From: Negativicutes bacterium
GTDB taxonomy: Bacteria; Bacillota; Negativicutes; Anaeromusales; Anaeromusaceae
Reading direction: 5' to 3'
Length of the DNA stretch: 64,000 bases
NCBI GenBank assembly: GCA_009929485.1
Contig: SAAJ01000007.1
Coordinates: forward strand, 1 to 64,000
Part shown: positions 1 through 64,000 of the stretch, in pieces
Layout of the letters: each line of letters starts with the position of its first letter
Numbering within the stretch: the stretch's first letter is position 1
The notes under the pieces: generated by a model
What the model was told of the DNA's origin: nothing
The model's input: only the letters and a program-made list of their open reading frames with translations
Database searches by the model: none
Translations under genes and position numbers: made by a program

Positions 1-135
1 TAATTGGACTTGCTTTGGATTAGATTTTCAAAATGCCCGTGCCAAGGTTTAGTTGTGGAATTTTATTCGATGGATTTAAGGACTTTATGAGAACACTCCC
101 TATACTCTTGTTCAAAACCCGTCACTTCTCTGGAT

Positions 136-2208
136 TTAGGTGACTGGTTCTTCTTTTTTTGTAGAAGCAATCAACGTTTCCGCCAGCTTATTCGGAACCT
201 CTTCATAATGCGAGAACTCCATATCGAAGGAGCCGCGTCCCTGGGTCATAGAACGCAAATCAATGGCATAACGGAAGAGCTCCGCCTGGGGCGCCTGCGC
301 CTTAACCAGGCTTTTTCCCTGCCCAATTGGCTCCATGCCAAGCACGCGCCCTCGTTTGCTGTTCAAATCCCCGATCACATCGCCCATGCAGTTCTCCGGC
401 ACCTTCACTTCTACATTGCAAATAGGCTCCAACAAAACCGGCTTAGCCTGCAATACGCCTTTTTTCAAAGCCATGCCGCTAGCTACCTTAAAAGCCATTT
501 CCGAAGAATCCACTGTATGATACGAGCCATCATACAACGTTACTTTTACATCCACAAGAGGAAAGCCAGCTAATACGCCGCCCATCATGGCGTCGCGCAC
601 GCCTTTTTCTACTGCGGGAACATACTGTCGGGGCACAGAGCCGCCAAAAATCGAATCAACGAATTCAAAATTCCGTCCCGGCGGCAAGGGATCTAATTGC
701 AGCCACACATGACCATACTGCCCATGACCGCCGCTTTGTTTTTTATGTTTTCCTTCCACTTTTACGGTGCTGCGAATAGTCTCCCGATAAGGAACTTTCG
801 GCGTTTTTACCACAACCTCTACGCCAAATTTCCGTTTCATCCGCTCGGCCATAATATCTAAATGCAATTCGCCAATACCGCTAAGAAGCAATTGACCGCC
901 TTCGCCGGTTTTAGAGGTGCGCAAGGTAGGATCCTCGTCGCGCATCCTGGCTAACGCGCCCCCCAGCTTATCTTCATCTCCTTTGTTCTTAGCCGCAATC
1001 GCCACCGTATACATAGCCTTGGGATATTCGATAGGCTCGAATAAAATAGGCTGTTCTTTACTGCACAGACTGTCCCCTGTAGCCGTTTCCTGCATCTTGG
1101 CCACCACTACGATATCGCCGGCATACGCCGTGGTCAGTTGCTCTTGCTGTTTGCCGCGCATGGTGAAAATATTGCCAATGCGTTCACTTTTTTCCTTGCT
1201 TGCATTATACAGAGTGCTGTCCGGTTTCAAAGAACCCGAAAAAACGCGCAGGAAACTTAAACGACCCACAAAAGGATCAGCCGTCGTTTTAAAAACTAAG
1301 GCCGAAAACGGATCGTTCGCCACACGTTCCACCGGCTCCTCGTTGCGCGGATCGGTTCCCAAAACGCTGCGCTGCGCTCCGGCCGGAACATACTTAGTGA
1401 TACCGTCTAAAAGCTGCTGCACCCCCATGTTGCGCTGCGCGGAACCGCAAAAAATCGGAAACAACTCCGCTTTGGCGATGCCACGTTGCAACGCTCCATA
1501 CAATTCTTCAGACGTCAACTCGGTACCTTCCAGGTATTTATTCAGTAAGGCGTCATCGGTCTCGGCAATCGTTTCCAGCGCCCCTTGCCGTACATCTTCA
1601 AGAACGCTTGCCAATGCGACAGGAACTGGCCCTTCTGTCAATTTGCCTTCTATAAGCAAATAAGCCTTGCCGCTCAACACATCGATGATGCCGGAAAATT
1701 CATCTTCAGCGCCTATAGGCCAAAATAAAGGTATAGCCCGTTGGCTAAGTTTTTCTTTAATCTCCGCAACCGCTCCTGCAAAATCTGCATTCTCGCGGTC
1801 CATTTTATTAACAAATAGCAATCTCGGCAACCCTTCGCTGCCAGCAAAACGCCAGACTTTTTCCGTGTCCACTTCCACTCCGGATGCCGCACAGAGAACT
1901 ACTACCGCTGCATCCACCGCACGAAGAGCGCCTTTCACATCGGCAACAAAATCTGCATAACCAGGAGTGTCCAAAAAGGTAATTTTCCCGCCCTGCCACT
2001 CACAAGGCGCCAAGGCAGTGCTGATCGTAACTTTGCGCTTGATTTCCTCAGGTTCATAATCGGTGGTGGAATTCCCCTCATCTACGCGGCCCAGGCGAGT
2101 TACTGCACCAGCGGTGAATAGGATTGCTTCCGCCAGAGACGTCTTGCCTGCGCCGCCATGTGAGATGAGGCTAACACTCCTGAGCTTGTCGCTTTGATAC
2201 TCTTTCAC
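136..2208 (-). CDS. Elongation factor G paralogue (EF-G-like GTPase)
   Basis: A translational GTPase of 690 aa with the full EF-G layout: G domain, domain II, domain III, a domain-IV stretch (around residues 480-600) and a domain V. The P-loop reads SHGGAGKTSL near residue 16 instead of the AHIDAGKTT of canonical EF-G; DTPGYADF and NKMDREN follow. This P-loop and the shorter switch regions point to the EF-G-like (FusA2) subfamily rather than the housekeeping translocase. No rpsL, rpsG or tuf is adjacent, which also argues for a paralogue. The start is GTG with a GGGGG-type SD at about 2215-2220. It probably acts in the cytoplasm on ribosomes; whether it drives translocation, recycling or another step cannot be read from sequence. 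Confidence 0.88.
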   Translation of the reverse strand: MKEYQSDKLRSVSLISHGGAGKTSLAEAILFTAGAVTRLGRVDEGNSTTDYEPEEIKRKVTISTALAPCEWQGGKITFLDTPGYADFVADVKGALRAVDAAVVVLCAASGVEVDTEKVWRFAGSEGLPRLLFVNKMDRENADFAGAVAEIKEKLSQRAIPLFWPIGAEDEFSGIIDVLSGKAYLLIEGKLTEGPVPVALASVLEDVRQGALETIAETDDALLNKYLEGTELTSEELYGALQRGIAKAELFPIFCGSAQRNMGVQQLLDGITKYVPAGAQRSVLGTDPRNEEPVERVANDPFSALVFKTTADPFVGRLSFLRVFSGSLKPDSTLYNASKEKSERIGNIFTMRGKQQEQLTTAYAGDIVVVAKMQETATGDSLCSKEQPILFEPIEYPKAMYTVAIAAKNKGDEDKLGGALARMRDEDPTLRTSKTGEGGQLLLSGIGELHLDIMAERMKRKFGVEVVVKTPKVPYRETIRSTVKVEGKHKKQSGGHGQYGHVWLQLDPLPPGRNFEFVDSIFGGSVPRQYVPAVEKGVRDAMMGGVLAGFPLVDVKVTLYDGSYHTVDSSEMAFKVASGMALKKGVLQAKPVLLEPICNVEVKVPENCMGDVIGDLNSKRGRVLGMEPIGQGKSLVKAQAPQAELFRYAIDLRSMTQGRGSFDMEFSHYEEVPNKLAETLIASTKKEEPVT

Positions 2209-2377
2209 ACAAATACCCCCTTGTTTTTTGCGTTATCGTAAAAACAGTACTAAACAAAGGATTTCATGGTACGAGCAATTACCTTATGTTCCAACCATCA
2301 TACTCATAGAAGATATTTTTTAAATTCTCTGTTAAATGCAAATTTTCCTGCTGCGCTTTTCCGATTTTATGGAAAAT

Positions 2378-2419
2378 AAAGACCCTGCTTGCAGAATTAT
2401 TTTCTGCAGGCAGGGTCTT
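2378..2419 (-). terminator. Intrinsic terminator of the 5.0-2.4 kb minus operon
   Basis: AAGACCCTGC arms form a long hairpin with a matching CTGCA inner stem. On the minus strand it is followed by TTTATTTTCC. It lies just beyond the adenosyltransferase stop codon and closes that operon. Confidence 0.85.
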
Positions 2420-2439
2420 GCGTCCTTAACTAACTAAAG

Positions 2440-2946
2440 CTATTTTCCGGCTACTTCCGCTTCAAAGCGAGCCATCACAAAGCATAAATCAGAAATCCGG
2501 TTCAATACAATACCAATCGTTTCCGATGCAGCTTCGCTACGCCGCAAACGCACAAACTGGCGCTCCGCCCGCCGCGTAACGGTCCGCGCCAAATCCAGCG
2601 CGGCGGCGGCTATCGTGTCGCCAGGAATAATAAAAGAACTCAACGGCGGCAGTTGCGCTTGAAAACGATCAATAGCCGCCTCCAGCTTACTGACTTCCTC
2701 CGGTTTCACATAGACAGCGCCATCGACGCTGGCCATTTCGGCCATCACTAGCATGAGCAGCTTCTGCACCGCCAGCGTAGTTTCCTTCACTTCCTCCGCT
2801 ACCGCCTGCGCCCGCGCCAAACCCAAAGCCGAGCTGATTTCGTCAACCGAGCCATAGGCCTCCACGCGCAAACAATCCTTATCCACCCGCTCGCCGCTCA
2901 AAAGCGCTGTCGTACCTTTGTCCCCAGTTTTCGTATATACGCTCAT
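2440..2946 (-). CDS. PduO-type cob(I)yrinic acid a,c-diamide adenosyltransferase
   Basis: Transfers the 5'-deoxyadenosyl group from ATP to cob(I)alamin to make coenzyme B12. The N terminus MSVYTKTGDKGTTALLSGERV is the ATP-binding signature of the PduO/ATR family, and the C-terminal RRAERQFVRLRR and LNRISDLCFVMAR segments match the helical active-site region. The product is 168 aa, close to the usual ATR length. The start at 2946 is preferred over a longer frame reaching into ndk because a perfect AGGAGG lies just upstream. It is the last gene of a four-gene minus operon (peptidase, carbonic anhydrase, ndk, this gene) and is followed by a strong terminator. Confidence 0.92.
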   Translation of the reverse strand: MSVYTKTGDKGTTALLSGERVDKDCLRVEAYGSVDEISSALGLARAQAVAEEVKETTLAVQKLLMLVMAEMASVDGAVYVKPEEVSKLEAAIDRFQAQLPPLSSFIIPGDTIAAAALDLARTVTRRAERQFVRLRRSEAASETIGIVLNRISDLCFVMARFEAEVAGK

Positions 2947-2950
2947 CGTA

Positions 2951-3370
2951 CTATACCTCCTGCTTTTTATATTCTGTAAAAAAGCGCGCAATCTCTACAC
3001 TAGCGCTGTTCGGACTATCCGAAGCATGCACCGCGTTTTCCGTTACATTTAACGCATAATCGCCGCGAATTGTCCCAGCTCCCGCTTGCAACGGATCGGT
3101 AGCGCCCACAAGGCGTCGCACTTGTTCTACGGCCCGCGGCCCCGCCAAAACAATAGCCACTATCGGCCCTGACAGAATGTATGCGGCAAGCTCTGGAAAA
3201 AACGCTTTTTCCACATGTTCCTGATAATGCTCCCGCACTAAAGCTTCGTCAAAGTTCAGCATGCGCAGAGCCGCTACTTGCAAACCCTTTTGCTCAAAGC
3301 GGCTCAAAATAGCGCCGCAGAGTCCGCGCCGCACCGCATCAGGTTTTAAAAGCACTAGTGTCTTTTCCAT
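2951..3370 (-). CDS. ndk: Nucleoside diphosphate kinase
   Basis: Balances NTP and dNTP pools by phosphoryl transfer through a phosphohistidine. The N terminus (EKTLVLLKPDAVRRGL), the GPIVAIVLAG core and the active-site block NAVHASDSPNSAS, with the catalytic His, are all visible. At 139 aa it is of normal length. AAGGAG precedes the ATG. The gene is tightly packed: 7 bp after the carbonic anhydrase gene and 4 bp before the adenosyltransferase start. Confidence 0.95.
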   Translation of the reverse strand: MEKTLVLLKPDAVRRGLCGAILSRFEQKGLQVAALRMLNFDEALVREHYQEHVEKAFFPELAAYILSGPIVAIVLAGPRAVEQVRRLVGATDPLQAGAGTIRGDYALNVTENAVHASDSPNSASVEIARFFTEYKKQEV

Positions 3371-3377
3371 GCGCGCT

Positions 3378-3905
3378 TCACTCCTTGCTATGCATATATT
3401 TTGCCGCCAACTCTACATAAGATTGAGCCGACGCCTGCAAAGCGGCAATATCTTCTTCTGTCAGAGAACGAACCACCTTAGCCGGTGAGCCCATTACCAA
3501 TGAACCAGGAGGAATCACTTTTCGCTCCGGCACCAAGGAACCAGCAGCAACTATACAATTATCGCCAATCTCACAATAGCTCAACAAAATAGCGCCCATA
3601 CCGATAAGACAATTATTCCCCACCTTGCAGCCATGCACAATCGCATTATGACCTACGGTAACATCCCGGCCAATAATGGCCGGATAATCATGCATAACAT
3701 GCACGGTACTGTTATCTTGAATATTGGTATTGGCTCCAATAAAAATAGGGTGCACATCGCCTCGCAGCACGGCATTGTGCCAAATATTCACATTGTCTTC
3801 CAAGGTTACATCCCCAATTACCCGCGCGCCATTCGCCACAAACACATTCTGGCCCAATTGAGGCGTCTTGCCTGCAAAGGCTTCCAGCGTATCGTTTTTA
3901 CTCAT
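3378..3905 (-). CDS. Gamma-class carbonic anhydrase-like hexapeptide-repeat protein
   Basis: A left-handed beta-helix protein of 175 aa with successive hexapeptide turns (IGDVTLEDNVNIW, IGANTNIQDNS, IGRDVTVGHNA, VGNNCLIGMGA). The trimer-interface metal ligands of gamma-carbonic anhydrases are present as HVMHDYPA and HNAIVHGC. Such proteins bind Zn or Fe and may hydrate CO2, although many YrdA/PaaY-type members have no proven activity. The start codon overlaps the stop of the upstream peptidase gene, so the two are translationally coupled. No signal peptide is present, so it is cytoplasmic. Confidence 0.88.
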   Translation of the reverse strand: MSKNDTLEAFAGKTPQLGQNVFVANGARVIGDVTLEDNVNIWHNAVLRGDVHPIFIGANTNIQDNSTVHVMHDYPAIIGRDVTVGHNAIVHGCKVGNNCLIGMGAILLSYCEIGDNCIVAAGSLVPERKVIPPGSLVMGSPAKVVRSLTEEDIAALQASAQSYVELAAKYMHSKE

Positions 3906-4981
3906 CGTTCTAACAGCTCCTCATATTGTTTCTGGTCCAGCTTGCGCAGTGCGGCGCAAAGCAATTGCACCGCCGACTCATAGTCTTTGCGATGAATAAT
4001 GCCATGGTGACTATGAATGTACCGCGTCGGTACGCTCAACACCAAACTAGGCACGCCGTCCCCATAGAGATGTACCTTGCCGGCATCGGTACCGCCCCCT
4101 TCGGAAAAGCCCAGCTGAAAGGGAATCTTCTCCTTTTCCGCCATCTCCATTACCCAGTTGCGCAATGGAGTGTGCGGGATCATGGAGGCGTCATAAAAAG
4201 TAACCGCCACGCCCTGCCCCAATTTAGTCGATGCTTGTTCCGGCGTTACCCCCGGCGTGTCTCCGGCTACGCAGGTATCAATGATAAACGCGAGATCCGG
4301 TTTAATAGCCGCAGCGCTCGTCTGGGCGCCACGCAAGCCCACTTCTTCCTGAACTGTACCAGCGCCATAAACTTCATTGGGATGCTTCTCTTTGCTCAGC
4401 TGCAAAAGCACATCCGCCATAATAGCGCAGCCCACCCGATTATCCCAAGCCTTGCCTATTAAAAAATCCGGGTTAGCCATAATGGCAAATTCACCCTGCG
4501 GCACGACCGGATCTCCCGGACGAATGCCAAAGATTTCCTTGGCTTCTTTTTCATCAGCAGCGCCTACATCAATATACATATCCTTGCGATCTACAAGCTT
4601 TTTTCGTTCTTCAGGGCTTAAAATATGCGGCGGTTTACTGCCCACCACGCCGGGAATGCGAGCGCCTTTAGAGGACAGCACCATAACCCGCTGTCCCAGC
4701 ATGACATGATCCCACCAACCTCCCAGATTGGTAAATTTCAAAAAGCCTTCTTTCGTAATATGCTTTACCAAAAAGCCAATTTCATCCATATGCGCCGCCA
4801 GCATAATCTTTGGACCGCCTTGACCTCCATGGGCTCGAAAAAGAACGCTCCCTGTTTTATCATAGAAAATCTCGCTGCATCCAGCCAATTTTTCCTTCAA
4901 CAGTTCCTTTACTTCACCTTCAAAACCGGATACGCCATCCGCCTCCGACAACTGTTTCAACCACTGTACTTGCTCATCCAT
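3902..4981 (-). CDS. M42-family metalloaminopeptidase
   Basis: A cytoplasmic di-metal aminopeptidase of the M42 (TET-like) family, 359 aa. The first metal His and catalytic Asp lie in LAAHMDEIGFLV near residue 60. KAWDNRVGCA carries the bridging Asp, VQEEVGLRGA the catalytic Glu and metal Glu, and the C-terminal SHHGIIHRKD the last metal His. Members usually form dodecamers that trim short peptides. The ATG has AAGGAGGAG upstream. First gene of the operon running down to the adenosyltransferase. Confidence 0.93.
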   Translation of the reverse strand: MDEQVQWLKQLSEADGVSGFEGEVKELLKEKLAGCSEIFYDKTGSVLFRAHGGQGGPKIMLAAHMDEIGFLVKHITKEGFLKFTNLGGWWDHVMLGQRVMVLSSKGARIPGVVGSKPPHILSPEERKKLVDRKDMYIDVGAADEKEAKEIFGIRPGDPVVPQGEFAIMANPDFLIGKAWDNRVGCAIMADVLLQLSKEKHPNEVYGAGTVQEEVGLRGAQTSAAAIKPDLAFIIDTCVAGDTPGVTPEQASTKLGQGVAVTFYDASMIPHTPLRNWVMEMAEKEKIPFQLGFSEGGGTDAGKVHLYGDGVPSLVLSVPTRYIHSHHGIIHRKDYESAVQLLCAALRKLDQKQYEELLER

Positions 4982-5151
4982 AACTGCTCCTCCTTACAAT
5001 TGCTCTGCGTATACATAGTATTTGAACATAGTCTCGCAAAAATCCTGCCATCCCGCAGCTTCCGGCAGGAAAATTCCTTTGCGTAACCGAAATGGATAGT
5101 GTTCAAATTATTATAAAGCCCACTTTGGCCAATAATAGGAGATGTTCAGGT

Positions 5152-5628
5152 TTGAATAGATATCGCTTCCAAGTCATTTGCTGCCTTTTTCTCTATATTG
5201 CGGCGCTTGGTTTTGCCTATGCTTACTGCAGCTATGATATCCAACGTTATCAAAGCGCCTTAATGGCTCCTGCAGCGCAGCCGCCGCCAACGCCGCAGGA
5301 AGAAGAATACTGGCAAGCGGAGCAACTACGTCTGCAAGCGCAAGTTATCAGACTGCGCGGCGAATACGAACGAGTGAAAGGCACCGTAGACGTCAATCGA
5401 GACTTTATTGAATGGTCCTTAAAAAAAGCGGAACAACGGGAGCTGGAACACTTCTTTTCTCCCAATCCCAAGCACACTCCACCGTTGCGAGAGCTGCAGC
5501 AGCGGATCGCCGACGCCCAGCGACAACGATTGGAGGTATTGACAAAAACCGCACTCTGGGGCGGTTTGGCACTCATCCTCGCCTTGGCATGTATGTTTGA
5601 GCACTACCGCAAGAATCGGCTTGCCTAA
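5152..5628 (+). CDS. Membrane protein with N- and C-terminal TM helices and a central coiled coil
   Basis: Unrecognised family, 158 aa from the preferred start. There is one hydrophobic helix near the N terminus (FQVICCLFLYIAALGFAYAY), a charged helical middle rich in Glu, Gln and Arg that should be a coiled coil, and a second helix near the C terminus (LWGGLALILALACMF) followed by a basic tail. The TTG at 5152 is chosen because AGGAG lies 9 nt upstream; the ATG at 5092 lacks any SD. The gene is monocistronic and ends at a strong terminator. Its function is unknown; the layout suggests a hairpin-like inner-membrane protein. Confidence 0.6.
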   Translation: MNRYRFQVICCLFLYIAALGFAYAYCSYDIQRYQSALMAPAAQPPPTPQEEEYWQAEQLRLQAQVIRLRGEYERVKGTVDVNRDFIEWSLKKAEQRELEHFFSPNPKHTPPLRELQQRIADAQRQRLEVLTKTALWGGLALILALACMFEHYRKNRLA

Positions 5629-5630
5629 AG

Positions 5631-5665
5631 ATCCCCCCTTTGCTAATGCATTGGGGGATTTTCTC
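5631..5665 (+). terminator. Intrinsic terminator
   Basis: ATCCCCC at 5631-5637 pairs with GGGGGAT at 5653-5659, followed by TTTTCT. It ends the small membrane-protein gene immediately before the arsR promoter. Confidence 0.8.
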
Positions 5666-5723
5666 TTGACAGATACCTTTATAAGAGTTATCCTTATATC
5701 GTAATAATCAGATATAGCGATAT
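5666..5723 (+). promoter_or_regulatory. Promoter and probable ArsR operator
   Basis: TTGACA (5666-5671), a 17-bp spacer and TATCCT (5689-5694) make a sigma-A promoter. Downstream, ATATCG (5696-5701) and CGATAT (5718-5723) form an inverted repeat with arms 22 bp apart, about two helical turns, covering the expected transcription start. This is a likely autoregulatory site for the ArsR protein encoded next. Confidence 0.65.
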
Positions 5724-5739
5724 GAAAGGAAAAGCGGCT

Positions 5740-6027
5740 ATGGATACAAATACAAAAGCCTATCTCGATTTGGCCGAGCTGTTAAAAGCCCTAGCCCACC
5801 CTTTGCGCCTATGCATAGTCCGCGGCCTGCTTCAAAAAGGCGGCTGCAATGTCTCGCATATGCAAGAATGCTTAGGAGCGCCGCAATCTACAATCTCGCA
5901 GCATCTCCAGAAATTGCGCGCCGCCGGTATTATCACAGGCACTCGCAAGGGCCTGGAAGTTCAATACCAAGTCAGCGACCCTATAGTAGTACAGCTTATC
6001 CATGTTTTATTCCCCGATTCCAAATAA
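5740..6027 (+). CDS. ArsR/SmtB-family winged-helix repressor
   Basis: A 95-aa winged-helix regulator. ALAHPLRLCIVRGLL is the N-terminal helix, APQSTISQHLQKLRAAGII the recognition helix, and a beta-wing with TGTRKGLEVQYQV follows. Cys residues occur in LRLCIV, GGCNVSH and MQECLG, so thiol or metal sensing is possible. In persulfide-sensing relatives (SqrR/BigR type) two such Cys form a polysulfide bridge. The ATG at 5740 is preferred to one at 5722 because AAAGGA lies directly before it. Position ahead of a sulfur-transfer fusion and a TSCPD gene suggests it represses them in response to reactive sulfur species; this is inferred from context. Confidence 0.9.
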   Translation: MDTNTKAYLDLAELLKALAHPLRLCIVRGLLQKGGCNVSHMQECLGAPQSTISQHLQKLRAAGIITGTRKGLEVQYQVSDPIVVQLIHVLFPDSK

Positions 6028-6081
6028 AATCGCCCACCAAGTGCGATTCTTAGTATGATAATCAACAAGGAGGTCTATTTT

Positions 6082-8532
6082 ATGAGTAAAAAAGTTCTAA
6101 TTGTTGGCGGCGTAGCCGGTGGCGCGTCTGCCGCCACCCGTTTGCGCCGTTTAGACGAGCATGCGGAAATTATCCTTTTCGAGCGGGATGAACATATTTC
6201 CTTCGCGAATTGCGGCCTGCCCTACTATATTGGCGAGACCATCCAGGAACGTGACAAGCTCCTGGTACAAACCCCAGCAGCCATGCAAGCTCGCTTTGCC
6301 ATTGACGTTCGCGTTTATAGCGAAGTTACCGCCATTGACCCGGCCAAAAAGACAGTTACCGTCTCCAGCCGCGACAAAGGCGTCTATGAAGAAAGCTATG
6401 ACGCCCTCGTTCTTTCTCCCGGCGCCAAGCCGATACGCCCTAATCTTCCCGGCATTGACAGTCCTCGCATCTTTTCTCTGCGCAACATCCCGGACACGGA
6501 TCGAATCAAAGAGTTCGTCGACCGCGAAGACAGCCGCCGCGTCGTCGTGATCGGCGGCGGGTTCATCGGTATCGAGATGGCGGAAAATTTACGCGAACGA
6601 GGCCTGGAAGTCAGCTTGGCGGAAGCAGCCCCGCACATTCTAGCGCCCTTCGACAGCGAGATGTCCATGCTGGCTGAAAAAGAGCTACTTGAAAATGGCG
6701 TTCAACTGTATTTAAACGATGGCGTCGCCTCCTTCGAAACCACAGATACAGGCATTACCGTCTCCCTGCAAAGCGGCGCCCGCTTAGAAGCCGATTTGGT
6801 TGTCTTGGCCATTGGCGTCATCCCGGACACGGCCTTTTTAAAAAGCAGCGGCATTCAACTAGGCTCGCGCGGCCATATTGTTGTTGATGAACACCTGCGC
6901 ACTAATCAGCCAGATATTTACGCCGTCGGCGACGCCATCGAAGTCATTGATTTCGTCAGCGGCCAGCCCACTGCAATCCCGCTTGCAGGTCCTGCGAACA
7001 AGCAAGGCCGCATCGCAGCGGATAATATCGCCGGTATCTCCAGCCGCTTTGCCGGCAGTCAGGGAACTTCCATCTTAAAAGTATTCAGCCTCACTGCCGC
7101 CGCTACTGGGAATAACGAGCGCACCCTGCAACGCCTAGGAAAGAGTTATCGTACCGTCTATGCCCACCCCAATTCGCATGCCTCTTACTATCCAGGCGCC
7201 CTGCCGCTGACGATGAAGCTGCTTTTCGATGACTCCGGCCGCATCTTGGGCGCCCAAGCCATAGGAATAGAAGGCGTAGATAAACGCATCGACGTTATTG
7301 CTACTGTAATACGCCTCAAAGGCACCATAACCGATCTGACCGAACTGGAGCTGGCTTACGCGCCGCCATATTCTTCCGCTAAAGACCCGGTCAATATGCT
7401 GGGTTTCATAGCTGAAAATATTCTTGCCGGCCTTACGGATGTCTTTACGCATGAACAGCTTCCTGCCTTTGATCCTAGCCAAACCATTTTACTCGATGTA
7501 AGCACTGAAGAAGAGTTTTTGATTGGCCATCTTCCCGGTTCATTGAACATTCCTGTCAACAACCTGCGTCAACGCATAGAAGAATTGGACAAGAACAAAC
7601 TTATCTTAACCTATTGCCGGGTTGGCCTGCGCGGTTACATCGCCGCCCGCATTCTAGCCCAGCATGGTTTTCGCGTGAAAAATATGATTGGAGGCTATAA
7701 AACAGCTACAGTACAAGTTCCTAACAAGCCTGCCGCCCCTTGCGGCGTCGAAATTGACGAAGAAACCCAAACCGTCCGCGAAGTAAAAGCGGAGCAAAAA
7801 AAAAACTATCGCTCCCTTAATGCCTGCGGACTCTCCTGCCCCGGCCCGCTGATGAAGGTCAAAACAACCTTGGATGACATGGATGAAGAAGAAATTTTAG
7901 AAATAACGGCTTCCGACCCAGGCTTTTCTGAAGATATTCGCGCCTGGTGCCACCGCACCGGCAATCGGCTCTTAGAATTAAAGAAAGAAAAAGGTATCAT
8001 CACGGCAGCCGTTCAAAAAGGCGGTGTAACCGCCCCCGCTTCTGCGCCGTCAGCAGCTGCCAAAGATAACAAAACCATCGTTGTCTTTAGCGGCGACCTG
8101 GATAAAGCCCTAGCCTCTTTCGTCATCGCTAACGGTGCGGCCGCCATGGGTAAAAAAGTGACCATGTTTTTCACCTTTTGGGGACTCAATATCTTGCGCA
8201 AGCCGGAAGACGTCCCTGTCGTTAAAGGCTTCATTGACCGCATGTTCGGCTGGATGATGCCTCGCGGCAGTACCAATTTAAAACTGTCCAACATGCATAT
8301 GTTGGGCATGGGCACGCAGCTTATGCGCAAAGTAATGAAAGATAAAAACATCGCCTCTTTGGAAGACTTAATGCACGCCGCCCAAAAATCCGATATTGAA
8401 ATCGTCGCCTGCCAGATGTCTATGGACGTTATGGGCATCCAAAAAGAAGAATTGCTTGACGGCGTGAAAATCGGCGGCGTCGGCTACTACCTCAACGAAG
8501 CCGAAGACGCTAATGTCAATCTCTTCATCTAA
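6082..8532 (+). CDS. CoA-disulfide reductase-like flavoprotein fused to rhodanese, TusA and DsrE domains
   Basis: A four-part fusion of 816 aa. Residues 1-445 form an FAD/NAD(P)H pyridine-nucleotide disulfide oxidoreductase of the CoA-disulfide reductase/NADH-polysulfide type: VGGVAGGASAATRLRR, single active-site Cys in NCGLPYYIG near residue 44, second GGGFIGIE dinucleotide site, and YAVGDA. A rhodanese domain follows with active Cys in LTYCRVGLRG near 511. A TusA domain has the CPGP signature (LNACGLSCPGPLMK) near 579-590. The last 155 residues form a DsrE/DsrF-like domain (VVFSGDLDKALASFVIANGAAAMGKKV). Together they should pass sulfane sulfur between thiols and reduce CoA persulfide or polysulfide in the cytoplasm. 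AAGGAGG fixes the start at 6082. It is bracketed by an ArsR gene and a TSCPD gene on the same strand. Confidence 0.93.
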   Translation: MSKKVLIVGGVAGGASAATRLRRLDEHAEIILFERDEHISFANCGLPYYIGETIQERDKLLVQTPAAMQARFAIDVRVYSEVTAIDPAKKTVTVSSRDKGVYEESYDALVLSPGAKPIRPNLPGIDSPRIFSLRNIPDTDRIKEFVDREDSRRVVVIGGGFIGIEMAENLRERGLEVSLAEAAPHILAPFDSEMSMLAEKELLENGVQLYLNDGVASFETTDTGITVSLQSGARLEADLVVLAIGVIPDTAFLKSSGIQLGSRGHIVVDEHLRTNQPDIYAVGDAIEVIDFVSGQPTAIPLAGPANKQGRIAADNIAGISSRFAGSQGTSILKVFSLTAAATGNNERTLQRLGKSYRTVYAHPNSHASYYPGALPLTMKLLFDDSGRILGAQAIGIEGVDKRIDVIATVIRLKGTITDLTELELAYAPPYSSAKDPVNMLGFIAENILAGLTDVFTHEQLPAFDPSQTILLDVSTEEEFLIGHLPGSLNIPVNNLRQRIEELDKNKLILTYCRVGLRGYIAARILAQHGFRVKNMIGGYKTATVQVPNKPAAPCGVEIDEETQTVREVKAEQKKNYRSLNACGLSCPGPLMKVKTTLDDMDEEEILEITASDPGFSEDIRAWCHRTGNRLLELKKEKGIITAAVQKGGVTAPASAPSAAAKDNKTIVVFSGDLDKALASFVIANGAAAMGKKVTMFFTFWGLNILRKPEDVPVVKGFIDRMFGWMMPRGSTNLKLSNMHMLGMGTQLMRKVMKDKNIASLEDLMHAAQKSDIEIVACQMSMDVMGIQKEELLDGVKIGGVGYYLNEAEDANVNLFI

Positions 8533-8570
8533 CTTTATAACTATAAAATTGTAAATAGGAGTTGCTGCAC

Positions 8571-8819
8571 ATGGAACGCTATATTCCCCAAGGAGTTTGT
8601 CCTAAAGAAATACAATTCAACATCGAAAACGGCACTGTAAAAGACGTCAATTTCATCGGCGGCTGCCCTGGAAATTTAAAAGCCATCAGTACTTTGATTG
8701 ACGGCATGCCTGTTGAGGAGGTAATTTCTAAATTCAAAGGAAATATTTGTCGCAACCAAACCTCCTGCGCTGACCAATTGGCCAAAGCGCTAGAGGAACG
8801 AATGCTTCAAAACCCCTAA
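8571..8819 (+). CDS. TSCPD-domain protein (TIGR03905-like)
   Basis: A small protein of 82 aa with PQGVCPKEIQFNIENGTV near the start, then FIGGCPGNLKAIS, and a C-terminal CRNQTSCADQLAKAL. The last block is the conserved Cys cluster that names the TSCPD domain, a piece also found at the C terminus of vitamin-B12-dependent ribonucleotide reductases. The role of the free-standing form is not established; the conserved Cys suggest metal or redox chemistry. AGGAG precedes the ATG. It follows the sulfur-transfer fusion by 38 bp and a bidirectional terminator comes after. A paralogue lies at 30438-30692. Confidence 0.88.
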   Translation: MERYIPQGVCPKEIQFNIENGTVKDVNFIGGCPGNLKAISTLIDGMPVEEVISKFKGNICRNQTSCADQLAKALEERMLQNP

Positions 8820-8870
8820 ACCCTTAAAATTTCAACGCACCTTGTTCTTTCTAGGAACAACGGCGCAAAA

Positions 8871-8917
8871 AGAAGGAGGCTTCAACCGTTTCACGGTCGA
8901 AGCCTCCTTCTTTTTGA
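8871..8917. terminator. Bidirectional intrinsic terminator
   Basis: AGAAGGAGGCTTCAACCG pairs with CGGTCGAAGCCTCCTTCT around a TTTCA loop, with a T-run on the plus side and a matching run on the minus side. It separates the convergent TSCPD and aminotransferase genes. Confidence 0.88.
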
Positions 8918-8919
8918 TT

Positions 8920-10107
8920 TTAGCGATATTCTGTTTTTACAAATTTGTCCAAAGCTACCAAGGCCCGTTCTACTTTTTCCGTATCAATGCAATAGGCCAT
9001 ACGGAAGAAGCCAGGACAGCCAAAGCTGTCGCCGGGAACCAAAATTAAATCGTATTTCAGCGCTTTTTTGCAGAAAGCAGATGCATCCTCCTCCAATGCT
9101 TTGGGGAAAATATAAAAGGTCCCGCCCGGACGGACGACAGTGAAGCCCAGTTCAACCAGTTTGTCATAAATTAAATTCATGTTTTTTTCATAGACAGCCA
9201 TATCAGAAGTCATATCAATCACTTCGGCTACAGCCATTTGAATCAAAGACGCCGGACAATTATGCCCTGTTCCTCTGGATACTTGGCCACAAAGCAGAGA
9301 CATCAATGCCGCGTCCTTGCATGTAGGATTGACCGCTACATAGCCAATGCGTTCCCCAGGCAGCGAAAGGGACTTGGAAAAAGAATAGCAGGACAAGGTA
9401 TTATCATAGAATTTCGAGACGTACGGCGCTTCTTTGCCGTCAAAAACAATCTCGCGATACGGCTCGTCGGAAAGAATAAAAATCTCATGTCCGTATTCTT
9501 CCTGCTTGGCCTTCAAAATAGACGCCAATCGGCTAAGAGTCTCAGCCGAATAAGAAATCCCAGAGGGATTGTTTGGCGTATTAATCAAAATAGCCGATGT
9601 TTTCTCCGAAAGAACTTCCTCAAATTTTTCAAAATTAATCTGGAAGTCTTCGGTATTAGCCGGTACCACAAGGAGCTTAGAACCCATATGATTTATATAG
9701 GGAATATATTCCGGAAAAAAAGGAGCAAAGGTAATGATCTCGTCGCCTTCGCCGCTCACGCAGCGCGCCGCATGAGCCAGCGCGCCCGCAGCGCCGCTGG
9801 TGGGAAAAATATGTTCTGCCTTATACTCCATGCCAAAACGCTTATTCAAAGACTCGGCAACCGCCTTTTTAAACTGAGGATTTCCAAGAGTAGGACTGTA
9901 GCCATGCAATTTGCTTGCCGGTTCATTTTGCAGCAGCCGGATCATCGCTTCCGTAAACTCTTTCGGCGCCGGCACCGACGGATTGCCCAGACTAAAATCA
10001 AATACATTCTCATAGCCGATCTCAGCGCCGCGCTTTCCCGCATACTCTGCAAATTCACGAATAACGGAACGCGCATTCAACATATCTTTATACATCTTAG
10101 AAATCAA
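8920..10107 (-). CDS. Class I/II PLP-dependent aminotransferase
   Basis: A fold-type I aminotransferase of 395 aa, of the aspartate-aminotransferase-like group. The PLP Lys lies in YSFSKSLSLPGERIGYV, with NTPNNPSG as cofactor and substrate loop and SDEPYREIVF as the Asp/Tyr block. An Arg near the C terminus (FFRMAYC) would bind substrate carboxylate. The start is TTG with AGGAGG 8 nt upstream. Substrate specificity cannot be read from sequence; many Firmicute members annotated this way act on aspartate or aromatic amino acids. The gene stands alone. Confidence 0.9.
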   Translation of the reverse strand: MISKMYKDMLNARSVIREFAEYAGKRGAEIGYENVFDFSLGNPSVPAPKEFTEAMIRLLQNEPASKLHGYSPTLGNPQFKKAVAESLNKRFGMEYKAEHIFPTSGAAGALAHAARCVSGEGDEIITFAPFFPEYIPYINHMGSKLLVVPANTEDFQINFEKFEEVLSEKTSAILINTPNNPSGISYSAETLSRLASILKAKQEEYGHEIFILSDEPYREIVFDGKEAPYVSKFYDNTLSCYSFSKSLSLPGERIGYVAVNPTCKDAALMSLLCGQVSRGTGHNCPASLIQMAVAEVIDMTSDMAVYEKNMNLIYDKLVELGFTVVRPGGTFYIFPKALEEDASAFCKKALKYDLILVPGDSFGCPGFFRMAYCIDTEKVERALVALDKFVKTEYR

Positions 10108-10499
10108 AGCAGCTACCTCCTAAATTCCATTGTGCTAAACAAAGGCGCTCTTTCCCAGGGCATTACTGGCGCAATGTATTTCAGCAGAACCTCGAGAAAT
10201 ACACCTATGTACATTTTATGCACTATGTATATAGTTTAGCACGTCCTGCATAGCCTTCACAACGCCTTTAAGAGCCTTTTCCTGAAAATTTATAGGGGCA
10301 ATGGGATAATTGAGCAGGAGTAGAGTGAGGGCACGAAAAAATATTGAACAAGAGAACCGACATCCACTGAGGGTATGCAGGAGAAGAGCAGAATAACAGC
10401 GTTAATTTTTTGTTAATAATTGTCTTTTTTTATAACAAAAGTCATCAAACAGAGTATACTATAAGTAGGAAATGATTTTATCCAAAGGAGGTGCACACC
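10108..10499. other. 392-bp intergenic region between divergent genes
   Basis: It carries the leader of the aminotransferase (minus) and of the 27-aa gene (plus). The minus side has an AT-rich stretch with TATATACATAG and the SD of the TTG start. The plus side has TATACT at 10455-10460 as a likely -10, with no good -35 at 17 bp, and the SD AAAGGAGG near 10490. No further ORF or recognisable riboswitch is seen. Confidence 0.5.
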
Positions 10500-10583
10500 A
10501 TGAAAAGATTATTTCGCATGATCTGGGAAAGCTACAAAAAGTATGCCGAACTCTTTGGCATGGTGCTCAAACATGTTGAATAG
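10500..10583 (+). CDS. 27-residue small protein
   Basis: A short ORF with an ideal SD (AAAGGAGGTG) 7-8 nt before its ATG, a TATACT-like -10 upstream, and a perfect intrinsic terminator starting 20 bp after its stop. The peptide begins MKRLFRMIWESYKKYAELFG and ends in a short Val/Leu/Lys/His tail. It is aromatic-rich and basic, and could form a single amphipathic helix that binds membrane or a partner protein. No family is recognised. The full set of expression signals around such a short frame makes it a likely real gene. Confidence 0.6.
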   Translation: MKRLFRMIWESYKKYAELFGMVLKHVE

Positions 10584-10602
10584 CTCTTACTGTCCCTAAA
10601 AC

Positions 10603-10642
10603 GCCCTCTAGTGAAGGTTAACTAGAGGGCATTTTTATTTTT
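10603..10642 (+). terminator. Intrinsic terminator of the 27-aa gene
   Basis: GCCCTCTAGT (10603-10612) and ACTAGAGGGC (10621-10630) form a perfect 10-bp stem with an 8-nt loop, followed by ATTTTTATTTTT. Confidence 0.92.
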
Positions 10643-10656
10643 CATGTTTTCTAATC

Positions 10657-11262
10657 TCACCGCAATTCCTTCATAATCTCTTCTGTCGCAACTCCATTCT
10701 GCTTGGCAATGTCCGCAATCGTCTGATTGCCTCGCGCCTTCCAGCCCTTACGCGCCAGCTTTTCCACCAGGCCTCTTACATCCTTATGATTTTCCGTGGC
10801 AAATGCCGCTAAGGTCATGGTTACATTTATATCATGTCCGCCTCTTTCTCTTACACCTCCGCCTCCTGGCCCGCCCCAACTCTCCTTCACGGTTTGCCCA
10901 AAATCCATAACCGCAGAAACTGGCCACACATTCGCCACCGTTCCCGCCATAAGCAAAACAACCATACCTGCCGCCAGCAACGGCTCGCTCCTCCATTTCT
11001 CCTTGCTTTGCGGCAGTAAATATTCTTTTAAAGCCGCCCAATTGAACCATATATGCCAAATCCCCACAAGAAAAAAGCAAAGGGAGGCAATCGTATGCAC
11101 CCGCACATATTCCCCTTTACTCAAGCCTAAGAAAGTCCAGGCCAAGGTATTCGCTACCCGCGTAGGCGGCACTATATAAAGCACAATCCCTGTCAACACC
11201 GCGAAAACAAACAAAAACAACGATAGTAAAGATGCTACTCGACGCCAAGCTATCTCCTTCAT
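10657..11262 (-). CDS. DUF4405 membrane protein with cytochrome-b-like helices
   Basis: A 201-aa inner-membrane protein. Three or four hydrophobic helices occupy the first 130 residues, with His in YVRVHTIASLCFFLVGIWHIWFN spaced like heme ligands of small cytochrome b subunits. The rest is soluble: a Gly-rich linker and a C-terminal helical stretch (KEDVRGLV-like, then GNQTIADIAKQNGV) resembling a small helix-bundle domain. DUF4405 proteins often accompany redox systems. AAAGGAG precedes the ATG. It lies 51 bp downstream of the RND pump gene on the same strand and may be co-transcribed with it. Confidence 0.75.
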   Translation of the reverse strand: MKEIAWRRVASLLSLFLFVFAVLTGIVLYIVPPTRVANTLAWTFLGLSKGEYVRVHTIASLCFFLVGIWHIWFNWAALKEYLLPQSKEKWRSEPLLAAGMVVLLMAGTVANVWPVSAVMDFGQTVKESWGGPGGGGVRERGGHDINVTMTLAAFATENHKDVRGLVEKLARKGWKARGNQTIADIAKQNGVATEEIMKELR

Positions 11263-11313
11263 GCCGAATTCTCCTTTCTATCACCTATATTGATTGTCTC
11301 CTCTTTAATCGGT

Positions 11314-14300
11314 TTATCCAAACAACTCAAAATACAACAGCGGCACAACTACCAAGGTTAACGCCGTCGCCGCCACAGCTCCAAACATCATGGCAATGGC
11401 TAAGCCTTGGAAGATGGGATCAAAGAGCATGACAAAAGAGCCAACAACCACCGCGGCGGCAGTCAGAACAATGGGCCGAAAACGGACTGAGCCCGCCTCA
11501 ACCAGTGCTTGCCGCAGTTCCTTGCCCTCACTGCCTTCTTCCTGCACAAAGTCAATCAATAAAATAGAGTTTCTGACGACAATCCCGGACAGGGCAATAA
11601 AACCAATCATAGAGGTAGCGGTGAAAAAAGCGCCAAACAGCCAGTGTCCCGGCAAAATACCAACAAGTGTCAACGGAATCGGCGCCATGATCACCAAGGG
11701 CGTCCAGAAATTTTTGAACCAGGCCACCACTAAAACATAGATAAGCACCAGCACCGCCGCAAAGGCCACTCCCAAATCCCGGAAGACTTCATAGGTAATA
11801 TGCCATTCTCCGTCCCATTTCATGGCGTAGCTGTCTTCCAGCCAAGGCTGAATCGCCGAGTACTGCTGCAGCTTCGGTCCTGAAGGCACTTGAATATCGC
11901 CGACTTTCTCCTTCATCCCCAAGATGGCATACACAGGGCTTTCTATGCTGCCAGCAACATCGCCCACCACATAGGTTACAGGCTTTAAGTTTTTGTGGTA
12001 GATGGTTTTGTCCTCAATACCGGTTTTCTGTACCACCAGTTCTGACAAAGGAACCGCCCTGCCATCCTTCCCGAGCAGAGTCAACTGCGCCAGACGTCCT
12101 GTTTCCAAATAAGACCGTTCCGCATACGGAAGCCGCAGAAGCAATTCTACCGGCTCCTTTTCTTTTTCCAAATGAGCTTGGCCCACAACGCTGCCGCTAA
12201 TGGCCATTTGCAGCAGTTGTGCCACGCTTTGCGGACTCAGGCCATGATAGGCCGCTTTTTCCTGATTCACCTCAAAAAAGGTTTTAGGTTGATCTTCTTC
12301 CACATACCAGTCGACATCCACCACTCCCTCGGTGCGTTTAAAGATGTCGCGAATTTCTGCAGCTACTTGTTTTCTTCCCTCTGGAGCCGGTCCATACACT
12401 TCCGCCACCAGCGTACTAAGCACCGGCGGTCCGGGAGGAACCTCGGCCACTTTCAAACGCGCCCCATAAAGCAAACCGATCTCCTCTAGTCGCGGACGCA
12501 GCTTTTTCGCTAACTCATGGCTTTGCTCGCTCCGTTCTCCTTTGCTTACAAAGTTAACCTGAATATCCGCGCTGCTGCTGCCGGAGCGCTGGAAATAATG
12601 CCGCACCAAACCGTTAAAATTATACGGCGAAGCCGTCCCTACATAGCTTTGAAAATCCGTAACTTCCGGCACAGTACGCAGATACGCGCCAAGTTCCCTT
12701 GTCAAGGCGGCCGTCTTCTCGAGGGAGCTGTTTTCCGGCATGTCAATAATAACCTGCAGCTCGCTTTTATTGTCAAAAGGAAGCATTTTCACTTCTACGC
12801 CTTTTAAGGGAACTAGGGCCACCGCCAGTACCAAGAGTAGTCCAATAGCGCCTATCGCTTTCCGCCGCTGCCCTTTCTCCTGCAAAAGCCGCTCCAACAA
12901 CGCCTCATAGCCCTGCTGCAAACGCCCTTTACTCCCAGCCGCTCCATGCGAAACTCCCCTTAAAAGGCGATACCCCAACCAAGGACTTACAATAAACGCC
13001 ACTAACAAGGAAAAAAGCATGGCCGCCGACGCTCCTACCGGAATGGGCTTCATGTACGGCCCCATGAGCCCGGAGACAAAGGCCATAGGCAGCAGCGCCG
13101 CGATAACCGCCAAAGTCGCCAAAATAGTCGGATTACCCACCTCGTCAACAGCGGCGGCGGCAATCTCCTCGTCTGCTTTTCCTGCCAGTACGAAACGCCT
13201 ATGAATGTTTTCCACCACCACAATGGCGTCATCCACCAAAATACCGATCGAAAATATCAACGCAAACAAGGTGACCCGGTTCAGAGTATATCCCAGCAGA
13301 TAGGTTACCAAGAGCGTCAAAGCCAGCGTCGTAGGCACCGCCACGCCGACAACCCCAGCTTCTCGCCAGCCCAGGGTAAAGCCGATCAGCAGCACTACGG
13401 ATACCGTCGCAATCAGCATATGCTGCAGCAGCTCATTGGACTTTTCCTTCGCCGTCTCTCCATAATCACGCGTAACCGTCCACTGCACATCAAGCGGCAG
13501 TACCTTGCCGTGGAGAGCTTCCAATTTCGCCAGGGCCCTTTCGGTAATCACTGTCGCATTGGCGCCTTTCTTCTTGGCTACCGACAAAGTCACCGCCTCA
13601 TAGGGTCCATTAGCTGCCTGCAGCTTGGCGGCGCTCCCAGCGGCCTGATCCATAAATACGTATTGCTCCGGTTCAGCCGGGCCATCTGCAATCGAAGCGA
13701 CTTGCTTTAGATAAATGGGCCGCTGCTGCGTCACTGCAACCACGATATTGCCAACATCTTCCGCGCTTTTTAAAAAGCGGCCGCCTTCCAGGCGCTGCTC
13801 TTGATTTCCTGATTGCACATTGCCGCTTTGCAGCTGAACATTAGCCTGCTGCAGCTTGTCCGCTAATTGGGCAAGAGGAAGCTGAAACGCACGCAATTTA
13901 GCCGGATCCGGTTCCACGCGAATTTGGCGTTTTTGGCCGCCGATAATGGCTATTTCCGATACGTCCTCATCTTTTTTCAGCTCTTCGGCAACCTCCGCCG
14001 CTACTCGCCGCAGCTCGTACCCGGAATAGTCGGGACGAGCGCTCCAAAAAGTAAGAGCTAAAATGGGCACATCATCAATCGAGCGCACTTTCACCACGGG
14101 CTGCGATACGCCCGGAGGAATCCGGTCATAATTGGACATCAATTTGTTATACACCCGCACCAGGCTGTCTTCTGCGTTTTCCCCTACGCGAAAGCGCAAA
14201 ATAGTCAGGTTACTGCCCGGTTTCGCCATGGAATAGACGTATTCAATGCCCGGAACTTCCCATAGCAGCTGTTCCATCGGTTTGGTAACCCGATTTTCCA

Positions 14301-14493
14301 CTTCCGCCGCCGAAGCCCCTGGATAGGTTACGGCCACGTCAATCATCGGCACAACAATCTGCGGTTCTTCTTCGCGCGGCGTCAACGACGTGGCAAAGCC
14401 GCCCAGCAACAACGAAGCAAGCACTAGCAGCGGCGTCAATTTGGACAAAATAAAGGCTTGGGCTAGCTTGCCGGCAAATCCTAATTTTTTCAT
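11314..14493 (-). CDS. RND-family efflux transporter permease (AcrB-like)
   Basis: A 1059-aa inner-membrane proton antiporter pump with the standard RND plan: N-terminal TM1, a large periplasmic porter domain, a TM2-6 block ([24 protein letters not shown], with the paired Asp of the proton relay), a second porter domain and a second TM block ([22 protein letters not shown]). It fits the family length of about 1020-1060. It overlaps the adaptor gene upstream by 4 bp, so the two are coupled. Because RND pumps span to the outer membrane, this supports a diderm envelope. No TolC-like gene is present here. Substrate unknown; the family spans drugs, metals and lipids. Confidence 0.95.
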
Positions 14494-15617
14494 AGGCCGG
14501 TCACCTCGCCGGCCACCGCTCCGTCACTCACCGCTTCCACGCCGCGAACTACAACGTATTCTCCCGGCTGCACGCCGGAGACAATCTCCACGCGGCCATT
14601 TTCTTTGCGTCCAGTACGCACCAGCCGATACCAAAGCTTCTTATTCGTATCCATAACATACACCCCGGTCAGTTGACCTTTAGCAACCAGGCTTTCCTGG
14701 GGCAGTAAAACCGCCTGCCGCTCTCCAAGGGGAAAGCGGATTTTACTGTACATGCCTGTTTTAAGCGCCGCTCTCGGCAGCGCAACCTTCATTAAAAAAG
14801 AACGGCTGGCCGCATCCACCGCCGGAGTCAATTCGATAATTTGTCCCTGTAGGCTTTCTCCCTCTCCTTCTACTTCAGCCAATGCCGTACCGCCCGCTTG
14901 CAACTGCGAGCTTAGCGCTCCGTCCACATAACATTCCACCAAAAACGATTGATCATCCTCTACCACCAACGCCCAGACTCCCGGGAGCGCCATCGAGCCA
15001 AGCTCCAGATTTTTTTCTGTCACAATCCCGCTTACCGGAGCCACTAATTTGCTATACGCCCGCGCTTCTTTCTCGCTAGCCATAGCTCTTTCCATCGCCG
15101 CCTGCGCCTGCTCGCTTAGTAACGAGGCCACATCGTTTTGCGTGCGGACTTCATCCACTTGCTGTTGGGAGATGGCCCCTTGACGATATAACTCTTCATA
15201 GCGCTCGCTTGTATTTTTTTGTAAAGACCGGTTCCGCACAGCCACTTGCAGCCCTTTTTGCGCTTCCCGCACGCCTGCCTCGGCAGCCGATATTTTTTGC
15301 AAAATTTCTTCGTCCTGTAATTCTGCCAAAACCTGCCCGGCTCTAACGCGGTCTCCGGCCTTAACGTACAGCGCAGTGACCTGCCCCATGGCTTTCGGCG
15401 CTACTTTACTTACCACGTTGGCCTTCACCGTTCCCGAGGTTTCATAGTATTGAACCGCATTGCTGAGCTGTACGCGTTCTACCGCCAACGCCTGCTGAAC
15501 TATCTGCTCCCGCTGTTCTATTGGCTTCTTTGTTTCTGGCCTGTTCCAAACAATCAAGATAACCGCCGCAACCGCAACTAAGGCAATTATACCTGCAAGC
15601 TTTTTCTGTGTTTTCAT
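14490..15617 (-). CDS. RND efflux periplasmic adaptor (membrane fusion protein)
   Basis: A 375-aa adaptor that bridges the RND pump and an outer-membrane channel. The N terminus has a basic start and one hydrophobic helix ([17 protein letters not shown]) serving as anchor or signal. Then come a barrel-sandwich half ([18 protein letters not shown]), an alpha-hairpin rich in Gln and Glu, the second lipoyl half ([16 protein letters not shown]) and a C-terminal beta-barrel with GLxGVYV-like end. Two upstream in-frame starts exist; the ATG at 15617 has AGAAAGGA at suitable distance. It is followed directly by the pump gene. Confidence 0.92.
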
Positions 15618-15726
15618 CAATGCGATCATCCTTTCTTTAAGCCGCCAAGACACTCATTCTCTATTTTGAATAATTCTTATAAAAGACATTCATTTCCTCT
15701 ATTTTGCTGACATTAAAAATAAATAA

Positions 15727-15766
15727 AAGCCTTAATTCATCAAGATTATTGACGAAATTAAGGCTT
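15727..15766. terminator. Bidirectional hairpin terminator
   Basis: AAGCCTTAATT (15727-15737) and AATTAAGGCTT (15756-15766) form a long stem. On the minus strand it is followed by TTATTTATTTTTAA. It lies just past the transporter stop at 15821. Confidence 0.8.
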
Positions 15767-15820
15767 CTATCGTAAGCATGTCAACTTATCTAGATTTTGA
15801 AATTACCAAATCATAATAAA

Positions 15821-17104
15821 TTAAACACAGAAATATCTTAGGTACACATAAACATGAGAAATCAAAATAGAGCCGATCATAAGTGGGAAAGCAATTTTCA
15901 AATAGTGCTTAAATGAAAGCAAAATGCCATTTTTTTCAGCAATCCCTGCCACAACAACATTAGCAGTAGCCCCGATCAACGTTCCATTTCCTCCCAAGCA
16001 AGCTCCCAACGCTAAAGACCACCATACAGGTTCCAAATTCCCTCCCGATAATTGAGCCATTTCTTGCAACATCGGAATCATCGTTGCCACAAAAGGAATA
16101 TTATCAATAAAAGCCGAGGCAATCGCTGACAACCACAACATTAACAATGCAGTTTCCATGACTTGCCCCTGTGTCACTGACAACCCCCATTGCGCAAGCG
16201 CTCCAACAACCCCGCTTGCTTTTAGGCCTCCAACGAGAACAAACAAACCGATAAAGAAAAAAATAGTTGGCCATTCTACATTCAGCAGTATCTCTTCGGG
16301 CTCTTCCTTACTAATCAGCATCAAAAATATGGCGCCTGACATCGCTACCGTTGCGGAGTCCAAATGCAAAACACTATGGAAAACAAAGCCGCTTAACGTT
16401 AGCCCCAAGACCAGCAATGACTTTTTTAAAAGTGCGCTATCTTTAATCTCGTCTTTATAGTTCAACTTCAACACTTGAAGCCGATCTTTTTCTTCTACTT
16501 GCAAATCATTTCGATATAGAAAGAGTAAAAACAGCAGAGTTACCAATAAAATAATAATACTCACAGGCGCTAAGTTACTGGCAAAGGCATTAAAGCTTAA
16601 TCCAGTAGCACTGCCAATCATAATATTCGGCGGATCTCCAATAAGTGTAGCTGTTCCTCCAATATTGGACGAAATAATCTCCGAAATCAAAAAGGGAAGC
16701 GGGTTAATATTAAGCTTGTCCGTTAGGGTAATGGTAACCGGCACAATTAACAAAACCGTAGTCACATTATCAAGTAGAGCCGATGCGCCAGCTGTAATTG
16801 CAGACAAAAGAGCCAACAGACGAAGGGGGTAGGCTTCAGTCACGGTTGCGGCCCATATGGCTAGGGCTTCAAACACGCCCGTCCTCCGAGTAATGGTTAC
16901 CAAAATCATCATGCCAATCAGCAATCCCAACGTATTGAAGTCTATTGCCTCTTTGATTGCAGTATCCTGATTTAGGAAACCAAATAACAGCATAATACTC
17001 CCGCCGCTCATAGCTACAACCATTCGATGATATTTTTCCCAAATAATCAAGCCATACGTAACCACAAAAATCAAGATCGACCCATAAAATAAAACCTCTT
17101 GCAA
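15821..17104 (-). CDS. ArsB/NhaD-type ion transporter
   Basis: A 427-aa polytopic inner-membrane carrier of the ArsB/NhaD (ion transporter) superfamily. The family signature SNIGGTATLIGDPPNIMIGSA is present in the first half, and its inverted-repeat counterpart (ACLGGNGTLIGATANVVVAG) near the end; about eleven hydrophobic helices can be drawn. It could export Na+ in exchange for H+ or carry an oxyanion. The start is TTG at 17104 with AGGAGG at 17113-17118; the longer frame runs backwards into a structured leader and is not translated. The leader holds a Na+-riboswitch-like element, which favours a role in sodium homeostasis. Confidence 0.88.
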   Translation of the reverse strand: MQEVLFYGSILIFVVTYGLIIWEKYHRMVVAMSGGSIMLLFGFLNQDTAIKEAIDFNTLGLLIGMMILVTITRRTGVFEALAIWAATVTEAYPLRLLALLSAITAGASALLDNVTTVLLIVPVTITLTDKLNINPLPFLISEIISSNIGGTATLIGDPPNIMIGSATGLSFNAFASNLAPVSIIILLVTLLFLLFLYRNDLQVEEKDRLQVLKLNYKDEIKDSALLKKSLLVLGLTLSGFVFHSVLHLDSATVAMSGAIFLMLISKEEPEEILLNVEWPTIFFFIGLFVLVGGLKASGVVGALAQWGLSVTQGQVMETALLMLWLSAIASAFIDNIPFVATMIPMLQEMAQLSGGNLEPVWWSLALGACLGGNGTLIGATANVVVAGIAEKNGILLSFKHYLKIAFPLMIGSILISHVYVYLRYFCV

Positions 17105-17130
17105 AAATAACGCCTCCTCATAATACCTAT

Positions 17131-17185
17131 AAAAAAATAGGAGAAGCCCTTGGTGACAGGCTCCTCCTAACGATACACATATTAA
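17131..17185 (-). ncRNA. Candidate Na+-I (DUF1646-type) riboswitch / leader hairpin
   Basis: The minus-strand leader of the transporter gene carries ATATGTGT, then a block starting AGGAGGAGCC and ending CCAAGGGCT (plus positions 17146-17168). The block folds as AGGAG/CTCCT plus AGCC/GGCT around a UGUCACCAAG loop and is followed by AUUUUUUU, so it can also act as a terminator. The identical 24-nt block recurs at 19007-19030 ahead of a c-di-AMP riboswitch. Short leaders upstream of cation transporters that also pair with c-di-AMP riboswitches fit what is known of the Na+-I class. The assignment is by context and memory, not by covariance model. Confidence 0.55.
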
Positions 17186-17195
17186 ATTTATTCTT

Positions 17196-17224
17196 AGTAT
17201 ATCCGCCCCTGTTGAATTCGTCAA
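17196..17224 (-). promoter_or_regulatory. Promoter of the ArsB/NhaD transporter
   Basis: On the minus strand TTGACG (plus 17219-17224), a 17-bp spacer and TATACT (plus 17196-17201). The predicted start lies about 10-15 nt before the leader motif, giving a transcript of about 90 nt before the TTG start. Confidence 0.7.
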
Positions 17225-17269
17225 ACAAATTAGCAAATGCCTATTTTACATTTCCATATCATAATCTCT

Positions 17270-18844
17270 TTATTTAACGCTTTCTGCCGCCATTTTTTGC
17301 AAGGCTTCCACTTGCTCGTTTTTCACTGCCACGTATAAATAATCTCCTGCTTCTATCCTTGTTTCACCTTTAGGCACAATTTCGGATTCTCCGCGACGAA
17401 TAGTAAATAACAAGCACGAAGACGGCCAGGAAATTTGTTTCACCTGCTTGCCTGCCAGCTTTGAATTCACACAGACAAGCACTTCCACAATACTGCGCAA
17501 AGCTTGGACGCTTTCGGCTTTTCTTTTACCCTGCTTAAGTAATGCTTTTTCTAAAAGAACTTCATATATAGGCTGTACACGCAGCAGATCCGCCGTTAAA
17601 TACGCAATCACAGACACAAAAACCAATGGCAGCATATGGTGAAAAGCCCCAGACATTTCCATAATCAAAATACTTCCGGTAATAGGAGATTTTACAACTG
17701 CTGCAAAACATGCCGCCATAGAGAAAATTATTATATTGGCGCTATAAAACGAATCAAGAAGTCCAAACTGAACAAACCCATAGCTAAATAAGCTTCCTCC
17801 TAGCGCTCCAATAACCAGCATGGGCAAAAAGATGCCCCCTGGAACACCAGAACCATAGCTAATAAGCGTAAAGAAAAATTTAGCCGCCAACAAAGACAGC
17901 AAATACAAGAATCCAAAATTCGTTACTGTCAATTCATTTACCAGACCGTTGCCGCCTCCCAAAACCTCAGGCAACAGCAGCGCAAATACTCCGGCAAAAG
18001 CCAAGGGAAGCAACGCTTTGGAAAAGACGGACACCGGCAACAGCTTTTCGAATAGACTTCCCGCCACCAGCAACCCTTTATTAAATGCCGCGCCGAGAAT
18101 ACCCATCCCCACGCCTAGCACCAGCAGAATCCCAAAGCTTGCCACTGGAAACACTGGAACTCCAGCAAATGTAAAAACAGGGTTCTCACCATAAAAATAT
18201 TGCGACAACACTGTCGCTGTCAATGACGCCGTAATCGCGGATACAAGCACCGCCGGTGAGAAATTCTTATGTAGCTCTTCTAAAGAAAATACAACTCCTG
18301 CCAGGGGCGCATTAAATGCCGCTGCCAAACCAGCGCTAGCCCCGCTGGTCAACAAATAACGCTCCTCCATGCGACTTCTTCCCCATAGACGGCTAATCCC
18401 TTGTCCAACCACCGCGCCCAACTGAATGGATGGCCCCTCTCGGCCTAAAGAAAGCCCTGCCCCAATAGCCGTCACGCCGCCTGCAAGCTTAGCAACCAGT
18501 ACGCGCAGCCACGGCATGCGCATAACACCGCCCAATACTCCTTTCACCTGTGGAATACCACTGCCTGACGCCATCGGCTCCCAAGCAACTAGGGCATGAA
18601 GAATCCCTGCGACCAAAAGGGATAAGCTAATCCAGCCGCATATCGCTAGCCAAGATGTGTCTTTTATCGCCATCTGATATAAAAAACTTCTCAGGACTTC
18701 CGCGTTTTCTAAGGCGTATCGAAAGAAGACTACCACTCCGCCTGCCGCCGCACCAACCAAAACGCTCTCCGCAAACAGCTTAAAACGAAAATTACGCCAC
18801 TGTAACAGTGCTCCATAGGCGCTACTCACTCGATACTTGCGCAT
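17270..18844 (-). CDS. ClC-family chloride channel/antiporter with C-terminal TrkA-C domain
   Basis: A 524-aa ClC protein. Selectivity-filter motifs are visible: GSGIPQVKG, GREGPSIQLGA, the GVVFSLEE helix with its gating Glu, and GSGVPGGIFLP. About the last 75 residues form a TrkA-C (RCK_C) domain (SKLAGKQVKQISWPSSCLL to the end). The GREGP filter and absence of the fluoride-type signature argue for chloride rather than fluoride. TrkA-C domains are ligand-binding and, in some potassium transporters, bind c-di-AMP. The neighbours with Na+-like and c-di-AMP riboswitches make osmotic control plausible. ATG start with GGGAGAG upstream. Confidence 0.92.
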   Translation of the reverse strand: MRKYRVSSAYGALLQWRNFRFKLFAESVLVGAAAGGVVVFFRYALENAEVLRSFLYQMAIKDTSWLAICGWISLSLLVAGILHALVAWEPMASGSGIPQVKGVLGGVMRMPWLRVLVAKLAGGVTAIGAGLSLGREGPSIQLGAVVGQGISRLWGRSRMEERYLLTSGASAGLAAAFNAPLAGVVFSLEELHKNFSPAVLVSAITASLTATVLSQYFYGENPVFTFAGVPVFPVASFGILLVLGVGMGILGAAFNKGLLVAGSLFEKLLPVSVFSKALLPLAFAGVFALLLPEVLGGGNGLVNELTVTNFGFLYLLSLLAAKFFFTLISYGSGVPGGIFLPMLVIGALGGSLFSYGFVQFGLLDSFYSANIIIFSMAACFAAVVKSPITGSILIMEMSGAFHHMLPLVFVSVIAYLTADLLRVQPIYEVLLEKALLKQGKRKAESVQALRSIVEVLVCVNSKLAGKQVKQISWPSSCLLFTIRRGESEIVPKGETRIEAGDYLYVAVKNEQVEALQKMAAESVK

Positions 18845-18950
18845 AAACTAATCTCTCCCTAGTTTTCTATTTTCTTATTGTACCACGCCTCTCCTCCCGC
18901 TCACGTTTATTTTTAATTTTCTTTTCAAAATTAATTCTCCATTGACAAAT

Positions 18951-18980
18951 TTGACTAAAGAACAACCATTGTGTTATCAT
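18951..18980 (+). promoter_or_regulatory. Promoter of the riboswitch-dapB unit
   Basis: TTGACT (18951-18956), an 18-bp spacer and TATCAT (18975-18980). A TTGACA lies just upstream at 18942 but has no matching -10. The start is expected near 18987, shortly before the AUAUGUG of the leader. Confidence 0.6.
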
Positions 18981-18993
18981 GGTTACAAATGGT

Positions 18994-19040
18994 ATATGTG
19001 TTTTTTAGGAGGAGCCTGTCACCAAGGGCTCTTTTTGTTT
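18994..19040 (+). ncRNA. Candidate Na+-I riboswitch, first element of a tandem
   Basis: AUAUGUG, a U-run and the 24-nt block at 19007-19030 (starts AGGAGGAGCC, ends CCAAGGGCT), identical to that before the ArsB/NhaD transporter. GAGCC and GGCUC form a stem followed by UUUUUGUUUUC, so it can work as an intrinsic terminator. A c-di-AMP aptamer starts about 10 nt further on. The two signals would be read in series on one transcript. Confidence 0.55.
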
Positions 19041-19041
19041 T

Positions 19042-19192
19042 CTTCGCTGTATTCCCGCAAGTCGGGTAATGCATATAAGAAGCGCCTAATTCCAAAATTG
19101 GAAGCGGGGGACCCATTCTCGGGGTGAATCCTGAACATTCAGGTAGGGCGTATCTCTTTTCGCCCGAATCCGTCAGCTAACCTCGCCGGCGT
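19042..19192 (+). ncRNA. c-di-AMP riboswitch (ydaO/yuaA class)
   Basis: The conserved blocks of this class are all present in order: CGCCTAATTCC near 19083, GGGGGACCCA near 19106, GGGGTGAATCCTG near 19121, CAGGTAGGGCG near 19140, and CCCGAATCCGTCAGCTAACC with CTCGCCGGCGTAA at the 3' end. The closing stem can form between CGCTG near 19045 and CGGCG near 19187. It precedes the SD of the DapB-like gene by a few bases, so control is probably through ribosome access. In this class c-di-AMP binding usually turns genes off. Confidence 0.93.
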
Positions 19193-19211
19193 AAAAAAAG
19201 GAGGACTTCCA

Positions 19212-19976
19212 TTGAAACCAATCCAAGTAGGACTCTGGGGCTTTGGCAAAACCGGCCGCCTGGTGGCCAACGAATTTTTAAACGACAAACGCTTTGACTT
19301 GTCCTGGGTGGTGCGCAAAAGCACCGCCGATCACCATAAGTATGCCAGCCGCTTGTTAGGACAGGAATGCGACACTGGTGAAATTATTTCTATTGAAGAC
19401 ATCGGACCTTCTTTCTTTCGCGAGCATCCTGTCGATGTTCTTGTTGATTTCTCCAGTTCGCGCGGCGTTCACGCCTATCAGCACGCCGCCGAAGAAGGCA
19501 TTCCTATTGTCTCGGCTATCTCTCAATATGAAAAAGAAGACCTTGCTTTATTAGAGTCTTTAGCCCAAAAAACGCCAGTTCTCTACTCTCCTAACATCAC
19601 CCTGGGGATCAACGTTTTATTGATTGCAGCCCAAATTTTGCAAAAGATCGCACCTCACGCCGATATTGAAGTCGTAGAAGAACATTTCAAAAAAAAGCCC
19701 GAAATATCAGGCACCGCCAAAAAGATCGCCAAACTGTTGCAGCTAGACGACGAACATGTTAACTCGATTCGCGTAGGAGGCATCGTAGGACGCCATGAAA
19801 TTATTTTTGGCATGCCGAACCAAACCATTCGCCTCAGCCACGAAAGCATCAGTCGCGCTTCCTTCGGGCAAGGTGCTATTTTCGCAGCCAACTTCCTGGT
19901 AAAACAGCCTCCTGGTTTGTATTCCATGGAAGGGATCATCGCTGACATGTTCCGCGACAATATCCCAGTTTATTAG
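19212..19976 (+). CDS. DapB-like oxidoreductase (divergent dihydrodipicolinate reductase family)
   Basis: A 254-aa NAD(P)-dependent protein with an N-terminal Rossmann fold (VGLWGFGKTGRLVANEF) and a DapB-type C-terminal domain. The family active-site signature ExHHxxKxDxPSGTA appears in altered form as EEHFKKKPEISGTAKK: the first His and the Lys are kept, the second His is Phe and the DAPSG turn is EISG. The next block VGGIVGRHEIIFG matches DapB. The start is TTG with AAAGGAGG upstream. It may not be the housekeeping lysine-pathway enzyme; the leader with Na+-like and c-di-AMP switches suggests a role in osmotic adaptation or wall metabolism. Monocistronic, with a terminator after it. Confidence 0.8.
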   Translation: MKPIQVGLWGFGKTGRLVANEFLNDKRFDLSWVVRKSTADHHKYASRLLGQECDTGEIISIEDIGPSFFREHPVDVLVDFSSSRGVHAYQHAAEEGIPIVSAISQYEKEDLALLESLAQKTPVLYSPNITLGINVLLIAAQILQKIAPHADIEVVEEHFKKKPEISGTAKKIAKLLQLDDEHVNSIRVGGIVGRHEIIFGMPNQTIRLSHESISRASFGQGAIFAANFLVKQPPGLYSMEGIIADMFRDNIPVY

Positions 19977-19998
19977 GGGTGTGAAATCAACCAAATAA

Positions 19999-20037
19999 AG
20001 AGAACCCGGCATCCCCTCAGGGGAGTCCGGGTTCTCT
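19999..20037. terminator. Bidirectional intrinsic terminator
   Basis: AAGAGAACCCGG and CCGGGTTCTCTT form the outer stem, with an inner CCCCT/GGGG helix. It separates the convergent dapB-like and DUF389 genes. Confidence 0.88.
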
Positions 20038-20042
20038 TCGTC

Positions 20043-21377
20043 TTATGGCGCTTGCGGCGGAGCTTTTTCTATTTCTGTCCTCGAAGGCGGAGAAGTTTTT
20101 ATACGCAGTTGGACTTCTACTCTTCGTTTCAAACGCTCCTCTAGTACCGCCTGCAGCGATTTACGTACACTTTCTTCCAGCGGTTTCGCACTCACGACAA
20201 AGGCTTCGATCTGATAGGTGCTGCTTCCTCGCTGGTAAGAGAAGCGATAATCCTCCAATTCCACAGCAGGCAGCAACGACAGCTTTTCCCTTAACGCCTG
20301 TTCGATGATTTCTTCAGGCGTCCCGCTGCGCACAACCTCCACTATTTCTTTTTCTTTTATCTTAGGAAGCAGTGCTTGAAAGGAATCAATGTTTTTTTCA
20401 TCGTTCACTTTTTGCACCAATACAACATCAGCGCTTACCTTCACCGCTTTTCCCAGACGCAGCTCCAGCAAATTCTCCATTTGCCGTATATTTTCAGGGC
20501 TAATCACCTTCGTGGTCCGAAACGCCGCCTCGACATCATAGCGTCTGTCCGCTTCGTTAAAGGTGGCAGACAACAAAGTAGACTGCGGCGCAATCATATC
20601 CAGTGACTCTTCAAGAGAGGTTTGAATGATCTGCTCCGTATGCGCTTTAGCATATGTCTTATACATAATGAAGGCCAACGGCACAGAGATTAGCACCAGC
20701 AGCAACACGGGATAAAAGAGACGCCGAACCGCCGATTGAGCCCCTGCTTCTTTTTCACGCCCGTGCCCGTCTGCAAAGCCCGCTAATTCAAAGACAAGTA
20801 CAGCAGCAACAACGATGGCTACCATATTGGCAAGAAACAACAGAAATGCCCCGCCAGCAACACTCATATTCTGCTGCGCCAAACCAATGCCTACGGTACA
20901 TAACGGCGGCATCAGCGCCGTAGCAATCGCTACCCCCGGAAGGGTCGCACTCTGCGGCTTCATACAAATTGCATAGGTTCCCGCCGCACCAGAGGCCAGT
21001 GCAATAACCAAATCTAAAATAGTCGGCGTAGTTCGCGCCATCACTTCACTGGTCAACTCCGCCCGCGGCAACAGAAGGGTCAACACCATCGCCAATAGAA
21101 CCGCCGCCACCCCGCCAAGAGCCTCCGCTTTCAACGCCAATAAAAGCAGCGACCGGCTGTTTGCAGCCACCGCCAGCGCGCACCCTAAAATTGGACCCAT
21201 TAACGGCGCAATCAGCATCGCCCCAATTACGACAGCCGTACTGTTCGACAATAGCCCGTATGTTGCTACCGTACAAGAAAGTACGACCATGATCAAATAG
21301 TAGCGGCTCATGCTTGCATCAGTGAAAACGTTATTAAAAATAGCGGTTCTTTCTTCTTGATTCGGCCACGCAGCCAT
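20043..21377 (-). CDS. DUF389 (TIGR00341-like) membrane protein
   Basis: A 444-aa inner-membrane protein with about six TM helices in the first 240 residues and the DUF389 signature GLLSNSTAVVIGAMLIAPLMGPILG. The C-terminal 200 residues are soluble and look like repeated alpha-beta (BON-like) units with R/K-rich helices. Function unproven. The ATG at 21377 with AAGGAG upstream is preferred over an in-frame GTG that would include the SD itself. It ends the ion/osmotic block, convergent with the dapB-like gene. Confidence 0.85.
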   Translation of the reverse strand: MAAWPNQEERTAIFNNVFTDASMSRYYLIMVVLSCTVATYGLLSNSTAVVIGAMLIAPLMGPILGCALAVAANSRSLLLLALKAEALGGVAAVLLAMVLTLLLPRAELTSEVMARTTPTILDLVIALASGAAGTYAICMKPQSATLPGVAIATALMPPLCTVGIGLAQQNMSVAGGAFLLFLANMVAIVVAAVLVFELAGFADGHGREKEAGAQSAVRRLFYPVLLLVLISVPLAFIMYKTYAKAHTEQIIQTSLEESLDMIAPQSTLLSATFNEADRRYDVEAAFRTTKVISPENIRQMENLLELRLGKAVKVSADVVLVQKVNDEKNIDSFQALLPKIKEKEIVEVVRSGTPEEIIEQALREKLSLLPAVELEDYRFSYQRGSSTYQIEAFVVSAKPLEESVRKSLQAVLEERLKRRVEVQLRIKTSPPSRTEIEKAPPQAP

Positions 21378-21641
21378 AGCCAGTTCACTCCTTTTCACGG
21401 AAGTATTAAAAATCCTCTTTGAAAATCAAACGCTTACTTTATACGAGTTTAAGTATTTCTGTTTTGCCCTCTTAAATTCGACAAAGTTTCAATAAAACAT
21501 TCTCGAAGCATCATTAAATGCCAAAAGCCGATGTATACTTATTCCGGCATTTATCATTGTGTCAGCATTATCAAGTAATGGCTATCGTTTGTTTTGCTCT
21601 ATAAGGTATACACCCCCTCATTTGACGCTAACTCCCAAAAT

Positions 21642-21800
21642 CAGGACAGTGAAACAAAAGACCTCCCGTTGTAGAATGAAAATTAAAACAGGAGATCTTG
21701 CTATGTCTAGAAAATATACCAAAGTAAAAGCTTTAGCAGCCGATATATTTCACCGCAAAGCTACTGACGAAATACCTCCAAAAACCAGAAAACCTATTAC
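21642..21800 (+). mobile_element. IS3-like insertion sequence remnant
   Basis: In the 420-bp gap between the DUF389 and thioesterase genes, CAGGAG and an ATG at 21702 open a frame starting MSRKYTKVKALAADIFHRKA. That N terminus resembles the helix-turn-helix OrfA of IS3-group elements, but the frame loses similarity after about 30 codons and runs into the thioesterase terminus. The sequence GGACAGTGAAAC near 21644 may be the old left end. No OrfB or right end is found. The rest of the gap (21378-21640) holds only the DUF389 leader and shows nothing recognisable. Confidence 0.45.
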
Positions 21801-22237
21801 TTTACTTCAACCTTCACAACATCTATAGTTTTACTCAATAAAGAGCATATATTGGGAATCGCTTTTGTTACATTGATAGGCTTTAATGCTTTATCTGTCC
21901 ATGCATGCATGGTTTCACCATTGGCTAAAAGCTTACGATTTATAGCATTTATTACTTGATATGAAAAACACAAACGAACGCGAGAAATTTGTTTTAGACT
22001 TGTTATAACCATAATTTCATCTTCAGATCTTGCAGGACTCTTGAATTTACAGCTCATTTCATACAAAGGAAGCAAAACCCCTTTTGCTTCTATGTCTATA
22101 TTAGAAATTCCAACTTTCTTTAAAAACTCAATTCGCCCTGCTTCAAACCATACTGCATAATTTGAGTGATGAATTATCCCCATCTGATCCGTTTCCGAAT
22201 ACCGCGCTATTAACCTAGTTTCTATTTGCATCCCCAA
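21797..22237 (-). CDS. YbgC/4HBT-type acyl-CoA thioesterase
   Basis: A hotdog-fold thioesterase of 146 aa. The segment YSETDQMGIIHHSNYAVWFEAGRIEFL carries the catalytic Asp and the helix of the 4-hydroxybenzoyl-CoA thioesterase family, followed by the strands of the hotdog sheet. It should hydrolyse an acyl-CoA in the cytoplasm. Substrate unknown. Its 3' end runs into the IS remnant, but the length is normal, so the gene looks intact. No SD of note lies before the ATG. Confidence 0.88.
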   Translation of the reverse strand: MGMQIETRLIARYSETDQMGIIHHSNYAVWFEAGRIEFLKKVGISNIDIEAKGVLLPLYEMSCKFKSPARSEDEIMVITSLKQISRVRLCFSYQVINAINRKLLANGETMHAWTDKALKPINVTKAIPNICSLLSKTIDVVKVEVK

Positions 22238-22292
22238 TCCCCCTCAACAATAGACCCGCTAAAAACTATCAATCCTCGCACAATTAAAATCA

Positions 22293-22844
22293 TTACCGGT
22301 TTCCTATACAACTATTATCTGATTCTAAATAATCCATATACCGTTCTACTTTTCTCACACTATGACTAATATGTTCTAAATTAAGTAATACATCTTGAGT
22401 TTTTATCGCTTGTCCTTCCCTGTGATGCTGATTATATTCAATTGATTTATTAATTGAATCAATTGCTTCACTCATTTCCTGCAAGGTTGTCTGAATGTTT
22501 TTTACAGCCTCCTGTGATTGGTCGGCCAGTTTTCTAACCTCTTCAGCCACAACCGCAAATCCTCTACCCTGCTCGCCTGCACGAGCTGCTTCAATCGCCG
22601 CGTTTAGCCCCAATAAGTTTGTTTGAGCAGCAATACTTTTAATAAATTCCAATATTTTAGCTGTATGTTGGTTTTTTTCTATCAAAACCTTAGATGCGCT
22701 AATCGTATGTTGACCACCAAGGGATAATTCGCTAGCACTTTGAACAATCTGCCCTACTAGACCTGTAACATGCTTGATAGAAATAGCCAACTCTTTGACG
22801 TCGTTTACCACTTCAACATTACTCATTGAATGCTTATTCTCCAT
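22293..22844 (-). CDS. Short soluble MCP-type signalling protein
   Basis: A 183-aa protein made almost wholly of a chemoreceptor signalling domain. The hairpin tip motif ([36 protein letters not shown]) is fully conserved, flanked by heptad helices. There is no TM segment, HAMP or sensor domain, and the receptor is about half the usual size. The C-terminal tail ([11 protein letters not shown]) holds two adjacent His but no clear CZB motif. It may act as a cytoplasmic CheA/CheW partner or modulate other receptors. GGAGG fixes the start at 22844. It follows nrdD by about 50 bp on the same strand, which may be chance. Confidence 0.8.
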
Positions 22845-22897
22845 ATAATCCTCCATGGTTCATTAAAAACTTCGTTAATTTCAATATGAAATATTTT

Positions 22898-25279
22898 TTA
22901 ATACGTTTCCGTAAAACTATGAATATTAGAAGCATTTATAAACCGCTTAATCTCAGAACCGCTTTCTACAACAAGTGTAGGGACGCTTTTTATCCCATAT
23001 TTCGCTACCATATTTGTATTATCTTCTGCCGCAACTTCACTATAGACAATGCTTGCTTTTTTCAAAAACGCTTTAGCTGCGATACAATCCGGACAACTTT
23101 TAGTAGTAAACAGCATGATCATATCCGTATTCTCTATAGTCCTTTGGGGTGCTTGCCTACTGTTGCTTGTCTGAGAACTCGTTAATAATTTCTTATCAGA
23201 ATTTACATCTTCACGTAAGTCATACAACTTGCGCTCCCTAAACTCTTGTGTTTTTCCTTCATTCCAGTTTTGAACAGGACGGTAATATCCGGTAATACGG
23301 CTATATACTTCAGTGGGTTCACCACATTCATCACAACTATGCTTCTCGCCATTAATATAGCCGTGGTTTTTACAGATGGAATAAATAGGCGATATGGTAT
23401 AATATGGCAAAGAATAATTATCTGCAATTTTCCTTACTAATAACGCTGCAGACTTCCAACTTGACAGTTTCTCACCTACAAAAGCATGAAAAACCGTGCC
23501 CGATGTATATAACGGCTGCAACTTATCTTGAATAGTAAGCGCCTCGAAAATATCATCCGTATACCCAACCGGGAGATGAGAAGAATTCGTATAGTATGGC
23601 GTCCCACCGGCTTTAGCAGCGGTAATGATCTCTGGCCAACGTTTCACATCGTGCTTCGCCAGCCTATAGGTTGTGCTCTCTGCCGGTGTTGCTTCCAGAT
23701 TGTACAAGTTGCCGTACTCTTCCTGATAGTCAGAAAGACGCTCACGCATGTGAAGCAATACTTCCTGCGCAAACGCAATCGCTTTCGGCTGAGTCAAATC
23801 CTCTCGTAACCACTTAGCATTCAATGCAGTCTCATTCATGCCGATCATTCCAATAGTTGAAAAGTGATTTTCAAAGCTGCCGAGATAGCGTTTAGTATAA
23901 GGATATAACCCTTCAGCCAGTAATTTCATTAAGATGGTGCGTTTCACCTTAAGACTCCTGGCCGCGATATCCATCATCTTATCTAAACGAGCATAGAAAT
24001 CAACTTCGCTGCGAGCCAAATAGGCAATACGCGGCAAATTTACAGTAACCACCCCAATAGAACCAGTACTTTCGCCGCTACCGAAAAAACCTCCTGATTT
24101 TTTGCGCAGCTCACGCAAATCCAACCGCAAGCGGCAGCACATGCTACGCACATCACTTGGTTCCATCGTGCTATTAACATAGTTCGAGAAATAAGGCGTT
24201 CCGTACTTTGCCGTCATTTCAAACAATAAACGATTATTTTCGGTATCGCTCCAATCAAAATCTTTTGTTATGGAATAAGTAGGAATAGGATATTGAAAAC
24301 CACGTCCATTGGCATCTCCTTCTATCATGATCTCAATAAACGCTTTATTAACCATATCCATTTCTTTTTTGCAGTCTTTGTACTTAAAATCCATTTCTTT
24401 ACCGCCGACAATAGCCGGCAATTCAGCTAAATCGCTCGGAACTACCCAATCCAGCGTAATGTTAGAAAATGGCGCCTGAGTACCCCAGCGCGACGGAGTG
24501 TTTACCCCGTAAATGAAACTTTCAATACACTTTTTCACGGTAGCATAAGAAAGATTATCTACTTTAACAAACGGAGCTAGATAAGTATCAAAAGAAGAAA
24601 ACGCTTGCGCCCCCGCCCATTCGTTCTGCATAATACCCAAAAAGTTAACCATCTGGTTGCACAACGTGGCCAAGTGACTCGCAGGCGATGAAGTGATTTT
24701 CCCCGCGATACCACCCAATCCTTCCTTAATAAGCTGCTTTAAGCTCCACCCAGCACAATAGCCGGTAAGCATCGAAAGATCATGCAAGTGGATATCTGCA
24801 TTACGATGTGCTTCTGCTATTTCCGGATCGTAAATTTCGCTTAGCCAGTAATTAGCAGTGATAGCGCCGGAATTACTTAAAATTAGCCCTCCCACCGAAT
24901 ATGTGACGGTAGAATTTTCTTTTACTCGCCAATCAGTCACTTTAACATAACTATCTACCGTTTCTTTGAAGTCAAGAATAGTAGACTTCATATTACGTAA
25001 CTTTTCGTGCTGCTTGCGGTACAAAATATAAGCTTTGGCTACATCAGCGTAACCACCTTTTATTAGCACCGTCTCTACACTATCTTGAATGTCTTCTACC
25101 GAAATGGCGCCGTTAGATACTTTTGGCTCAAAGTCTGCCGTTACCATCAGCGTCAAGAAATCAATTGTTTCTGTATGATATTTCTTATTCAGTGATTCAA
25201 ACGCTTTCGTAACTGCTTTGCTTATTTTGGATAATTCAAAATCGACCTTTTTTCCATCCCGCTTGATAACCTGATACAT
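22898..25279 (-). CDS. nrdD: Anaerobic ribonucleoside-triphosphate reductase with fused C-terminal redoxin
   Basis: A class III glycyl-radical ribonucleotide reductase, 793 aa. An ATP-cone occupies about residues 1-90 (KRDGKKVDFELSKISKAVTKAF). The catalytic barrel follows, then a Zn site (CKNHGYINGEKHSCDECG) and the radical loop RITGYYRPVQNWNEGK. After a Ser/Gln-rich linker, the last 73 residues form a glutaredoxin/NrdH-like domain with CPDC near residue 729. The enzyme makes dNTPs without oxygen. A built-in redoxin would supply the reductant for the active-site Cys, rather than formate. nrdG and codY lie upstream on the same strand. Confidence 0.96.
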   Translation of the reverse strand: MYQVIKRDGKKVDFELSKISKAVTKAFESLNKKYHTETIDFLTLMVTADFEPKVSNGAISVEDIQDSVETVLIKGGYADVAKAYILYRKQHEKLRNMKSTILDFKETVDSYVKVTDWRVKENSTVTYSVGGLILSNSGAITANYWLSEIYDPEIAEAHRNADIHLHDLSMLTGYCAGWSLKQLIKEGLGGIAGKITSSPASHLATLCNQMVNFLGIMQNEWAGAQAFSSFDTYLAPFVKVDNLSYATVKKCIESFIYGVNTPSRWGTQAPFSNITLDWVVPSDLAELPAIVGGKEMDFKYKDCKKEMDMVNKAFIEIMIEGDANGRGFQYPIPTYSITKDFDWSDTENNRLLFEMTAKYGTPYFSNYVNSTMEPSDVRSMCCRLRLDLRELRKKSGGFFGSGESTGSIGVVTVNLPRIAYLARSEVDFYARLDKMMDIAARSLKVKRTILMKLLAEGLYPYTKRYLGSFENHFSTIGMIGMNETALNAKWLREDLTQPKAIAFAQEVLLHMRERLSDYQEEYGNLYNLEATPAESTTYRLAKHDVKRWPEIITAAKAGGTPYYTNSSHLPVGYTDDIFEALTIQDKLQPLYTSGTVFHAFVGEKLSSWKSAALLVRKIADNYSLPYYTISPIYSICKNHGYINGEKHSCDECGEPTEVYSRITGYYRPVQNWNEGKTQEFRERKLYDLREDVNSDKKLLTSSQTSNSRQAPQRTIENTDMIMLFTTKSCPDCIAAKAFLKKASIVYSEVAAEDNTNMVAKYGIKSVPTLVVESGSEIKRFINASNIHSFTETY

Positions 25280-25349
25280 AATTAACCTCTCCCTTTTGGC
25301 AAGGTTTCAAAAGACATTATCAATATGTATGATACATTACAAAACCATG

Positions 25350-26042
25350 TTATACACCGCGAAGTTCAACTGACGGAAGCAATGGAAGAACCAAATTTTT
25401 CAAATTCATCATAGTCTCTTTTGAATAAGAAGAAAGTCCTCTTTTTAATATATTTCCAGAATCAACAAATTTTTGAAGATAATAACGTTGAGCCCCTTCA
25501 ATCCATTGAGCAATTAACAAAATATCTTCACTTGTATGAAGCTCACGCACCACAGTAGTTCTAAATTCATAGGGTATTGTTCCAGAAAGCAAAAAAGCAA
25601 CACTGTCTTTTACAGATTCAAGATCATAGTCTTTAAGACCGATAGCTTGTCCATACTTTTTAGGTGCATTTTTAATATCCATGGCGACATAGTCAACTAA
25701 TCTTTTATCGACAAGCTGTCTCAGTTTCTGAGGGTCGCTGCCATTAGTATCAATTTTAACAGCAAATCCAAGCTCCTTAATATTTTGGAGAAATAACTCC
25801 AACCCCTTTTGCAACAGAGGTTCACCACCACTCACGCAAACTCCGTCCAAAAGCCCTTGACGTTTTCTCAAAAATTTTATTATTTTCTCCGAGACAATAC
25901 GTTCTCCAGAAAAAGCCCCTTGAACAAGAGACGCATTATGGCAAAATGGACAGCAATAATTACACCCAACTGTGAAAATAGTACAGCACGTCTTATCAGG
26001 ATAATCTAATAAGGACAACTTATTAATTCCACCGATGTACAT
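25350..26042 (-). CDS. nrdG: Anaerobic ribonucleotide reductase activating enzyme (radical SAM)
   Basis: The radical SAM activase that installs the glycyl radical on NrdD. The [4Fe-4S] motif CxxxCxxC is in TVGCNYCCPFCHNASL, with GGEPLLQ as the SAM-binding strand. About 230 aa, of the NrdG2/pyruvate-formate-lyase-activase-like subtype that starts near GGINKLSLLDYPDK. The start at 26042 (MYIGGINK) matches the family; a longer frame begins at 26093, and neither has a strong SD, so the start is uncertain. It sits 70 bp upstream of nrdD and just after codY. Confidence 0.93.
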   Translation of the reverse strand: MYIGGINKLSLLDYPDKTCCTIFTVGCNYCCPFCHNASLVQGAFSGERIVSEKIIKFLRKRQGLLDGVCVSGGEPLLQKGLELFLQNIKELGFAVKIDTNGSDPQKLRQLVDKRLVDYVAMDIKNAPKKYGQAIGLKDYDLESVKDSVAFLLSGTIPYEFRTTVVRELHTSEDILLIAQWIEGAQRYYLQKFVDSGNILKRGLSSYSKETMMNLKNLVLPLLPSVELRGV

Positions 26043-26111
26043 GCCACGCCCCATTTCCATATGTTTATTTCCAAAAACACAATAAGCGCCCATAACTATG
26101 AAATAGCAAGT

Positions 26112-26897
26112 TTATCGATGACTCCCCGCTTCACTCAATTTTTCCAAAAATGCCATTAAATACTCATTTGTAATCCGAACATAGGTCCCTTTCATTCCTA
26201 AAGACTGACTTTCCAGAACACCTGCGCTTCCCAGCTTACGCAAAGCATTGACAATAACCGAACGAGTAAAGCCTTTCTGATCGGCAATGCGACTTGCAAT
26301 CAACAGTCCTTCATTCCCCTCAATTTCCCGCAAAAGATAGCGCATCGCCGTTTGCTCTGAGTAAGAAAGAGTGCCAAACGCCATTTGCACAATCGCTTTT
26401 TTACGCGCAATCTCTTCTGTACGGTCATTTTGATCCCGTAAGAATTTTAAACCGACTACAACGGCTGCATACTCCGCTAAAACCAAATCTGCTTCAGTGA
26501 ATTCTTTCTCAAACTTTGCAACAATCAACGTGCCGCTTCGTTCTCCGCAGCCATACATAGGCACTATCGTAGTAAATTTATCACTAAACTTGCAAAGCAA
26601 ATCCCCGCTAAAAGCACAACGACTCTCTTTCAATCGTACATTAGGAAGTGTTTCTGTAGCTCGTAACAACCACTCCACATAGCGTTCGGGAAAGCAGCCC
26701 ACTTGAAGAACCTTTTCCAGCATTACATCGCATTCAAAGCCTTTTTGTAATGAAAACCCCAGAATTCCTCCCTCACGATCGCCAATATAAACATTGGCTT
26801 CTAATACCTGGCCCAAAATGGTTGCAACTTCAGCATAGGTAACCTTTGCAGCAGTTTGCAACATACGATTCATTGCGCGCATGCGCTCTAAGATCAT
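26112..26897 (-). CDS. codY: CodY, GTP- and branched-chain-amino-acid-sensing repressor
   Basis: A global Firmicute regulator with a GAF domain for isoleucine/valine (residues 1-155) and a C-terminal winged helix. The N terminus MILERMRAMNRMLQ, the linker and the HTH stretch ASRIADQKGFTRSVIVNALRKLGSAGVLESQSLGMKGTYVRI are diagnostic; the recognition helix is intact. The start at 26897 with AAAGGAG gives the canonical 261 aa, rather than the longer frame. Here it lies between the Mrp/DUF1847 genes and nrdG; it may share a transcript with either. Confidence 0.96.
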   Translation of the reverse strand: MILERMRAMNRMLQTAAKVTYAEVATILGQVLEANVYIGDREGGILGFSLQKGFECDVMLEKVLQVGCFPERYVEWLLRATETLPNVRLKESRCAFSGDLLCKFSDKFTTIVPMYGCGERSGTLIVAKFEKEFTEADLVLAEYAAVVVGLKFLRDQNDRTEEIARKKAIVQMAFGTLSYSEQTAMRYLLREIEGNEGLLIASRIADQKGFTRSVIVNALRKLGSAGVLESQSLGMKGTYVRITNEYLMAFLEKLSEAGSHR

Positions 26898-27000
26898 CTT
26901 TTCCGCTCCTTTCGTATAAAAGAGTCTATTCTTTAGAAAGAAAAGCCGTACAGACCTCCGTCCACACGACTCTTCAAAAAACAAAAGCTTATAGTTTAAT

Positions 27001-27594
27001 TTACACCTGACCCTCCGGCAGTATGCCCAGCTTCCTGCGCCAATACCTTGAATAAATAGCGCCCAAGGGATTATGGGCCATAACGCGATCCTTAGCCACT
27101 AAGCATGATACAGGCGCTGCGGAAGCAGAAGTAAACAGCATATCATGTCCTACGCAGAGGCCTACTGTAAAGTTCAATTCTGTTTTCTCTTTATTCAATA
27201 CCGCAGCCTGCACCTTCGGATTACACATAACCTCTTTAGCACCGGCTTTTATCGGCTCCAATCCCAGATGGTTTTTCTCGACAGCGCAAACCTTGCAGCA
27301 AACCGAATGAACTTCAAAAAACTTGGCAAAATACGCCTCGATCAGCTTAGCTTCTTCAGCTAAACCGATACAAAAGGCCAACCCAATTTTCTTAGTTCCT
27401 AAGAGTTTGGCAAATTCTACACTTTCTTCCAGACGGGTCAGCTTCAGATAATAGCGGCCTTCCGTGCAGGCTGCAGCCTGCATCATTTCCAAATCTCTTC
27501 TGTGGTACTGTTCTTTCACGTCCTCTACCGACCAGCCTAAACAGTTTTGTCCGATTTTATAGCAATTTTTATGTCCGCATTGTGCACATTTCAT
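27001..27594 (-). CDS. DUF1847 Cys-rich metal-binding protein
   Basis: A 197-aa protein whose Cys are placed in the DUF1847 pattern: CAQCGHKNCYKIGQNC at the N terminus, a CIGL and a CCKVC stretch in the middle, then MCNPKVQA and VGLCVGHDMLF. The family is thought to bind metal or iron-sulfur clusters, but its function is not established. It comes 28 bp after the Mrp-like gene on the same strand, so it is probably the last gene of the MinD-MinD-Mrp operon. Confidence 0.85.
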   Translation of the reverse strand: MKCAQCGHKNCYKIGQNCLGWSVEDVKEQYHRRDLEMMQAAACTEGRYYLKLTRLEESVEFAKLLGTKKIGLAFCIGLAEEAKLIEAYFAKFFEVHSVCCKVCAVEKNHLGLEPIKAGAKEVMCNPKVQAAVLNKEKTELNFTVGLCVGHDMLFTSASAAPVSCLVAKDRVMAHNPLGAIYSRYWRRKLGILPEGQV

Positions 27595-27622
27595 AAACCT
27601 TCACACTTCTTTCAAAAGGTCT

Positions 27623-28402
27623 TTACTCTTGCATCAATTTAGCAATAACTTGCTCCCATGCTTCTTCACAAGCTGGAGAACCGGCCTGATCCGGAAGACC
27701 TTGATCGCCTCCCAACATAACCAACGGATCTAATGGCAAGGCGCCTAAAAAAGGAATATTCTTTTCAGCCGCCAGCTTTTCTCCGCCTCCTTGACCGAAC
27801 GGATAATGACAATGTCCGCAATCAGGGCAAATAAAACCGCTCATATTTTCAATCAAGCCCCGCAAAGGCAGCTTAACAGCCGCCGCAAAATTCAGCGATT
27901 TTCGCACATCCGCCAATGAAACCTCTTGCGGGGTTGTCACGACGATTCCTTCACATTGCGGCACATCTTGAACCAAGGTTAAAGGCTCATCACCGGTGCC
28001 AGGAGGGCTGTCCATCAAGAGAACGTCCAAGTTTCCCCAATCGGTATCGCCAAGCAATTGCTGTATCAGACCAATCTTCAAAGGCCCGCGCCAAATTAAT
28101 GCTTCGTCAGGTGTGTTGAGCAGCCCCTGCATCGTAACGACTTTTACATTCGGCCCATGAGTAAAGGGCTGAATTCTATCCCCTACAGCTGTATGCTGCT
28201 GCCCCCGCATGCCAAAAATGCCGCTTTGGCTCGGTCCGTGCAAGTCCGCGTCCAACACGCCCACTTTCCAGCCTTTAGCCGCCAGACGGACTGCTAACTG
28301 CGCGGTTACCGTGCTTTTACCCACGCCTCCTTTACCGCTCATAACCAGCCAGCGGCGTTTAATGCCTGCAAGATTTTTCTCGATCTTCGTCATTTCACTC
28401 AT
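27623..28402 (-). CDS. Mrp/NBP35-type P-loop ATPase (Fe-S or metallocofactor carrier)
   Basis: A 259-aa ATPase with deviant Walker A MSGKGGVGKST, Walker B-like LLMDSPPGTGDEPLT and the C-terminal CPDCGHCHYPF, whose CxxC Cys bridge a cluster between two monomers in NBP35 proteins. It should assemble or carry an iron-sulfur cluster in an ATP-dependent way. GAAGGAG precedes the ATG. It is co-directional with two MinD-type ATPases upstream and DUF1847 downstream. In Desulfovibrio an Mrp of this sort works with the NifX-like orange protein. Confidence 0.93.
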   Translation of the reverse strand: MSEMTKIEKNLAGIKRRWLVMSGKGGVGKSTVTAQLAVRLAAKGWKVGVLDADLHGPSQSGIFGMRGQQHTAVGDRIQPFTHGPNVKVVTMQGLLNTPDEALIWRGPLKIGLIQQLLGDTDWGNLDVLLMDSPPGTGDEPLTLVQDVPQCEGIVVTTPQEVSLADVRKSLNFAAAVKLPLRGLIENMSGFICPDCGHCHYPFGQGGGEKLAAEKNIPFLGALPLDPLVMLGGDQGLPDQAGSPACEEAWEQVIAKLMQE

Positions 28403-28460
28403 AGTTCCTACTCCTTCAATTTTTCTATAATATTTTCTTTATCACAAGCCGTGCTTGCTG

Positions 28461-29318
28461 CTATAACGCTTTTTGCACGTTCTGCCATAATAGTTGGATT
28501 GCTGTCTGCAGTTCTTTGCCGCCGCTTTCCCAAATGCTGCAGCCTTCGGAAGACGCCTTGCGAAAGGCTTCATGATAAGGAAGTTCGCCTACCGGCACAA
28601 GCCCCGAATCCGCAATCCATTTTCTAGCAATGGCTGTTTGCCCCTCATGCAAGGTCGCCTTATTAATACATGCCAGCACCGGAACTTCAAAGTGTTTTGC
28701 CAGCGCCACTAAGCGTTTCGCATCAGCCAAGCCGCTTCCTGTCGGTTCTAATACCAACAGCACAGCATCAGCCCCGGTTAAAGAAGCAATCGTAGGACAG
28801 CCTACACCGGGAGGACCGTCGACCAAAAGCCATTCCGCCCCCTGCAGCAGAGCCCGTTCTTTAGCCTCCCGACGCACCTGAGAAACTAACTTCCCCGAAT
28901 TTTCAATTGCAATGCCCAATTCCGCATGTACCAAAGTCCCAAAGGGACTTTCCGATACCAGCCAACAGCCTGCCTGCCGTTCCCTCATATCCACCGCTTT
29001 TTGCGGACATACCAATGCACAGGCGCCGCAGCCTTCACAAGCAAGCTCGTCTACTACTCCGGCGCTAGTAATAGCACCAAAGCGACACACTTCTTCACAT
29101 TTCCCACAGCTCGTACAAAGAGCTTGATCGACAAACGCTTCCAGCCCCGCAAAAAAAGGTTGCCTTTCAATTTCTTTCGCGTTCAGCGTCAGATAAAAAT
29201 TAGCGGCATCAACATCGCAATCCACCAAAACCTTTTTTTCTAAAATGCGCGCCAACGCAGCACTCACCGAAGTTTTGCCACTGCCGCCTTTGCCGCTTAG
29301 CACAACAATTTCTTTCAT
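28461..29318 (-). CDS. MinD-superfamily ATPase with 2[4Fe-4S] ferredoxin insert
   Basis: A P-loop ATPase with an N-terminal VLSGKGGSGKTS and, between residues about 60-115, two ferredoxin motifs: CTSCGKCEEVCRFGA and CEGCGACALVCPQKA. The rest is the MinD fold, with LLVDGPPGVGCPTIA as Walker B. This architecture is known from the MinD-type ATPases beside the orange-protein genes of Desulfovibrio and from Mo/Fe-S gene sets elsewhere. It overlaps the next upstream ATPase gene by 4 bp and probably works with it as a heterodimer. Confidence 0.92.
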   Translation of the reverse strand: MKEIVVLSGKGGSGKTSVSAALARILEKKVLVDCDVDAANFYLTLNAKEIERQPFFAGLEAFVDQALCTSCGKCEEVCRFGAITSAGVVDELACEGCGACALVCPQKAVDMRERQAGCWLVSESPFGTLVHAELGIAIENSGKLVSQVRREAKERALLQGAEWLLVDGPPGVGCPTIASLTGADAVLLVLEPTGSGLADAKRLVALAKHFEVPVLACINKATLHEGQTAIARKWIADSGLVPVGELPYHEAFRKASSEGCSIWESGGKELQTAIQLLWQNVQKAL

Positions 29319-30175
29319 ACTTTATCCCCCTTGGCCAACGCTCTCACTTGCAGCCAAAAATTCGGCCAATCCACCGAAATCTGCGTATCGATATTCCCAG
29401 CAGCATATTTTTGGGCAAATTCCCTAGAATAAGGAATCCGCAAAAGGAGCGGCACGTTCATAGTCTGGCATAGTTTTTCTACTTCTTTTTCCAGATGACT
29501 TCCATCGCTTTTATTGAGCACAACTCCCGCCGGAATGCCAATCCTGGCTGCGACAGAAAGAGCGCCTCTCAAATCATGAATGCCAAACAAGCTTGGTTCC
29601 GTAACCAAAATGCAGCAATCGCTCCCTTTGACAGCCGCTACCATGGAACAGGTAGTTCCAGGAGGACAATCAACAAGGGTCAACTCCGGCTTTCCTGCAG
29701 CTGCCGCTTTTTTAGCCGCATCAATTACGACTGTGCTTGCTACGCTGCCAATTTTGAGCAGTCCTTGGATATATACATGTTCCTGCCCGTCTTTTCGCCA
29801 AACACCACAGCGCACCTGCCCCACTTCTTCTGGCCGCTCCCGCAATACCTGCGCCGGACAATGTCGGACACAAACACCGCAAGAATGGCATAATTCCGGA
29901 AATACCATTGGTTTTCCCCCAGCCATAGCCAGGGCTTGAAAACGACATAGATCCGCACAAGTACCACATCCAATACACTCGCCGAACAATTCAGGAACTT
30001 GCCTCGTCACTACTTGTTCCTGACGCCACTCTACCTCACCAAAAACATCGCCATCAGGCGCTTCTACATCACAATCAACCCAAATAATACTATCGGTTGG
30101 CGCTTTCTGCATCATCAATGTCGTCAGAGTAGTCTTTCCAGTACCGCCTTTGCCGCTGGCAATGCTAATACGCAT
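29315..30175 (-). CDS. MinD-superfamily ATPase with 2[4Fe-4S] ferredoxin insert, paralogue
   Basis: Paralogue of the downstream gene, 286 aa. Deviant Walker A is ASGKGGTGKTTL, the ferredoxin motifs are CIGCGTCADLCRFQA and CHSCGVCVRHCPAQV, and Walker B is LVDCPPGTTCSM. AAAAGGAG fixes the start at 30175; the longer frame would extend into the operator region. It is the first gene of the operon and lies behind the promoter with two GAAA-N4-TTTC palindromes. The two ATPases are likely an obligate pair. Confidence 0.92.
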   Translation of the reverse strand: MRISIASGKGGTGKTTLTTLMMQKAPTDSIIWVDCDVEAPDGDVFGEVEWRQEQVVTRQVPELFGECIGCGTCADLCRFQALAMAGGKPMVFPELCHSCGVCVRHCPAQVLRERPEEVGQVRCGVWRKDGQEHVYIQGLLKIGSVASTVVIDAAKKAAAAGKPELTLVDCPPGTTCSMVAAVKGSDCCILVTEPSLFGIHDLRGALSVAARIGIPAGVVLNKSDGSHLEKEVEKLCQTMNVPLLLRIPYSREFAQKYAAGNIDTQISVDWPNFWLQVRALAKGDKV

Positions 30176-30213
30176 AAGTTCACTCCTTTTAAAGTTTTCT
30201 AAAAGTTCATTAA

Positions 30214-30338
30214 GAAATATGTTTCTTTTATATAAATCTATCCTACCACTTGAAGATTTTTTCGTCAATTACGAAATAAGTTTCTTTTTTCTTGACAATT
30301 CCCAATATGTATCTTATGCTCAATTTGAAACATATTTC
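30214..30338. promoter_or_regulatory. Divergent promoters with three GAAA-N4-TTTC palindromes
   Basis: Minus promoter: TTGACG (plus 30263-30268), 17 bp, TAGGAT (30240-30245), for the MinD operon. Plus promoter: TTGACA (30292-30297), 17 bp, TATGCT (30315-30320). Palindromes: 30214-30225 and 30327-30338, both GAAACATATTTC when read along their own transcript and both just past a predicted start; the third, 30273-30284, GAAACTTATTTC on the minus strand, lies between the two -35 boxes. The arrangement is mirror-symmetric. Confidence 0.7.
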
Positions 30339-30433
30339 TTTTCAGTTTTCAATCAGCCTCATCTTATACGGATTCAAGCGAAAGTAATTCAAAAGCCTGC
30401 GCAAATCCATCGTTCACGCAGGCTCTTCTTGTT
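30327..30433 (+). ncRNA. Candidate small RNA, about 107 nt
   Basis: Starts at the plus promoter described at 30292-30320 and runs to a hairpin with AGCCTGCG (30394-30401) and CGCAGGCT (30417-30424) followed by CTTCTTGTT. No ORF with an SD lies between, and the next gene is on the other strand. The same hairpin also terminates the TSCPD gene from the minus side, where its tail is TTTTGAATT, so the plus-side terminator role is less sure. Confidence 0.4.
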
Positions 30434-30437
30434 CAAG

Positions 30438-30692
30438 TTACGCAGTGTGTTCTTGTCTTTTTTGCCATTCCTCTAATGCTTGCGCTAATTGATCTGTACA
30501 AGAAGTACCATTGCGACATAGATTGCCTCTGAATTTATCAATAAATTCTTGTACGTCCATTCCTTCCACCAAAATACCAATAGCCCGTAAGTTCCCGGGA
30601 CATCCTCCTTTAAAAGAAACCTGACTCAATTTCCCCTCATAAATTTCAAAAGAAATTTCCTTTGCACAAGACCCGACTGTCTTATACTTCAT
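30438..30692 (-). CDS. TSCPD-domain protein (TIGR03905-like)
   Basis: An 84-aa protein paralogous to the one at 8571: VGSCAKEISFEI near the start, FKGGCPGNLRAIG in the middle and CRNGTSCTDQLAQALEEW at the end. All four Cys blocks are conserved between the two copies. GAGGTG precedes the ATG at 30692. Its own promoter carries one GAAA-N4-TTTC palindrome, linking it to the MinD operon. The molecular role is unknown. Confidence 0.88.
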   Translation of the reverse strand: MKYKTVGSCAKEISFEIYEGKLSQVSFKGGCPGNLRAIGILVEGMDVQEFIDKFRGNLCRNGTSCTDQLAQALEEWQKRQEHTA

Positions 30693-30727
30693 ACGAATCA
30701 CCTCATTAAGTGTACTTTGTCCTTCTC

Positions 30728-30756
30728 AGCTTAATGAAACAAATTTCATTTGTCAA
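30728..30756 (-). promoter_or_regulatory. Promoter of the TSCPD gene with palindrome in the spacer
   Basis: Minus strand: TTGACA (plus 30751-30756), 17-bp spacer, TAAGCT (30728-30733). Between them AATGAAA (30733-30739) and TTTCATT (30744-30750) form a perfect palindrome around CAAA, the fourth copy of the GAAA-N4-TTTC type. Placement in the spacer is typical of a repressor site. The divergent NifX-like gene shares the region. Confidence 0.65.
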
Positions 30757-30778
30757 TAATTATCAAGGAGGAATTAAT

Positions 30779-31153
30779 ATGAACCCGTGCAACACTCGCC
30801 CTGATATCGTTTTAACCAGCCGTGGCTTGCATCCTGAAGCAGCTTTAGACCCTCGCTTTCGCGGCGCTTCTTTTTTAGCCGCATACTGGAAGCAGCCGGA
30901 AAAGTGGCTATTCATTTCACTAACGACGGATCAGCCCAATAGTAAAGAGCAGGAAACTGTTAAAAAAATTTTAGACTGGCAACCTTCATGTATTGTCACT
31001 GGTTATATTGGTTTACAGTCCTTCCGTTCTTTAGCCAGAGCAAACATCAAAATTTACACTTACGAAAAAGGCTCTATCATAGACTGCGTGCATGCAGCCT
31101 TAAACAATACTCTTCCATTATTAAACCATTCTAACGCCCTTGATCTTCATTAA
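30779..31153 (+). CDS. NifX/NifB-type dinitrogenase cofactor-domain protein (divergent)
   Basis: A 124-aa protein of the NifX-like fold. The central CIVTGYIGLQSFRSLARANIKIYTYEKGS matches the family pattern GHVGPxAFRxLxxxGIKVY, though the Gly-His is replaced by Gly-Tyr. The N terminus MNPCNTRPDIVLTSRG differs from the usual metal-binding strand. In ORP and NafY-like proteins this fold holds a Mo- or Fe-containing cluster. GGAGG precedes the ATG. It diverges from the TSCPD gene and has its own terminator. Confidence 0.7.
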   Translation: MNPCNTRPDIVLTSRGLHPEAALDPRFRGASFLAAYWKQPEKWLFISLTTDQPNSKEQETVKKILDWQPSCIVTGYIGLQSFRSLARANIKIYTYEKGSIIDCVHAALNNTLPLLNHSNALDLH

Positions 31154-31161
31154 AACTTCAT

Positions 31162-31207
31162 AGAGCTGCAGACATCTGAAAACGCAGAATGTCCGCAGCT
31201 CTTTTCT
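31162..31207 (+). terminator. Intrinsic terminator
   Basis: AGAGCTGCAGACAT (31162-31175) pairs with ATGTCCGCAGCTCT (31189-31202), followed by TTTCT. It ends the NifX-like gene. Confidence 0.8.
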
Positions 31208-31218
31208 ATGCCTGACAT

Positions 31219-31608
31219 TCATACCACATCATCAGCAGCAGATGATGTTTTTCCTAAATATTCTTCCACTGCAGCATGCAATGCCGCAGCTCCCAAGTTG
31301 GAACAATGTTTTTTAACTTCCGGCAAGCCCCCTAAAGCCTGCAAAATATCCTCTTCGCTAATAGCAAGGGCTTCTTCCAAGGTTTTCCCTTGCGCCAAAA
31401 CGGTTGTCATACTGCCAGAAGCAATAGCCGGCGCACAACCAAACACAAGAAAACTGCAGCGTTTAATCCGTCCTTCGTCAACTTTAATAAAAATAACGCA
31501 CTGATCCCCGCAATCGCCGTCTCCCATTACACCAATACTGTCCGCATCCTTCATCAGCCCCACATTTTTCGGTTCTGTAAAATGCTCCATTACCATTTCA
31601 GAATACAT
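31219..31608 (-). CDS. NifU/IscU-like Fe-S scaffold protein
   Basis: A 129-aa scaffold of the NifU N-terminal family. Cluster ligands are in GDGDCGDQCVIF, FGCAPAIASGSM and KKHCSNLGAAALH, three Cys with the usual spacing. The middle motif reads GCAPAIAS where most members have GCGAAIAS. It builds a [2Fe-2S] or [4Fe-4S] cluster for transfer to apoproteins. No cysteine desulfurase lies beside it. The gene stands between the NifX-like gene and an ABC exporter on the minus strand; AGAGGTG precedes the ATG. Confidence 0.9.
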   Translation of the reverse strand: MYSEMVMEHFTEPKNVGLMKDADSIGVMGDGDCGDQCVIFIKVDEGRIKRCSFLVFGCAPAIASGSMTTVLAQGKTLEEALAISEEDILQALGGLPEVKKHCSNLGAAALHAAVEEYLGKTSSAADDVV

Positions 31609-31658
31609 AGCACACCTCTTTACTAATCACTTGCTTTCGCACCGCAGAATCTCACTTC

Positions 31659-32393
31659 TTATTGAATCCACTTCTTTTTAATATTTTGAGTACTATACCA
31701 AAACAAGCCCATTGAAAACACACACAATATTAGAAATTCATCCATTATAGAAAACATAGTCGTACCATTTATAGCCCCGCGCAGCATGTCTGCTCCATAT
31801 GTCAAAGGCAAGCAATACGATACCGGTTGCAGCCAAGCCGGAAGATTCTCTACAGGAATAAAAAGCCCGCACAAAAACATCATCGGAAAGCGAAAGAAAT
31901 TGGAAAAAGTTTGCGCTTCAAATACTTCACTGGCGGAAACCGCAATATAAAGACCTAAAAATGTGGAAGTCGCCGCAATAAGAACTATTGCTAGAAATAG
32001 AACAACCCAATCTACGCCGGATAAGTCGATCAAAAAAGAAGCAAAAAATACCGGCACCAACGCATTCACAATCCCAAATAAAATTGCGCCGCTCGTTTTA
32101 GCCAGCATTAATATATTTAAGCTAATGGGGGCCAGCAAAAGCCGCTCAAAGGATCTGCTTTTCCGTTCAAACGTAATAGTAACCGCCAACATGGAAGTGG
32201 CGCCGAATAAAATAGACAAACCCATCACACCAGGCAAAAGCTCTTTAATGTCAATAGCACTTTGTGTACGGATAAAAAACATCAATGTCCACGATATAGG
32301 AAACAACAAGCCCCAACTAATATTAGGCGGCTTTAAATAATATGTTTTCATATCTTTACAAAGGATGGCCCAAAAAGCAATACTTTCCCTCAT
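31659..32393 (-). CDS. ABC-2-type transporter permease
   Basis: A 244-aa membrane protein with six predicted helices and an ABC-2 signature near the end (FRFPMMFLCGLFIPVENLPAWLQPVSYCLPLTYGADMLRG). It pairs with the ATPase encoded just upstream, overlapping by 4 bp. Such DrrB/NodJ-like exporters move drugs, lipids or polysaccharides out of the cytoplasm. The substrate is unknown; the position inside a metallocofactor region may be meaningful but is not proof of a link. Confidence 0.9.
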   Translation of the reverse strand: MRESIAFWAILCKDMKTYYLKPPNISWGLLFPISWTLMFFIRTQSAIDIKELLPGVMGLSILFGATSMLAVTITFERKSRSFERLLLAPISLNILMLAKTSGAILFGIVNALVPVFFASFLIDLSGVDWVVLFLAIVLIAATSTFLGLYIAVSASEVFEAQTFSNFFRFPMMFLCGLFIPVENLPAWLQPVSYCLPLTYGADMLRGAINGTTMFSIMDEFLILCVFSMGLFWYSTQNIKKKWIQ

Positions 32394-33352
32394 CGCTGCG
32401 CACCTTCCTTTTCCTTGCGCATCTGTGCCAACCCAATGCCTGTAATATTTACAAATACATCCTCTAAAGAAGGCTTAATCCATTTCGCCTCGTACACCAT
32501 AACGCCGCGCTTTGAAAAAAAGCTCATAAACGGCATAAGTTCGACTCTTTCGCTAGTCAGCACTCGTACTGTTTTCTCATCCGACATATCTACTTGTACA
32601 GGTAACATTTGGGTTAGTTCTTGCTGTAAAGAAGGAGCCTTTCCTTCCACTCGAAACTCAAGTACATGCTGCCTTTGCCCTTCTTGCAATAAGGCTTCTA
32701 CCATTCCCATGCGCACCAATTTCCCTTTAACTATAAACGCAACACGGTGGCATAACTTTTCCGCTTCTTCAATGTGATGCGTAGTTAGAAATACTGTCAC
32801 TCCCGTACGGTTGAGTTCCCATATAAGGGTACGTATTTGCCGAACACTTTCTACGTCAAGTCCTGTTGTAGGCTCGTCCAAAAATAATATTTCCGGCTCA
32901 TGAAGCAATCCCGCAGCAATAGTCAGTTTCCGTTTCATACCTTTTGAATATGCCTTGAAGGGTTTATTCCCCGCTTCTGACAATCCGAACACTTCCAGCA
33001 ATTCTCGTGCTCGACGCTCTCTTCTTCTTTTCTCCATTCCATACAAAGATCCGCAAAAAATCAAATTATCAAAGCCATTCATTTCATCATATAAATTACT
33101 TTCATCCGCTACCACGCCGATACGGCGCTGTGCATCTTTTACCCTGGCAACACAATCTACGTCGCCTAGACGAATCTCTCCGGCTGTCACCCTTGCCAGC
33201 CCTATCAACATATTGATTGTCGTTGTTTTTCCGGCTCCATTAGGTCCTAAAAAGCCGAATATTTCGCCTGCTTCTACAGAAAAATCGATTCCATCTACTG
33301 CTGCAAAATCTCCGTACTTTTTCCGCAAATTCTTCACTTCCAGCAAGGCCAT
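32390..33352 (-). CDS. ABC transporter ATP-binding protein (DrrA-like)
   Basis: A 320-aa ATPase with Walker A GPNGAGKTTTI, the signature KAYSKGMKRKL, Walker B EILFLDEPTTGLD and the H-loop TTHHIEEA. The C-terminal 90 residues are the DrrA-type extension that contacts the permease. AGGAGG lies 8 nt before the ATG at 33352, so an in-frame GTG just before it is not used. It forms an exporter with the overlapping permease gene. Confidence 0.93.
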   Translation of the reverse strand: MALLEVKNLRKKYGDFAAVDGIDFSVEAGEIFGFLGPNGAGKTTTINMLIGLARVTAGEIRLGDVDCVARVKDAQRRIGVVADESNLYDEMNGFDNLIFCGSLYGMEKRRRERRARELLEVFGLSEAGNKPFKAYSKGMKRKLTIAAGLLHEPEILFLDEPTTGLDVESVRQIRTLIWELNRTGVTVFLTTHHIEEAEKLCHRVAFIVKGKLVRMGMVEALLQEGQRQHVLEFRVEGKAPSLQQELTQMLPVQVDMSDEKTVRVLTSERVELMPFMSFFSKRGVMVYEAKWIKPSLEDVFVNITGIGLAQMRKEKEGAQR

Positions 33353-33393
33353 CACTTACACCTCCTGAAACCATAACGCCAAAATAGGACAAA

Positions 33394-33419
33394 AGCGTCA
33401 GAGCTCTCGCTCTAACGCT
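33394..33419 (-). terminator. Intrinsic terminator
   Basis: AGCGTCAGAGC and GCTCTAACGCT arms; on the minus strand the hairpin is followed by TTTTGTCC. It ends the CoA-ligase-like gene before the ABC transporter genes. Confidence 0.65.
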
Positions 33420-33424
33420 CATTT

Positions 33425-34309
33425 TTAGAATTCTTCCGGTATAAATTTAGGATACGGGCTACCGCAACGGCAAGATTTTTCTGCAAACCGCCCTGCCCAG
33501 CCAGTTCGCATGCGGATCGCTGGAGAACTTCGCCGCCTCAGCGCGGTCAGCACTAGCTCGCCTGCCTCACCAGGCGCCGTCAACTCTTGCGTCTGCGGAT
33601 CAATGAGTTCCGGCCAGAAGGAATCAATAGGCAAGTGGAACCCGCCCCCTTGCGGGCACTCCCAAGCGACAAGAGACGCCTGCAGTCCCGGCAAGCCCCA
33701 CTGAAGATACACAGGATAGCCTAAGTACTTTTGCCAAGCTTGTCGTTGTTCTTCGGACACTCCCGCAGTCAAACAAAAGAACGTCCGACAAGTTCCCGAA
33801 CCTTCGCCACTATTCATCCACGCATCCAACAGAGGCGCCGACAACGCACAGGCGCTAGCGCCACATTCGCTGACGGTTTCCCACGGACGCTCACTTAAGG
33901 AAACAACAGTAGTCTGCATAGTTTTAGCGCCTTCTAATACACCCCATGCAGGACCTTCGCCATCCAGTCCATCAGCCACTAATAAAATAGAGGCTAGCGT
34001 CATACCGCAGGAGCGAAGCCAAAAAGCGCTTTTCTGCGCCCAATCGTCCACTTCCTCTACCAAATACGGAGTTGAATTCATTAACCGTGCAACACCGCTT
34101 AAAGGCAGCGTCAAACGCGCAAAAGGAGACGCGGAGGGTTCGGGTTTAGGCTGCAAAGGCAAAGCCGCTAACTCTTTTAGAGGCAGCTTTTCCGAATTCA
34201 CGCCCGCAACGCGGCAACGTTCTTTAAAATCATTGTCTTTTTCCCGGGCCCAAAGCAGACAATCTTGCCAAAGCTCTTCGGGCGAATCTTTCTTAACTTC
34301 TTCGCTCAA
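33425..34309 (-). CDS. Shortened PaaK-like AMP-dependent CoA ligase relative
   Basis: A 294-aa protein that matches phenylacetate-CoA ligases in pieces. The N terminus has ELWQDCLLWAREK and SEKLPLKELAALPL; the C terminus has IDSFWPELIDPQTQELTAPGEAGELVLTALRRRSSPAIRMRTG and RCGSPYPKF. Typical PaaK is about 430 aa. The P-loop-like SSGTTGKP motif of AMP-forming ligases is missing; its place holds RLTLPLSGVARLMNSTPYLV. The C-terminal lid domain is also absent. The gene is open and has an SD with a TTG start, so it is a modified rather than a broken gene. A DVU_1553-type group of CoA-ligase relatives is known beside MinD/NifX genes in Desulfovibrio and fits here. Confidence 0.65.
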   Translation of the reverse strand: MSEEVKKDSPEELWQDCLLWAREKDNDFKERCRVAGVNSEKLPLKELAALPLQPKPEPSASPFARLTLPLSGVARLMNSTPYLVEEVDDWAQKSAFWLRSCGMTLASILLVADGLDGEGPAWGVLEGAKTMQTTVVSLSERPWETVSECGASACALSAPLLDAWMNSGEGSGTCRTFFCLTAGVSEEQRQAWQKYLGYPVYLQWGLPGLQASLVAWECPQGGGFHLPIDSFWPELIDPQTQELTAPGEAGELVLTALRRRSSPAIRMRTGWAGRFAEKSCRCGSPYPKFIPEEF

Positions 34310-34324
34310 AGCTCCACCTCTTTT

Positions 34325-34690
34325 TTACTTATGACCAGTGCAGGGCTGTCCCTCTTCATGAGAGCAAGGATTATCCCCTTGTACCAGTTGTCCGGCCAAA
34401 TACAAACGAACCAGTTCTTGCGGATCTTGCGCCGAAGCGCCGCAGACTACTTCAATACCATGGGTAGCGAAAATCATCTGAGCCTTAACCCCCATGCCTC
34501 CGGCAATAACTTTATGCACGCCCTGCTGCGCCAGCCAGTTAGGAATAACGCCCGGTTCATGCGGCGGCGGTGTCAGCATTTCCATCCCCTGTACCTGTCC
34601 ATTCTCTACAGCAACAATAGCAAACTGCTCGCAATGACCAAAATGAGCGCACAACATTCCCTGATAGGTTGGTACTCCATACTTTTCCAT
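34325..34690 (-). CDS. NifX-type dinitrogenase cofactor-domain protein
   Basis: A 121-aa protein of the NifX/ORP fold. The first strand MEKYGVPTYQGMLCAHFGHCEQFAIV carries CxxHFGHC, a metal-type motif. The middle has VHKVIAGGMGVKAQMIFATHGIEVVCG, matching the family's second half. The C-terminal tail is rich in Cys and His (NPCSHEEGQPCTGHK). It should bind a small Mo/Fe/Cu cluster. GGAGGAGG precedes the ATG at 34690. It follows another NifX gene by about 50 bp. Confidence 0.88.
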   Translation of the reverse strand: MEKYGVPTYQGMLCAHFGHCEQFAIVAVENGQVQGMEMLTPPPHEPGVIPNWLAQQGVHKVIAGGMGVKAQMIFATHGIEVVCGASAQDPQELVRLYLAGQLVQGDNPCSHEEGQPCTGHK

Positions 34691-34738
34691 TAAAATTTCC
34701 TCCTCCAAATTATACCGTTATTATTTTTCGCAATAGAA

Positions 34739-35101
34739 TTACCAATGACCTTCTACATCCGCCTGCAACTGACGCTGCAGTTTGCCAGCTTTCCAGGCTT
34801 CCATGGCGGCTTCTACAGTTAACCCTTCTTGAGCCAAATACACTTCCGCCTGATTGGCTTCCAATACCCGAAATGCTTTTGGACCGACGTGGCCTGTAAT
34901 AACCACTTTTGCCCCCAAACGTTCGACGGCTTGCGCCGCTTGAATCCCAGCTCCTTGAGCTGCATTCATATTAATGGTGTTATTTACACTTTCCCATTTA
35001 CCGCTTTCTGTATCATACACACAGAAAAACGGCGCCCTGCCAAAGCGCAACTCCATTGCTTGACGCGGTTGCTCACTTTGAGCGGTAACCAATACTTTCA
35101 T
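34739..35101 (-). CDS. NifX-type dinitrogenase cofactor-domain protein
   Basis: A 120-aa NifX-fold protein. FGRAPFFCVYDTESG is the first conserved block and VVITGHVGPKAFRVLEANQAEVYLA the second, with the intact GHVGP motif. The N-terminal strand begins MKVLVTAQ. It lacks the C-terminal Cys/His tail of its neighbour. The start at 35101 uses AAAGGGGA. It is the first gene of a NifX-NifX-CoA-ligase-like operon, with GAAA/TTTC sites upstream. Confidence 0.9.
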   Translation of the reverse strand: MKVLVTAQSEQPRQAMELRFGRAPFFCVYDTESGKWESVNNTINMNAAQGAGIQAAQAVERLGAKVVITGHVGPKAFRVLEANQAEVYLAQEGLTVEAAMEAWKAGKLQRQLQADVEGHW

Positions 35102-35117
35102 ATCCATTCCCCTTTCC

Positions 35118-35181
35118 AAAACATATTTCAAAATCATTTTCAAAAAAAGACATTCGAAAATGCCTTTTTGAAAACTGTTTC
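35118..35181 (-). promoter_or_regulatory. Leader region with degenerate GAAA-N4-TTTC sites
   Basis: GAAAACTGTTTC (35170-35181) has perfect GAAA/TTTC arms and is extended to TGAAA/TTTCA. AAAACATATTTC (35118-35129) matches the 30-kb palindromes at 11 of 12 positions. Both lie in the leader of the NifX pair. No clean -35/-10 pair at 17 bp was found. Confidence 0.4.
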
Positions 35182-35215
35182 ACTATGATGATTGTATCGC
35201 AAGCATGCTGCACAG

Positions 35216-35653
35216 TCAAGCCTTTGTATCTAAGCTTATTTCCTCGCCTCCGCATACAGGACAACGGTTCTCGCCGCCGCAGCGCCCTCGTGCGCAGCGG
35301 CCTATCCATTGATTCCCGCAAGAAGCGCATTTCCACAAACTCCGTCCGCGTGAACATCCTTTTTCCAAACGAAAATTTCCACCTTCCACTTGCAAGCATT
35401 TCGCCTGCCAAAGAGCGCGAGCCACCTTTTGCCGCGCCTGCATGAGCACCCGGCAGAAAGTCGGTTTCGAGATATCCATGCATTGCGAGGCCTGGTCCTG
35501 ATCCAGCCCGTCCAAATCAGCCAGCCGCAAGGCTTCCATCTCTTCCACAGTAATGATTTCATCTTCCAATTCATCTATCGGTATCCCTGCCGGTTTGAAC
35601 CGCGCCCAAGGCGGCATCATCCCAACTGCGCGTTCTTTTGTCGGTCTTGGCAT
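35216..35653 (-). CDS. DUF134-family DNA-binding protein with C-terminal zinc-ribbon motif
   Basis: A 145-aa regulator. The N terminus MPRPTKERAVGMMPPWARFKPAG is the DUF134 signature, followed by a sigma-70-region-4-like HTH (EEMEALRLADLDGLDQDQASQCMDISKPTFCRVLMQARQKVA). The C terminus adds a Cys-rich tail (WKCASCGNQW, RCPVCGGEE) likely to bind Zn or an Fe-S cluster. DUF134 genes are frequent neighbours of NifX and MinD genes; the likely job is to control them, possibly through the GAAA-N4-TTTC palindromes. AGGAG precedes the ATG. Confidence 0.88.
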   Translation of the reverse strand: MPRPTKERAVGMMPPWARFKPAGIPIDELEDEIITVEEMEALRLADLDGLDQDQASQCMDISKPTFCRVLMQARQKVARALWQAKCLQVEGGNFRLEKGCSRGRSLWKCASCGNQWIGRCARGRCGGENRCPVCGGEEISLDTKA

Positions 35654-35755
35654 CTAGGCTCCTCTTTTCCGCATATGATTTCTTTTTCAGCATACTGTTT
35701 TATTTTTCATCCGTCAATATAGGAAATGACTTCCAACACGAATCTAGAACCGCCA

Positions 35756-35790
35756 AAAGTGGCAGCCACAAAATTTGCAGCTGCCACTTT
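35756..35790. terminator. Bidirectional hairpin terminator
   Basis: AAAGTGGCAGC (35756-35766) pairs with GCTGCCACTTT (35780-35790). It lies between the MBL-fold and DUF134 genes and ends the MBL gene. Confidence 0.75.
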
Positions 35791-35812
35791 CCATTTTAAG
35801 CTATTCCGTTTT

Positions 35813-36649
35813 TCATGCTTGAATTACTTTCCCTACCATACCGCTAATAAACACCTCACCCAATCGACGTTCCAGCTCTCCCATCATGACAAAGCCTGTA
35901 CAATGACTAGCCGCTATAAATTGCGGCTTATACGCTTCAATTTGAGCCAACGTCTTTTCTTGCTGAATTTTGGATACAGGGCCTAAATGCGTACCTCCTA
36001 CCCAGCCAATCAGCTTATTAACGCCAAGCACCTTGAAGCCATGTTCCACTGTATTTACAAACCCAGAATGAGCGCAGCCGCTTAACACCACTAACCCCTC
36101 TGGATGTTTATAATATAACGACGTATCGTCCACCAGTTCATCTTGAACCTCTTCACCGTTTTCTCTCAACAAGACCAGTTTCTTATCGCCTTCTTCATAC
36201 TCTGTGGTCTTAGTCACCGTACCGCTGAATACTAATCCGTCAACAATCTCCTGAGGCTTCTCAGACAAGCAAAATTGAGCCCCAAAGGTTTCTAATTCCT
36301 CCTGCGAATTAGAAATGCCGATATACCGCCGCTTTCCTCCTGCCACTGAGTATCGTTCCGTAAAGATCGCAGAATGTCCATACACCGGCACAGGCTTAGT
36401 ACGATGCTTCAAAACATGTATTAATCCGCTGGCATGGTCGTAATGCCCATGACTAATAGCAATGGCATCCAATTCATCAGGATGCACTCCCAGCAAGCTC
36501 AAATTATGCACTGCCACGTCAGACTGTCCTGCATCCAACAATATTTTTTTGCCTCCAATCTCTATAAGCAGCGCATAACCATGCTCCGCCCGCAACGGAC
36601 GCGGCATAGAATGGGACACCATATTATCCACAACAACAGTTAATTTCAT
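35813..36649 (-). CDS. MBL-fold metallohydrolase
   Basis: A 278-aa metallo-beta-lactamase-fold enzyme. The dinuclear motif is ISHGHYDHASGL, with GCAHSGFVNT and AASHCTGF as further ligand strands and TLLLDAGQ-like ILLDAGQSD near residue 40. It belongs to the subgroup annotated as 7,8-dihydropterin-6-yl-methyl-4-(beta-D-ribofuranosyl)aminobenzene 5'-phosphate synthase or general hydrolase; the real substrate is unknown. It ends the metallocofactor region and stands next to a DUF134 gene. AAGGAGG precedes the ATG. Confidence 0.85.
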   Translation of the reverse strand: MKLTVVVDNMVSHSMPRPLRAEHGYALLIEIGGKKILLDAGQSDVAVHNLSLLGVHPDELDAIAISHGHYDHASGLIHVLKHRTKPVPVYGHSAIFTERYSVAGGKRRYIGISNSQEELETFGAQFCLSEKPQEIVDGLVFSGTVTKTTEYEEGDKKLVLLRENGEEVQDELVDDTSLYYKHPEGLVVLSGCAHSGFVNTVEHGFKVLGVNKLIGWVGGTHLGPVSKIQQEKTLAQIEAYKPQFIAASHCTGFVMMGELERRLGEVFISGMVGKVIQA

Positions 36650-36684
36650 TACACATGACCTCCTTGTTTACTTCGTTTTACTTA

Positions 36685-38022
36685 TCATCCGACAAATTGA
36701 CTAAAAATCAACAATGTTATTAAACCCAAAACAGAGGCAATCGTCGTCGATAACGTATAGGTTTTAAATAAATCGCCCATTTTCATGCCGAAATATTCCT
36801 TAACAAACCAAAAACCAGGATCGTTTACATGGGAAAAGCCAATAGCCCCTGCTCCGATCGCAACAGCTACCAACGCCGGGTCTACGCCTGGATACATCGG
36901 CAGCACAGGATTCACCAACCCAACGGCCGTAATCATGGCAATCGTAGCGCCCCCTACTGCAAACCGCATAACCGCAGCTACGCACCAAGCCAAGATTAAA
37001 GGATTAATATGCCAAGAGGTAAGCACCGATTTAATAGCCCCGCCAATACCGCTGTCCATAAGCACCTGATTAAAAGCGCCGCTAGCGCCAATAACTAATA
37101 AAATCGCCGCCATCGGCCCGATAGCCTTTTCACTGAATTTCTGCAGTTTTTCCATATTCATGCCGCGATTTAGTCCCAATGTCCAATAAGCAAGGAAAAC
37201 TGCTAACAGCAAGGCCATTACCGGCGAACCGATAAAATTAATATAGCCCATCAACGGATGATCTTTGCCTAAAGAAAACTCAAATACTGTTTTAGAAATC
37301 ATCAAGACCAACGGAAACAAGATCGTTAAGAGTGTAACTCCAAAACCGGGAAGCTGTTCTTCCGGTGTAGGTTCTTTTTTCAGCATATGTTCTGGAGGAT
37401 TTAAAGTAAATTTGCTGCCCACTAATTTGCCGAAAATCGGTCCAGCAACCATAGCCGCCGGCAAGCCGACAATTAAACCATATAAAATTACTTTGCCAAT
37501 ATCCGCCTTCAACCCAATGGCAACAGCGGTTGCCGCCGGATGAGGCGGAACAATACAGTGCACAGTCAGTAAACCAATAATCATTGGAATACCAATCATG
37601 ACTAACGACATGCCTGCTTCAATGGCTACACAAAACAATAAGGGCATCAGCAAAACAATACCTACCTGAAAAAATACCGGAATGCCACAAATATAGCCAA
37701 CCACCATCATGGCCCAATGCGTATTTCTCTTTCCCATAACGCGAATCATTGTCCGCGCCAGACGCTCCGCACCGCCTGAAATCTCCATCATTTTCCCAAC
37801 AATAGCACCTAGCGCCAATATCGGCGCCAACATTCCTAAAAAGCCGCCAATTCCTTTTTCAATGGATTTCAAGATATCTAACAAGTTCATATTTGTTGCA
37901 AAACCAATAAAAAGACAAGCTAATAACAACGAAACAAACGCATGCACCTTGACGCGAATTGTTAAGAAAATAATAAGAGCAATTGCTACTAATAATACGA
38001 TTATCATTCCCATACTGTCCAT
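36685..38022 (-). CDS. GntP-family gluconate/glycerate-type H+ symporter
   Basis: A 445-aa permease with about twelve hydrophobic helices. The N-terminal SLLLACLFIGFATNMN and the central PPHPAATAVAIGLKADIGKV with HVNDPGFWFVKEYFGM are typical of GntP carriers for sugar acids. It should import gluconate, glycerate or a related acid across the inner membrane. The CdaR-type regulator encoded divergently 200 bp away probably controls it. AAAGGAG before the ATG. Confidence 0.92.
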   Translation of the reverse strand: MDSMGMIIVLLVAIALIIFLTIRVKVHAFVSLLLACLFIGFATNMNLLDILKSIEKGIGGFLGMLAPILALGAIVGKMMEISGGAERLARTMIRVMGKRNTHWAMMVVGYICGIPVFFQVGIVLLMPLLFCVAIEAGMSLVMIGIPMIIGLLTVHCIVPPHPAATAVAIGLKADIGKVILYGLIVGLPAAMVAGPIFGKLVGSKFTLNPPEHMLKKEPTPEEQLPGFGVTLLTILFPLVLMISKTVFEFSLGKDHPLMGYINFIGSPVMALLLAVFLAYWTLGLNRGMNMEKLQKFSEKAIGPMAAILLVIGASGAFNQVLMDSGIGGAIKSVLTSWHINPLILAWCVAAVMRFAVGGATIAMITAVGLVNPVLPMYPGVDPALVAVAIGAGAIGFSHVNDPGFWFVKEYFGMKMGDLFKTYTLSTTIASVLGLITLLIFSQFVG

Positions 38023-38228
38023 TTCTTAATCTCCTTTCTCTGCCACGCTTTTTGTATTTGTTACTTTTTCTAAATTCACCTCTTTTATCGCAAATACTCT
38101 TTATTTATCAGCGCAGCTTTTATACAATAATCGTATAGCATTAGCTAAATTCAAACAATTGCATATTTGACGAATTACTCAGATATATCATCTGCGTTTT
38201 TGTGCAAATAGTACAAAGAGGTGTTTAT

Positions 38229-39401
38229 ATGATTATTCCTGATGACTTAGCCCAAAAAATTGTCGATAGCACGATGTGCTTAGTCCAACGCAATATCAAT
38301 ATCATGAACCGTGAAGGAATCATCATTGCTACTGGTCATGCTCACCGCCATCATACCTTCCACAAAGGCGCTAAGGATGTGCTCGACACAGGCAATATGG
38401 TTGAAATCTATCCATCCGAGCTGTCCTTATATCCAGGAGCGTTGCAGGGCGTCAATTTGCCCATCGTATTTGAGGGACAAATCGTCGGTGTTGTCGGCGT
38501 TTTCGGGCACCCTGACGAAGTCCGTTCCACCGGAAAATTAGTAAAGACCATTACGGAACTCATTTTAGATCGTGAACTTTTACTACAAAAATTACGAACA
38601 AAACATCTGTTGCGCGAACAATTTATCGATTTGGCTCTACAGAACAATCCTGTCGACTCCCAAAACAAATTACTGCGCATTGCCAAAAATCTTGGAATAA
38701 CGCCTACATTGCCGCGTGCGGTAGCTGTATTTGACACAGCAGCACTAATTAACAAATCCATTGTTGAATATGGTTCCTCCGAACTAGTAGTTGAACGCAT
38801 CACCGACTCCATCATCGGAAAATTATTTCAAGCCAAGCTTCTTACCAAAGAAGACATTGCAGCCATTCCCGACGAAAAACTAATTATCATCAAGCATATC
38901 CCCGCCAATGCAGCACCAACGCAGCTACTTTCCTGGGGCCAGGCTGTAACACAAACTTTCGACAGAACCGGGCAAGCTATCTTTTGCGGCACTGGCGCTA
39001 TTGTCTCCGAGATAAACGACTACTATGCCTCTTACCGCCATGCACTCTACACCCTCAGTCAATGCACCCTGGCTAAACCACTTCAAAGTATATACGACCA
39101 TCAGCAGCTTGTAGATTTCGTATTTCACGAAACCGCTCTAGCCCATCATGCACTAGCCCTAAATGCGATTCTTAAACAATTGAATCATAGCCATTTTTCC
39201 AACAACGATATGCAGCTAACCCTTAGCACGCTTTTAGAATGCAACTTACGCGTCAACCAAGCAGCTAGTCTCTTACATCTTCATCGCAACACCTTGCTCT
39301 ATCGCTTAAACTGCCTAAAAGAAGAAACCAATCTGGATCCTCTGCATTCCCTACATGATGCAATCTTATGCAAACTCTTGCTTGCTCTCAAGCGCAAGTA
39401 A
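38229..39401 (+). CDS. CdaR-family sugar-diacid-responsive regulator
   Basis: A 390-aa regulator with three parts. The sugar-diacid recognition domain fills residues 1-135 (IPDDLAQKIVDSTMCLVQRNINIMN, then GIIIATGHAHRHHTFHKGA). A GGDEF-like middle follows, and a PucR-type HTH closes (LLECNLRVNQAASLLHLHRNTLLYRLNCLKEETNLDP). The start at 38229 has AAAGAGGTG upstream. It is divergent from the GntP permease and may respond to glycerate or a sugar acid. Related dehydratase subunits are at 48-49.5 kb. The same sensory domain is reused in the MCP-like protein at 56326. Confidence 0.92.
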   Translation: MIIPDDLAQKIVDSTMCLVQRNINIMNREGIIIATGHAHRHHTFHKGAKDVLDTGNMVEIYPSELSLYPGALQGVNLPIVFEGQIVGVVGVFGHPDEVRSTGKLVKTITELILDRELLLQKLRTKHLLREQFIDLALQNNPVDSQNKLLRIAKNLGITPTLPRAVAVFDTAALINKSIVEYGSSELVVERITDSIIGKLFQAKLLTKEDIAAIPDEKLIIIKHIPANAAPTQLLSWGQAVTQTFDRTGQAIFCGTGAIVSEINDYYASYRHALYTLSQCTLAKPLQSIYDHQQLVDFVFHETALAHHALALNAILKQLNHSHFSNNDMQLTLSTLLECNLRVNQAASLLHLHRNTLLYRLNCLKEETNLDPLHSLHDAILCKLLLALKRK

Positions 39402-39496
39402 CTCCAGATTTGACATACACTGCATAGTATTATATAGTTATTTCGAAATATAATTCATATCATTTTTAAAATCCTATACTAAGGAGCTATACGATT

Positions 39497-40582
39497 TTGA
39501 AAACACAACTTGATAAAATTGAGGATAAAGTATTAGCAAAAGAACGCTTAAGCTACGAAGACGGCCTCTGCCTGATGGAGTCCTCCGACTTGTCCCGTAT
39601 TGGTTATTTAGCTGATTCCGTTCGCAAACAGCACAGTGAAAACTTTGTTTATTTCAATGTAAATCAGCACATTAATTTGACAAACATTTGCACTTCCCGC
39701 TGTCGTTTTTGCGCCTTTGGTTGTGATGCGGATTCGTCAAAAGCATACGCCATGGACCTAAAGGACGTTTTAAGCATCGCCCACAGGGCAACACAGGACC
39801 CTGATTTGCGAGAATTACACATAGTCAGCGGTCTTCACCCCGATTGGCCTTTTGAATACTATGTTTCGGTATTACATCAGCTAAAACAAGAATTACCGCA
39901 TTTGCACCTAAAAGCTTTTACAGCTGTAGAAATCTGTTACTTTGCCAAAATAGCAGGATTCTCTGTCCAAAAAGTATTAACAGAACTCCAAAAAGCAGGG
40001 CTTGATTCCATGCCAGGAGGCGGCGCTGAAATTCTGTCTTCTCGAGTTCGCTCTGAACTTTGTCCCAACAAAGCCTCCTCCCAAGAATGGCTGGATGTCC
40101 ACCGTACCGCTCACGACTTAGGCATTCCCACCACCGCTACCATGCTGTACGGGCATATTGAAACAGCAGAAGAACGCATTCGCCACTTTCTATCCCTGCG
40201 GGAACTGCAAGATCAAACCAATGGTTTCCAAACCTTCATCGCTCTTCCATTCCATCCCTTGCACACGGAATTAGAGGACACCATTACTCGCACCTCTCCT
40301 TGGGAGGACCTGAAAACCTGCGCCATCGCCCGCCTCATGCTGGACAATTTCCCTCATATCAAAGCCTATTGGATTATGTTGACACTGCCTATCGCACAAA
40401 TGGCCTTAAGCTTTGGCGCTGATGATTTAGACGGCACAGTCCGCGAAGAAAAAATCACCCATGCCGCTGGCGCTAAAACCTCCCGAGGCCTTACCAAAAA
40501 CACCTTGGTAGACGCCATCCGCGAAGTAGGACGAATTCCAGTAGAGCGAGACTCTCTCTATCAAAAAATCCGCGTCCTCTAA
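39497..40582 (+). CDS. mqnE: Aminodeoxyfutalosine synthase (radical SAM)
   Basis: A radical SAM enzyme of the futalosine route to menaquinone, 361 aa. The cluster motif is CTSRCRFCAFGC; the N terminus EDGLCLMESSDLSRIGYLADSVRKQ and the later SMPGGGAEILSSRVR with HRTAHDLGIPTTATMLYGHIET distinguish the MqnE/CofH/MqnC family. MqnE adds the enolpyruvyl of 3-((1-carboxyvinyl)oxy)benzoate to the adenosine radical. The start is TTG with AAGGAG 10 nt upstream. No other mqn gene is in the window; a strong terminator follows, so it is transcribed alone. Confidence 0.93.
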   Translation: MKTQLDKIEDKVLAKERLSYEDGLCLMESSDLSRIGYLADSVRKQHSENFVYFNVNQHINLTNICTSRCRFCAFGCDADSSKAYAMDLKDVLSIAHRATQDPDLRELHIVSGLHPDWPFEYYVSVLHQLKQELPHLHLKAFTAVEICYFAKIAGFSVQKVLTELQKAGLDSMPGGGAEILSSRVRSELCPNKASSQEWLDVHRTAHDLGIPTTATMLYGHIETAEERIRHFLSLRELQDQTNGFQTFIALPFHPLHTELEDTITRTSPWEDLKTCAIARLMLDNFPHIKAYWIMLTLPIAQMALSFGADDLDGTVREEKITHAAGAKTSRGLTKNTLVDAIREVGRIPVERDSLYQKIRVL

Positions 40583-40589
40583 AGACAAA

Positions 40590-40632
40590 ACAGCCTGCAA
40601 TCGGTTTCACACCGTTTGCAGGCTGTTTTTTT
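40590..40632. terminator. Bidirectional intrinsic terminator
   Basis: ACAGCCTGCAA pairs with TTGCAGGCTGT with an inner CGGT/ACCG stem, followed by TTTTTTT on the plus side. It ends mqnE and, from the other strand, the rubrerythrin gene. Confidence 0.93.
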
Positions 40633-40676
40633 ACCTATCTCATCATCTTCTTTAATTTATGCACGCCCAGCGACGT

Positions 40677-41696
40677 TTAGTATTTGATAAACTTATCGCC
40701 AGGCACACCACAGATACTGCATTTTTCTGGAATACTCTTTTCAATATTCCCGCATACCGGACACAGATAGTAAAAGATCTCTTCTGTTTGTTCCAGATTC
40801 TCCAAGGCTTCTTTATAGAGCCTGGCATGCACCTCTTCGGCTTTCATGGCAAAGGTAAAAGACAAAGCAGCTGCTTTGTTGCCTGTCGCCTCAGCCTCCT
40901 TGAGAAAATCAGGATACATATCTTTATACTCGTGTGTTTCCCCCGCCACAGCGTCTTTCAGATTGTCGGCTGTCGAAGCAACTTTTCCCGCCACTTCAAA
41001 ATGCTTTAATGCGTGAATAGTTTCCGCGTCAGAAGCAGCTTTAAAAAGCTTGGCCGCATTTAGCTTTCCGTCTTTTTCTGCCTTCTTCGCATATGCCAGA
41101 TACTTTCGGTTTGCCTGAGACTCTCCAGCAAAAGCCTCCATCAAATTAGCGAGTGTCTTGTTCTCTTGCATCTTTTGTCCTCCTTCATCTTTACGAATAC
41201 CAGATTTGTCCTGTTCTATCATCCTTAGCAGTTTTTCCACACTTTCTTTCGGAAATCCTGCCGGCTGTTCATTTTCCAGCAAGGATTGCAGGAACTTCTG
41301 CACAAGCCTTCCTTGAGGCAGCATATAGCCCGCCTCACGCCAAAGATCCTCTGCCTGCAAGCGGTTCGATACGCTAAAAGCCTTGGCCAGCTTACGCAAA
41401 ACAAGATTATCCGTGGTTTTATGAATATAATCTGCAATTTCTTCTTGTACTATCTTACTTTTCATTAATGCCAGCAACGCATTTTTAACACGAACATCTT
41501 TATCTCGCTGCTGCGGAAATATCTCAGGAAGCAAAAAAATAGCATGGGAGGGGCAAGCGTCAACGCAAGCGCGACAGCCCTCCAGACATTTGGCAGCATC
41601 AATCTGCCCGGTTTCCGTATTGGTTGCTCCAGTTGGACAAACATATAGGCAAAGACAATCTTTTGTGCACAAGCTTATGTTTCTAACTGCATGCAT
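40677..41696 (-). CDS. Ferredoxin-domain protein fused to rubrerythrin
   Basis: A 339-aa single frame in two parts. Residues 1-60 carry two 4Fe-4S clusters (CTKDCLCLYVCPTGA and CRACVDACPSHA). A helical linker of about 110 residues follows. From residue 176 (MQENKTLANLMEAFAGESQANRKYLAYAKKAE) comes a complete rubrerythrin: diiron ExxH pairs (FKAASDAETIHALKHF, FAMKAEEVHARLY) and a C-terminal rubredoxin-like knuckle (CPVCGN, CSICG). It would reduce peroxide using electrons from its own ferredoxin domain. An SD and ATG inside the frame (start at 41171) could also yield rubrerythrin alone. The gene follows a rubredoxin-like protein by 14 bp. Confidence 0.9.
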   Translation of the reverse strand: MHAVRNISLCTKDCLCLYVCPTGATNTETGQIDAAKCLEGCRACVDACPSHAIFLLPEIFPQQRDKDVRVKNALLALMKSKIVQEEIADYIHKTTDNLVLRKLAKAFSVSNRLQAEDLWREAGYMLPQGRLVQKFLQSLLENEQPAGFPKESVEKLLRMIEQDKSGIRKDEGGQKMQENKTLANLMEAFAGESQANRKYLAYAKKAEKDGKLNAAKLFKAASDAETIHALKHFEVAGKVASTADNLKDAVAGETHEYKDMYPDFLKEAEATGNKAAALSFTFAMKAEEVHARLYKEALENLEQTEEIFYYLCPVCGNIEKSIPEKCSICGVPGDKFIKY

Positions 41697-41710
41697 GCTG
41701 CGCCCCCCCT

Positions 41711-42376
41711 TTAAACCACTGCTATCTTTTTATTAGAAACCTTGCAAACCGGACATACCTCCGGCTTTTCCTCTCCAACATATGCAAAACCGCATACCTC
41801 GCATACATAAAGATGCGTTGTTTCCAAAAACTCAGCCTGCTGCTTTTCATAGCGGTTCAAAAGGGACTTTAATGACTTGGTAACCTTCTCACCCCAAACA
41901 AGCGCTCGCATCGCTCCCCGATCCGCCACAGCGACAGCGACAGCGAGCATACTATCCTGCTCATACGCTTTCAAATTCTTATTCAGGATATCTTGGAACT
42001 CCGTCACAGATCGCTCTTTTTCTGCACCGACATTCTGGTTACGATAAAATGCTTCGAGTTGTTTAAACAGCTCGGCCAGTTCCATTCGATACTGTTTTTC
42101 ACATCCCTTGCCAAGATTAGAACATAAAGCGCTGATTTCCTTGTACGTAAACCCCTCCACATTAGAAATATCCTGTTTTAAAGGTGTTGGATCTTGAGAA
42201 ACAGGCACGCTTTGCACCTTTTCTTCTTCAAAGTCACTTTTCATAGCTCCACACAAAGGGCAGCTCCAATCCTCCGCTATGTCCTCCCATAAGGTCCCCG
42301 GAGAAATGCCTTTTGAAGGTTCTCCCGCCGCTTCGTCATAAGTATAACCGCAAATAGAACAGATAAATTTCCGCAA
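41711..42376 (-). CDS. Rubredoxin-domain protein with a second C-terminal rubredoxin-like site
   Basis: A 221-aa protein. The N-terminal 55 residues are a rubredoxin ([19 protein letters not shown] with CPLCG). The middle is an all-helical stretch reminiscent of rubrerythrin four-helix bundles but without the ExxH pairs, so a diiron site is unlikely. The C terminus ends in a compact knuckle ([23 protein letters not shown]). It probably relays electrons to peroxide- or superoxide-reducing enzymes. The start is TTG at 42376 with GGAGG upstream. First gene of the pair with the ferredoxin-rubrerythrin gene. Confidence 0.85.
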
Positions 42377-42539
42377 TGAAAATCCCTCCTTCGCATAAAA
42401 CTGCAACACAAACAGCAAAGGGAATTCTTATAAATTACTTTATTTTATTCTATTCTTAATTTTCGAATTTGTAAATCTTTTACTTTGCAGATTTCAATGC
42501 CAACACCAACAAAGCCTTACGGAAGTCACATTTTTGTCT

Positions 42540-44450
42540 TTAGAACGTGCAGCGAAGGCTTGCATGAACATAGGTCCCCATTAGCGGCAAGTCTTCATCC
42601 TGTTTATTAAAGAGATTATCCACGCCTAAAACAACCGTATATTGACTGGAAAGCTTTTTCGACATGGCAAGATTCCATAGGACGTAGCTTTTTTCTCCTC
42701 CCGGAGAGGCCAGGTAGCTTTCCAGCAACTGCCCTTGGAAGCTCGCGGTAAAGTCTTTGTTGTTATGGTAGGTCAAGCCGGACGTAAGCATATGGCGCGC
42801 ACGGTTCGGCAGGCGCTGCTGCGTAACGCCGTTGACTGCTTCTAAGTATGTATAGCTATTGGTCCAATCTAGAGTCGGAGAAATCATGCGGGTAAATTCG
42901 GCTTCGGCGCCGCGAATGATCGCTTTGCTGATATTTTGATACTGCTTGTTAGTCCCCGTTGTAGTCACCAAATCAATCAGATTACTCACGTCATTGGTAA
43001 AAAAAGTGACTTTCGCCGCTTTTTTATGCCACTCTTTTTCAAAGGAAAGGTCATAAGAACGAGAAGTCTCCGATTGCAGGTTAGGATTTCCTTGCTGGGT
43101 CGAAGCGCTCTGATAAAGCTGATTCGGAGTCGGACTGCGGAAACCTTGCGCCGCGTTAGCCTTAATGCGCGTCGTATCATTTACTTTATAGGTCAGGCCC
43201 AGTTTAGGGCTGACATTGCTTTCGAATTTATTGCTGTCATCGTAGCGCAGGGATGTTACGGCCAGCAATTTATTAGATACCTGCCATTCATCCTGAACAT
43301 ACGCCGCCCGATAGGTAAGATTGGCGGTAGAGCCGGTTTTGGTCGCGCCGCCCGGCCCGGTCGCCGTAAAATAGCCTTCGCCGGTGTTAACTGCGGTCCC
43401 CCGGAAGGTCTCCGGCCGGTATTCCGCTCCAAAGGTAAGGCGATGCTTTGCGTTTGCTTGCTGCGTTACACGTCCTTCATACATATCAATGGTCCGTTTA
43501 GCCCGCACCCAATTGACCAGCCCCAGGGTCGCTGCGTTATTTTGATCCAAACTCTTATCCATCACCGAATGGTAGTACCTCAAAAAGACGTCTTGTTTTT
43601 CGGTCTTCTTCTCATAGGCTAACGCCAAGTCTTCACGTTCCACTATATCATGCGCTTTTACGCGCACAGCTCCAGGCTTAACAAATTCATATGTATCTTC
43701 TTTCGCATAGCCAGCGGTAAAACTCAGCTTTTCCTTGTCCGACAGCTTGTAATCTACGCCGGTGTTCCAGTTTTTACGGCTTCCATAGGGAGCATAGGTC
43801 AAAGCGCCGCTTTTAAACATAGCGTCATTTTCGACTAACGAACCGGAAAAAGTGAAGGATACCTTACCCTGCTGCCCTGAGTTATATTGGAACGCATAGC
43901 GATCGCGGCTGTCGCCGCCGCTGTAAAAGCCACTGCCGACATCCAGAACTACGGACGGTTTATCGCTTTTACAGGTAATAATGTTAACGACGCCGCCCAT
44001 CGCCTCGGTACCGTAAAGAGAGCTCGCCGGACCGCGGACAATCTCAATGCGCTCAATGTTTACGATGGAAATACGATCCAGCTCATAGTTTTGATCGATT
44101 TCCGACGCCACCCGCTTGCCGTCGACTAAAATCATGGAAAAGCGCGAATCAAAGCCGCGGATCGAGATCCCTTCGCGAGTCGGCGAAGCACTTGTGCGCA
44201 CTAAATTGACTCCCACCGCATAACGCAGCACATCTTTTAAGGTTTGCGCCCCTTGTTCATCCATGGTTTTGCGCGTAATCACCTGCACCGCCGAAGGAGA
44301 ATCCTTGACGTCCTGCTTCGTTTTAGAAGCGGTTATGACCACTTCGTCCAAAGCGAAGGTTTCTTCCTGCGCCGCCTCAGCGGCCTGCCCGTTAGCACTC
44401 ACAGCCAGCCAAAGCGCCGCCGCCAACGCAGCTTTCTTTTTTTGTTTCAT
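42540..44450 (-). CDS. TonB-dependent outer-membrane receptor
   Basis: A 636-aa outer-membrane receptor. It has a signal peptide (KKKAALAAALWLAVSANGQAA), a TonB box-like segment (DEVVITASKTKQ), a plug domain with VQVITRKTMDEQGAQTLKDVLR and IRGFDSRFSMILVDG, then a 22-strand beta barrel and a terminal aromatic residue. It takes up a metal complex or siderophore using energy from TonB. The start comes 2 bp after the end of the ABC permease gene, so it is the last gene of a metal-uptake operon. Being in an outer membrane confirms a diderm Firmicute. No tonB, exbB or exbD is in the window. Confidence 0.94.
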   Translation of the reverse strand: MKQKKKAALAAALWLAVSANGQAAEAAQEETFALDEVVITASKTKQDVKDSPSAVQVITRKTMDEQGAQTLKDVLRYAVGVNLVRTSASPTREGISIRGFDSRFSMILVDGKRVASEIDQNYELDRISIVNIERIEIVRGPASSLYGTEAMGGVVNIITCKSDKPSVVLDVGSGFYSGGDSRDRYAFQYNSGQQGKVSFTFSGSLVENDAMFKSGALTYAPYGSRKNWNTGVDYKLSDKEKLSFTAGYAKEDTYEFVKPGAVRVKAHDIVEREDLALAYEKKTEKQDVFLRYYHSVMDKSLDQNNAATLGLVNWVRAKRTIDMYEGRVTQQANAKHRLTFGAEYRPETFRGTAVNTGEGYFTATGPGGATKTGSTANLTYRAAYVQDEWQVSNKLLAVTSLRYDDSNKFESNVSPKLGLTYKVNDTTRIKANAAQGFRSPTPNQLYQSASTQQGNPNLQSETSRSYDLSFEKEWHKKAAKVTFFTNDVSNLIDLVTTTGTNKQYQNISKAIIRGAEAEFTRMISPTLDWTNSYTYLEAVNGVTQQRLPNRARHMLTSGLTYHNNKDFTASFQGQLLESYLASPGGEKSYVLWNLAMSKKLSSQYTVVLGVDNLFNKQDEDLPLMGTYVHASLRCTF

Positions 44451-44451
44451 T

Positions 44452-45273
44452 TCAACGCCCCCTTATTCTTAAGCTCACTTTGCGAGCTAAAAAATAACTC
44501 ACTGCCGATATAATAACAATCAAAGCTCCCGATGGAATATCCATTTCATAAGATAACAGCAAACCACTCACACAAAGCAAGCCGCCAAGCACCACTGCTA
44601 AGGCCATTCTAGACTCTAAACGCCTTAAAAACAGCGCCGCAATCGCTGGTGGAGCCGTAAACAAAGCCAACACTAAAACAATACCAACTACACGAATCAA
44701 AACCACAATCGACATAGCTATTACTATCAACAACAGATACTCGAAAAAAGCAACTGGCAGCCCAACAATCACTGCAAACTCATCATCAAACAAATACGCT
44801 TTCCAATAATTGAACAATGCGCAAACAACTAGCAATACGCAAACAGATAAACTTGCGATTAAATATAAATCAAGTGTTGAAACCGTTAAAATATTACCAA
44901 ACAAATAAGAAGATAGGTCTGGAGGGTAACCAGGCATTAATGAAATGCACACTACACCGATTGCCATTCCTAACGACCAAAAAAGCCCAAGCACCACATC
45001 ACTTCTTGTATTGCCGTGACGTTTCAAATATCCAATTCCTAAGGCCGCGCAAATCGAAATAAAGAAAGCGCCAATAATGGGGTTAATTCCCAATAAATAC
45101 CCTGCCCCAACACCACCATAAGAGGCATGGGCAATTCCGCCCCCCATCATCACCAACCGCTTCTCCACAATAATTACGCCTACAATGCCACAAACAATGC
45201 TTGCAAAAACGCTTGCAAGCATTGCGTACTGAATAAACTGATATTCCATGATCGCTTCTAGCATGCTACTCAT
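44452..45273 (-). CDS. Metal ABC transporter permease (ZnuB/MntB type)
   Basis: A 273-aa inner-membrane permease with about eight helices, of the ABC-3 (ZnuB/TroC) family: EKRLVMMGGGIAHASYGGVGAGYL at the start and VRVVGIVLVLALFTAPPAIA near the end. It would form the channel for divalent metal ions brought by the lipoprotein encoded upstream. Overlaps the ATPase gene by 4 bp and ends 2 bp before the TonB receptor start. Confidence 0.92.
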   Translation of the reverse strand: MSSMLEAIMEYQFIQYAMLASVFASIVCGIVGVIIVEKRLVMMGGGIAHASYGGVGAGYLLGINPIIGAFFISICAALGIGYLKRHGNTRSDVVLGLFWSLGMAIGVVCISLMPGYPPDLSSYLFGNILTVSTLDLYLIASLSVCVLLVVCALFNYWKAYLFDDEFAVIVGLPVAFFEYLLLIVIAMSIVVLIRVVGIVLVLALFTAPPAIAALFLRRLESRMALAVVLGGLLCVSGLLLSYEMDIPSGALIVIISAVSYFLARKVSLRIRGR

Positions 45274-46064
45274 CCTTTATGTTCTTTTAATACGCGATGC
45301 GGCACGCCATGGGCAATTAAATCAACAGGACAATTATATAAATTCTGTACAATCTCTTCATTGATTTCCGCTATGCCATGATATACCAATTTTCCATTAA
45401 TACAAGCCAATTCTTTCACATGTGATGAAACAGCCATCAAATCATGTGTTACTAAAACAATTGTCATTTTCTGATTCAACCGATTTAATAAAGAAAAAAT
45501 AGCATCTCGCGATTGCGCATCTACGCTCGCCGTAGGTTCATCCAGCAGCATAAGTTTAGGTTCTACTGCCAATGCTCTAGCTATCAGCATCTTTTGAAAT
45601 TCTCCACCAGAAAGATCTGAAATCATTCGATTTCTCAAATGTACAATACCAACCGCCTCTAGCGCCTGCTCTGTCTTTTCCAGGTCTTCCTTGCAATATT
45701 TATGAAACAAAGATACTTTTGATTTCAACCTTCCGGTCAAAACAACTTCACTGACTGTAATCGGGAACAATTTATCTACCGCTGTTATCTGCGGCACATA
45801 GCCAATTAAGCGATCCGTTTTTCCCGCTTTTTCGCCGTATATATCAACTTTGCCCGCAGTTACAGGCGTTAACCCTAAAATTGATCGCAGCAATGTTGTT
45901 TTCCCACCGCCGTTAGGCCCGATAACGCCAAGATATTCTCCTTCTTTTATTTCAAAGGATACATTTTCAATTGCAATATTTTCCCCATATTTGACAGTAA
46001 GGTTCCGAATACATACAGGAAGCTTGCTATTGACATTATCGCTTTCGCCGTTGCATATACTCAT
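45270..46064 (-). CDS. Metal ABC transporter ATP-binding protein (ZnuC/MntA type)
   Basis: A 264-aa ATPase: Walker A GPNGGGKTTLLRSI, signature DLSGGEFQKMLIARAL, Walker B LMLLDEPTASVD, and the switch His in VTHDLMA. It energises metal import with the adjacent permease. It overlaps the binding-protein gene by one base and the permease gene by four, so the set is a tight operon. Confidence 0.94.
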   Translation of the reverse strand: MSICNGESDNVNSKLPVCIRNLTVKYGENIAIENVSFEIKEGEYLGVIGPNGGGKTTLLRSILGLTPVTAGKVDIYGEKAGKTDRLIGYVPQITAVDKLFPITVSEVVLTGRLKSKVSLFHKYCKEDLEKTEQALEAVGIVHLRNRMISDLSGGEFQKMLIARALAVEPKLMLLDEPTASVDAQSRDAIFSLLNRLNQKMTIVLVTHDLMAVSSHVKELACINGKLVYHGIAEINEEIVQNLYNCPVDLIAHGVPHRVLKEHKG

Positions 46065-46927
46065 TACAATGCCTCACCCATAAGCTTTGCCATTTTTCTT
46101 AAATTCCCAATATAATCAGCCGCTAAGGGTTCTAATTGCACTGTCTTTCCTCCAATTTCACGAGCCAATGCTTCAGACTGCTTGCTCGCAATCTCTGCTT
46201 GATAAAAAACAGCTTTAATCTCTTCTTTCTTAGCCAATGAAATAACATCTTGCAAGCGCTTCGGCGTCGCCTCCTTTCCATTTTCCTCTAAAGCAATCAT
46301 TTCCAAACCATAATCAGCAGCTAAATAGCCAAACGCCGGATGAAAAACGATGAATTTTTTAGTTTTTGTCTGTGCAAAAGCCTTTTGCAGTTCTTGATCT
46401 ACTAAATCCAGTTTTACTTTATACGCTTGTGCGTTTTTTTCATACTTTTCTTTATTAGCAGCATCTATTTTGCCCATTTCTTTTGCAATGATATCTACCA
46501 TCACCTTAGCGCGTTTGGGAGAAAGCCAAATATGAGGATCTCTTTTCCCATTCGGCAAAACAACATCAGGATATTCTTTTTTCGTTTCCTCTTGCAGCTT
46601 AACAAGCTTTAATTTTTCCAATTGTACCGCTTTAGGCAAAATAGTAGCTGCCTCCGTAGGTACTCCCACTGCAAAATAAAGCTTTGCTTTATTGAATTTT
46701 TCCATTTCCTTAGGGGTTGGTTCATAATTAGCAGGACTATTCCCAGGCGGAACCATTACCACTACATCAACCGCATCACCGCATACCGCTTCCACAAAGG
46801 TTTTTTCCGGAACAATCGTAACGGCTACCGTCAATTTTTGTTCCGCTTTTTTCTCGCTAAACCCGCAACCAGCAATTACAACCATCAGCATCATCATAAA
46901 AACTATAATTCCAACTTTTTTACTCAT
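46064..46927 (-). CDS. Metal-binding lipoprotein of the ZnuA family
   Basis: A 287-aa solute-binding lipoprotein. Signal and lipobox are MVVIAGCGFS with the acylated Cys at 21. Metal-site motifs are DPHIWLSP (second ligand) and FHPAFGYLAADYGL (third). The first ligand motif, normally DPHxYEPTP, reads SPANYEPTP, so its His is replaced by Ala (residue 66). There is no His-rich loop. The fold should bind Zn, Mn or another divalent metal in the periplasm. It is the first gene of the importer-TonB operon. Confidence 0.92.
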   Translation of the reverse strand: MSKKVGIIVFMMMLMVVIAGCGFSEKKAEQKLTVAVTIVPEKTFVEAVCGDAVDVVVMVPPGNSPANYEPTPKEMEKFNKAKLYFAVGVPTEAATILPKAVQLEKLKLVKLQEETKKEYPDVVLPNGKRDPHIWLSPKRAKVMVDIIAKEMGKIDAANKEKYEKNAQAYKVKLDLVDQELQKAFAQTKTKKFIVFHPAFGYLAADYGLEMIALEENGKEATPKRLQDVISLAKKEEIKAVFYQAEIASKQSEALAREIGGKTVQLEPLAADYIGNLRKMAKLMGEAL

Positions 46928-47049
46928 TAGACCACGCCCTTAAAGTAATTTTCATTCTCGTTTATTAGTTCAAAACAACCTTGTTCCTCCAAGACTGCCT
47001 AAAAGAAAAAGCAGACTCCCCTGTCCGCTTCTTGCCTATTCTTTAAAAT

Positions 47050-47421
47050 TCATATTGTTCGTATATTTTTCCCTTGACCATGCTGCCGACGATGGCACCT
47101 TCCACAATTCAGAACCGTTTCTTCGCCTTCGCACAAACGATACTCCCCGCCTTCTATGCGAAGCATTCTCCCTTCCACTAATGCTAGGCCTAATTTGCGC
47201 CGAGCTTCATTATAAATTTTTTGCACGGTTGTCCGAGCTACTTTCATGCGCGCTGCGCATTCTTCCTGCATTAGCCCTTCTACATCAATCCATCTAATAG
47301 TTTCATATTCATCAACTGTCATAATAATGCCTTCCTTTGCTGAAGCTACCGCCGCAAGCGGCCCAAAGGAATCTACTCGCGGAAGTTCACAAATTCTACG
47401 CCATTTTCTAGGTCTTGGCAC
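47050..47421 (-). CDS. DUF134-family DNA-binding protein
   Basis: A 123-aa regulator. PRPRKWRRICELPRVDSFGP is the family N-terminal signature, followed by the HTH (VDEYETIRWIDVEGLMQEECAARMKVARTTVQKIYNEARRKLG) and a short Cys tail (LNCGRCHRRQHG). The start is likely GTG at 47421, reading as the MPRPRK of relatives, with AGAGGTG upstream. It precedes the metal-uptake operon on the map but has its own position after the DUF5320 gene, which is immediately upstream on the same strand. It may regulate the latter. Confidence 0.85.
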   Translation of the reverse strand: MPRPRKWRRICELPRVDSFGPLAAVASAKEGIIMTVDEYETIRWIDVEGLMQEECAARMKVARTTVQKIYNEARRKLGLALVEGRMLRIEGGEYRLCEGEETVLNCGRCHRRQHGQGKNIRTI

Positions 47422-47448
47422 AACCTTCACCTCTTGTTCTTATTTATT

Positions 47449-47487
47449 AAAGCAGGCAGCAGGAAAATCCTCCCTGCCGCCTGCTTT
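47449..47487 (-). terminator. Intrinsic terminator of the DUF5320 gene
   Basis: AAAGCAGGC and GCCTGCTTT arms with an inner GCAGG/CCTGC stem, flanked by T-rich sequence on both sides. Confidence 0.8.
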
Positions 47488-47490
47488 ATT

Positions 47491-47802
47491 TTACCTCTTT
47501 TCCAGGTCTTTGTTAATCGTTTCTAGCCTTTGCTGGAGCATCTTTTTTTCTTGCAGCAATTCCTCTTCTGACAAAGAAGAATTGTCCTGCCCAGCAAACG
47601 CCCCCCGATTACCTTGTCCAAGTCCTTGACCAGCTCCACGGCCCGCTCCCTGTCCAAACCCTTGACCGGCTCCACGGCCCATTCCTCGCCCTAAGCCGCG
47701 TCCTTGGCCCATCCCCATGCCTTGTCCACCGCCACATTGTCCCATTTTACGACCTGTAAGCGGCCCTTGGCCCATCGGTCCTGTTCCATCTCCTCTAGGC
47801 AT
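47491..47802 (-). CDS. DUF5320 Gly/Gln/Met-rich protein
   Basis: A 103-aa protein beginning MPRGDGTGPMGQGPLTGRKMGQC, the usual start of DUF5320 proteins. Residues 25-70 are an imperfect repeat of Gly-Gln/Met/Arg units (GRGMGRGAGQGFGQGAGRGAG), then a C-terminal coiled-coil helix (SEEELLQEKKMLQQRLETINKDLEKR). Such proteins accompany DUF134 and NifX genes in anaerobes; the function is unknown and may involve metal or Fe-S handling. GAAGGAGG fixes the start at 47802, well inside a longer open frame. Promoter TTGACA-17-TATTAT lies upstream. Confidence 0.82.
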   Translation of the reverse strand: MPRGDGTGPMGQGPLTGRKMGQCGGGQGMGMGQGRGLGRGMGRGAGQGFGQGAGRGAGQGLGQGNRGAFAGQDNSSLSEEELLQEKKMLQQRLETINKDLEKR

Positions 47803-47847
47803 TACAAATTCCTCCTTCAATAAGTTAATGACATATGCTTTATATTC

Positions 47848-47876
47848 ATAATATGCCCTTTTGGAACATATGTCAA
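47848..47876 (-). promoter_or_regulatory. Promoter of the DUF5320 gene with ACATATG boxes
   Basis: Minus strand: TTGACA (plus 47871-47876), 17-bp spacer, TATTAT (47848-47853). CATATG boxes lie at 47867-47872 (overlapping the -35) and 47832-47837 (downstream of the -10). A similar pair occurs before the radical SAM gene at 54.1 kb. Confidence 0.65.
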
Positions 47877-47971
47877 TAACCACTTTTATCTTTTTAGCAA
47901 ATTTTGAGATTCTTCCGAGAGCAAGTAAGTCCGCTGAACGAAAAATACTAGCAGAATTGGATAACAATCTC

Positions 47972-47995
47972 AAAAAAAAGCTCAACAGGAGCCTT
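47972..47995 (-). terminator. Intrinsic terminator of the UxaA operon
   Basis: Minus strand: AGGCTC, a 5-nt loop, GAGCTT and a run of eight T. The stem is short (6 bp with one G-U). Confidence 0.55.
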
Positions 47996-48021
47996 CTCGA
48001 TTGTTCTTTTTTTATTCCGCT

Positions 48022-49185
48022 CTAGATAACTGGGCCGCGCATAAAAATATCCATGGAATTCACATAGCCAGACAATTCGGCCTTGGTCATGGCGCCAGAG
48101 GCTACCCTTACAAGTTCCTCTAAAACACGCTGCCCTGCATCAGGAATGGTGTCACCGCCATCGATAACCGCGCTCAGGTTCATATCGATATGGTCAATCA
48201 TTTTTTCCGCAGCCGTACGACTGCCGGTAATCTTCAGTACCGGCACGAAGGGAAAGCCCTGCGGTGCGCCACGACCGGTAGCAAAAGCAATGACATTGCA
48301 CCCAGCGGCCGCCAAACCTGTCAGAATTTCCGGCTCCCGCCCGGGAGAGTCCATGACCACCAGGCCCGGCTTATCCGGGCGTTGGCCGTATTCATAGACC
48401 GCCTGAATGGGAGCAGAACCCGCTTTGGCAATCGCGCCCAGGGACTTTTCTTCAATCGTCGTAAGACCGCCCTTGATATTGCCCCCTGTAGGCTGGCCGC
48501 CGCGAATATCCTCGCCTACCGCCATAGCCCGCTGTTCCATGCGTTCTACTAATTTGAAAATCCCCTGAGCCACTTCTTCGTTTGCCGCATGCTTCGCCAG
48601 AATATGCTCCGCACCGATAAACTCTGTGACTTCCCCCAAAACCGACGTACCGCCAGCGGCCACCACAAAATCCGAGGCCACGCCGATGGCCGGGTTGGGA
48701 ACCAAGCCGGATGTCGTATCCGAACTGCCGCATTTCATGCCCAATACTAATTTACTAATGGGAAAAGACTTACGTTGTTCCAGCGAAGCCTCGCGCACCA
48801 TGTCCTGAGCCAGCAAAATGCCTTGAGCCGTCGTACGCGCCGAGCCGCCTACTTCTTGAACAACAATGTGCTCCACCCGTTTGCCTGTTGCAGCAATGGC
48901 TTCAATGACGCCAGAAAGGTCAGTGCTTTCACAGCCCAGGCTGACAAGTAGCACAGAATACAGATTGGGGTTCTTCCCTAAGTTGATCAATGTATCATTG
49001 ACAATATGAATATCTAACGGCGTTTGGCAACAGCCTTGGTGATGCGTAAAACGCGCCGTTCCCTGCACCTGACGCACAATATTTTCTACCACTTCATTCA
49101 CACATACCACCGCCGACAAAACGCCTACATAATTGCGAGTCCCCACCGAACCGTCCGCCCGGCCATATCCCATAAATTCCATCAT
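48022..49185 (-). CDS. UxaA/GarD-type sugar-acid dehydratase, large subunit
   Basis: A 387-aa protein equal to the C-terminal catalytic part of altronate/galactarate dehydratases (D-galactarate dehydratase/altronate hydrolase family): GYGRADGSVGTRNYVGVLSAVVC at the start, THHQGCCQTPLDI, GLKCGSSDTTSGL-like LGMKCGSSDTTSGLVPNPAIG, and STGRGAPQGFPFVPVLKITG-like AFATGRGAPQGFPFVPVLK. These enzymes dehydrate a sugar acid with a Fe-dependent site. The small subunit is encoded next to it. Exact substrate (altronate, galactarate, sulfolactate or another) cannot be assigned. GGGAGG lies before the ATG. Confidence 0.88.
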   Translation of the reverse strand: MMEFMGYGRADGSVGTRNYVGVLSAVVCVNEVVENIVRQVQGTARFTHHQGCCQTPLDIHIVNDTLINLGKNPNLYSVLLVSLGCESTDLSGVIEAIAATGKRVEHIVVQEVGGSARTTAQGILLAQDMVREASLEQRKSFPISKLVLGMKCGSSDTTSGLVPNPAIGVASDFVVAAGGTSVLGEVTEFIGAEHILAKHAANEEVAQGIFKLVERMEQRAMAVGEDIRGGQPTGGNIKGGLTTIEEKSLGAIAKAGSAPIQAVYEYGQRPDKPGLVVMDSPGREPEILTGLAAAGCNVIAFATGRGAPQGFPFVPVLKITGSRTAAEKMIDHIDMNLSAVIDGGDTIPDAGQRVLEELVRVASGAMTKAELSGYVNSMDIFMRGPVI

Positions 49186-49186
49186 C

Positions 49187-49483
49187 TTATTTGCCTCCCT
49201 TCAAATCGCCACGACCGCGCAGGCTTTCAATATTCTGTACATGAGCGTGGCTGCCGCCGGCAATGCTCTTTGTCGCGCGGCCAATGACCTCGCCGTATTT
49301 CAAAATATCTTCGCCCTCTGCAATATCCCGTACGGCAAACTTATGCCCATAAGGAATATCTTCAATAATCGCAATCTCCACCTCTTCGCGATTGCGTCTT
49401 ACCTTTGCCGTCTGGCCCTTAACCAGTACTTGCACCGCCGTTGCTACATTGTCCTTTTCGTTAAGAATAATACCGTCAATCAT
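49187..49483 (-). CDS. UxaA-type dehydratase small subunit (SAF domain)
   Basis: A 98-aa SAF-domain protein that matches the N-terminal part of altronate dehydratases: IILNEKDNVATAVQVLVKGQT, then EIAIIEDIPYGHKFAVRDIAEGEDILKYGEVIGRAT and a C-terminal GSHAHVQNIESLRG. It pairs with the large subunit encoded 1 bp downstream. AAAGGAGG precedes the ATG. A decayed ORF lies 27 bp upstream on the same strand. Confidence 0.9.
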   Translation of the reverse strand: MIDGIILNEKDNVATAVQVLVKGQTAKVRRNREEVEIAIIEDIPYGHKFAVRDIAEGEDILKYGEVIGRATKSIAGGSHAHVQNIESLRGRGDLKGGK

Positions 49484-49509
49484 TGCTATGCCTCCTTTTC
49501 AATCGTTCC

Positions 49510-49755
49510 CTACTGTACAATAACCGCCACACCATCAGGAATCACCGTGATTTTGCGTCACTACCTACCGCATCTTCCGCTTTAGCCAGTGCTTATTCAA
49601 AGGTTTCCACTACTGAAAATCCTATGTGCAGCAGCACTTCATGCTGGACTATAGCAATTACAAAACGAATCGGTTTTCCTTCTAAAATGCCCTCCTTCGC
49701 TTTTTTATATTCTACTTTTCTTCCATCGGCGCCTTTGTACTGCAACACGACTCTT
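49510..49755 (-). pseudogene. Decayed ORF upstream of the UxaA subunits
   Basis: On the minus strand a frame without a start reads VVLQYKGADGRKVEYKK... and stops at a TAA near 49595. After a one-base shift the next frame continues coherently (ALAKAEDAVGS, then ITVIPDGVAVIVQ) to a TAG at 49510. Together they look like the C-terminal part of an alpha/beta protein, and ITVIPDGVAVIVQ recalls the end of LarA-type (DUF2088) proteins, a weak match. Two frame disruptions and the missing 5' part mark it as a pseudogene. It begins inside the shared element at 49732-49783. Confidence 0.4.
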
Positions 49756-49783
49756 TAGTAAAGCCCAACCTCTATTTTGGCCA
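49732..49783 (-). repeat. Shared element, copy C (partial)
   Basis: Read on the minus strand: TTGTGCATTGTGGCC, then 38 nt, then GTACAAAGGCG. Same order and spacing as in copies A (59096-59210) and B (62775-62888). The upstream second box of A and B is not present here. Confidence 0.5.
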
Positions 49784-49792
49784 CAATGCACA

Positions 49793-49842
49793 AAAGAATG
49801 CTGTAAAATAAGCTTTTAGCTCTATTTTAGACAGCATTCTTT
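49793..49842 (-). terminator. Intrinsic terminator of the CDF gene
   Basis: AAAGAATGCTGT (near 49793) and ACAGCATTCTTT (49831-49842) form a 12-bp stem. On the minus strand it is followed by TTTTGTGC. It lies 69 bp beyond the CDF stop. Confidence 0.7.
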
Positions 49843-49910
49843 GTATATTAATGTCTCAAATCCCCTTAATTGTCTTCTCGAAAAGCTCCGTTTGGTTTAT
49901 CTTTTTCTTT

Positions 49911-51107
49911 TTATAAACTTTCTTCTTGTTTTAGTTGCAATTTTCTTTCTTCAAAGATATGAGCTGGGCTTTCTTTATCAGTCACAATTACTTCAATATT
50001 GGAATTGGCAAATACATATTCCGGTCCCTTGCTGTGAAACCCATTTTTAACCACAATAAAATCAACAGCTTTTTGAGCTAAAAATTCCGCAACCAGAATT
50101 CCTTTCCCTTTTTCAATTGTAACAAAAGGGTTTTCAACAATTTCTACTTTTTTCGCAACATTGCAACCAGCAGCAAACGTTACAAACAGAAAAGATAACG
50201 CTTCGCCAAAATGCTCGTTCAACATGGTCTGATCATCCGTCAATGGCAATGCATATATAACCTGTTCTTTACGAATCGGTTCATAATGAATAAGTATCCG
50301 ATCAATATTCTCAACTTGTTCCTTAACGAGAGTTTCAATTCGATCTGCAATATAATGCGCTTTATCCAAATTATGTGTTTTTATGAGTATACTTGTTTCA
50401 ATAAATTTGAATTTTCCTGAATTTCTACCAGTTAAAGACTTCACTCCAATAACCTGCGGCATTGTGATAATAATTTTTTCCACTTTACTAAGTGTTTCAT
50501 AATCCAAGGAAGCATCTAAAAGAACTTTCAAACCGTCCCTTAGTATTTGAAAGCCAATTTTAATAATAAAACATACAATTACTATAGCCGCAGCCTTATC
50601 CAATGGATATCCCAACATACTAGAAATAATCGCAGCTAAAACAATTACATTGCTTAATACATCCATGCGAATATGAGCAGCATCCGCTATTAAAATAGGA
50701 GAATTAATTTCTTTACCTATTTTCATTTCATACTTTGAAAATGCGAATGTCAAAATAATCGAAATCAGCAAACTCACTATTGCGATAAAAGAATTTTGCA
50801 GTTCCTCTTGGTTATTGGATATAATCTCCATAACAATTTCATAGCCAGAATAAAATATCACCAAAGAAATCAAGATAGACATTACATTTTCGACTTTGTA
50901 TAAACCATATGGGAATGCCTTTGTTTTTCGATTGGCAATTTTCACTCCCGCTAAAACGGTTATAGCCGCAATAAAATCCGCAAAGCTATGAAACGCCTCC
51001 GCTTTTAACGCAATACTATCAGAAACATCGGCTGCCAAATACTTCATGCCAAATATTGAAAAATTCATTATCATGGAAAGTATCGCTACTTTTTCACTTT
51101 TGTCCAT
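49911..51107 (-). CDS. Cation diffusion facilitator fused to a NifX-type domain
   Basis: A 398-aa protein. Residues 1-210 are a six-TM CDF transporter (KAEAFHSFADFIAAI and DAAHIRMDVLSNVIVLAAI hold the metal-site Asp/His). Residues 210-285 are the cytoplasmic CDF dimer domain. The last 110 residues are a NifX-type domain (LNEHFGEALSFLFVTFAAG... FIVVKNGFHSKGPEYVFANSNIEVIVTD). CDF proteins export Zn, Fe or Mn against protons. The extra domain may sense or buffer a metal or cluster. AAGGAAGG precedes the ATG. It is followed by a terminator. Confidence 0.88.
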   Translation of the reverse strand: MDKSEKVAILSMIMNFSIFGMKYLAADVSDSIALKAEAFHSFADFIAAITVLAGVKIANRKTKAFPYGLYKVENVMSILISLVIFYSGYEIVMEIISNNQEELQNSFIAIVSLLISIILTFAFSKYEMKIGKEINSPILIADAAHIRMDVLSNVIVLAAIISSMLGYPLDKAAAIVIVCFIIKIGFQILRDGLKVLLDASLDYETLSKVEKIIITMPQVIGVKSLTGRNSGKFKFIETSILIKTHNLDKAHYIADRIETLVKEQVENIDRILIHYEPIRKEQVIYALPLTDDQTMLNEHFGEALSFLFVTFAAGCNVAKKVEIVENPFVTIEKGKGILVAEFLAQKAVDFIVVKNGFHSKGPEYVFANSNIEVIVTDKESPAHIFEERKLQLKQEESL

Positions 51108-51135
51108 TCTTCCTTCCTTTCAACCCAAACTACAC

Positions 51136-51762
51136 TCAATCAACAAATTTCCCAAGAACCGTAATCCCAGCTTTTACATAATCTCCTTTTTTTACCAACA
51201 CCTCTACGCCTTTAGGTACAACAATCTCTGTACTAGAGCCAAACTTAATCATTCCATATACCTGCCCTTGCTCTAATTCAGTTCCCAATGTCACGCTTGA
51301 AATAATTCGTCGCGCCAAAGCTCCTGCAATTTGAGTAACCAAAACACGAACTCGGCCGTTTTCTATTCCAAGGGCATGCCGTTCATTTTCTTGTCCTACT
51401 GACTCCCTATATGCAGGTTGGAAGCGTCCGCAGCAATATTCCTGATACATTATCTCGCCCTTAACAGGACTACGATTCACATGCACATCAAAGATAGACA
51501 AAAATATAGTAATTTTGACTCCTGTCTCGTTTAAAAATTTCCCCTCATAACATTCTTCAATGCTCATTATCTTTCCATCTGCTGGTGAAAGAACATTACG
51601 TTCATCGCAGACTATTGACCGATCGGGATTACGAAAAAAGAAAATCAAAAATAAGCATAATATACCCGGAAGCATTCCCCACAACGGTCCAAAAACAAGG
51701 CAAACGATAAAAGCTACGCAAAGAGCCGCTAAAATATACGAGACTCCCTCTTTTGCAATCAT
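51136..51762 (-). CDS. psd: Phosphatidylserine decarboxylase (proenzyme)
   Basis: Makes phosphatidylethanolamine from phosphatidylserine. A 208-aa proenzyme of the short bacterial form: an N-terminal membrane helix pair (YILAALCVAFIVCLVFGPLWG), LSPADGKIMSIEE, FLSIFDVHVNRSP, and the self-cleavage site IKFGSSTEIVVP, where Gly-Ser cleavage creates the pyruvoyl group. The start at 51762 has GAAAGGA upstream. It follows a radical SAM gene by 43 bp; no pssA is visible. Confidence 0.92.
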   Translation of the reverse strand: MIAKEGVSYILAALCVAFIVCLVFGPLWGMLPGILCLFLIFFFRNPDRSIVCDERNVLSPADGKIMSIEECYEGKFLNETGVKITIFLSIFDVHVNRSPVKGEIMYQEYCCGRFQPAYRESVGQENERHALGIENGRVRVLVTQIAGALARRIISSVTLGTELEQGQVYGMIKFGSSTEIVVPKGVEVLVKKGDYVKAGITVLGKFVD

Positions 51763-51805
51763 GATTAGAATCCTTTCCCCTATATTGTGTCCGTTAAGCA
51801 CGAGC

Positions 51806-52729
51806 TTATCGTAAGCGATATGTCCTATACCCTTTATAATCTACTACGTTTACTTCAATATCGCTCTCCAAGCGATGCAAAAAAGCAGCTGCATCTTCGT
51901 TTCGCATTTTCAAAAAACTTTTAATTTCAAACTGATTCATTGGATGCCGTTTAATAATGCTCATAATTGCCTCATACGAATCATTCAAATTGCTTTGAAA
52001 ACCTTCTGATACCATAAAATCCAATGAAATACCGCCCAAAACCTCCACCGCTTGGCTCATTTTTTCTTCACTTATTTGTTTTACATATTTTTCCGCTGGT
52101 GGTCTTATCGGCGTATTAAGATATAACCGCTGATAGTTTAACTCTGCCAACATCTCCGCATACTTGTGCAAGGACACATCGTCGTCATTTACTCCTGCAA
52201 TTAACATAATTTCTATCCACAACTGACCTAAGTATTCTTGTGAAAAAATTTTTAGGCCCTCAAAAACTTGGGGGAAATGGATTTCCTTATGCGGCCTATT
52301 AATTGAGTTTAATGTTCTTTCATCATATGCGTCCATTGTCGGCAAAACAATATCTGCAATTGCCAATTCCCGCCGCAATTGCGGCTCATACAAAAGCGCT
52401 CCATTCGTAATAACAGCAATCGGCTTGTTTGTTTGTTCCTTAAGTTGCTCAATAAGCTCACCCATTCCTAAATACAAGGTAGGCTCGCCTTCCCCGACAA
52501 TCGTGACAACGTCAAACGCAAAGCCCGCTTTTAGGATTTCATTGAAATCATCCATAATTTCATTAACTGGAAAAAACATCTTTCTTTCATTACTCATGCG
52601 GTTCGTCCGCCCTAACTGACAATACACGCAAGAGTAGTTGCATGTTTTCTTAGGAATCGGACTGATTCCCAAAGAAATACCAAGCCGTCTTGAAGGAACA
52701 GGACCAAAAACAAATTTCATTTCCTTCAT
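51806..52729 (-). CDS. Radical SAM protein (COG0731-like)
   Basis: A 307-aa radical SAM enzyme. FGPVPSRRLGISLGISPIPKKTCNYSCVYCQLG holds the CxxxCxxC cluster site in the layout of the COG0731/TYW1-like group. TIVGEGEPTLY is the GGE-like strand, and TNGALLYEPQLRREL follows. The last 70 residues look like a winged helix (HPMNQFEIKSFLKMRNEDAAAFLHRLESD). Reaction unknown. It starts 5 bp after the SCIFF-maturase-like gene, so the two are probably co-transcribed and may act on the same target. Confidence 0.88.
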   Translation of the reverse strand: MKEMKFVFGPVPSRRLGISLGISPIPKKTCNYSCVYCQLGRTNRMSNERKMFFPVNEIMDDFNEILKAGFAFDVVTIVGEGEPTLYLGMGELIEQLKEQTNKPIAVITNGALLYEPQLRRELAIADIVLPTMDAYDERTLNSINRPHKEIHFPQVFEGLKIFSQEYLGQLWIEIMLIAGVNDDDVSLHKYAEMLAELNYQRLYLNTPIRPPAEKYVKQISEEKMSQAVEVLGGISLDFMVSEGFQSNLNDSYEAIMSIIKRHPMNQFEIKSFLKMRNEDAAAFLHRLESDIEVNVVDYKGYRTYRLR

Positions 52730-52734
52730 CTGTT

Positions 52735-54096
52735 CTAGACCCCTTTATCAATTTTTGCCGCTTGTATCATAATTGCACATTCAATCCTCTTTCTTTGCAA
52801 TTTACAAGCAACCTCATTAGGTTCCAAAATAGACCCATTAGAAAAGAATGCATTAGCGTGACATCCGCCGGAACAAAACAACTTTGCCCAGCATTCGCTA
52901 CAGGCTTCTTTTTTCAATATATTCGTTTGCTCAAAATATTCACAAAGGCTTTGGTTTACAATACCATTATTTATATCTCCCACTGAAAATCCATCTTGGC
53001 CCACAAACTGATGACAAGGATATAAAAGTCCCTCAGGCGATACCGCCAAATATTCATATCCAGCACCACATGCAGTTACTCTTTTATAAAGACAAGGCCC
53101 TTTAAATACGTCTATATTAAAATGATAAAATCGAAGCTGCGGTTCTTCAATAATACGTTCAAGATATAGCAAAGCTAACTTATCATACTCGCTCATTATC
53201 TCTGAAACATCAGCTTCTATAAAATGAAAATCTCGGCCCGCTCCAACTACAGGTTCGACAGATACTTCGGAAAATCCCTGATCAAAAAGATGCATAACGT
53301 CTTTAGAAAAATCCTTATTACGAGCAGTAAAAGTTCCGCGCACAAAATAACTTTTTCCATTTCTGCCAGCAACAAGTCTTTGAGCCAAAGGCAATATTCT
53401 AGCATAACTGCCTCGGCCTTTTTGATCATGGCGCACCGCATCATGTATATCCTTACGTCCGTCAATACTTATAACCACATTGTCCATGTTTTGATTGATA
53501 TAATTTATTTTTTCGTCGTCTAGTAAGGTTCCATTTGTTGTAATTGTAAAATAGAAAGACTTATCCATCTTCTTTTCCAGACTTCTTCCATAAGAAACAA
53601 CTTCTTTCACCACATCAAAGTTCATCAGCGGTTCGCCGCCAAAAAAATCGATTTCAATCGAGCGACGTCCTTTTGACTCCTGAAGCAGATAATCGACTGC
53701 CTTTAACGCAACCTCAGTACTCATAAGAGTTCTGCCGCACTGATAGTCTCCTTCGGATGCAAAACAATAGTCACATCGCAAATTACAGTCATGAGCTACA
53801 TTTAAACAAAGAGCCTTCAAGGCATGATTTACCGGTTTTTCTCGTATGGCCGCTTCTAAATTTTCAGCCTTTGAAAACAGCATTTCATCATTATGCAGTT
53901 GCTCAATCTCATGATAAACTTCCTCAAGCTCAGCAACGGCATATCGCTCATTAAGTTTATCTTTTATATTTGCGAGTAGCGGAAATTGTGTTTCACCTTG
54001 CAGCATATCAAACGCCACTTTATCTAAAAAATGGATTGCCCCGCTGTTTCCATCCACTGCAATATAATACCCATTTAAGCTGTATGTATGAACCAT
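52735..54096 (-). CDS. Radical SAM/SPASM peptide maturase of the SCIFF-maturase type
   Basis: A 453-aa radical SAM enzyme with a SPASM domain. The N terminus (VHTYSLNGYYIAVDGNSGAIHFLDKVAFDML) is a RiPP-recognition-like region as in SCIFF maturases. The core motif is CNLRCDYCFASEG, with FFGGEPLMN. The C-terminal SPASM region has CGAGYEYLAVSPEGLLYPCHQFVG and CSECWAKLFCSGGCHAN, enough Cys for two extra clusters. SCIFF maturases form Cys-to-alpha-carbon thioether links on a short Cys-rich peptide, normally encoded just upstream. No such peptide is found here within 240 bp. Co-directional with a second radical SAM gene. Confidence 0.9.
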   Translation of the reverse strand: MVHTYSLNGYYIAVDGNSGAIHFLDKVAFDMLQGETQFPLLANIKDKLNERYAVAELEEVYHEIEQLHNDEMLFSKAENLEAAIREKPVNHALKALCLNVAHDCNLRCDYCFASEGDYQCGRTLMSTEVALKAVDYLLQESKGRRSIEIDFFGGEPLMNFDVVKEVVSYGRSLEKKMDKSFYFTITTNGTLLDDEKINYINQNMDNVVISIDGRKDIHDAVRHDQKGRGSYARILPLAQRLVAGRNGKSYFVRGTFTARNKDFSKDVMHLFDQGFSEVSVEPVVGAGRDFHFIEADVSEIMSEYDKLALLYLERIIEEPQLRFYHFNIDVFKGPCLYKRVTACGAGYEYLAVSPEGLLYPCHQFVGQDGFSVGDINNGIVNQSLCEYFEQTNILKKEACSECWAKLFCSGGCHANAFFSNGSILEPNEVACKLQRKRIECAIMIQAAKIDKGV

Positions 54097-54149
54097 TCTT
54101 ACCTTCTCCTTTATATATCACCATTTTTGATACACTATTTCATTTTTAG

Positions 54150-54193
54150 CATATGTCACTTATATTTCAATTATATCAGGTTTATAACATATG
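54150..54193 (-). promoter_or_regulatory. ACATATG box pair before the SCIFF-maturase-like gene
   Basis: CATATG at 54150-54155 and 54188-54193, both within ACATATG/CATATGTC contexts, flank a TATAAT (minus) near 54170. The arrangement resembles that at 47832-47872 before the DUF5320 gene, with box spacing of 38 versus 35 bp. Confidence 0.4.
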
Positions 54194-54239
54194 TCGACAA
54201 AAAACACGGCATTATAGTATCTTCTCAAAAAATCTAAAA

Positions 54240-54275
54240 AAACAGTACGAATCCTCGGAAGGATCCGTACCGTTT
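54240..54275 (-). terminator. Intrinsic terminator of the C-GCAxxG-C-C gene
   Basis: AAACAGTACGAATCCT and AGGATCCGTACCGTTT arms; on the minus strand followed by TTTTTTTAGATTTTTT. Confidence 0.9.
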
Positions 54276-54333
54276 CATTAGGCTTCCTTGATTTTCAACA
54301 AAGCAACCAAAAATACAACCAAATACCAAGCTC

Positions 54334-54714
54334 CTATTTTTTACTCATAGACGGCTGCATAATTTGCGCCTGCAACAATTGATAAGAATAGGCAATAATT
54401 TCATCACAGGAAACGCCTTTTTTCTTCAACTCAATACATTCGTAAGTGCCATATTTCTCTTTAATCTGACGCATCAACCCGCGTGCATATTGCCTTGATT
54501 CATTTTGTTCACTTGCCTCTTCCCTGCCGCAAACAGCGCCAACCGCCATTATGGCTCCTGTAATCGCGCCACAAGTAGAGCCAACCGTCATTCCGCTTCC
54601 AAAAGGGCTGGCAATCGAAACAGAAATATTAGCATCCGTCTCGTCATTAAAGGCTTTAATAATGGACTCTGCACAATTATACCCTTGTCCATGATACTTT
54701 ACCGCTTTTGACAT
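54334..54714 (-). CDS. C-GCAxxG-C-C family protein
   Basis: A 126-aa protein with the family pattern: GYNCAESIIKAF near the start, GSTCGAITGAIMAVGAVCG in the middle, and single Cys in TYECIELKK and KGVSCDEII. The family is redox- or cluster-associated and has no firm function. Length is normal. It stands alone, divergent in function but on the same strand as the radical SAM pair downstream, with a terminator between. Confidence 0.85.
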   Translation of the reverse strand: MSKAVKYHGQGYNCAESIIKAFNDETDANISVSIASPFGSGMTVGSTCGAITGAIMAVGAVCGREEASEQNESRQYARGLMRQIKEKYGTYECIELKKKGVSCDEIIAYSYQLLQAQIMQPSMSKK

Positions 54715-54774
54715 ATTACATTATACCCCTTATCTTTCACCTCATAGTATTTAATCGGCATAACCAAGAAACTC

Positions 54775-56121
54775 TCATTTCATTTTCACCAGCGCATCCA
54801 ACGATGCCGCATTAATCGGATATGCAATCGGCGACGATGTCAGCAATGGATGCGTTGCCACCTGGAAGGTGTTAAGCTCATTAGCAGTAATGCCTTTTTG
54901 CACTGCCAAGCTAAGAATATTAATCATCTCGCCAGCGCACTCGCCTCCGCAAATCTGAGCTCCAACCAAAACCCCTGACGTTTTAGCAAACAACAAAGTA
55001 ACATCCAGCTTATTCGTTCCCGGCAGCGACCCGGGATGCTTGTCCATCGTGCTAAATTTTCCCGCTACGATTTCAAAAGTCTCTTCCATCGCTCTACGTT
55101 CCGTGATTCCTGCTGCGGCAACGGTCTTAGAAAATACCTTGGTCGAAAAAGCGCTAATTGTCCCTCTGTTTTCTCTCACATATTTCAGTCCGTACAAGTT
55201 TGTAGCAGCCACTTTTGCTTCCATAGCAGCAGTGGATGCCAACAAAATCGGAACATTCTTATTCGTAAAAAAGCATCTTTTTTCAGCGCAATCCCCTACA
55301 GCAAACACATCATTTTCGCTAGTACGCATATACTCATCAACAAGTACCGCGCCGGACTCATTTGTTTTAATCCCCATTTCTGCTGCTAAAACTGAGTTTG
55401 CTTTAACTCCGATGCTCAATATAACTGCGTCCGCTTTAATTTTTTCACCGGACTCTAATTCTACGGCTTCAACCACGCCATTGCCTGCCAACTTCTTTAC
55501 CTTTTCGCAAGTTCTGACAGCAATACCATGCTCCTCCATTTCCTGTTCAACAATACTGCTGATGTTATCATCAAATGCCTGCCATAAACAATGTTGCGCA
55601 GCCTCTACAAGCGTAACTTTCTTTCCCGCCATGCTCAATTGCTCCGCAAACTCTACGCCAATAAAGCCGCCGCCAATAACAACAACATCATTCATATTTT
55701 CTAGCTTATTCAACAAATTTGTCAAATATTCTTCTTCTTTAAAAACAGCAAATACATTCTCCAAATCGCACCCGCCAATAAAACGGGGAATGATCGGCAA
55801 GGAACCCGTAGCCAGGATTAGTTTTTCATAAGAGATAGCTTCTCCGCCAGATAAAAAGGCGGTCTTCTTTTCTTTATCAATCTTTACAACCTCGTCAACA
55901 ACCAATTCAACGCCAGCATTCGCAAGCATAGCGTCAGGAATCCTGTTTTTGGCTGCATCCTTCAACGTACCAAAAATGTAAGGTATACCACAGGGAACCA
56001 TCACAGTCTTACTTTTCCTGACAAGTACAACCTTTTTTTCTGGATAGACCTTTTTTGCTGTCGTAGCCGTCAAAATCCCACCTGCACTACCGCCTATCAC
56101 CAAAACATCCGCTGTCATCAT
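54775..56121 (-). CDS. NADH oxidase/CoA-disulfide reductase-like flavoprotein
   Basis: A 448-aa FAD/NAD-binding oxidoreductase. IGGSAGGILTATTAKK binds FAD, the single redox Cys is in VPCGIPYIFG near residue 43, GGGFIGVEFAEQL binds NAD(P)H, and VFAVGDCAEKR closes the FAD site. The single-Cys type reduces oxygen, peroxide, polysulfide or CoA disulfide. It is a plain homologue of the N-terminal part of the fusion at 6082, without sulfur-transfer domains. It has a strong promoter with one GAAA-type palindrome. Confidence 0.9.
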   Translation of the reverse strand: MMTADVLVIGGSAGGILTATTAKKVYPEKKVVLVRKSKTVMVPCGIPYIFGTLKDAAKNRIPDAMLANAGVELVVDEVVKIDKEKKTAFLSGGEAISYEKLILATGSLPIIPRFIGGCDLENVFAVFKEEEYLTNLLNKLENMNDVVVIGGGFIGVEFAEQLSMAGKKVTLVEAAQHCLWQAFDDNISSIVEQEMEEHGIAVRTCEKVKKLAGNGVVEAVELESGEKIKADAVILSIGVKANSVLAAEMGIKTNESGAVLVDEYMRTSENDVFAVGDCAEKRCFFTNKNVPILLASTAAMEAKVAATNLYGLKYVRENRGTISAFSTKVFSKTVAAAGITERRAMEETFEIVAGKFSTMDKHPGSLPGTNKLDVTLLFAKTSGVLVGAQICGGECAGEMINILSLAVQKGITANELNTFQVATHPLLTSSPIAYPINAASLDALVKMK

Positions 56122-56186
56122 TCTGATCCCTCCATTTATTTAGATTTCAGAGCACCAACAGCTCAACTTACTGCAAACACCCATTT

Positions 56187-56233
56187 GAAACATATATCAT
56201 ATTCATCATACTTTGATTGAATCTTCATGTCAA
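56187..56233 (-). promoter_or_regulatory. Promoter of the flavoprotein gene with a GAAA-type site
   Basis: Minus strand: TTGACA (plus 56228-56233), 17-bp spacer, TATGAT (56205-56210). GAAACATATATC (56187-56198) just downstream matches the 30-kb palindrome GAAACATATTTC at 11 of 12 positions. Confidence 0.65.
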
Positions 56234-56325
56234 AGAAATTATTTGTCAAAATAAAATACTCAAAATAAAATGATGCGTTTCCTTCATAGGACTCGTAGCG
56301 TTTTAAAAATCATTCTTGCTCATTT

Positions 56326-57192
56326 CTACTTTATTTTTGTCAACCCAGCTAAGCAATTCATATTACTTCCAACTTCAACTACGTTTTGGCTAATTATTTG
56401 CAATGCATTCGCTTGTTCACTCGTTGTCAAAGCCGTTTTCTTAACACCTTGTGAAATTTCATCTGTTGCCATTTGTATTTCTTTCAATACTTTTGCCGTT
56501 CCTTGTAATGACTCTTGAGAGTTGGCAGCTAGTTTTCGCACCTCTTCCGCCACAATACTAAATCCTCGCCCGTGTTCGCCCGCTCGCGCCGCTTCAATGG
56601 CGGCGTTAAGACCTAAAAGATTTGTTTGATTGACAATATTTCCAACCAAATCTAACACGCGCTTTACTTCACGTACACTCGTCTCAATTTTGGACGCCAT
56701 ATCTTCTAACGATTGGCTTGTAGCAGCAATTTCCTGCGCTCCTGCGGATACCTCTTGTATACTAGCCGAAGCATTCTCTACGTTGATGACTAAAGTTTGC
56801 AAAAGTTCTTCTTTTCCTCGGTTTTCATAAAACTTAACAATTTCTTCACTCAAAATCATTACGCCCAGCTTTTGCAAGGGCATAACTTCATTAGGATTTC
56901 CTGTTATGCCTATACAGCCAATACGCTGGTCTTTATAAAGAACCGGCCCCATATATCCCGGGAGCACGCCTTGCATAGTTTCCGCCATTTCCTTCGTAAC
57001 GGAAACAACGTCCTCTTCTCCAGCAATAACTCTGCGTCCTCCCTCGTGAACGCATCCAAGTCTTTCTGGCTGTTTAGTCGCGATAATTTTCCCGCCTGCA
57101 CCCATTACATTAATATTGCACCCAATTGCTTCATAAAGTAAATCCACTGTTTTTTGCGCGATATGCTGCGGAATCTGATAATCTTCTCCCAT
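56326..57192 (-). CDS. Soluble receptor: CdaR-type sugar-diacid domain plus MCP signalling domain
   Basis: A 288-aa cytoplasmic protein. Residues 5-135 are the sugar-diacid recognition domain (IPQHIAQKTVDLLYEAIGCNINVM, then GVLPGYMGPVLYKDQRIGCIGITGNPNEV), the same domain as in the CdaR regulator at 38229. The rest is an MCP hairpin ([36 protein letters not shown]). No TM segment. It likely senses lactate, glycerate or a related acid inside the cell and signals to CheA. It lies just downstream of L-lactate permease on the same strand. The start at 57192 is preferred for its SD. Confidence 0.9.
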   Translation of the reverse strand: MGEDYQIPQHIAQKTVDLLYEAIGCNINVMGAGGKIIATKQPERLGCVHEGGRRVIAGEEDVVSVTKEMAETMQGVLPGYMGPVLYKDQRIGCIGITGNPNEVMPLQKLGVMILSEEIVKFYENRGKEELLQTLVINVENASASIQEVSAGAQEIAATSQSLEDMASKIETSVREVKRVLDLVGNIVNQTNLLGLNAAIEAARAGEHGRGFSIVAEEVRKLAANSQESLQGTAKVLKEIQMATDEISQGVKKTALTTSEQANALQIISQNVVEVGSNMNCLAGLTKIK

Positions 57193-57226
57193 CCCAATCA
57201 CTTCCCATTTCATAGCGAAATATGAT

Positions 57227-57265
57227 CCGGCGCTTATTTTTCATAATTACAAAAACAAGCGCCGG
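57227..57265. terminator. Hairpin between lctP and the receptor gene
   Basis: CCGGCGCTT and AAGCGCCGG arms continue into AT pairs, giving a long stem, but neither strand has a clear T-run after it. It may attenuate rather than terminate. Confidence 0.5.
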
Positions 57266-57286
57266 AATTCAAAATATCCTGCTGTA

Positions 57287-58915
57287 TTAAGGCAGCATCC
57301 AGCTTAACCCATAAGCCTGCAAATAGGTCATACCTGCGATAAACAATAGCATCGCAAAACTATGCACAACCGTAAATCGCAAAATAGTGCCTTCCTCTCC
57401 AACCATGTTCGTCGCAGCCGTCGCAACAGAAATACTTTGTGGAGAAATCATTTTGCCTACTACGCCGCCACTAGAGTTTGCAGCCAAGGTAAGATGCGGA
57501 TCCAATCCCAATTGTTCCGCCGTTGTTTTCTGCAAATTCCCAAATAGCGCATTTGACGACGTATCAGAGCCCGTAAGAAACACACCCATCCAACCCAAAA
57601 TCGGGGCAAAAAACGGATAAAAGCTTCCTGTTTTAGTAAATGCCAAACCCAACGTAGAACTCATTCCGGAATAATTCATTAAGAAAGCCAACCCTAAAAC
57701 AGTTGCAATGGTTAAAATTGAAAGCCTTAATTGATATACCGTTTTTGCATAGCAGCTACAGGCTTGACCAAAACCGTACCGGGGAATTACAAAAACAGAA
57801 AGTACGCCAGCCAAAAAAATGGCAGTTCCCGTACTTGCACCAAAAGCAAAGTCGTAAATTGCCCCATAAGGCGTGTTTTGAGCTACAATTGGCGCCGTCT
57901 TAATAATTAAATTATGCAAGCCAGGCCAGGCAAATTTAAATCCGACATGTGACAACAACACTTTCATAAAAGGGAAACTCCACAAGAAGATGAGTATACC
58001 GATAAATGCATAGGGCATCCAAGCCCGAACCACTTGCCCTGTCGTATACTCAACTTTTTTAGAGTGGTCTGCCGCAACTTCGCCTGGAAAATGCCAAACC
58101 TCTTTAGGTTTCCATACGCGCAGAAATAATCCCAGCGCTAAAATAGTGGCAACTGAAGACATAATATCTACAAGATAGGGACCATGATAGTTAGAAAAGC
58201 CAAATTGCGTCAAAGCAAACGCCAAGCCAGCTACTAATAAAGCCGGGAAAACATCCACTGTCTTTTTCCAGCCAGCCATCGTTATACATATCCAGATTGG
58301 CACGATACAAGATAAAAAGGGAAGCTGTCTTCCTACGATCTGACTGAGTTTCATAATATCCAACCCAGTTACCTGTGCAGCTACGATTAAAGGAATACCG
58401 ATACCGCCGAAAGCAACCGGCGCCGTATTGGCTATAAGACAAATTCCTGCCGCATATACCTTATCAAAGCCTAAACCTGCCAACATCGCTGCAGTAATTG
58501 CGACAGGTGAACCAAAACCAGCTGTCCCTTCAATAAATGCCCCTAATGCAAACGCAACAAAAACAGCCTGCAGTCGTCGATCATCGGTCAAATTCGCCAA
58601 CGAATTTTTAATGATATCAAATTCTCCCGATTCCACTGTCATATTGTAAATCCAAATCGCATTAATTACGATCCATACAATGGGAAATAGACCAATTACC
58701 AAACCATACACTGTTGATTGAATAGCTAATGAAACCGGCATTTGATAAGCAACTATAGCTAATACCAAGGCACTTCCTGTAGCTGTCAAAGCAGCCAAAT
58801 GGCCTGGAGATCGGCGAACCCCTAACATGTACAATAAAAAAATCAAGGGCAGAGCAGCTACTGCTGCTGAAAGCAGGATATCACCAAAGGGATCATATCC
58901 TTGCATCCACTTCAT
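57287..58915 (-). CDS. lctP: L-lactate permease
   Basis: A 542-aa LctP/LldP-type lactate-proton symporter with about thirteen helices. The N terminus MKWMQGYDPFGDILLSAAVAALPLIFLLY and the internal GTAGFGSPVAITAAMLAGLGF and GSDTSSNALFGNLQ are family signatures. AGGAGG fixes the start at 58915. It imports L-lactate or glycolate. The receptor gene follows. Upstream are a short uORF and one of the three shared elements. Confidence 0.95.
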   Translation of the reverse strand: MKWMQGYDPFGDILLSAAVAALPLIFLLYMLGVRRSPGHLAALTATGSALVLAIVAYQMPVSLAIQSTVYGLVIGLFPIVWIVINAIWIYNMTVESGEFDIIKNSLANLTDDRRLQAVFVAFALGAFIEGTAGFGSPVAITAAMLAGLGFDKVYAAGICLIANTAPVAFGGIGIPLIVAAQVTGLDIMKLSQIVGRQLPFLSCIVPIWICITMAGWKKTVDVFPALLVAGLAFALTQFGFSNYHGPYLVDIMSSVATILALGLFLRVWKPKEVWHFPGEVAADHSKKVEYTTGQVVRAWMPYAFIGILIFLWSFPFMKVLLSHVGFKFAWPGLHNLIIKTAPIVAQNTPYGAIYDFAFGASTGTAIFLAGVLSVFVIPRYGFGQACSCYAKTVYQLRLSILTIATVLGLAFLMNYSGMSSTLGLAFTKTGSFYPFFAPILGWMGVFLTGSDTSSNALFGNLQKTTAEQLGLDPHLTLAANSSGGVVGKMISPQSISVATAATNMVGEEGTILRFTVVHSFAMLLFIAGMTYLQAYGLSWMLP

Positions 58916-59001
58916 TGTTGCGCCTCCTAACCTTTGATTACGAAAATACACTTAAATCACTAATTACTATCAAAATCAAGAGTATGCCGTTTTAACCGGT
59001 T

Positions 59002-59037
59002 TTAACTACTTTTTTTACAAGGCTCCCTAATCTTCAT
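59002..59037 (-). CDS. Candidate 11-aa leader peptide upstream of lctP
   Basis: An ATG at 59037 behind a perfect AAGGAGG (59044-59050) opens MKIREPCKKSS and then TAA. It lies in the lctP leader about 85 nt before the lctP start. It could couple lctP expression to translation of the leader, but the peptide has no repeated regulatory codons. There is no sign of a terminator hairpin after it. Confidence 0.35.
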   Translation of the reverse strand: MKIREPCKKSS

Positions 59038-59095
59038 TGCAAGCCTCCTTACTTTATCGGAATTATTTATATATTCCTTTTTGTTGTAAATATCG

Positions 59096-59210
59096 CCTTT
59101 GTACATCAGTACGACTTTATTTATAAAAATAATTGTTTTTTAGGCCATCGTGCACAATTATAGAGTATAATTCAAACTAAAAACCATAAAATACATTCAA
59201 TTTTAGGCCA
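59096..59210 (-). repeat. Shared element, copy A, upstream of lctP
   Basis: Minus strand: TGGCCTAAAA (59201-59210), 63 bp to a second TGGCCTAAAA (59138-59147) inside TTGTGCACGATGGCC, then 38 nt to GTACAAAGGCG. Copy B at 62775-62888 has both boxes with the same 63-bp spacing. Likely a regulatory element or a mobile remnant. Confidence 0.55.
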
Positions 59211-59220
59211 TGTTGAACAT

Positions 59221-59265
59221 ACAACAGAAAACGCCCGGCATAAAAAGCCGAGCGTTTCCTGTTGT
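59221..59265. terminator. Intrinsic terminator of katG
   Basis: ACAACAGAAAACGC and GCGTTTCCTGTTGT arms with an inner CCGGC/GCCG stem. It lies 20 bp beyond the katG stop. The whole gap between lctP and katG holds only this, the shared element and the lctP leader. Confidence 0.85.
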
Positions 59266-59284
59266 ATATTCTCCTTTAATCCCT

Positions 59285-61498
<2,214 letters not shown>

Positions 61499-61680
61499 TC
61501 AATAACGTTCTCCTTTACTCTGGCAAAACCATACATTCTTGTATTATATTTTGATAACTTTATTATTCTTCTACAAATTCTCGGAAAATTCCTTCTCTTT
61601 GCCCATCTCTAACAAATGATTTTTCCACTTATGTAATGTTTTCTTTTGATAAGATATAATAAATTTTGCTAGTTTCCATA

Positions 61681-61709
61681 TTGACAACATCAGCAAAAGC
61701 TTTTATGAT
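61681..61709 (+). promoter_or_regulatory. Promoter of the desulfoferrodoxin gene
   Basis: TTGACA (61681-61686), 17-bp spacer, TATGAT (61704-61709). Within the 300-bp katG-dfx gap this is the only clear promoter; on the minus side TATAAT near 61545 may serve katG. No certain PerR box was identified. Confidence 0.75.
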
Positions 61710-61781
61710 AAAAATATAGCGTTGTGAAAATTCTCACTATATCGCATCGCATTCTACAATTCGGTTGAAGGAGGGTATCTT

Positions 61782-62228
61782 ATGGCTAAGAATTTGGGGA
61801 TTTACCGTTGTGCCGCTTGTGGTTATACCCTGGAAGTAGTTGAACTGGGACAAAAGAAATTCACTTGTGGCGAAGCTTCCTATGCGCGGACTTGCTTCAT
61901 TGCCGATGCCATTGTCACTTGCTGCGACAAACCCATGGAGCTATTGGAACCAAACACAGTAGAAGCTTCTACCGAAAAGCACTTGCCTGTAGCTACATTT
62001 ACGGATGACGGCAAACTAAACGTTAAAGTAGGCAGCGTTGCCCATCCTATGTTGACAGAGCATTTCATCCAATGGATTACCATTGTCTATAACGACACAG
62101 TACAGCGCATTACTCTGGAGGCTGGTCAAGCGCCGGAAGCAACTTTCTGCGTCTGTAACGCCGCCGAAGTTGACGTCTATGCCTATTGCAATCTCCATGG
62201 ACTTTGGAAAAGCACTATCAAAAAATAA
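61782..62228 (+). CDS. dfx: Desulfoferrodoxin-type superoxide reductase
   Basis: A 148-aa two-domain protein. The N-terminal desulforedoxin domain binds one Fe through CAAC and CC (VTCCDKP). The C-terminal superoxide reductase domain has the His4-Cys Fe site: EKHLPV, HPMLTEHFIQWI and CNLHGLWK. It reduces superoxide to peroxide without oxygen release, matching katG nearby, which removes the peroxide. GGAGG precedes the ATG; a strong terminator follows. Confidence 0.94.
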   Translation: MAKNLGIYRCAACGYTLEVVELGQKKFTCGEASYARTCFIADAIVTCCDKPMELLEPNTVEASTEKHLPVATFTDDGKLNVKVGSVAHPMLTEHFIQWITIVYNDTVQRITLEAGQAPEATFCVCNAAEVDVYAYCNLHGLWKSTIKK

Positions 62229-62271
62229 GTCCAGAGCAAATCTTTAAAAGCTAACTCCAAGGACATAAGCT

Positions 62272-62316
62272 AAATCCCGAGAAAAGCCATTACGGTTTTT
62301 CTCGGGATTTTTATTT
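62272..62316 (+). terminator. Intrinsic terminator of the dfx gene
   Basis: AAATCCCGAGAAAA pairs with TTTTTCTCGGGATTT, followed by TTATTT. Confidence 0.92.
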
Positions 62317-62352
62317 AAAACTAGCAATTTGATTTTTGAGTTCCTCTTAGCT

Positions 62353-62697
62353 TCAGCCTTCTCCCTCTTCAGGTACAATGCAAATGAAGCGAAATACGTC
62401 TTCGCCTCGATTGATCATCTTATGCAGCGCATTAGATGGGATATAGGCAAAAGAACCGGCTTTTACCTCATTGGCCTTGCCGTCCAAGTAGACGGTGCCT
62501 TCCCCTTGCAGAAAATAATTGATATGCGGCCACGGATGCGTATGCTCCGGCGTGTTGCCGCCTGCTTCCAGCTCAAAAACCCGCATTACATAGCCTTCCC
62601 AACCTTCTTCCGGCGAGATGCAAACTTTTTTCCAGGCTTTTTCGGCACCAGGAATCTTCATGGCTACGGCATTCACGTTGTCAATATGAGAAATCAT
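62353..62697 (-). CDS. Cupin-domain protein
   Basis: A 114-aa single-cupin protein. The metal motif GGNTPEHTHPWPHINYFLQGEG and the second PSNALHKMINRGED block are present. It may bind a metal and act as a small isomerase, dioxygenase or sensor; no specific function can be assigned. AGGAG fixes the start at 62697. It lies downstream of shared element B. Confidence 0.85.
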   Translation of the reverse strand: MISHIDNVNAVAMKIPGAEKAWKKVCISPEEGWEGYVMRVFELEAGGNTPEHTHPWPHINYFLQGEGTVYLDGKANEVKAGSFAYIPSNALHKMINRGEDVFRFICIVPEEGEG

Positions 62698-62774
62698 GCT
62701 CACTCACTCCTACTCTTTTTTGTTGCCCCTGCTAAACAATTCAGCTTATATTTTCTCTCTTTCTACAACAAATT

Positions 62775-62888
62775 CCTTTGTACACCTGCATGATTTTTAT
62801 TATAAACAAACTATTTTTTAGGCCAATATGCACAATAGCAGAGTTGAATTTGATCGTAAAATTAAAACCGCCATTCAATTTCAGGTCA
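62775..62888 (-). repeat. Shared element, copy B, upstream of the cupin gene
   Basis: Minus strand: TGACCTGAAA (62879-62888), 63 bp to TGGCCTAAAA (62816-62825) inside TTGTGCATATTGGCC, then 37 nt to GTACAAAGG. Outside the boxes it also shares CATTCAATTT and GCACAAT-N5-AGAGT with copy A. It is about 120 bp upstream of the cupin start. Confidence 0.55.
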
Positions 62889-62898
62889 CAAAATACAA

Positions 62899-62953
62899 AT
62901 TCGCCATAAAGAAACCTAGCTAGTGTTTCTCTAGGTCTCCTTATGGCGATTTT
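62899..62953 (-). terminator. Hairpin terminator of trmO
   Basis: TCGCCATAA and TTATGGCGA outer arms with an inner ACCTAG/CTAGGT stem. Plus-side tail TTTTC; minus-side tail is weaker. Confidence 0.65.
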
Positions 62954-62974
62954 CAATGCAGTCAAAATGCGGAT

Positions 62975-63451
62975 TTAGCCTTTAAACCGTCCGTCATCTT
63001 TTACAGCATGCATTTTATGTATGGATTTCTGAAACCAGCCAATTTTTTCAGTTATTCTATGATCAAATTCACCTATATAAGGCTTTATGTCCAATACAGG
63101 CGTTTGATCCAAAATATCAACATCTTCAACATAAAGAAGGTTTTCGTCAACCATCTTAAGACGAACAACCGAAAAGCCGATAGGGTTCGGCCTCGCAGGC
63201 GAACGCGTAGCAAAAATCCCGTGCGTATGATCATCTAAAAACGGCTTTACAGTTAATTTTGCCTTCTTTATTTGATGAAAGTGATATAGCAAAATCAAAT
63301 GAGAAAAGCCGTCTATATCTTTTAGCCCTTCAATATACTCATCATATACTTCGATAATAGCCTTGCTGCCAATGGATGCTGCCGCTTGAATGGGCGTTCC
63401 TTCGGGCTCACAAAAAGTAGAATGGACAATGCCGATTGGGCTTACTTGCAT
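62975..63451 (-). CDS. trmO: TrmO-type tRNA (N6-threonylcarbamoyladenosine37-N6)-methyltransferase
   Basis: A 158-aa protein of the TrmO/YaeB family that methylates t6A37 of tRNA-Thr using SAM in a fold unlike Rossmann methyltransferases. The signature blocks are SPIGIVHSTFCEPEGTPIQ, HLILLYHFH, FATRSPARPNPIGFSVVRL and DILDQTPVLDIKPYI. E. coli TrmO is longer with an extra C-terminal domain; this short form is common in Firmicutes. GAGGGAG precedes the ATG. Confidence 0.92.
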   Translation of the reverse strand: MQVSPIGIVHSTFCEPEGTPIQAAASIGSKAIIEVYDEYIEGLKDIDGFSHLILLYHFHQIKKAKLTVKPFLDDHTHGIFATRSPARPNPIGFSVVRLKMVDENLLYVEDVDILDQTPVLDIKPYIGEFDHRITEKIGWFQKSIHKMHAVKDDGRFKG

Positions 63452-63480
63452 CGTTTCAGCTCCCTCTCTTCCTATACTTC

Positions 63481-63864
63481 TTATTGCTCGATATTCACTT
63501 TTTCAATATCCTCTTCTCTTCGTAAAGCATCCCAGCCGTCCTTCAAGACAAAAACCTTCTCAAAATTGCGGCATGCCAAGACCTGGGCAATGCGTATGCT
63601 GTATTTATCTTCCGGGCAAGCACAAAAGATAACATAGGCTTTTTCCGTATCAGCCGTCTTCAAAAAAGATTCCAAAGCTTCCTCGTTTTTCGGATTGAGC
63701 CAAATTTCGCCTGGTATTTCTTGCCGGCTCAGGCTTCGACTTTTTACGGAACGTACGTCAAGAAGCATTACATTGTCCTTAGCCGCCAAATACTGATCAA
63801 TATCAATAAACCGCACCTCGTCTCCTTGCGCAGCAGCGGAAACCGCAAAAAGGAAGAACGCCAA
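63481..63864 (-). CDS. Periplasmic rhodanese-like protein
   Basis: A secreted single-domain rhodanese. VMLLDVRSVKSRSLSRQEIPG is the N-terminal strand, and the active-site loop is VIFCACPEDKYSIRIA with Cys-Ala-Cys-Pro. The listed start is a TTG giving AFFLFAVSAAAQGDE, a signal peptide without a basic end. The in-frame codons just upstream read V-K-K-H-I-I-C-F, completing a proper signal sequence right behind AAAGGTG, but none of ATG, GTG or TTG is there. The true start is uncertain. Confidence 0.75.
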   Translation of the reverse strand: MAFFLFAVSAAAQGDEVRFIDIDQYLAAKDNVMLLDVRSVKSRSLSRQEIPGEIWLNPKNEEALESFLKTADTEKAYVIFCACPEDKYSIRIAQVLACRNFEKVFVLKDGWDALRREEDIEKVNIEQ

Positions 63865-63952
63865 AAAGCAAATAATATGTTTCTTTACAGCACCTTTCCC
63901 TTACCTTTTTGAAATTTATTTCTTATTATATCATACTACTGCACTGTTTTCC

Positions 63953-64000
63953 TTATGACCACCAGCCTATATTCTCCCATAATCGTTCCATCATCCAATT
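63953..64000 (-). CDS. C-terminal end of an upstream gene, cut by the window edge
   Basis: The minus frame ending at TAA (63953-63955) reads NWMMERLWENIGWWS up to the edge. It could be the end of a gene on the minus strand ahead of the rhodanese gene. Too short to identify; it may also be an accidental frame. Confidence 0.3.
   Translation of the reverse strand, partial: NWMMERLWENIGWWS

Follow-up and report, generated by a model that had tools for sequence, protein, structure and literature searches.

To our knowledge, RNA sensors for alkali ions are few: Na+-I, Li+-I, Li+-II and the rare variants termed Na+-II. The Na+-I riboswitch (DUF1646, RF03071), published as an ON switch acting through a terminator, occurs in the leaders of kefB/napA-type, nhaD and other Na+ genes and also upstream of c-di-AMP aptamers, with such tandems described before dapB and before ablA, the latter assayed as an 'A and not B' gate (PMC9337991). 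The Li+-I and Li+-II riboswitches and the Na+-II variants (nhaA-I, nhaA-II) are found in the leaders of nhaA and nhaD antiporter genes (PMC9646797). A further relevant case is the HMP-PP riboswitch (thiS motif), a proven ON switch with a terminator-embedded aptamer; attention was first drawn to it by its conserved terminator loop, its associated genes and its occurrence in tandem (PMC6478431). Here, we describe a leader motif that occurs twice in the window (the whole stretch of 64,000 nucleotides of Negativicutes DNA that was analysed) and that is apparently a small, widespread and undescribed RNA switch candidate lying before sodium/proton antiporter genes. It has no convincing match in Rfam 15, and no account of it was found in the open-access literature, RNA discovery papers included; it thus appears to be a new class within the known kind of cis-regulatory leader RNAs, and is probably a riboswitch.

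The two copies in the window lie on opposite strands, one before a DapB-like gene and the other before a CitMHS/ArsB/NhaD-like antiporter gene (Table 1). An earlier note on this DNA had pointed to a 24-nt block that is identical before the two genes, and this is borne out: AGGAGGAGCCTGTCACCAAGGGCT is present at 19007-19030 (+) and 17145-17168 (-) with 0 mismatches between the copies, and 0/100 dinucleotide shuffles gave a match to it, even allowing 3 mismatches. In both copies the predicted fold is a 12-bp hairpin with the 8-nt loop GUCACCAA followed by a U-run, and a sigma-70-like promoter is found ~20-30 nt upstream of each, which places both in 5' leaders. The likeness extends beyond the 24 nt to a 5' box that is also kept in relatives; the 3' arms are unlike (TTCTCCTA versus TCTTTTTG), with pairing maintained via G-U pairs. 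A covariance model of the motif (R1) matches the T1 copy at 18978-19057 (63.9 bits, E 1.3e-11) and the second copy at 17118-17198 (72.5 bits, E 8.5e-14). The antiporter encoded downstream of the latter scores 320 bits against PF03600 and above the cut-off for PF02040, with a sub-cut-off match to NF040989 (MamN; 218 bits). Between the copies lies a gene for a ClC-type chloride channel (17270-18844, -) with a TrkA_C domain (PF02080), which is frequently linked to c-di-AMP or nucleotide sensing. The locus around both copies is an ion-homeostasis cluster.

Table 1. Features of the two motif-bearing leaders and the genes that they precede (positions in the window)
Feature	Position	Strand	Basis
Sigma-70-like promoter of the tandem leader, TTGACT-18-TATCAT	18951..18980	+	Consensus scan, 10/12 matches, TG before -10
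5' box AATGGTATA of the tandem leader (consensus AANNNNAUA)	18988..18996	+	Alignment; position near transcript 5' end predicted
Motif hairpin / intrinsic terminator T1, TAGGAGGAGCCU-GUCACCAA-GGGCUCUUUUUG + U-run	19006..19037	+	Exact repeat, fold, terminator scan
c-di-AMP riboswitch aptamer (ydaO class)	19073..19205	+	RF00379, 105.3 bits, E 5e-24
DapB-like gene, TTG start, divergent paralog of 4-hydroxy-tetrahydrodipicolinate reductase	19212..19976	+	PF05173, PF01113 above cut-off
Promoter of the antiporter leader, TTGACG-17-TATACT	17196..17224	-	Consensus scan, 10/12
5' box AATTTAATA of the second motif copy	17180..17188	-	Alignments
Second motif copy, hairpin TAGGAGGAGCCU-GUCACCAA-GGGCUUCUCCUA + U7	17138..17169	-	Exact repeat, fold, terminator scan
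CitMHS/ArsB/NhaD-like (MamN-like) cation/proton antiporter gene	15821..17104	-	PF03600, PF02040

The second component of the tandem leader is the strong ydaO-class c-di-AMP aptamer that the earlier note had recognized: it covers the RF00379 (ydaO/yuaA) model over its full length (1-134) and, judged by this match, is an ordinary member of the class, for which ligand binding and OFF regulation are predicted; what is new is its tandem partner. Three c-di-AMP aptamers are present per genome in the window's genus. No terminator was seen between the aptamer and the start codon at 19212, and its output may therefore be translational. The DapB-like protein reaches 114.1 bits against the TIGR00036 equivalog, under the 122-bit cut-off, and a canonical dapB (286.2 bits) is present elsewhere in the genome; by homology, the former is a paralog distinct from the housekeeping dapB. 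Hence, of the earlier proposal that a DapB-like enzyme is under osmotic control, the identification of the gene as DapB-like stands, but as the product is a sub-cut-off paralog and the canonical gene lies elsewhere, lysine and cell-wall synthesis as a whole are not necessarily so controlled.

In its association with Na+ transport and osmotic genes and its tandem with a c-di-AMP aptamer, the motif shows the same trait as Na+-I, and the earlier note had placed it in the DUF1646/Na+-I class. A divergent Na+-I riboswitch would account for both the shared gene families and the shared c-di-AMP tandem before dapB (PMC9337991), but this is exceedingly improbable, as RF03071 is absent even at E<=10 from 18900-19230 and 17060-17290 in the most permissive Rfam search, eight further loci with the block have no Rfam match at the block (RF03071 included), and 0/16 motif-bearing genomes, four of them from the window's genus, contain RF03071, with Lactococcus lactis matching as positive control. 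Likewise, a 149-genome sample of the phylum contains two genomes with Na+-I, neither among those with the new motif. The architectures also differ: Na+-I has two stems (P1/P2) over 55 model positions and a separate terminator, and its consensus, GGUUGGGC...CAAGA...GGCUUCUGGGGUGGGAAGCC, is unlike the motif, which has neither the CAAGA-bearing P1 nor the GGGGUGG loop of P2. Membership in Na+-I is thus refuted at the level of sequence and structure, with a shared ligand alone being possible; as a statement about function, the label 'Na+-like' agrees with the associated genes and with the published Na+-I/c-di-AMP/dapB order, but it fails as a class assignment. Other known families fare no better: no Rfam family besides c-di-AMP reaches E 0.1 in the two window leaders, neither of which matches HMP-PP (thiS) at E<=10, and no match to the Li+-I, Li+-II or Na+-II elements appears at E<=10 in these leaders or at the block in the eight further loci.

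The motif is bipartite, consisting of the 5' box AANNNNAUA, a ~12 nt spacer and a hairpin of the form GGAGGAGYCUGUCACCAA..GGNUCCUYY-U(n). The box was exposed as a second conserved part, upstream of the hairpin, by an alignment of 65 exact-core members, from which R1 was also built, and its five fixed positions are 93-98% conserved across 152 non-redundant members. As the distance from box to hairpin is tight (12.7+-1.6 nt) and that from box to promoter -10 is scattered (15.9+-13.8), the box belongs to the RNA rather than to the promoter. In diverged members the stem varies with its pairing kept (33 compensatory cells, with both sides changed, versus 7.8+-2.3 in shuffles), and the stem supplies the two column pairs with the highest covariation anywhere in the motif (0.203 and 0.154 versus a permutation maximum of 0.086); the stem is thus supported by covariation. 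RNAalifold on the 65 members recovers the terminator stem alone; an alternative (antiterminated) fold common to all members was not found, and the covariation is for the terminator stem only. The 5' arm is conserved above the 3' arm, an effect due in part to query selection in the exact set but seen in the diverged set as well, where 5' positions such as A6, G7 and C9 are invariant and 3' positions drift, mostly via G-U. The 5' arm plus loop (GGAGGAGYCUGUCACC) is constrained beyond the needs of pairing.

These constraints bear upon a rival reading, by which the element has no regulatory role and is either a constitutive terminator of the ordinary kind or a repeat that duplication has spread. 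It does have all the hallmarks of an intrinsic terminator, and two copies in the source genome with common flanks look duplicated. Yet this is very improbable: nothing in a plain terminator calls for conservation of its loop, of one arm and of a detached box, and the loop and 5' box, which termination does not need, are kept across downstream gene families and across the phylum. Further, copies sit just downstream of promoters, and at 19 kb the ClC gene upstream of T1 is divergent, so that the hairpin has no same-strand upstream gene to terminate and is positioned at the start of the dapB-like gene's leader. The fallback foreseen in the earlier note, of only a repeated terminator hairpin, therefore captures the form of the element but not the retention of loop, 5' arm and box across Bacillota before unrelated antiporters.

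The layout of a conserved loop within an apparently plain intrinsic terminator, together with tight gene association, is shared with the HMP-PP riboswitch, from which the motif differs in sequence, in associated genes (thiamin in HMP-PP), in its tandem partner (TPP in HMP-PP versus c-di-AMP here), and in that a plausible competing pseudoknot is available to HMP-PP, with none found for the motif (PMC6478431). The conserved loop and U-run of this layout are present in the motif, a competing structure only in subsets and not family-wide. In L110, L155 and a set of Paenibacillus leaders including L103, a complementary segment further downstream, with U's after it, pairs with the conserved loop; there, the loop is built into a terminator and the short hairpin and the terminator are therefore mutually exclusive. 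A downstream anti-motif complementary to the loop and 3' arm is found in 17/173 cases versus 3 shuffled, i.e., it is real in a subset and not family-wide. Two other candidates were rejected: a pseudoknot of the loop (UGUC) with a GRCA just past the U-run, spotted in Paenibacillus, is at chance level (48/82 versus a shuffled mean of 38.9, maximum 53), and a leader peptide is disfavored in that, while the hairpin is readable in-frame in some copies, start codons are not conserved. In Fictibacillus (L036:1010-1085), a perfect 19-bp hairpin arises from pairing of the motif with a full reverse complement of itself, and the functional motif is probably on the opposite strand.

The exact 19-nt core was recovered in 111 stretches in a scan of 85,000 GTDB species genomes, versus a chance expectation of ~2 (estimated as 2 x 257 Gb / 4^19). 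Nearly all are from Paenibacillaceae (Paenibacillus or Cohnella), while Fictibacillus, Marininema and Sporomusa contribute one each; an exact match in Propionibacteriaceae (L072) lies within GC-rich sequence and looks like chance. R1 extends the motif to 64/200 genomes and 35/82 genera of the window's class and to 23/398 genomes of a phylum sample, the weakest matches in the latter being doubtful and resembling generic terminators; matches under ~34 bits, which include generic terminators, were left uncounted. The 16-nt core occurs in four exact copies in the source genome and in three or four in each of its three relatives. Several variations on the arrangement were observed: serial motif pairs ~300 nt apart before one antiporter gene, resembling other tandem same-ligand riboswitches (L218 at 1450 and 1749; L232 at 169 and 466; L199 at 1501 and 1799); head-to-head copies ~200 nt apart on opposite strands (L103 at 3713 - and 3916 +; L109 at 7617 - and 7820 +); and a tandem glycine riboswitch (RF00504) ~1.1 kb downstream of a motif match on the same strand (L202).

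Two further promoter-hairpin copies, with ~100 nt of flank in common, are found on other contigs of the source genome, namely C81 and C100 (L003:1463-1600 and L004:1473-1600, -), where they adjoin tRNA-Gly and nhaA; one of them looks like a duplicate that an island with restriction or toxin-antitoxin genes left behind. In the genus, standalone copies are separated from a downstream nhaA by 340-390 nt, within which an antisense tRNA-Gly lies, and may be distant nhaA leaders; the two in the source genome could be such leaders or a standalone, trans-acting small RNA. Several standalone promoter-hairpin copies in the genus would also suit a salt- or pH-responsive RNA-binding protein (antiterminator or stabiliser) that recognizes the box and the 5' arm/loop, as would the strong conservation of loop, 5' arm and box with no covariation beyond the stem, a pattern fitting a protein site or an aptamer. 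Such a protein appears rather unlikely to us, in that the spread of the motif over distant Bacillota demands an equally widespread regulator, and none was identified.

A cation/proton antiporter gene lies downstream in 101/107 exact matches with a readable downstream gene. Among 75 distinct model matches of >=40 bits, 61 precede antiporters, 3 DapB-like genes and 1 an MscS channel. Since both the model and the scan used DNA only, this gene association constitutes independent evidence. The antiporters belong to the CitMHS/ArsB-like, CPA2, CPA1/NhaP, CitMHS_2 (NhaD-like), NhaA and MrpA families, most of which are unrelated. A few strong matches precede other genes, such as those for MalK/DcuS-like histidine kinases and ABC transporters; the sensor histidine kinase is seen downstream of the motif in L193 (57.5 bits) and L220 (46.1 bits), and carboxylate uptake is Na+-coupled in many cases. 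Na+ is not the sole ligand candidate, given that antiporters respond to pH, Li+ and K+ as well, and it is possible, if on the unlikely side, that the RNA senses alkaline pH, Li+, K+ or another cation: all the associated antiporters move H+, and the CPA2 and NhaP-like families also include K+/H+ antiporters. Against such a signal, members of the NhaA, Mrp and NhaD-type families are classic Na+(Li+)/H+ antiporters, and the dapB and MscS associations point to salt or osmotic stress.

The tandem architecture before the DapB-like gene, built from a regulatory element held in common with a cation/proton antiporter leader, is upheld from the earlier note, and is not confined to the window. The order motif, c-di-AMP aptamer, dapB-like gene is seen in all genomes of the window's genus (L011, L013, L015) and again in L211 and L219, which are Sporomusa-like and belong to another family of the class. 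The genome of L211 has, in addition, a leader (L181) identical to that of Sporomusa malonica (L078) over ~80 nt. In L235, the motif precedes the same dapB-like gene with the c-di-AMP aptamer absent. By comparison of the two leader types, the motif occupies the position of Na+-I ahead of the c-di-AMP aptamer and is unrelated to Na+-I.

Building upon the observed conserved RNA element with its hairpin, leader position, gene associations and recurring tandem, and by analogy with the HMP-PP (thiS) riboswitch (PMC6478431), we consider it reasonably probable that the motif is a terminator-embedded ON switch for Na+ or a linked salt/alkali stress, with c-di-AMP as a second gate before the dapB-like gene. 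The transcript would begin at or close to the 5' box, ~12 nt before the terminator hairpin, and by default the hairpin would stop transcription ~50 nt past the start. A rise in intracellular Na+, or a tightly coupled alkaline or salt-stress signal, would cause the box and loop to take an alternative fold that blocks the terminator, such that the antiporter gene is transcribed. In the dapB-like leader, T1 would act as the first gate and the c-di-AMP aptamer as the second, with expression needing the stress signal and c-di-AMP modulating it. In proposing this mechanism we infer that read-through is regulated, that a ligand is sensed directly and what it is, that the alternative fold forms and that the switch has ON polarity. 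Its most specific form, a new riboswitch class of ~60 nt with a terminator-embedded aptamer that directly senses Na+, having arisen independently of Na+-I, serving at least six antiporter families in Bacillota and forming a Na+/c-di-AMP gate, is more tentative, with a chance somewhat under even.

The motif is present in well over a hundred of the genomes examined. It would explain how Na+/H+ antiporters are controlled in Paenibacillaceae and Negativicutes, two groups whose tested genomes gave no Na+-I, and offers a testable ligand hypothesis with a minimal construct of ~60 nt. The independent ion-plus-c-di-AMP tandem before dapB represents a convergence that ties salt stress to a DapB-like enzyme; if the motif is indeed a direct Na+ riboswitch, it would be a convergent repeat of the Na+-I/c-di-AMP/dapB arrangement before a dapB paralog.
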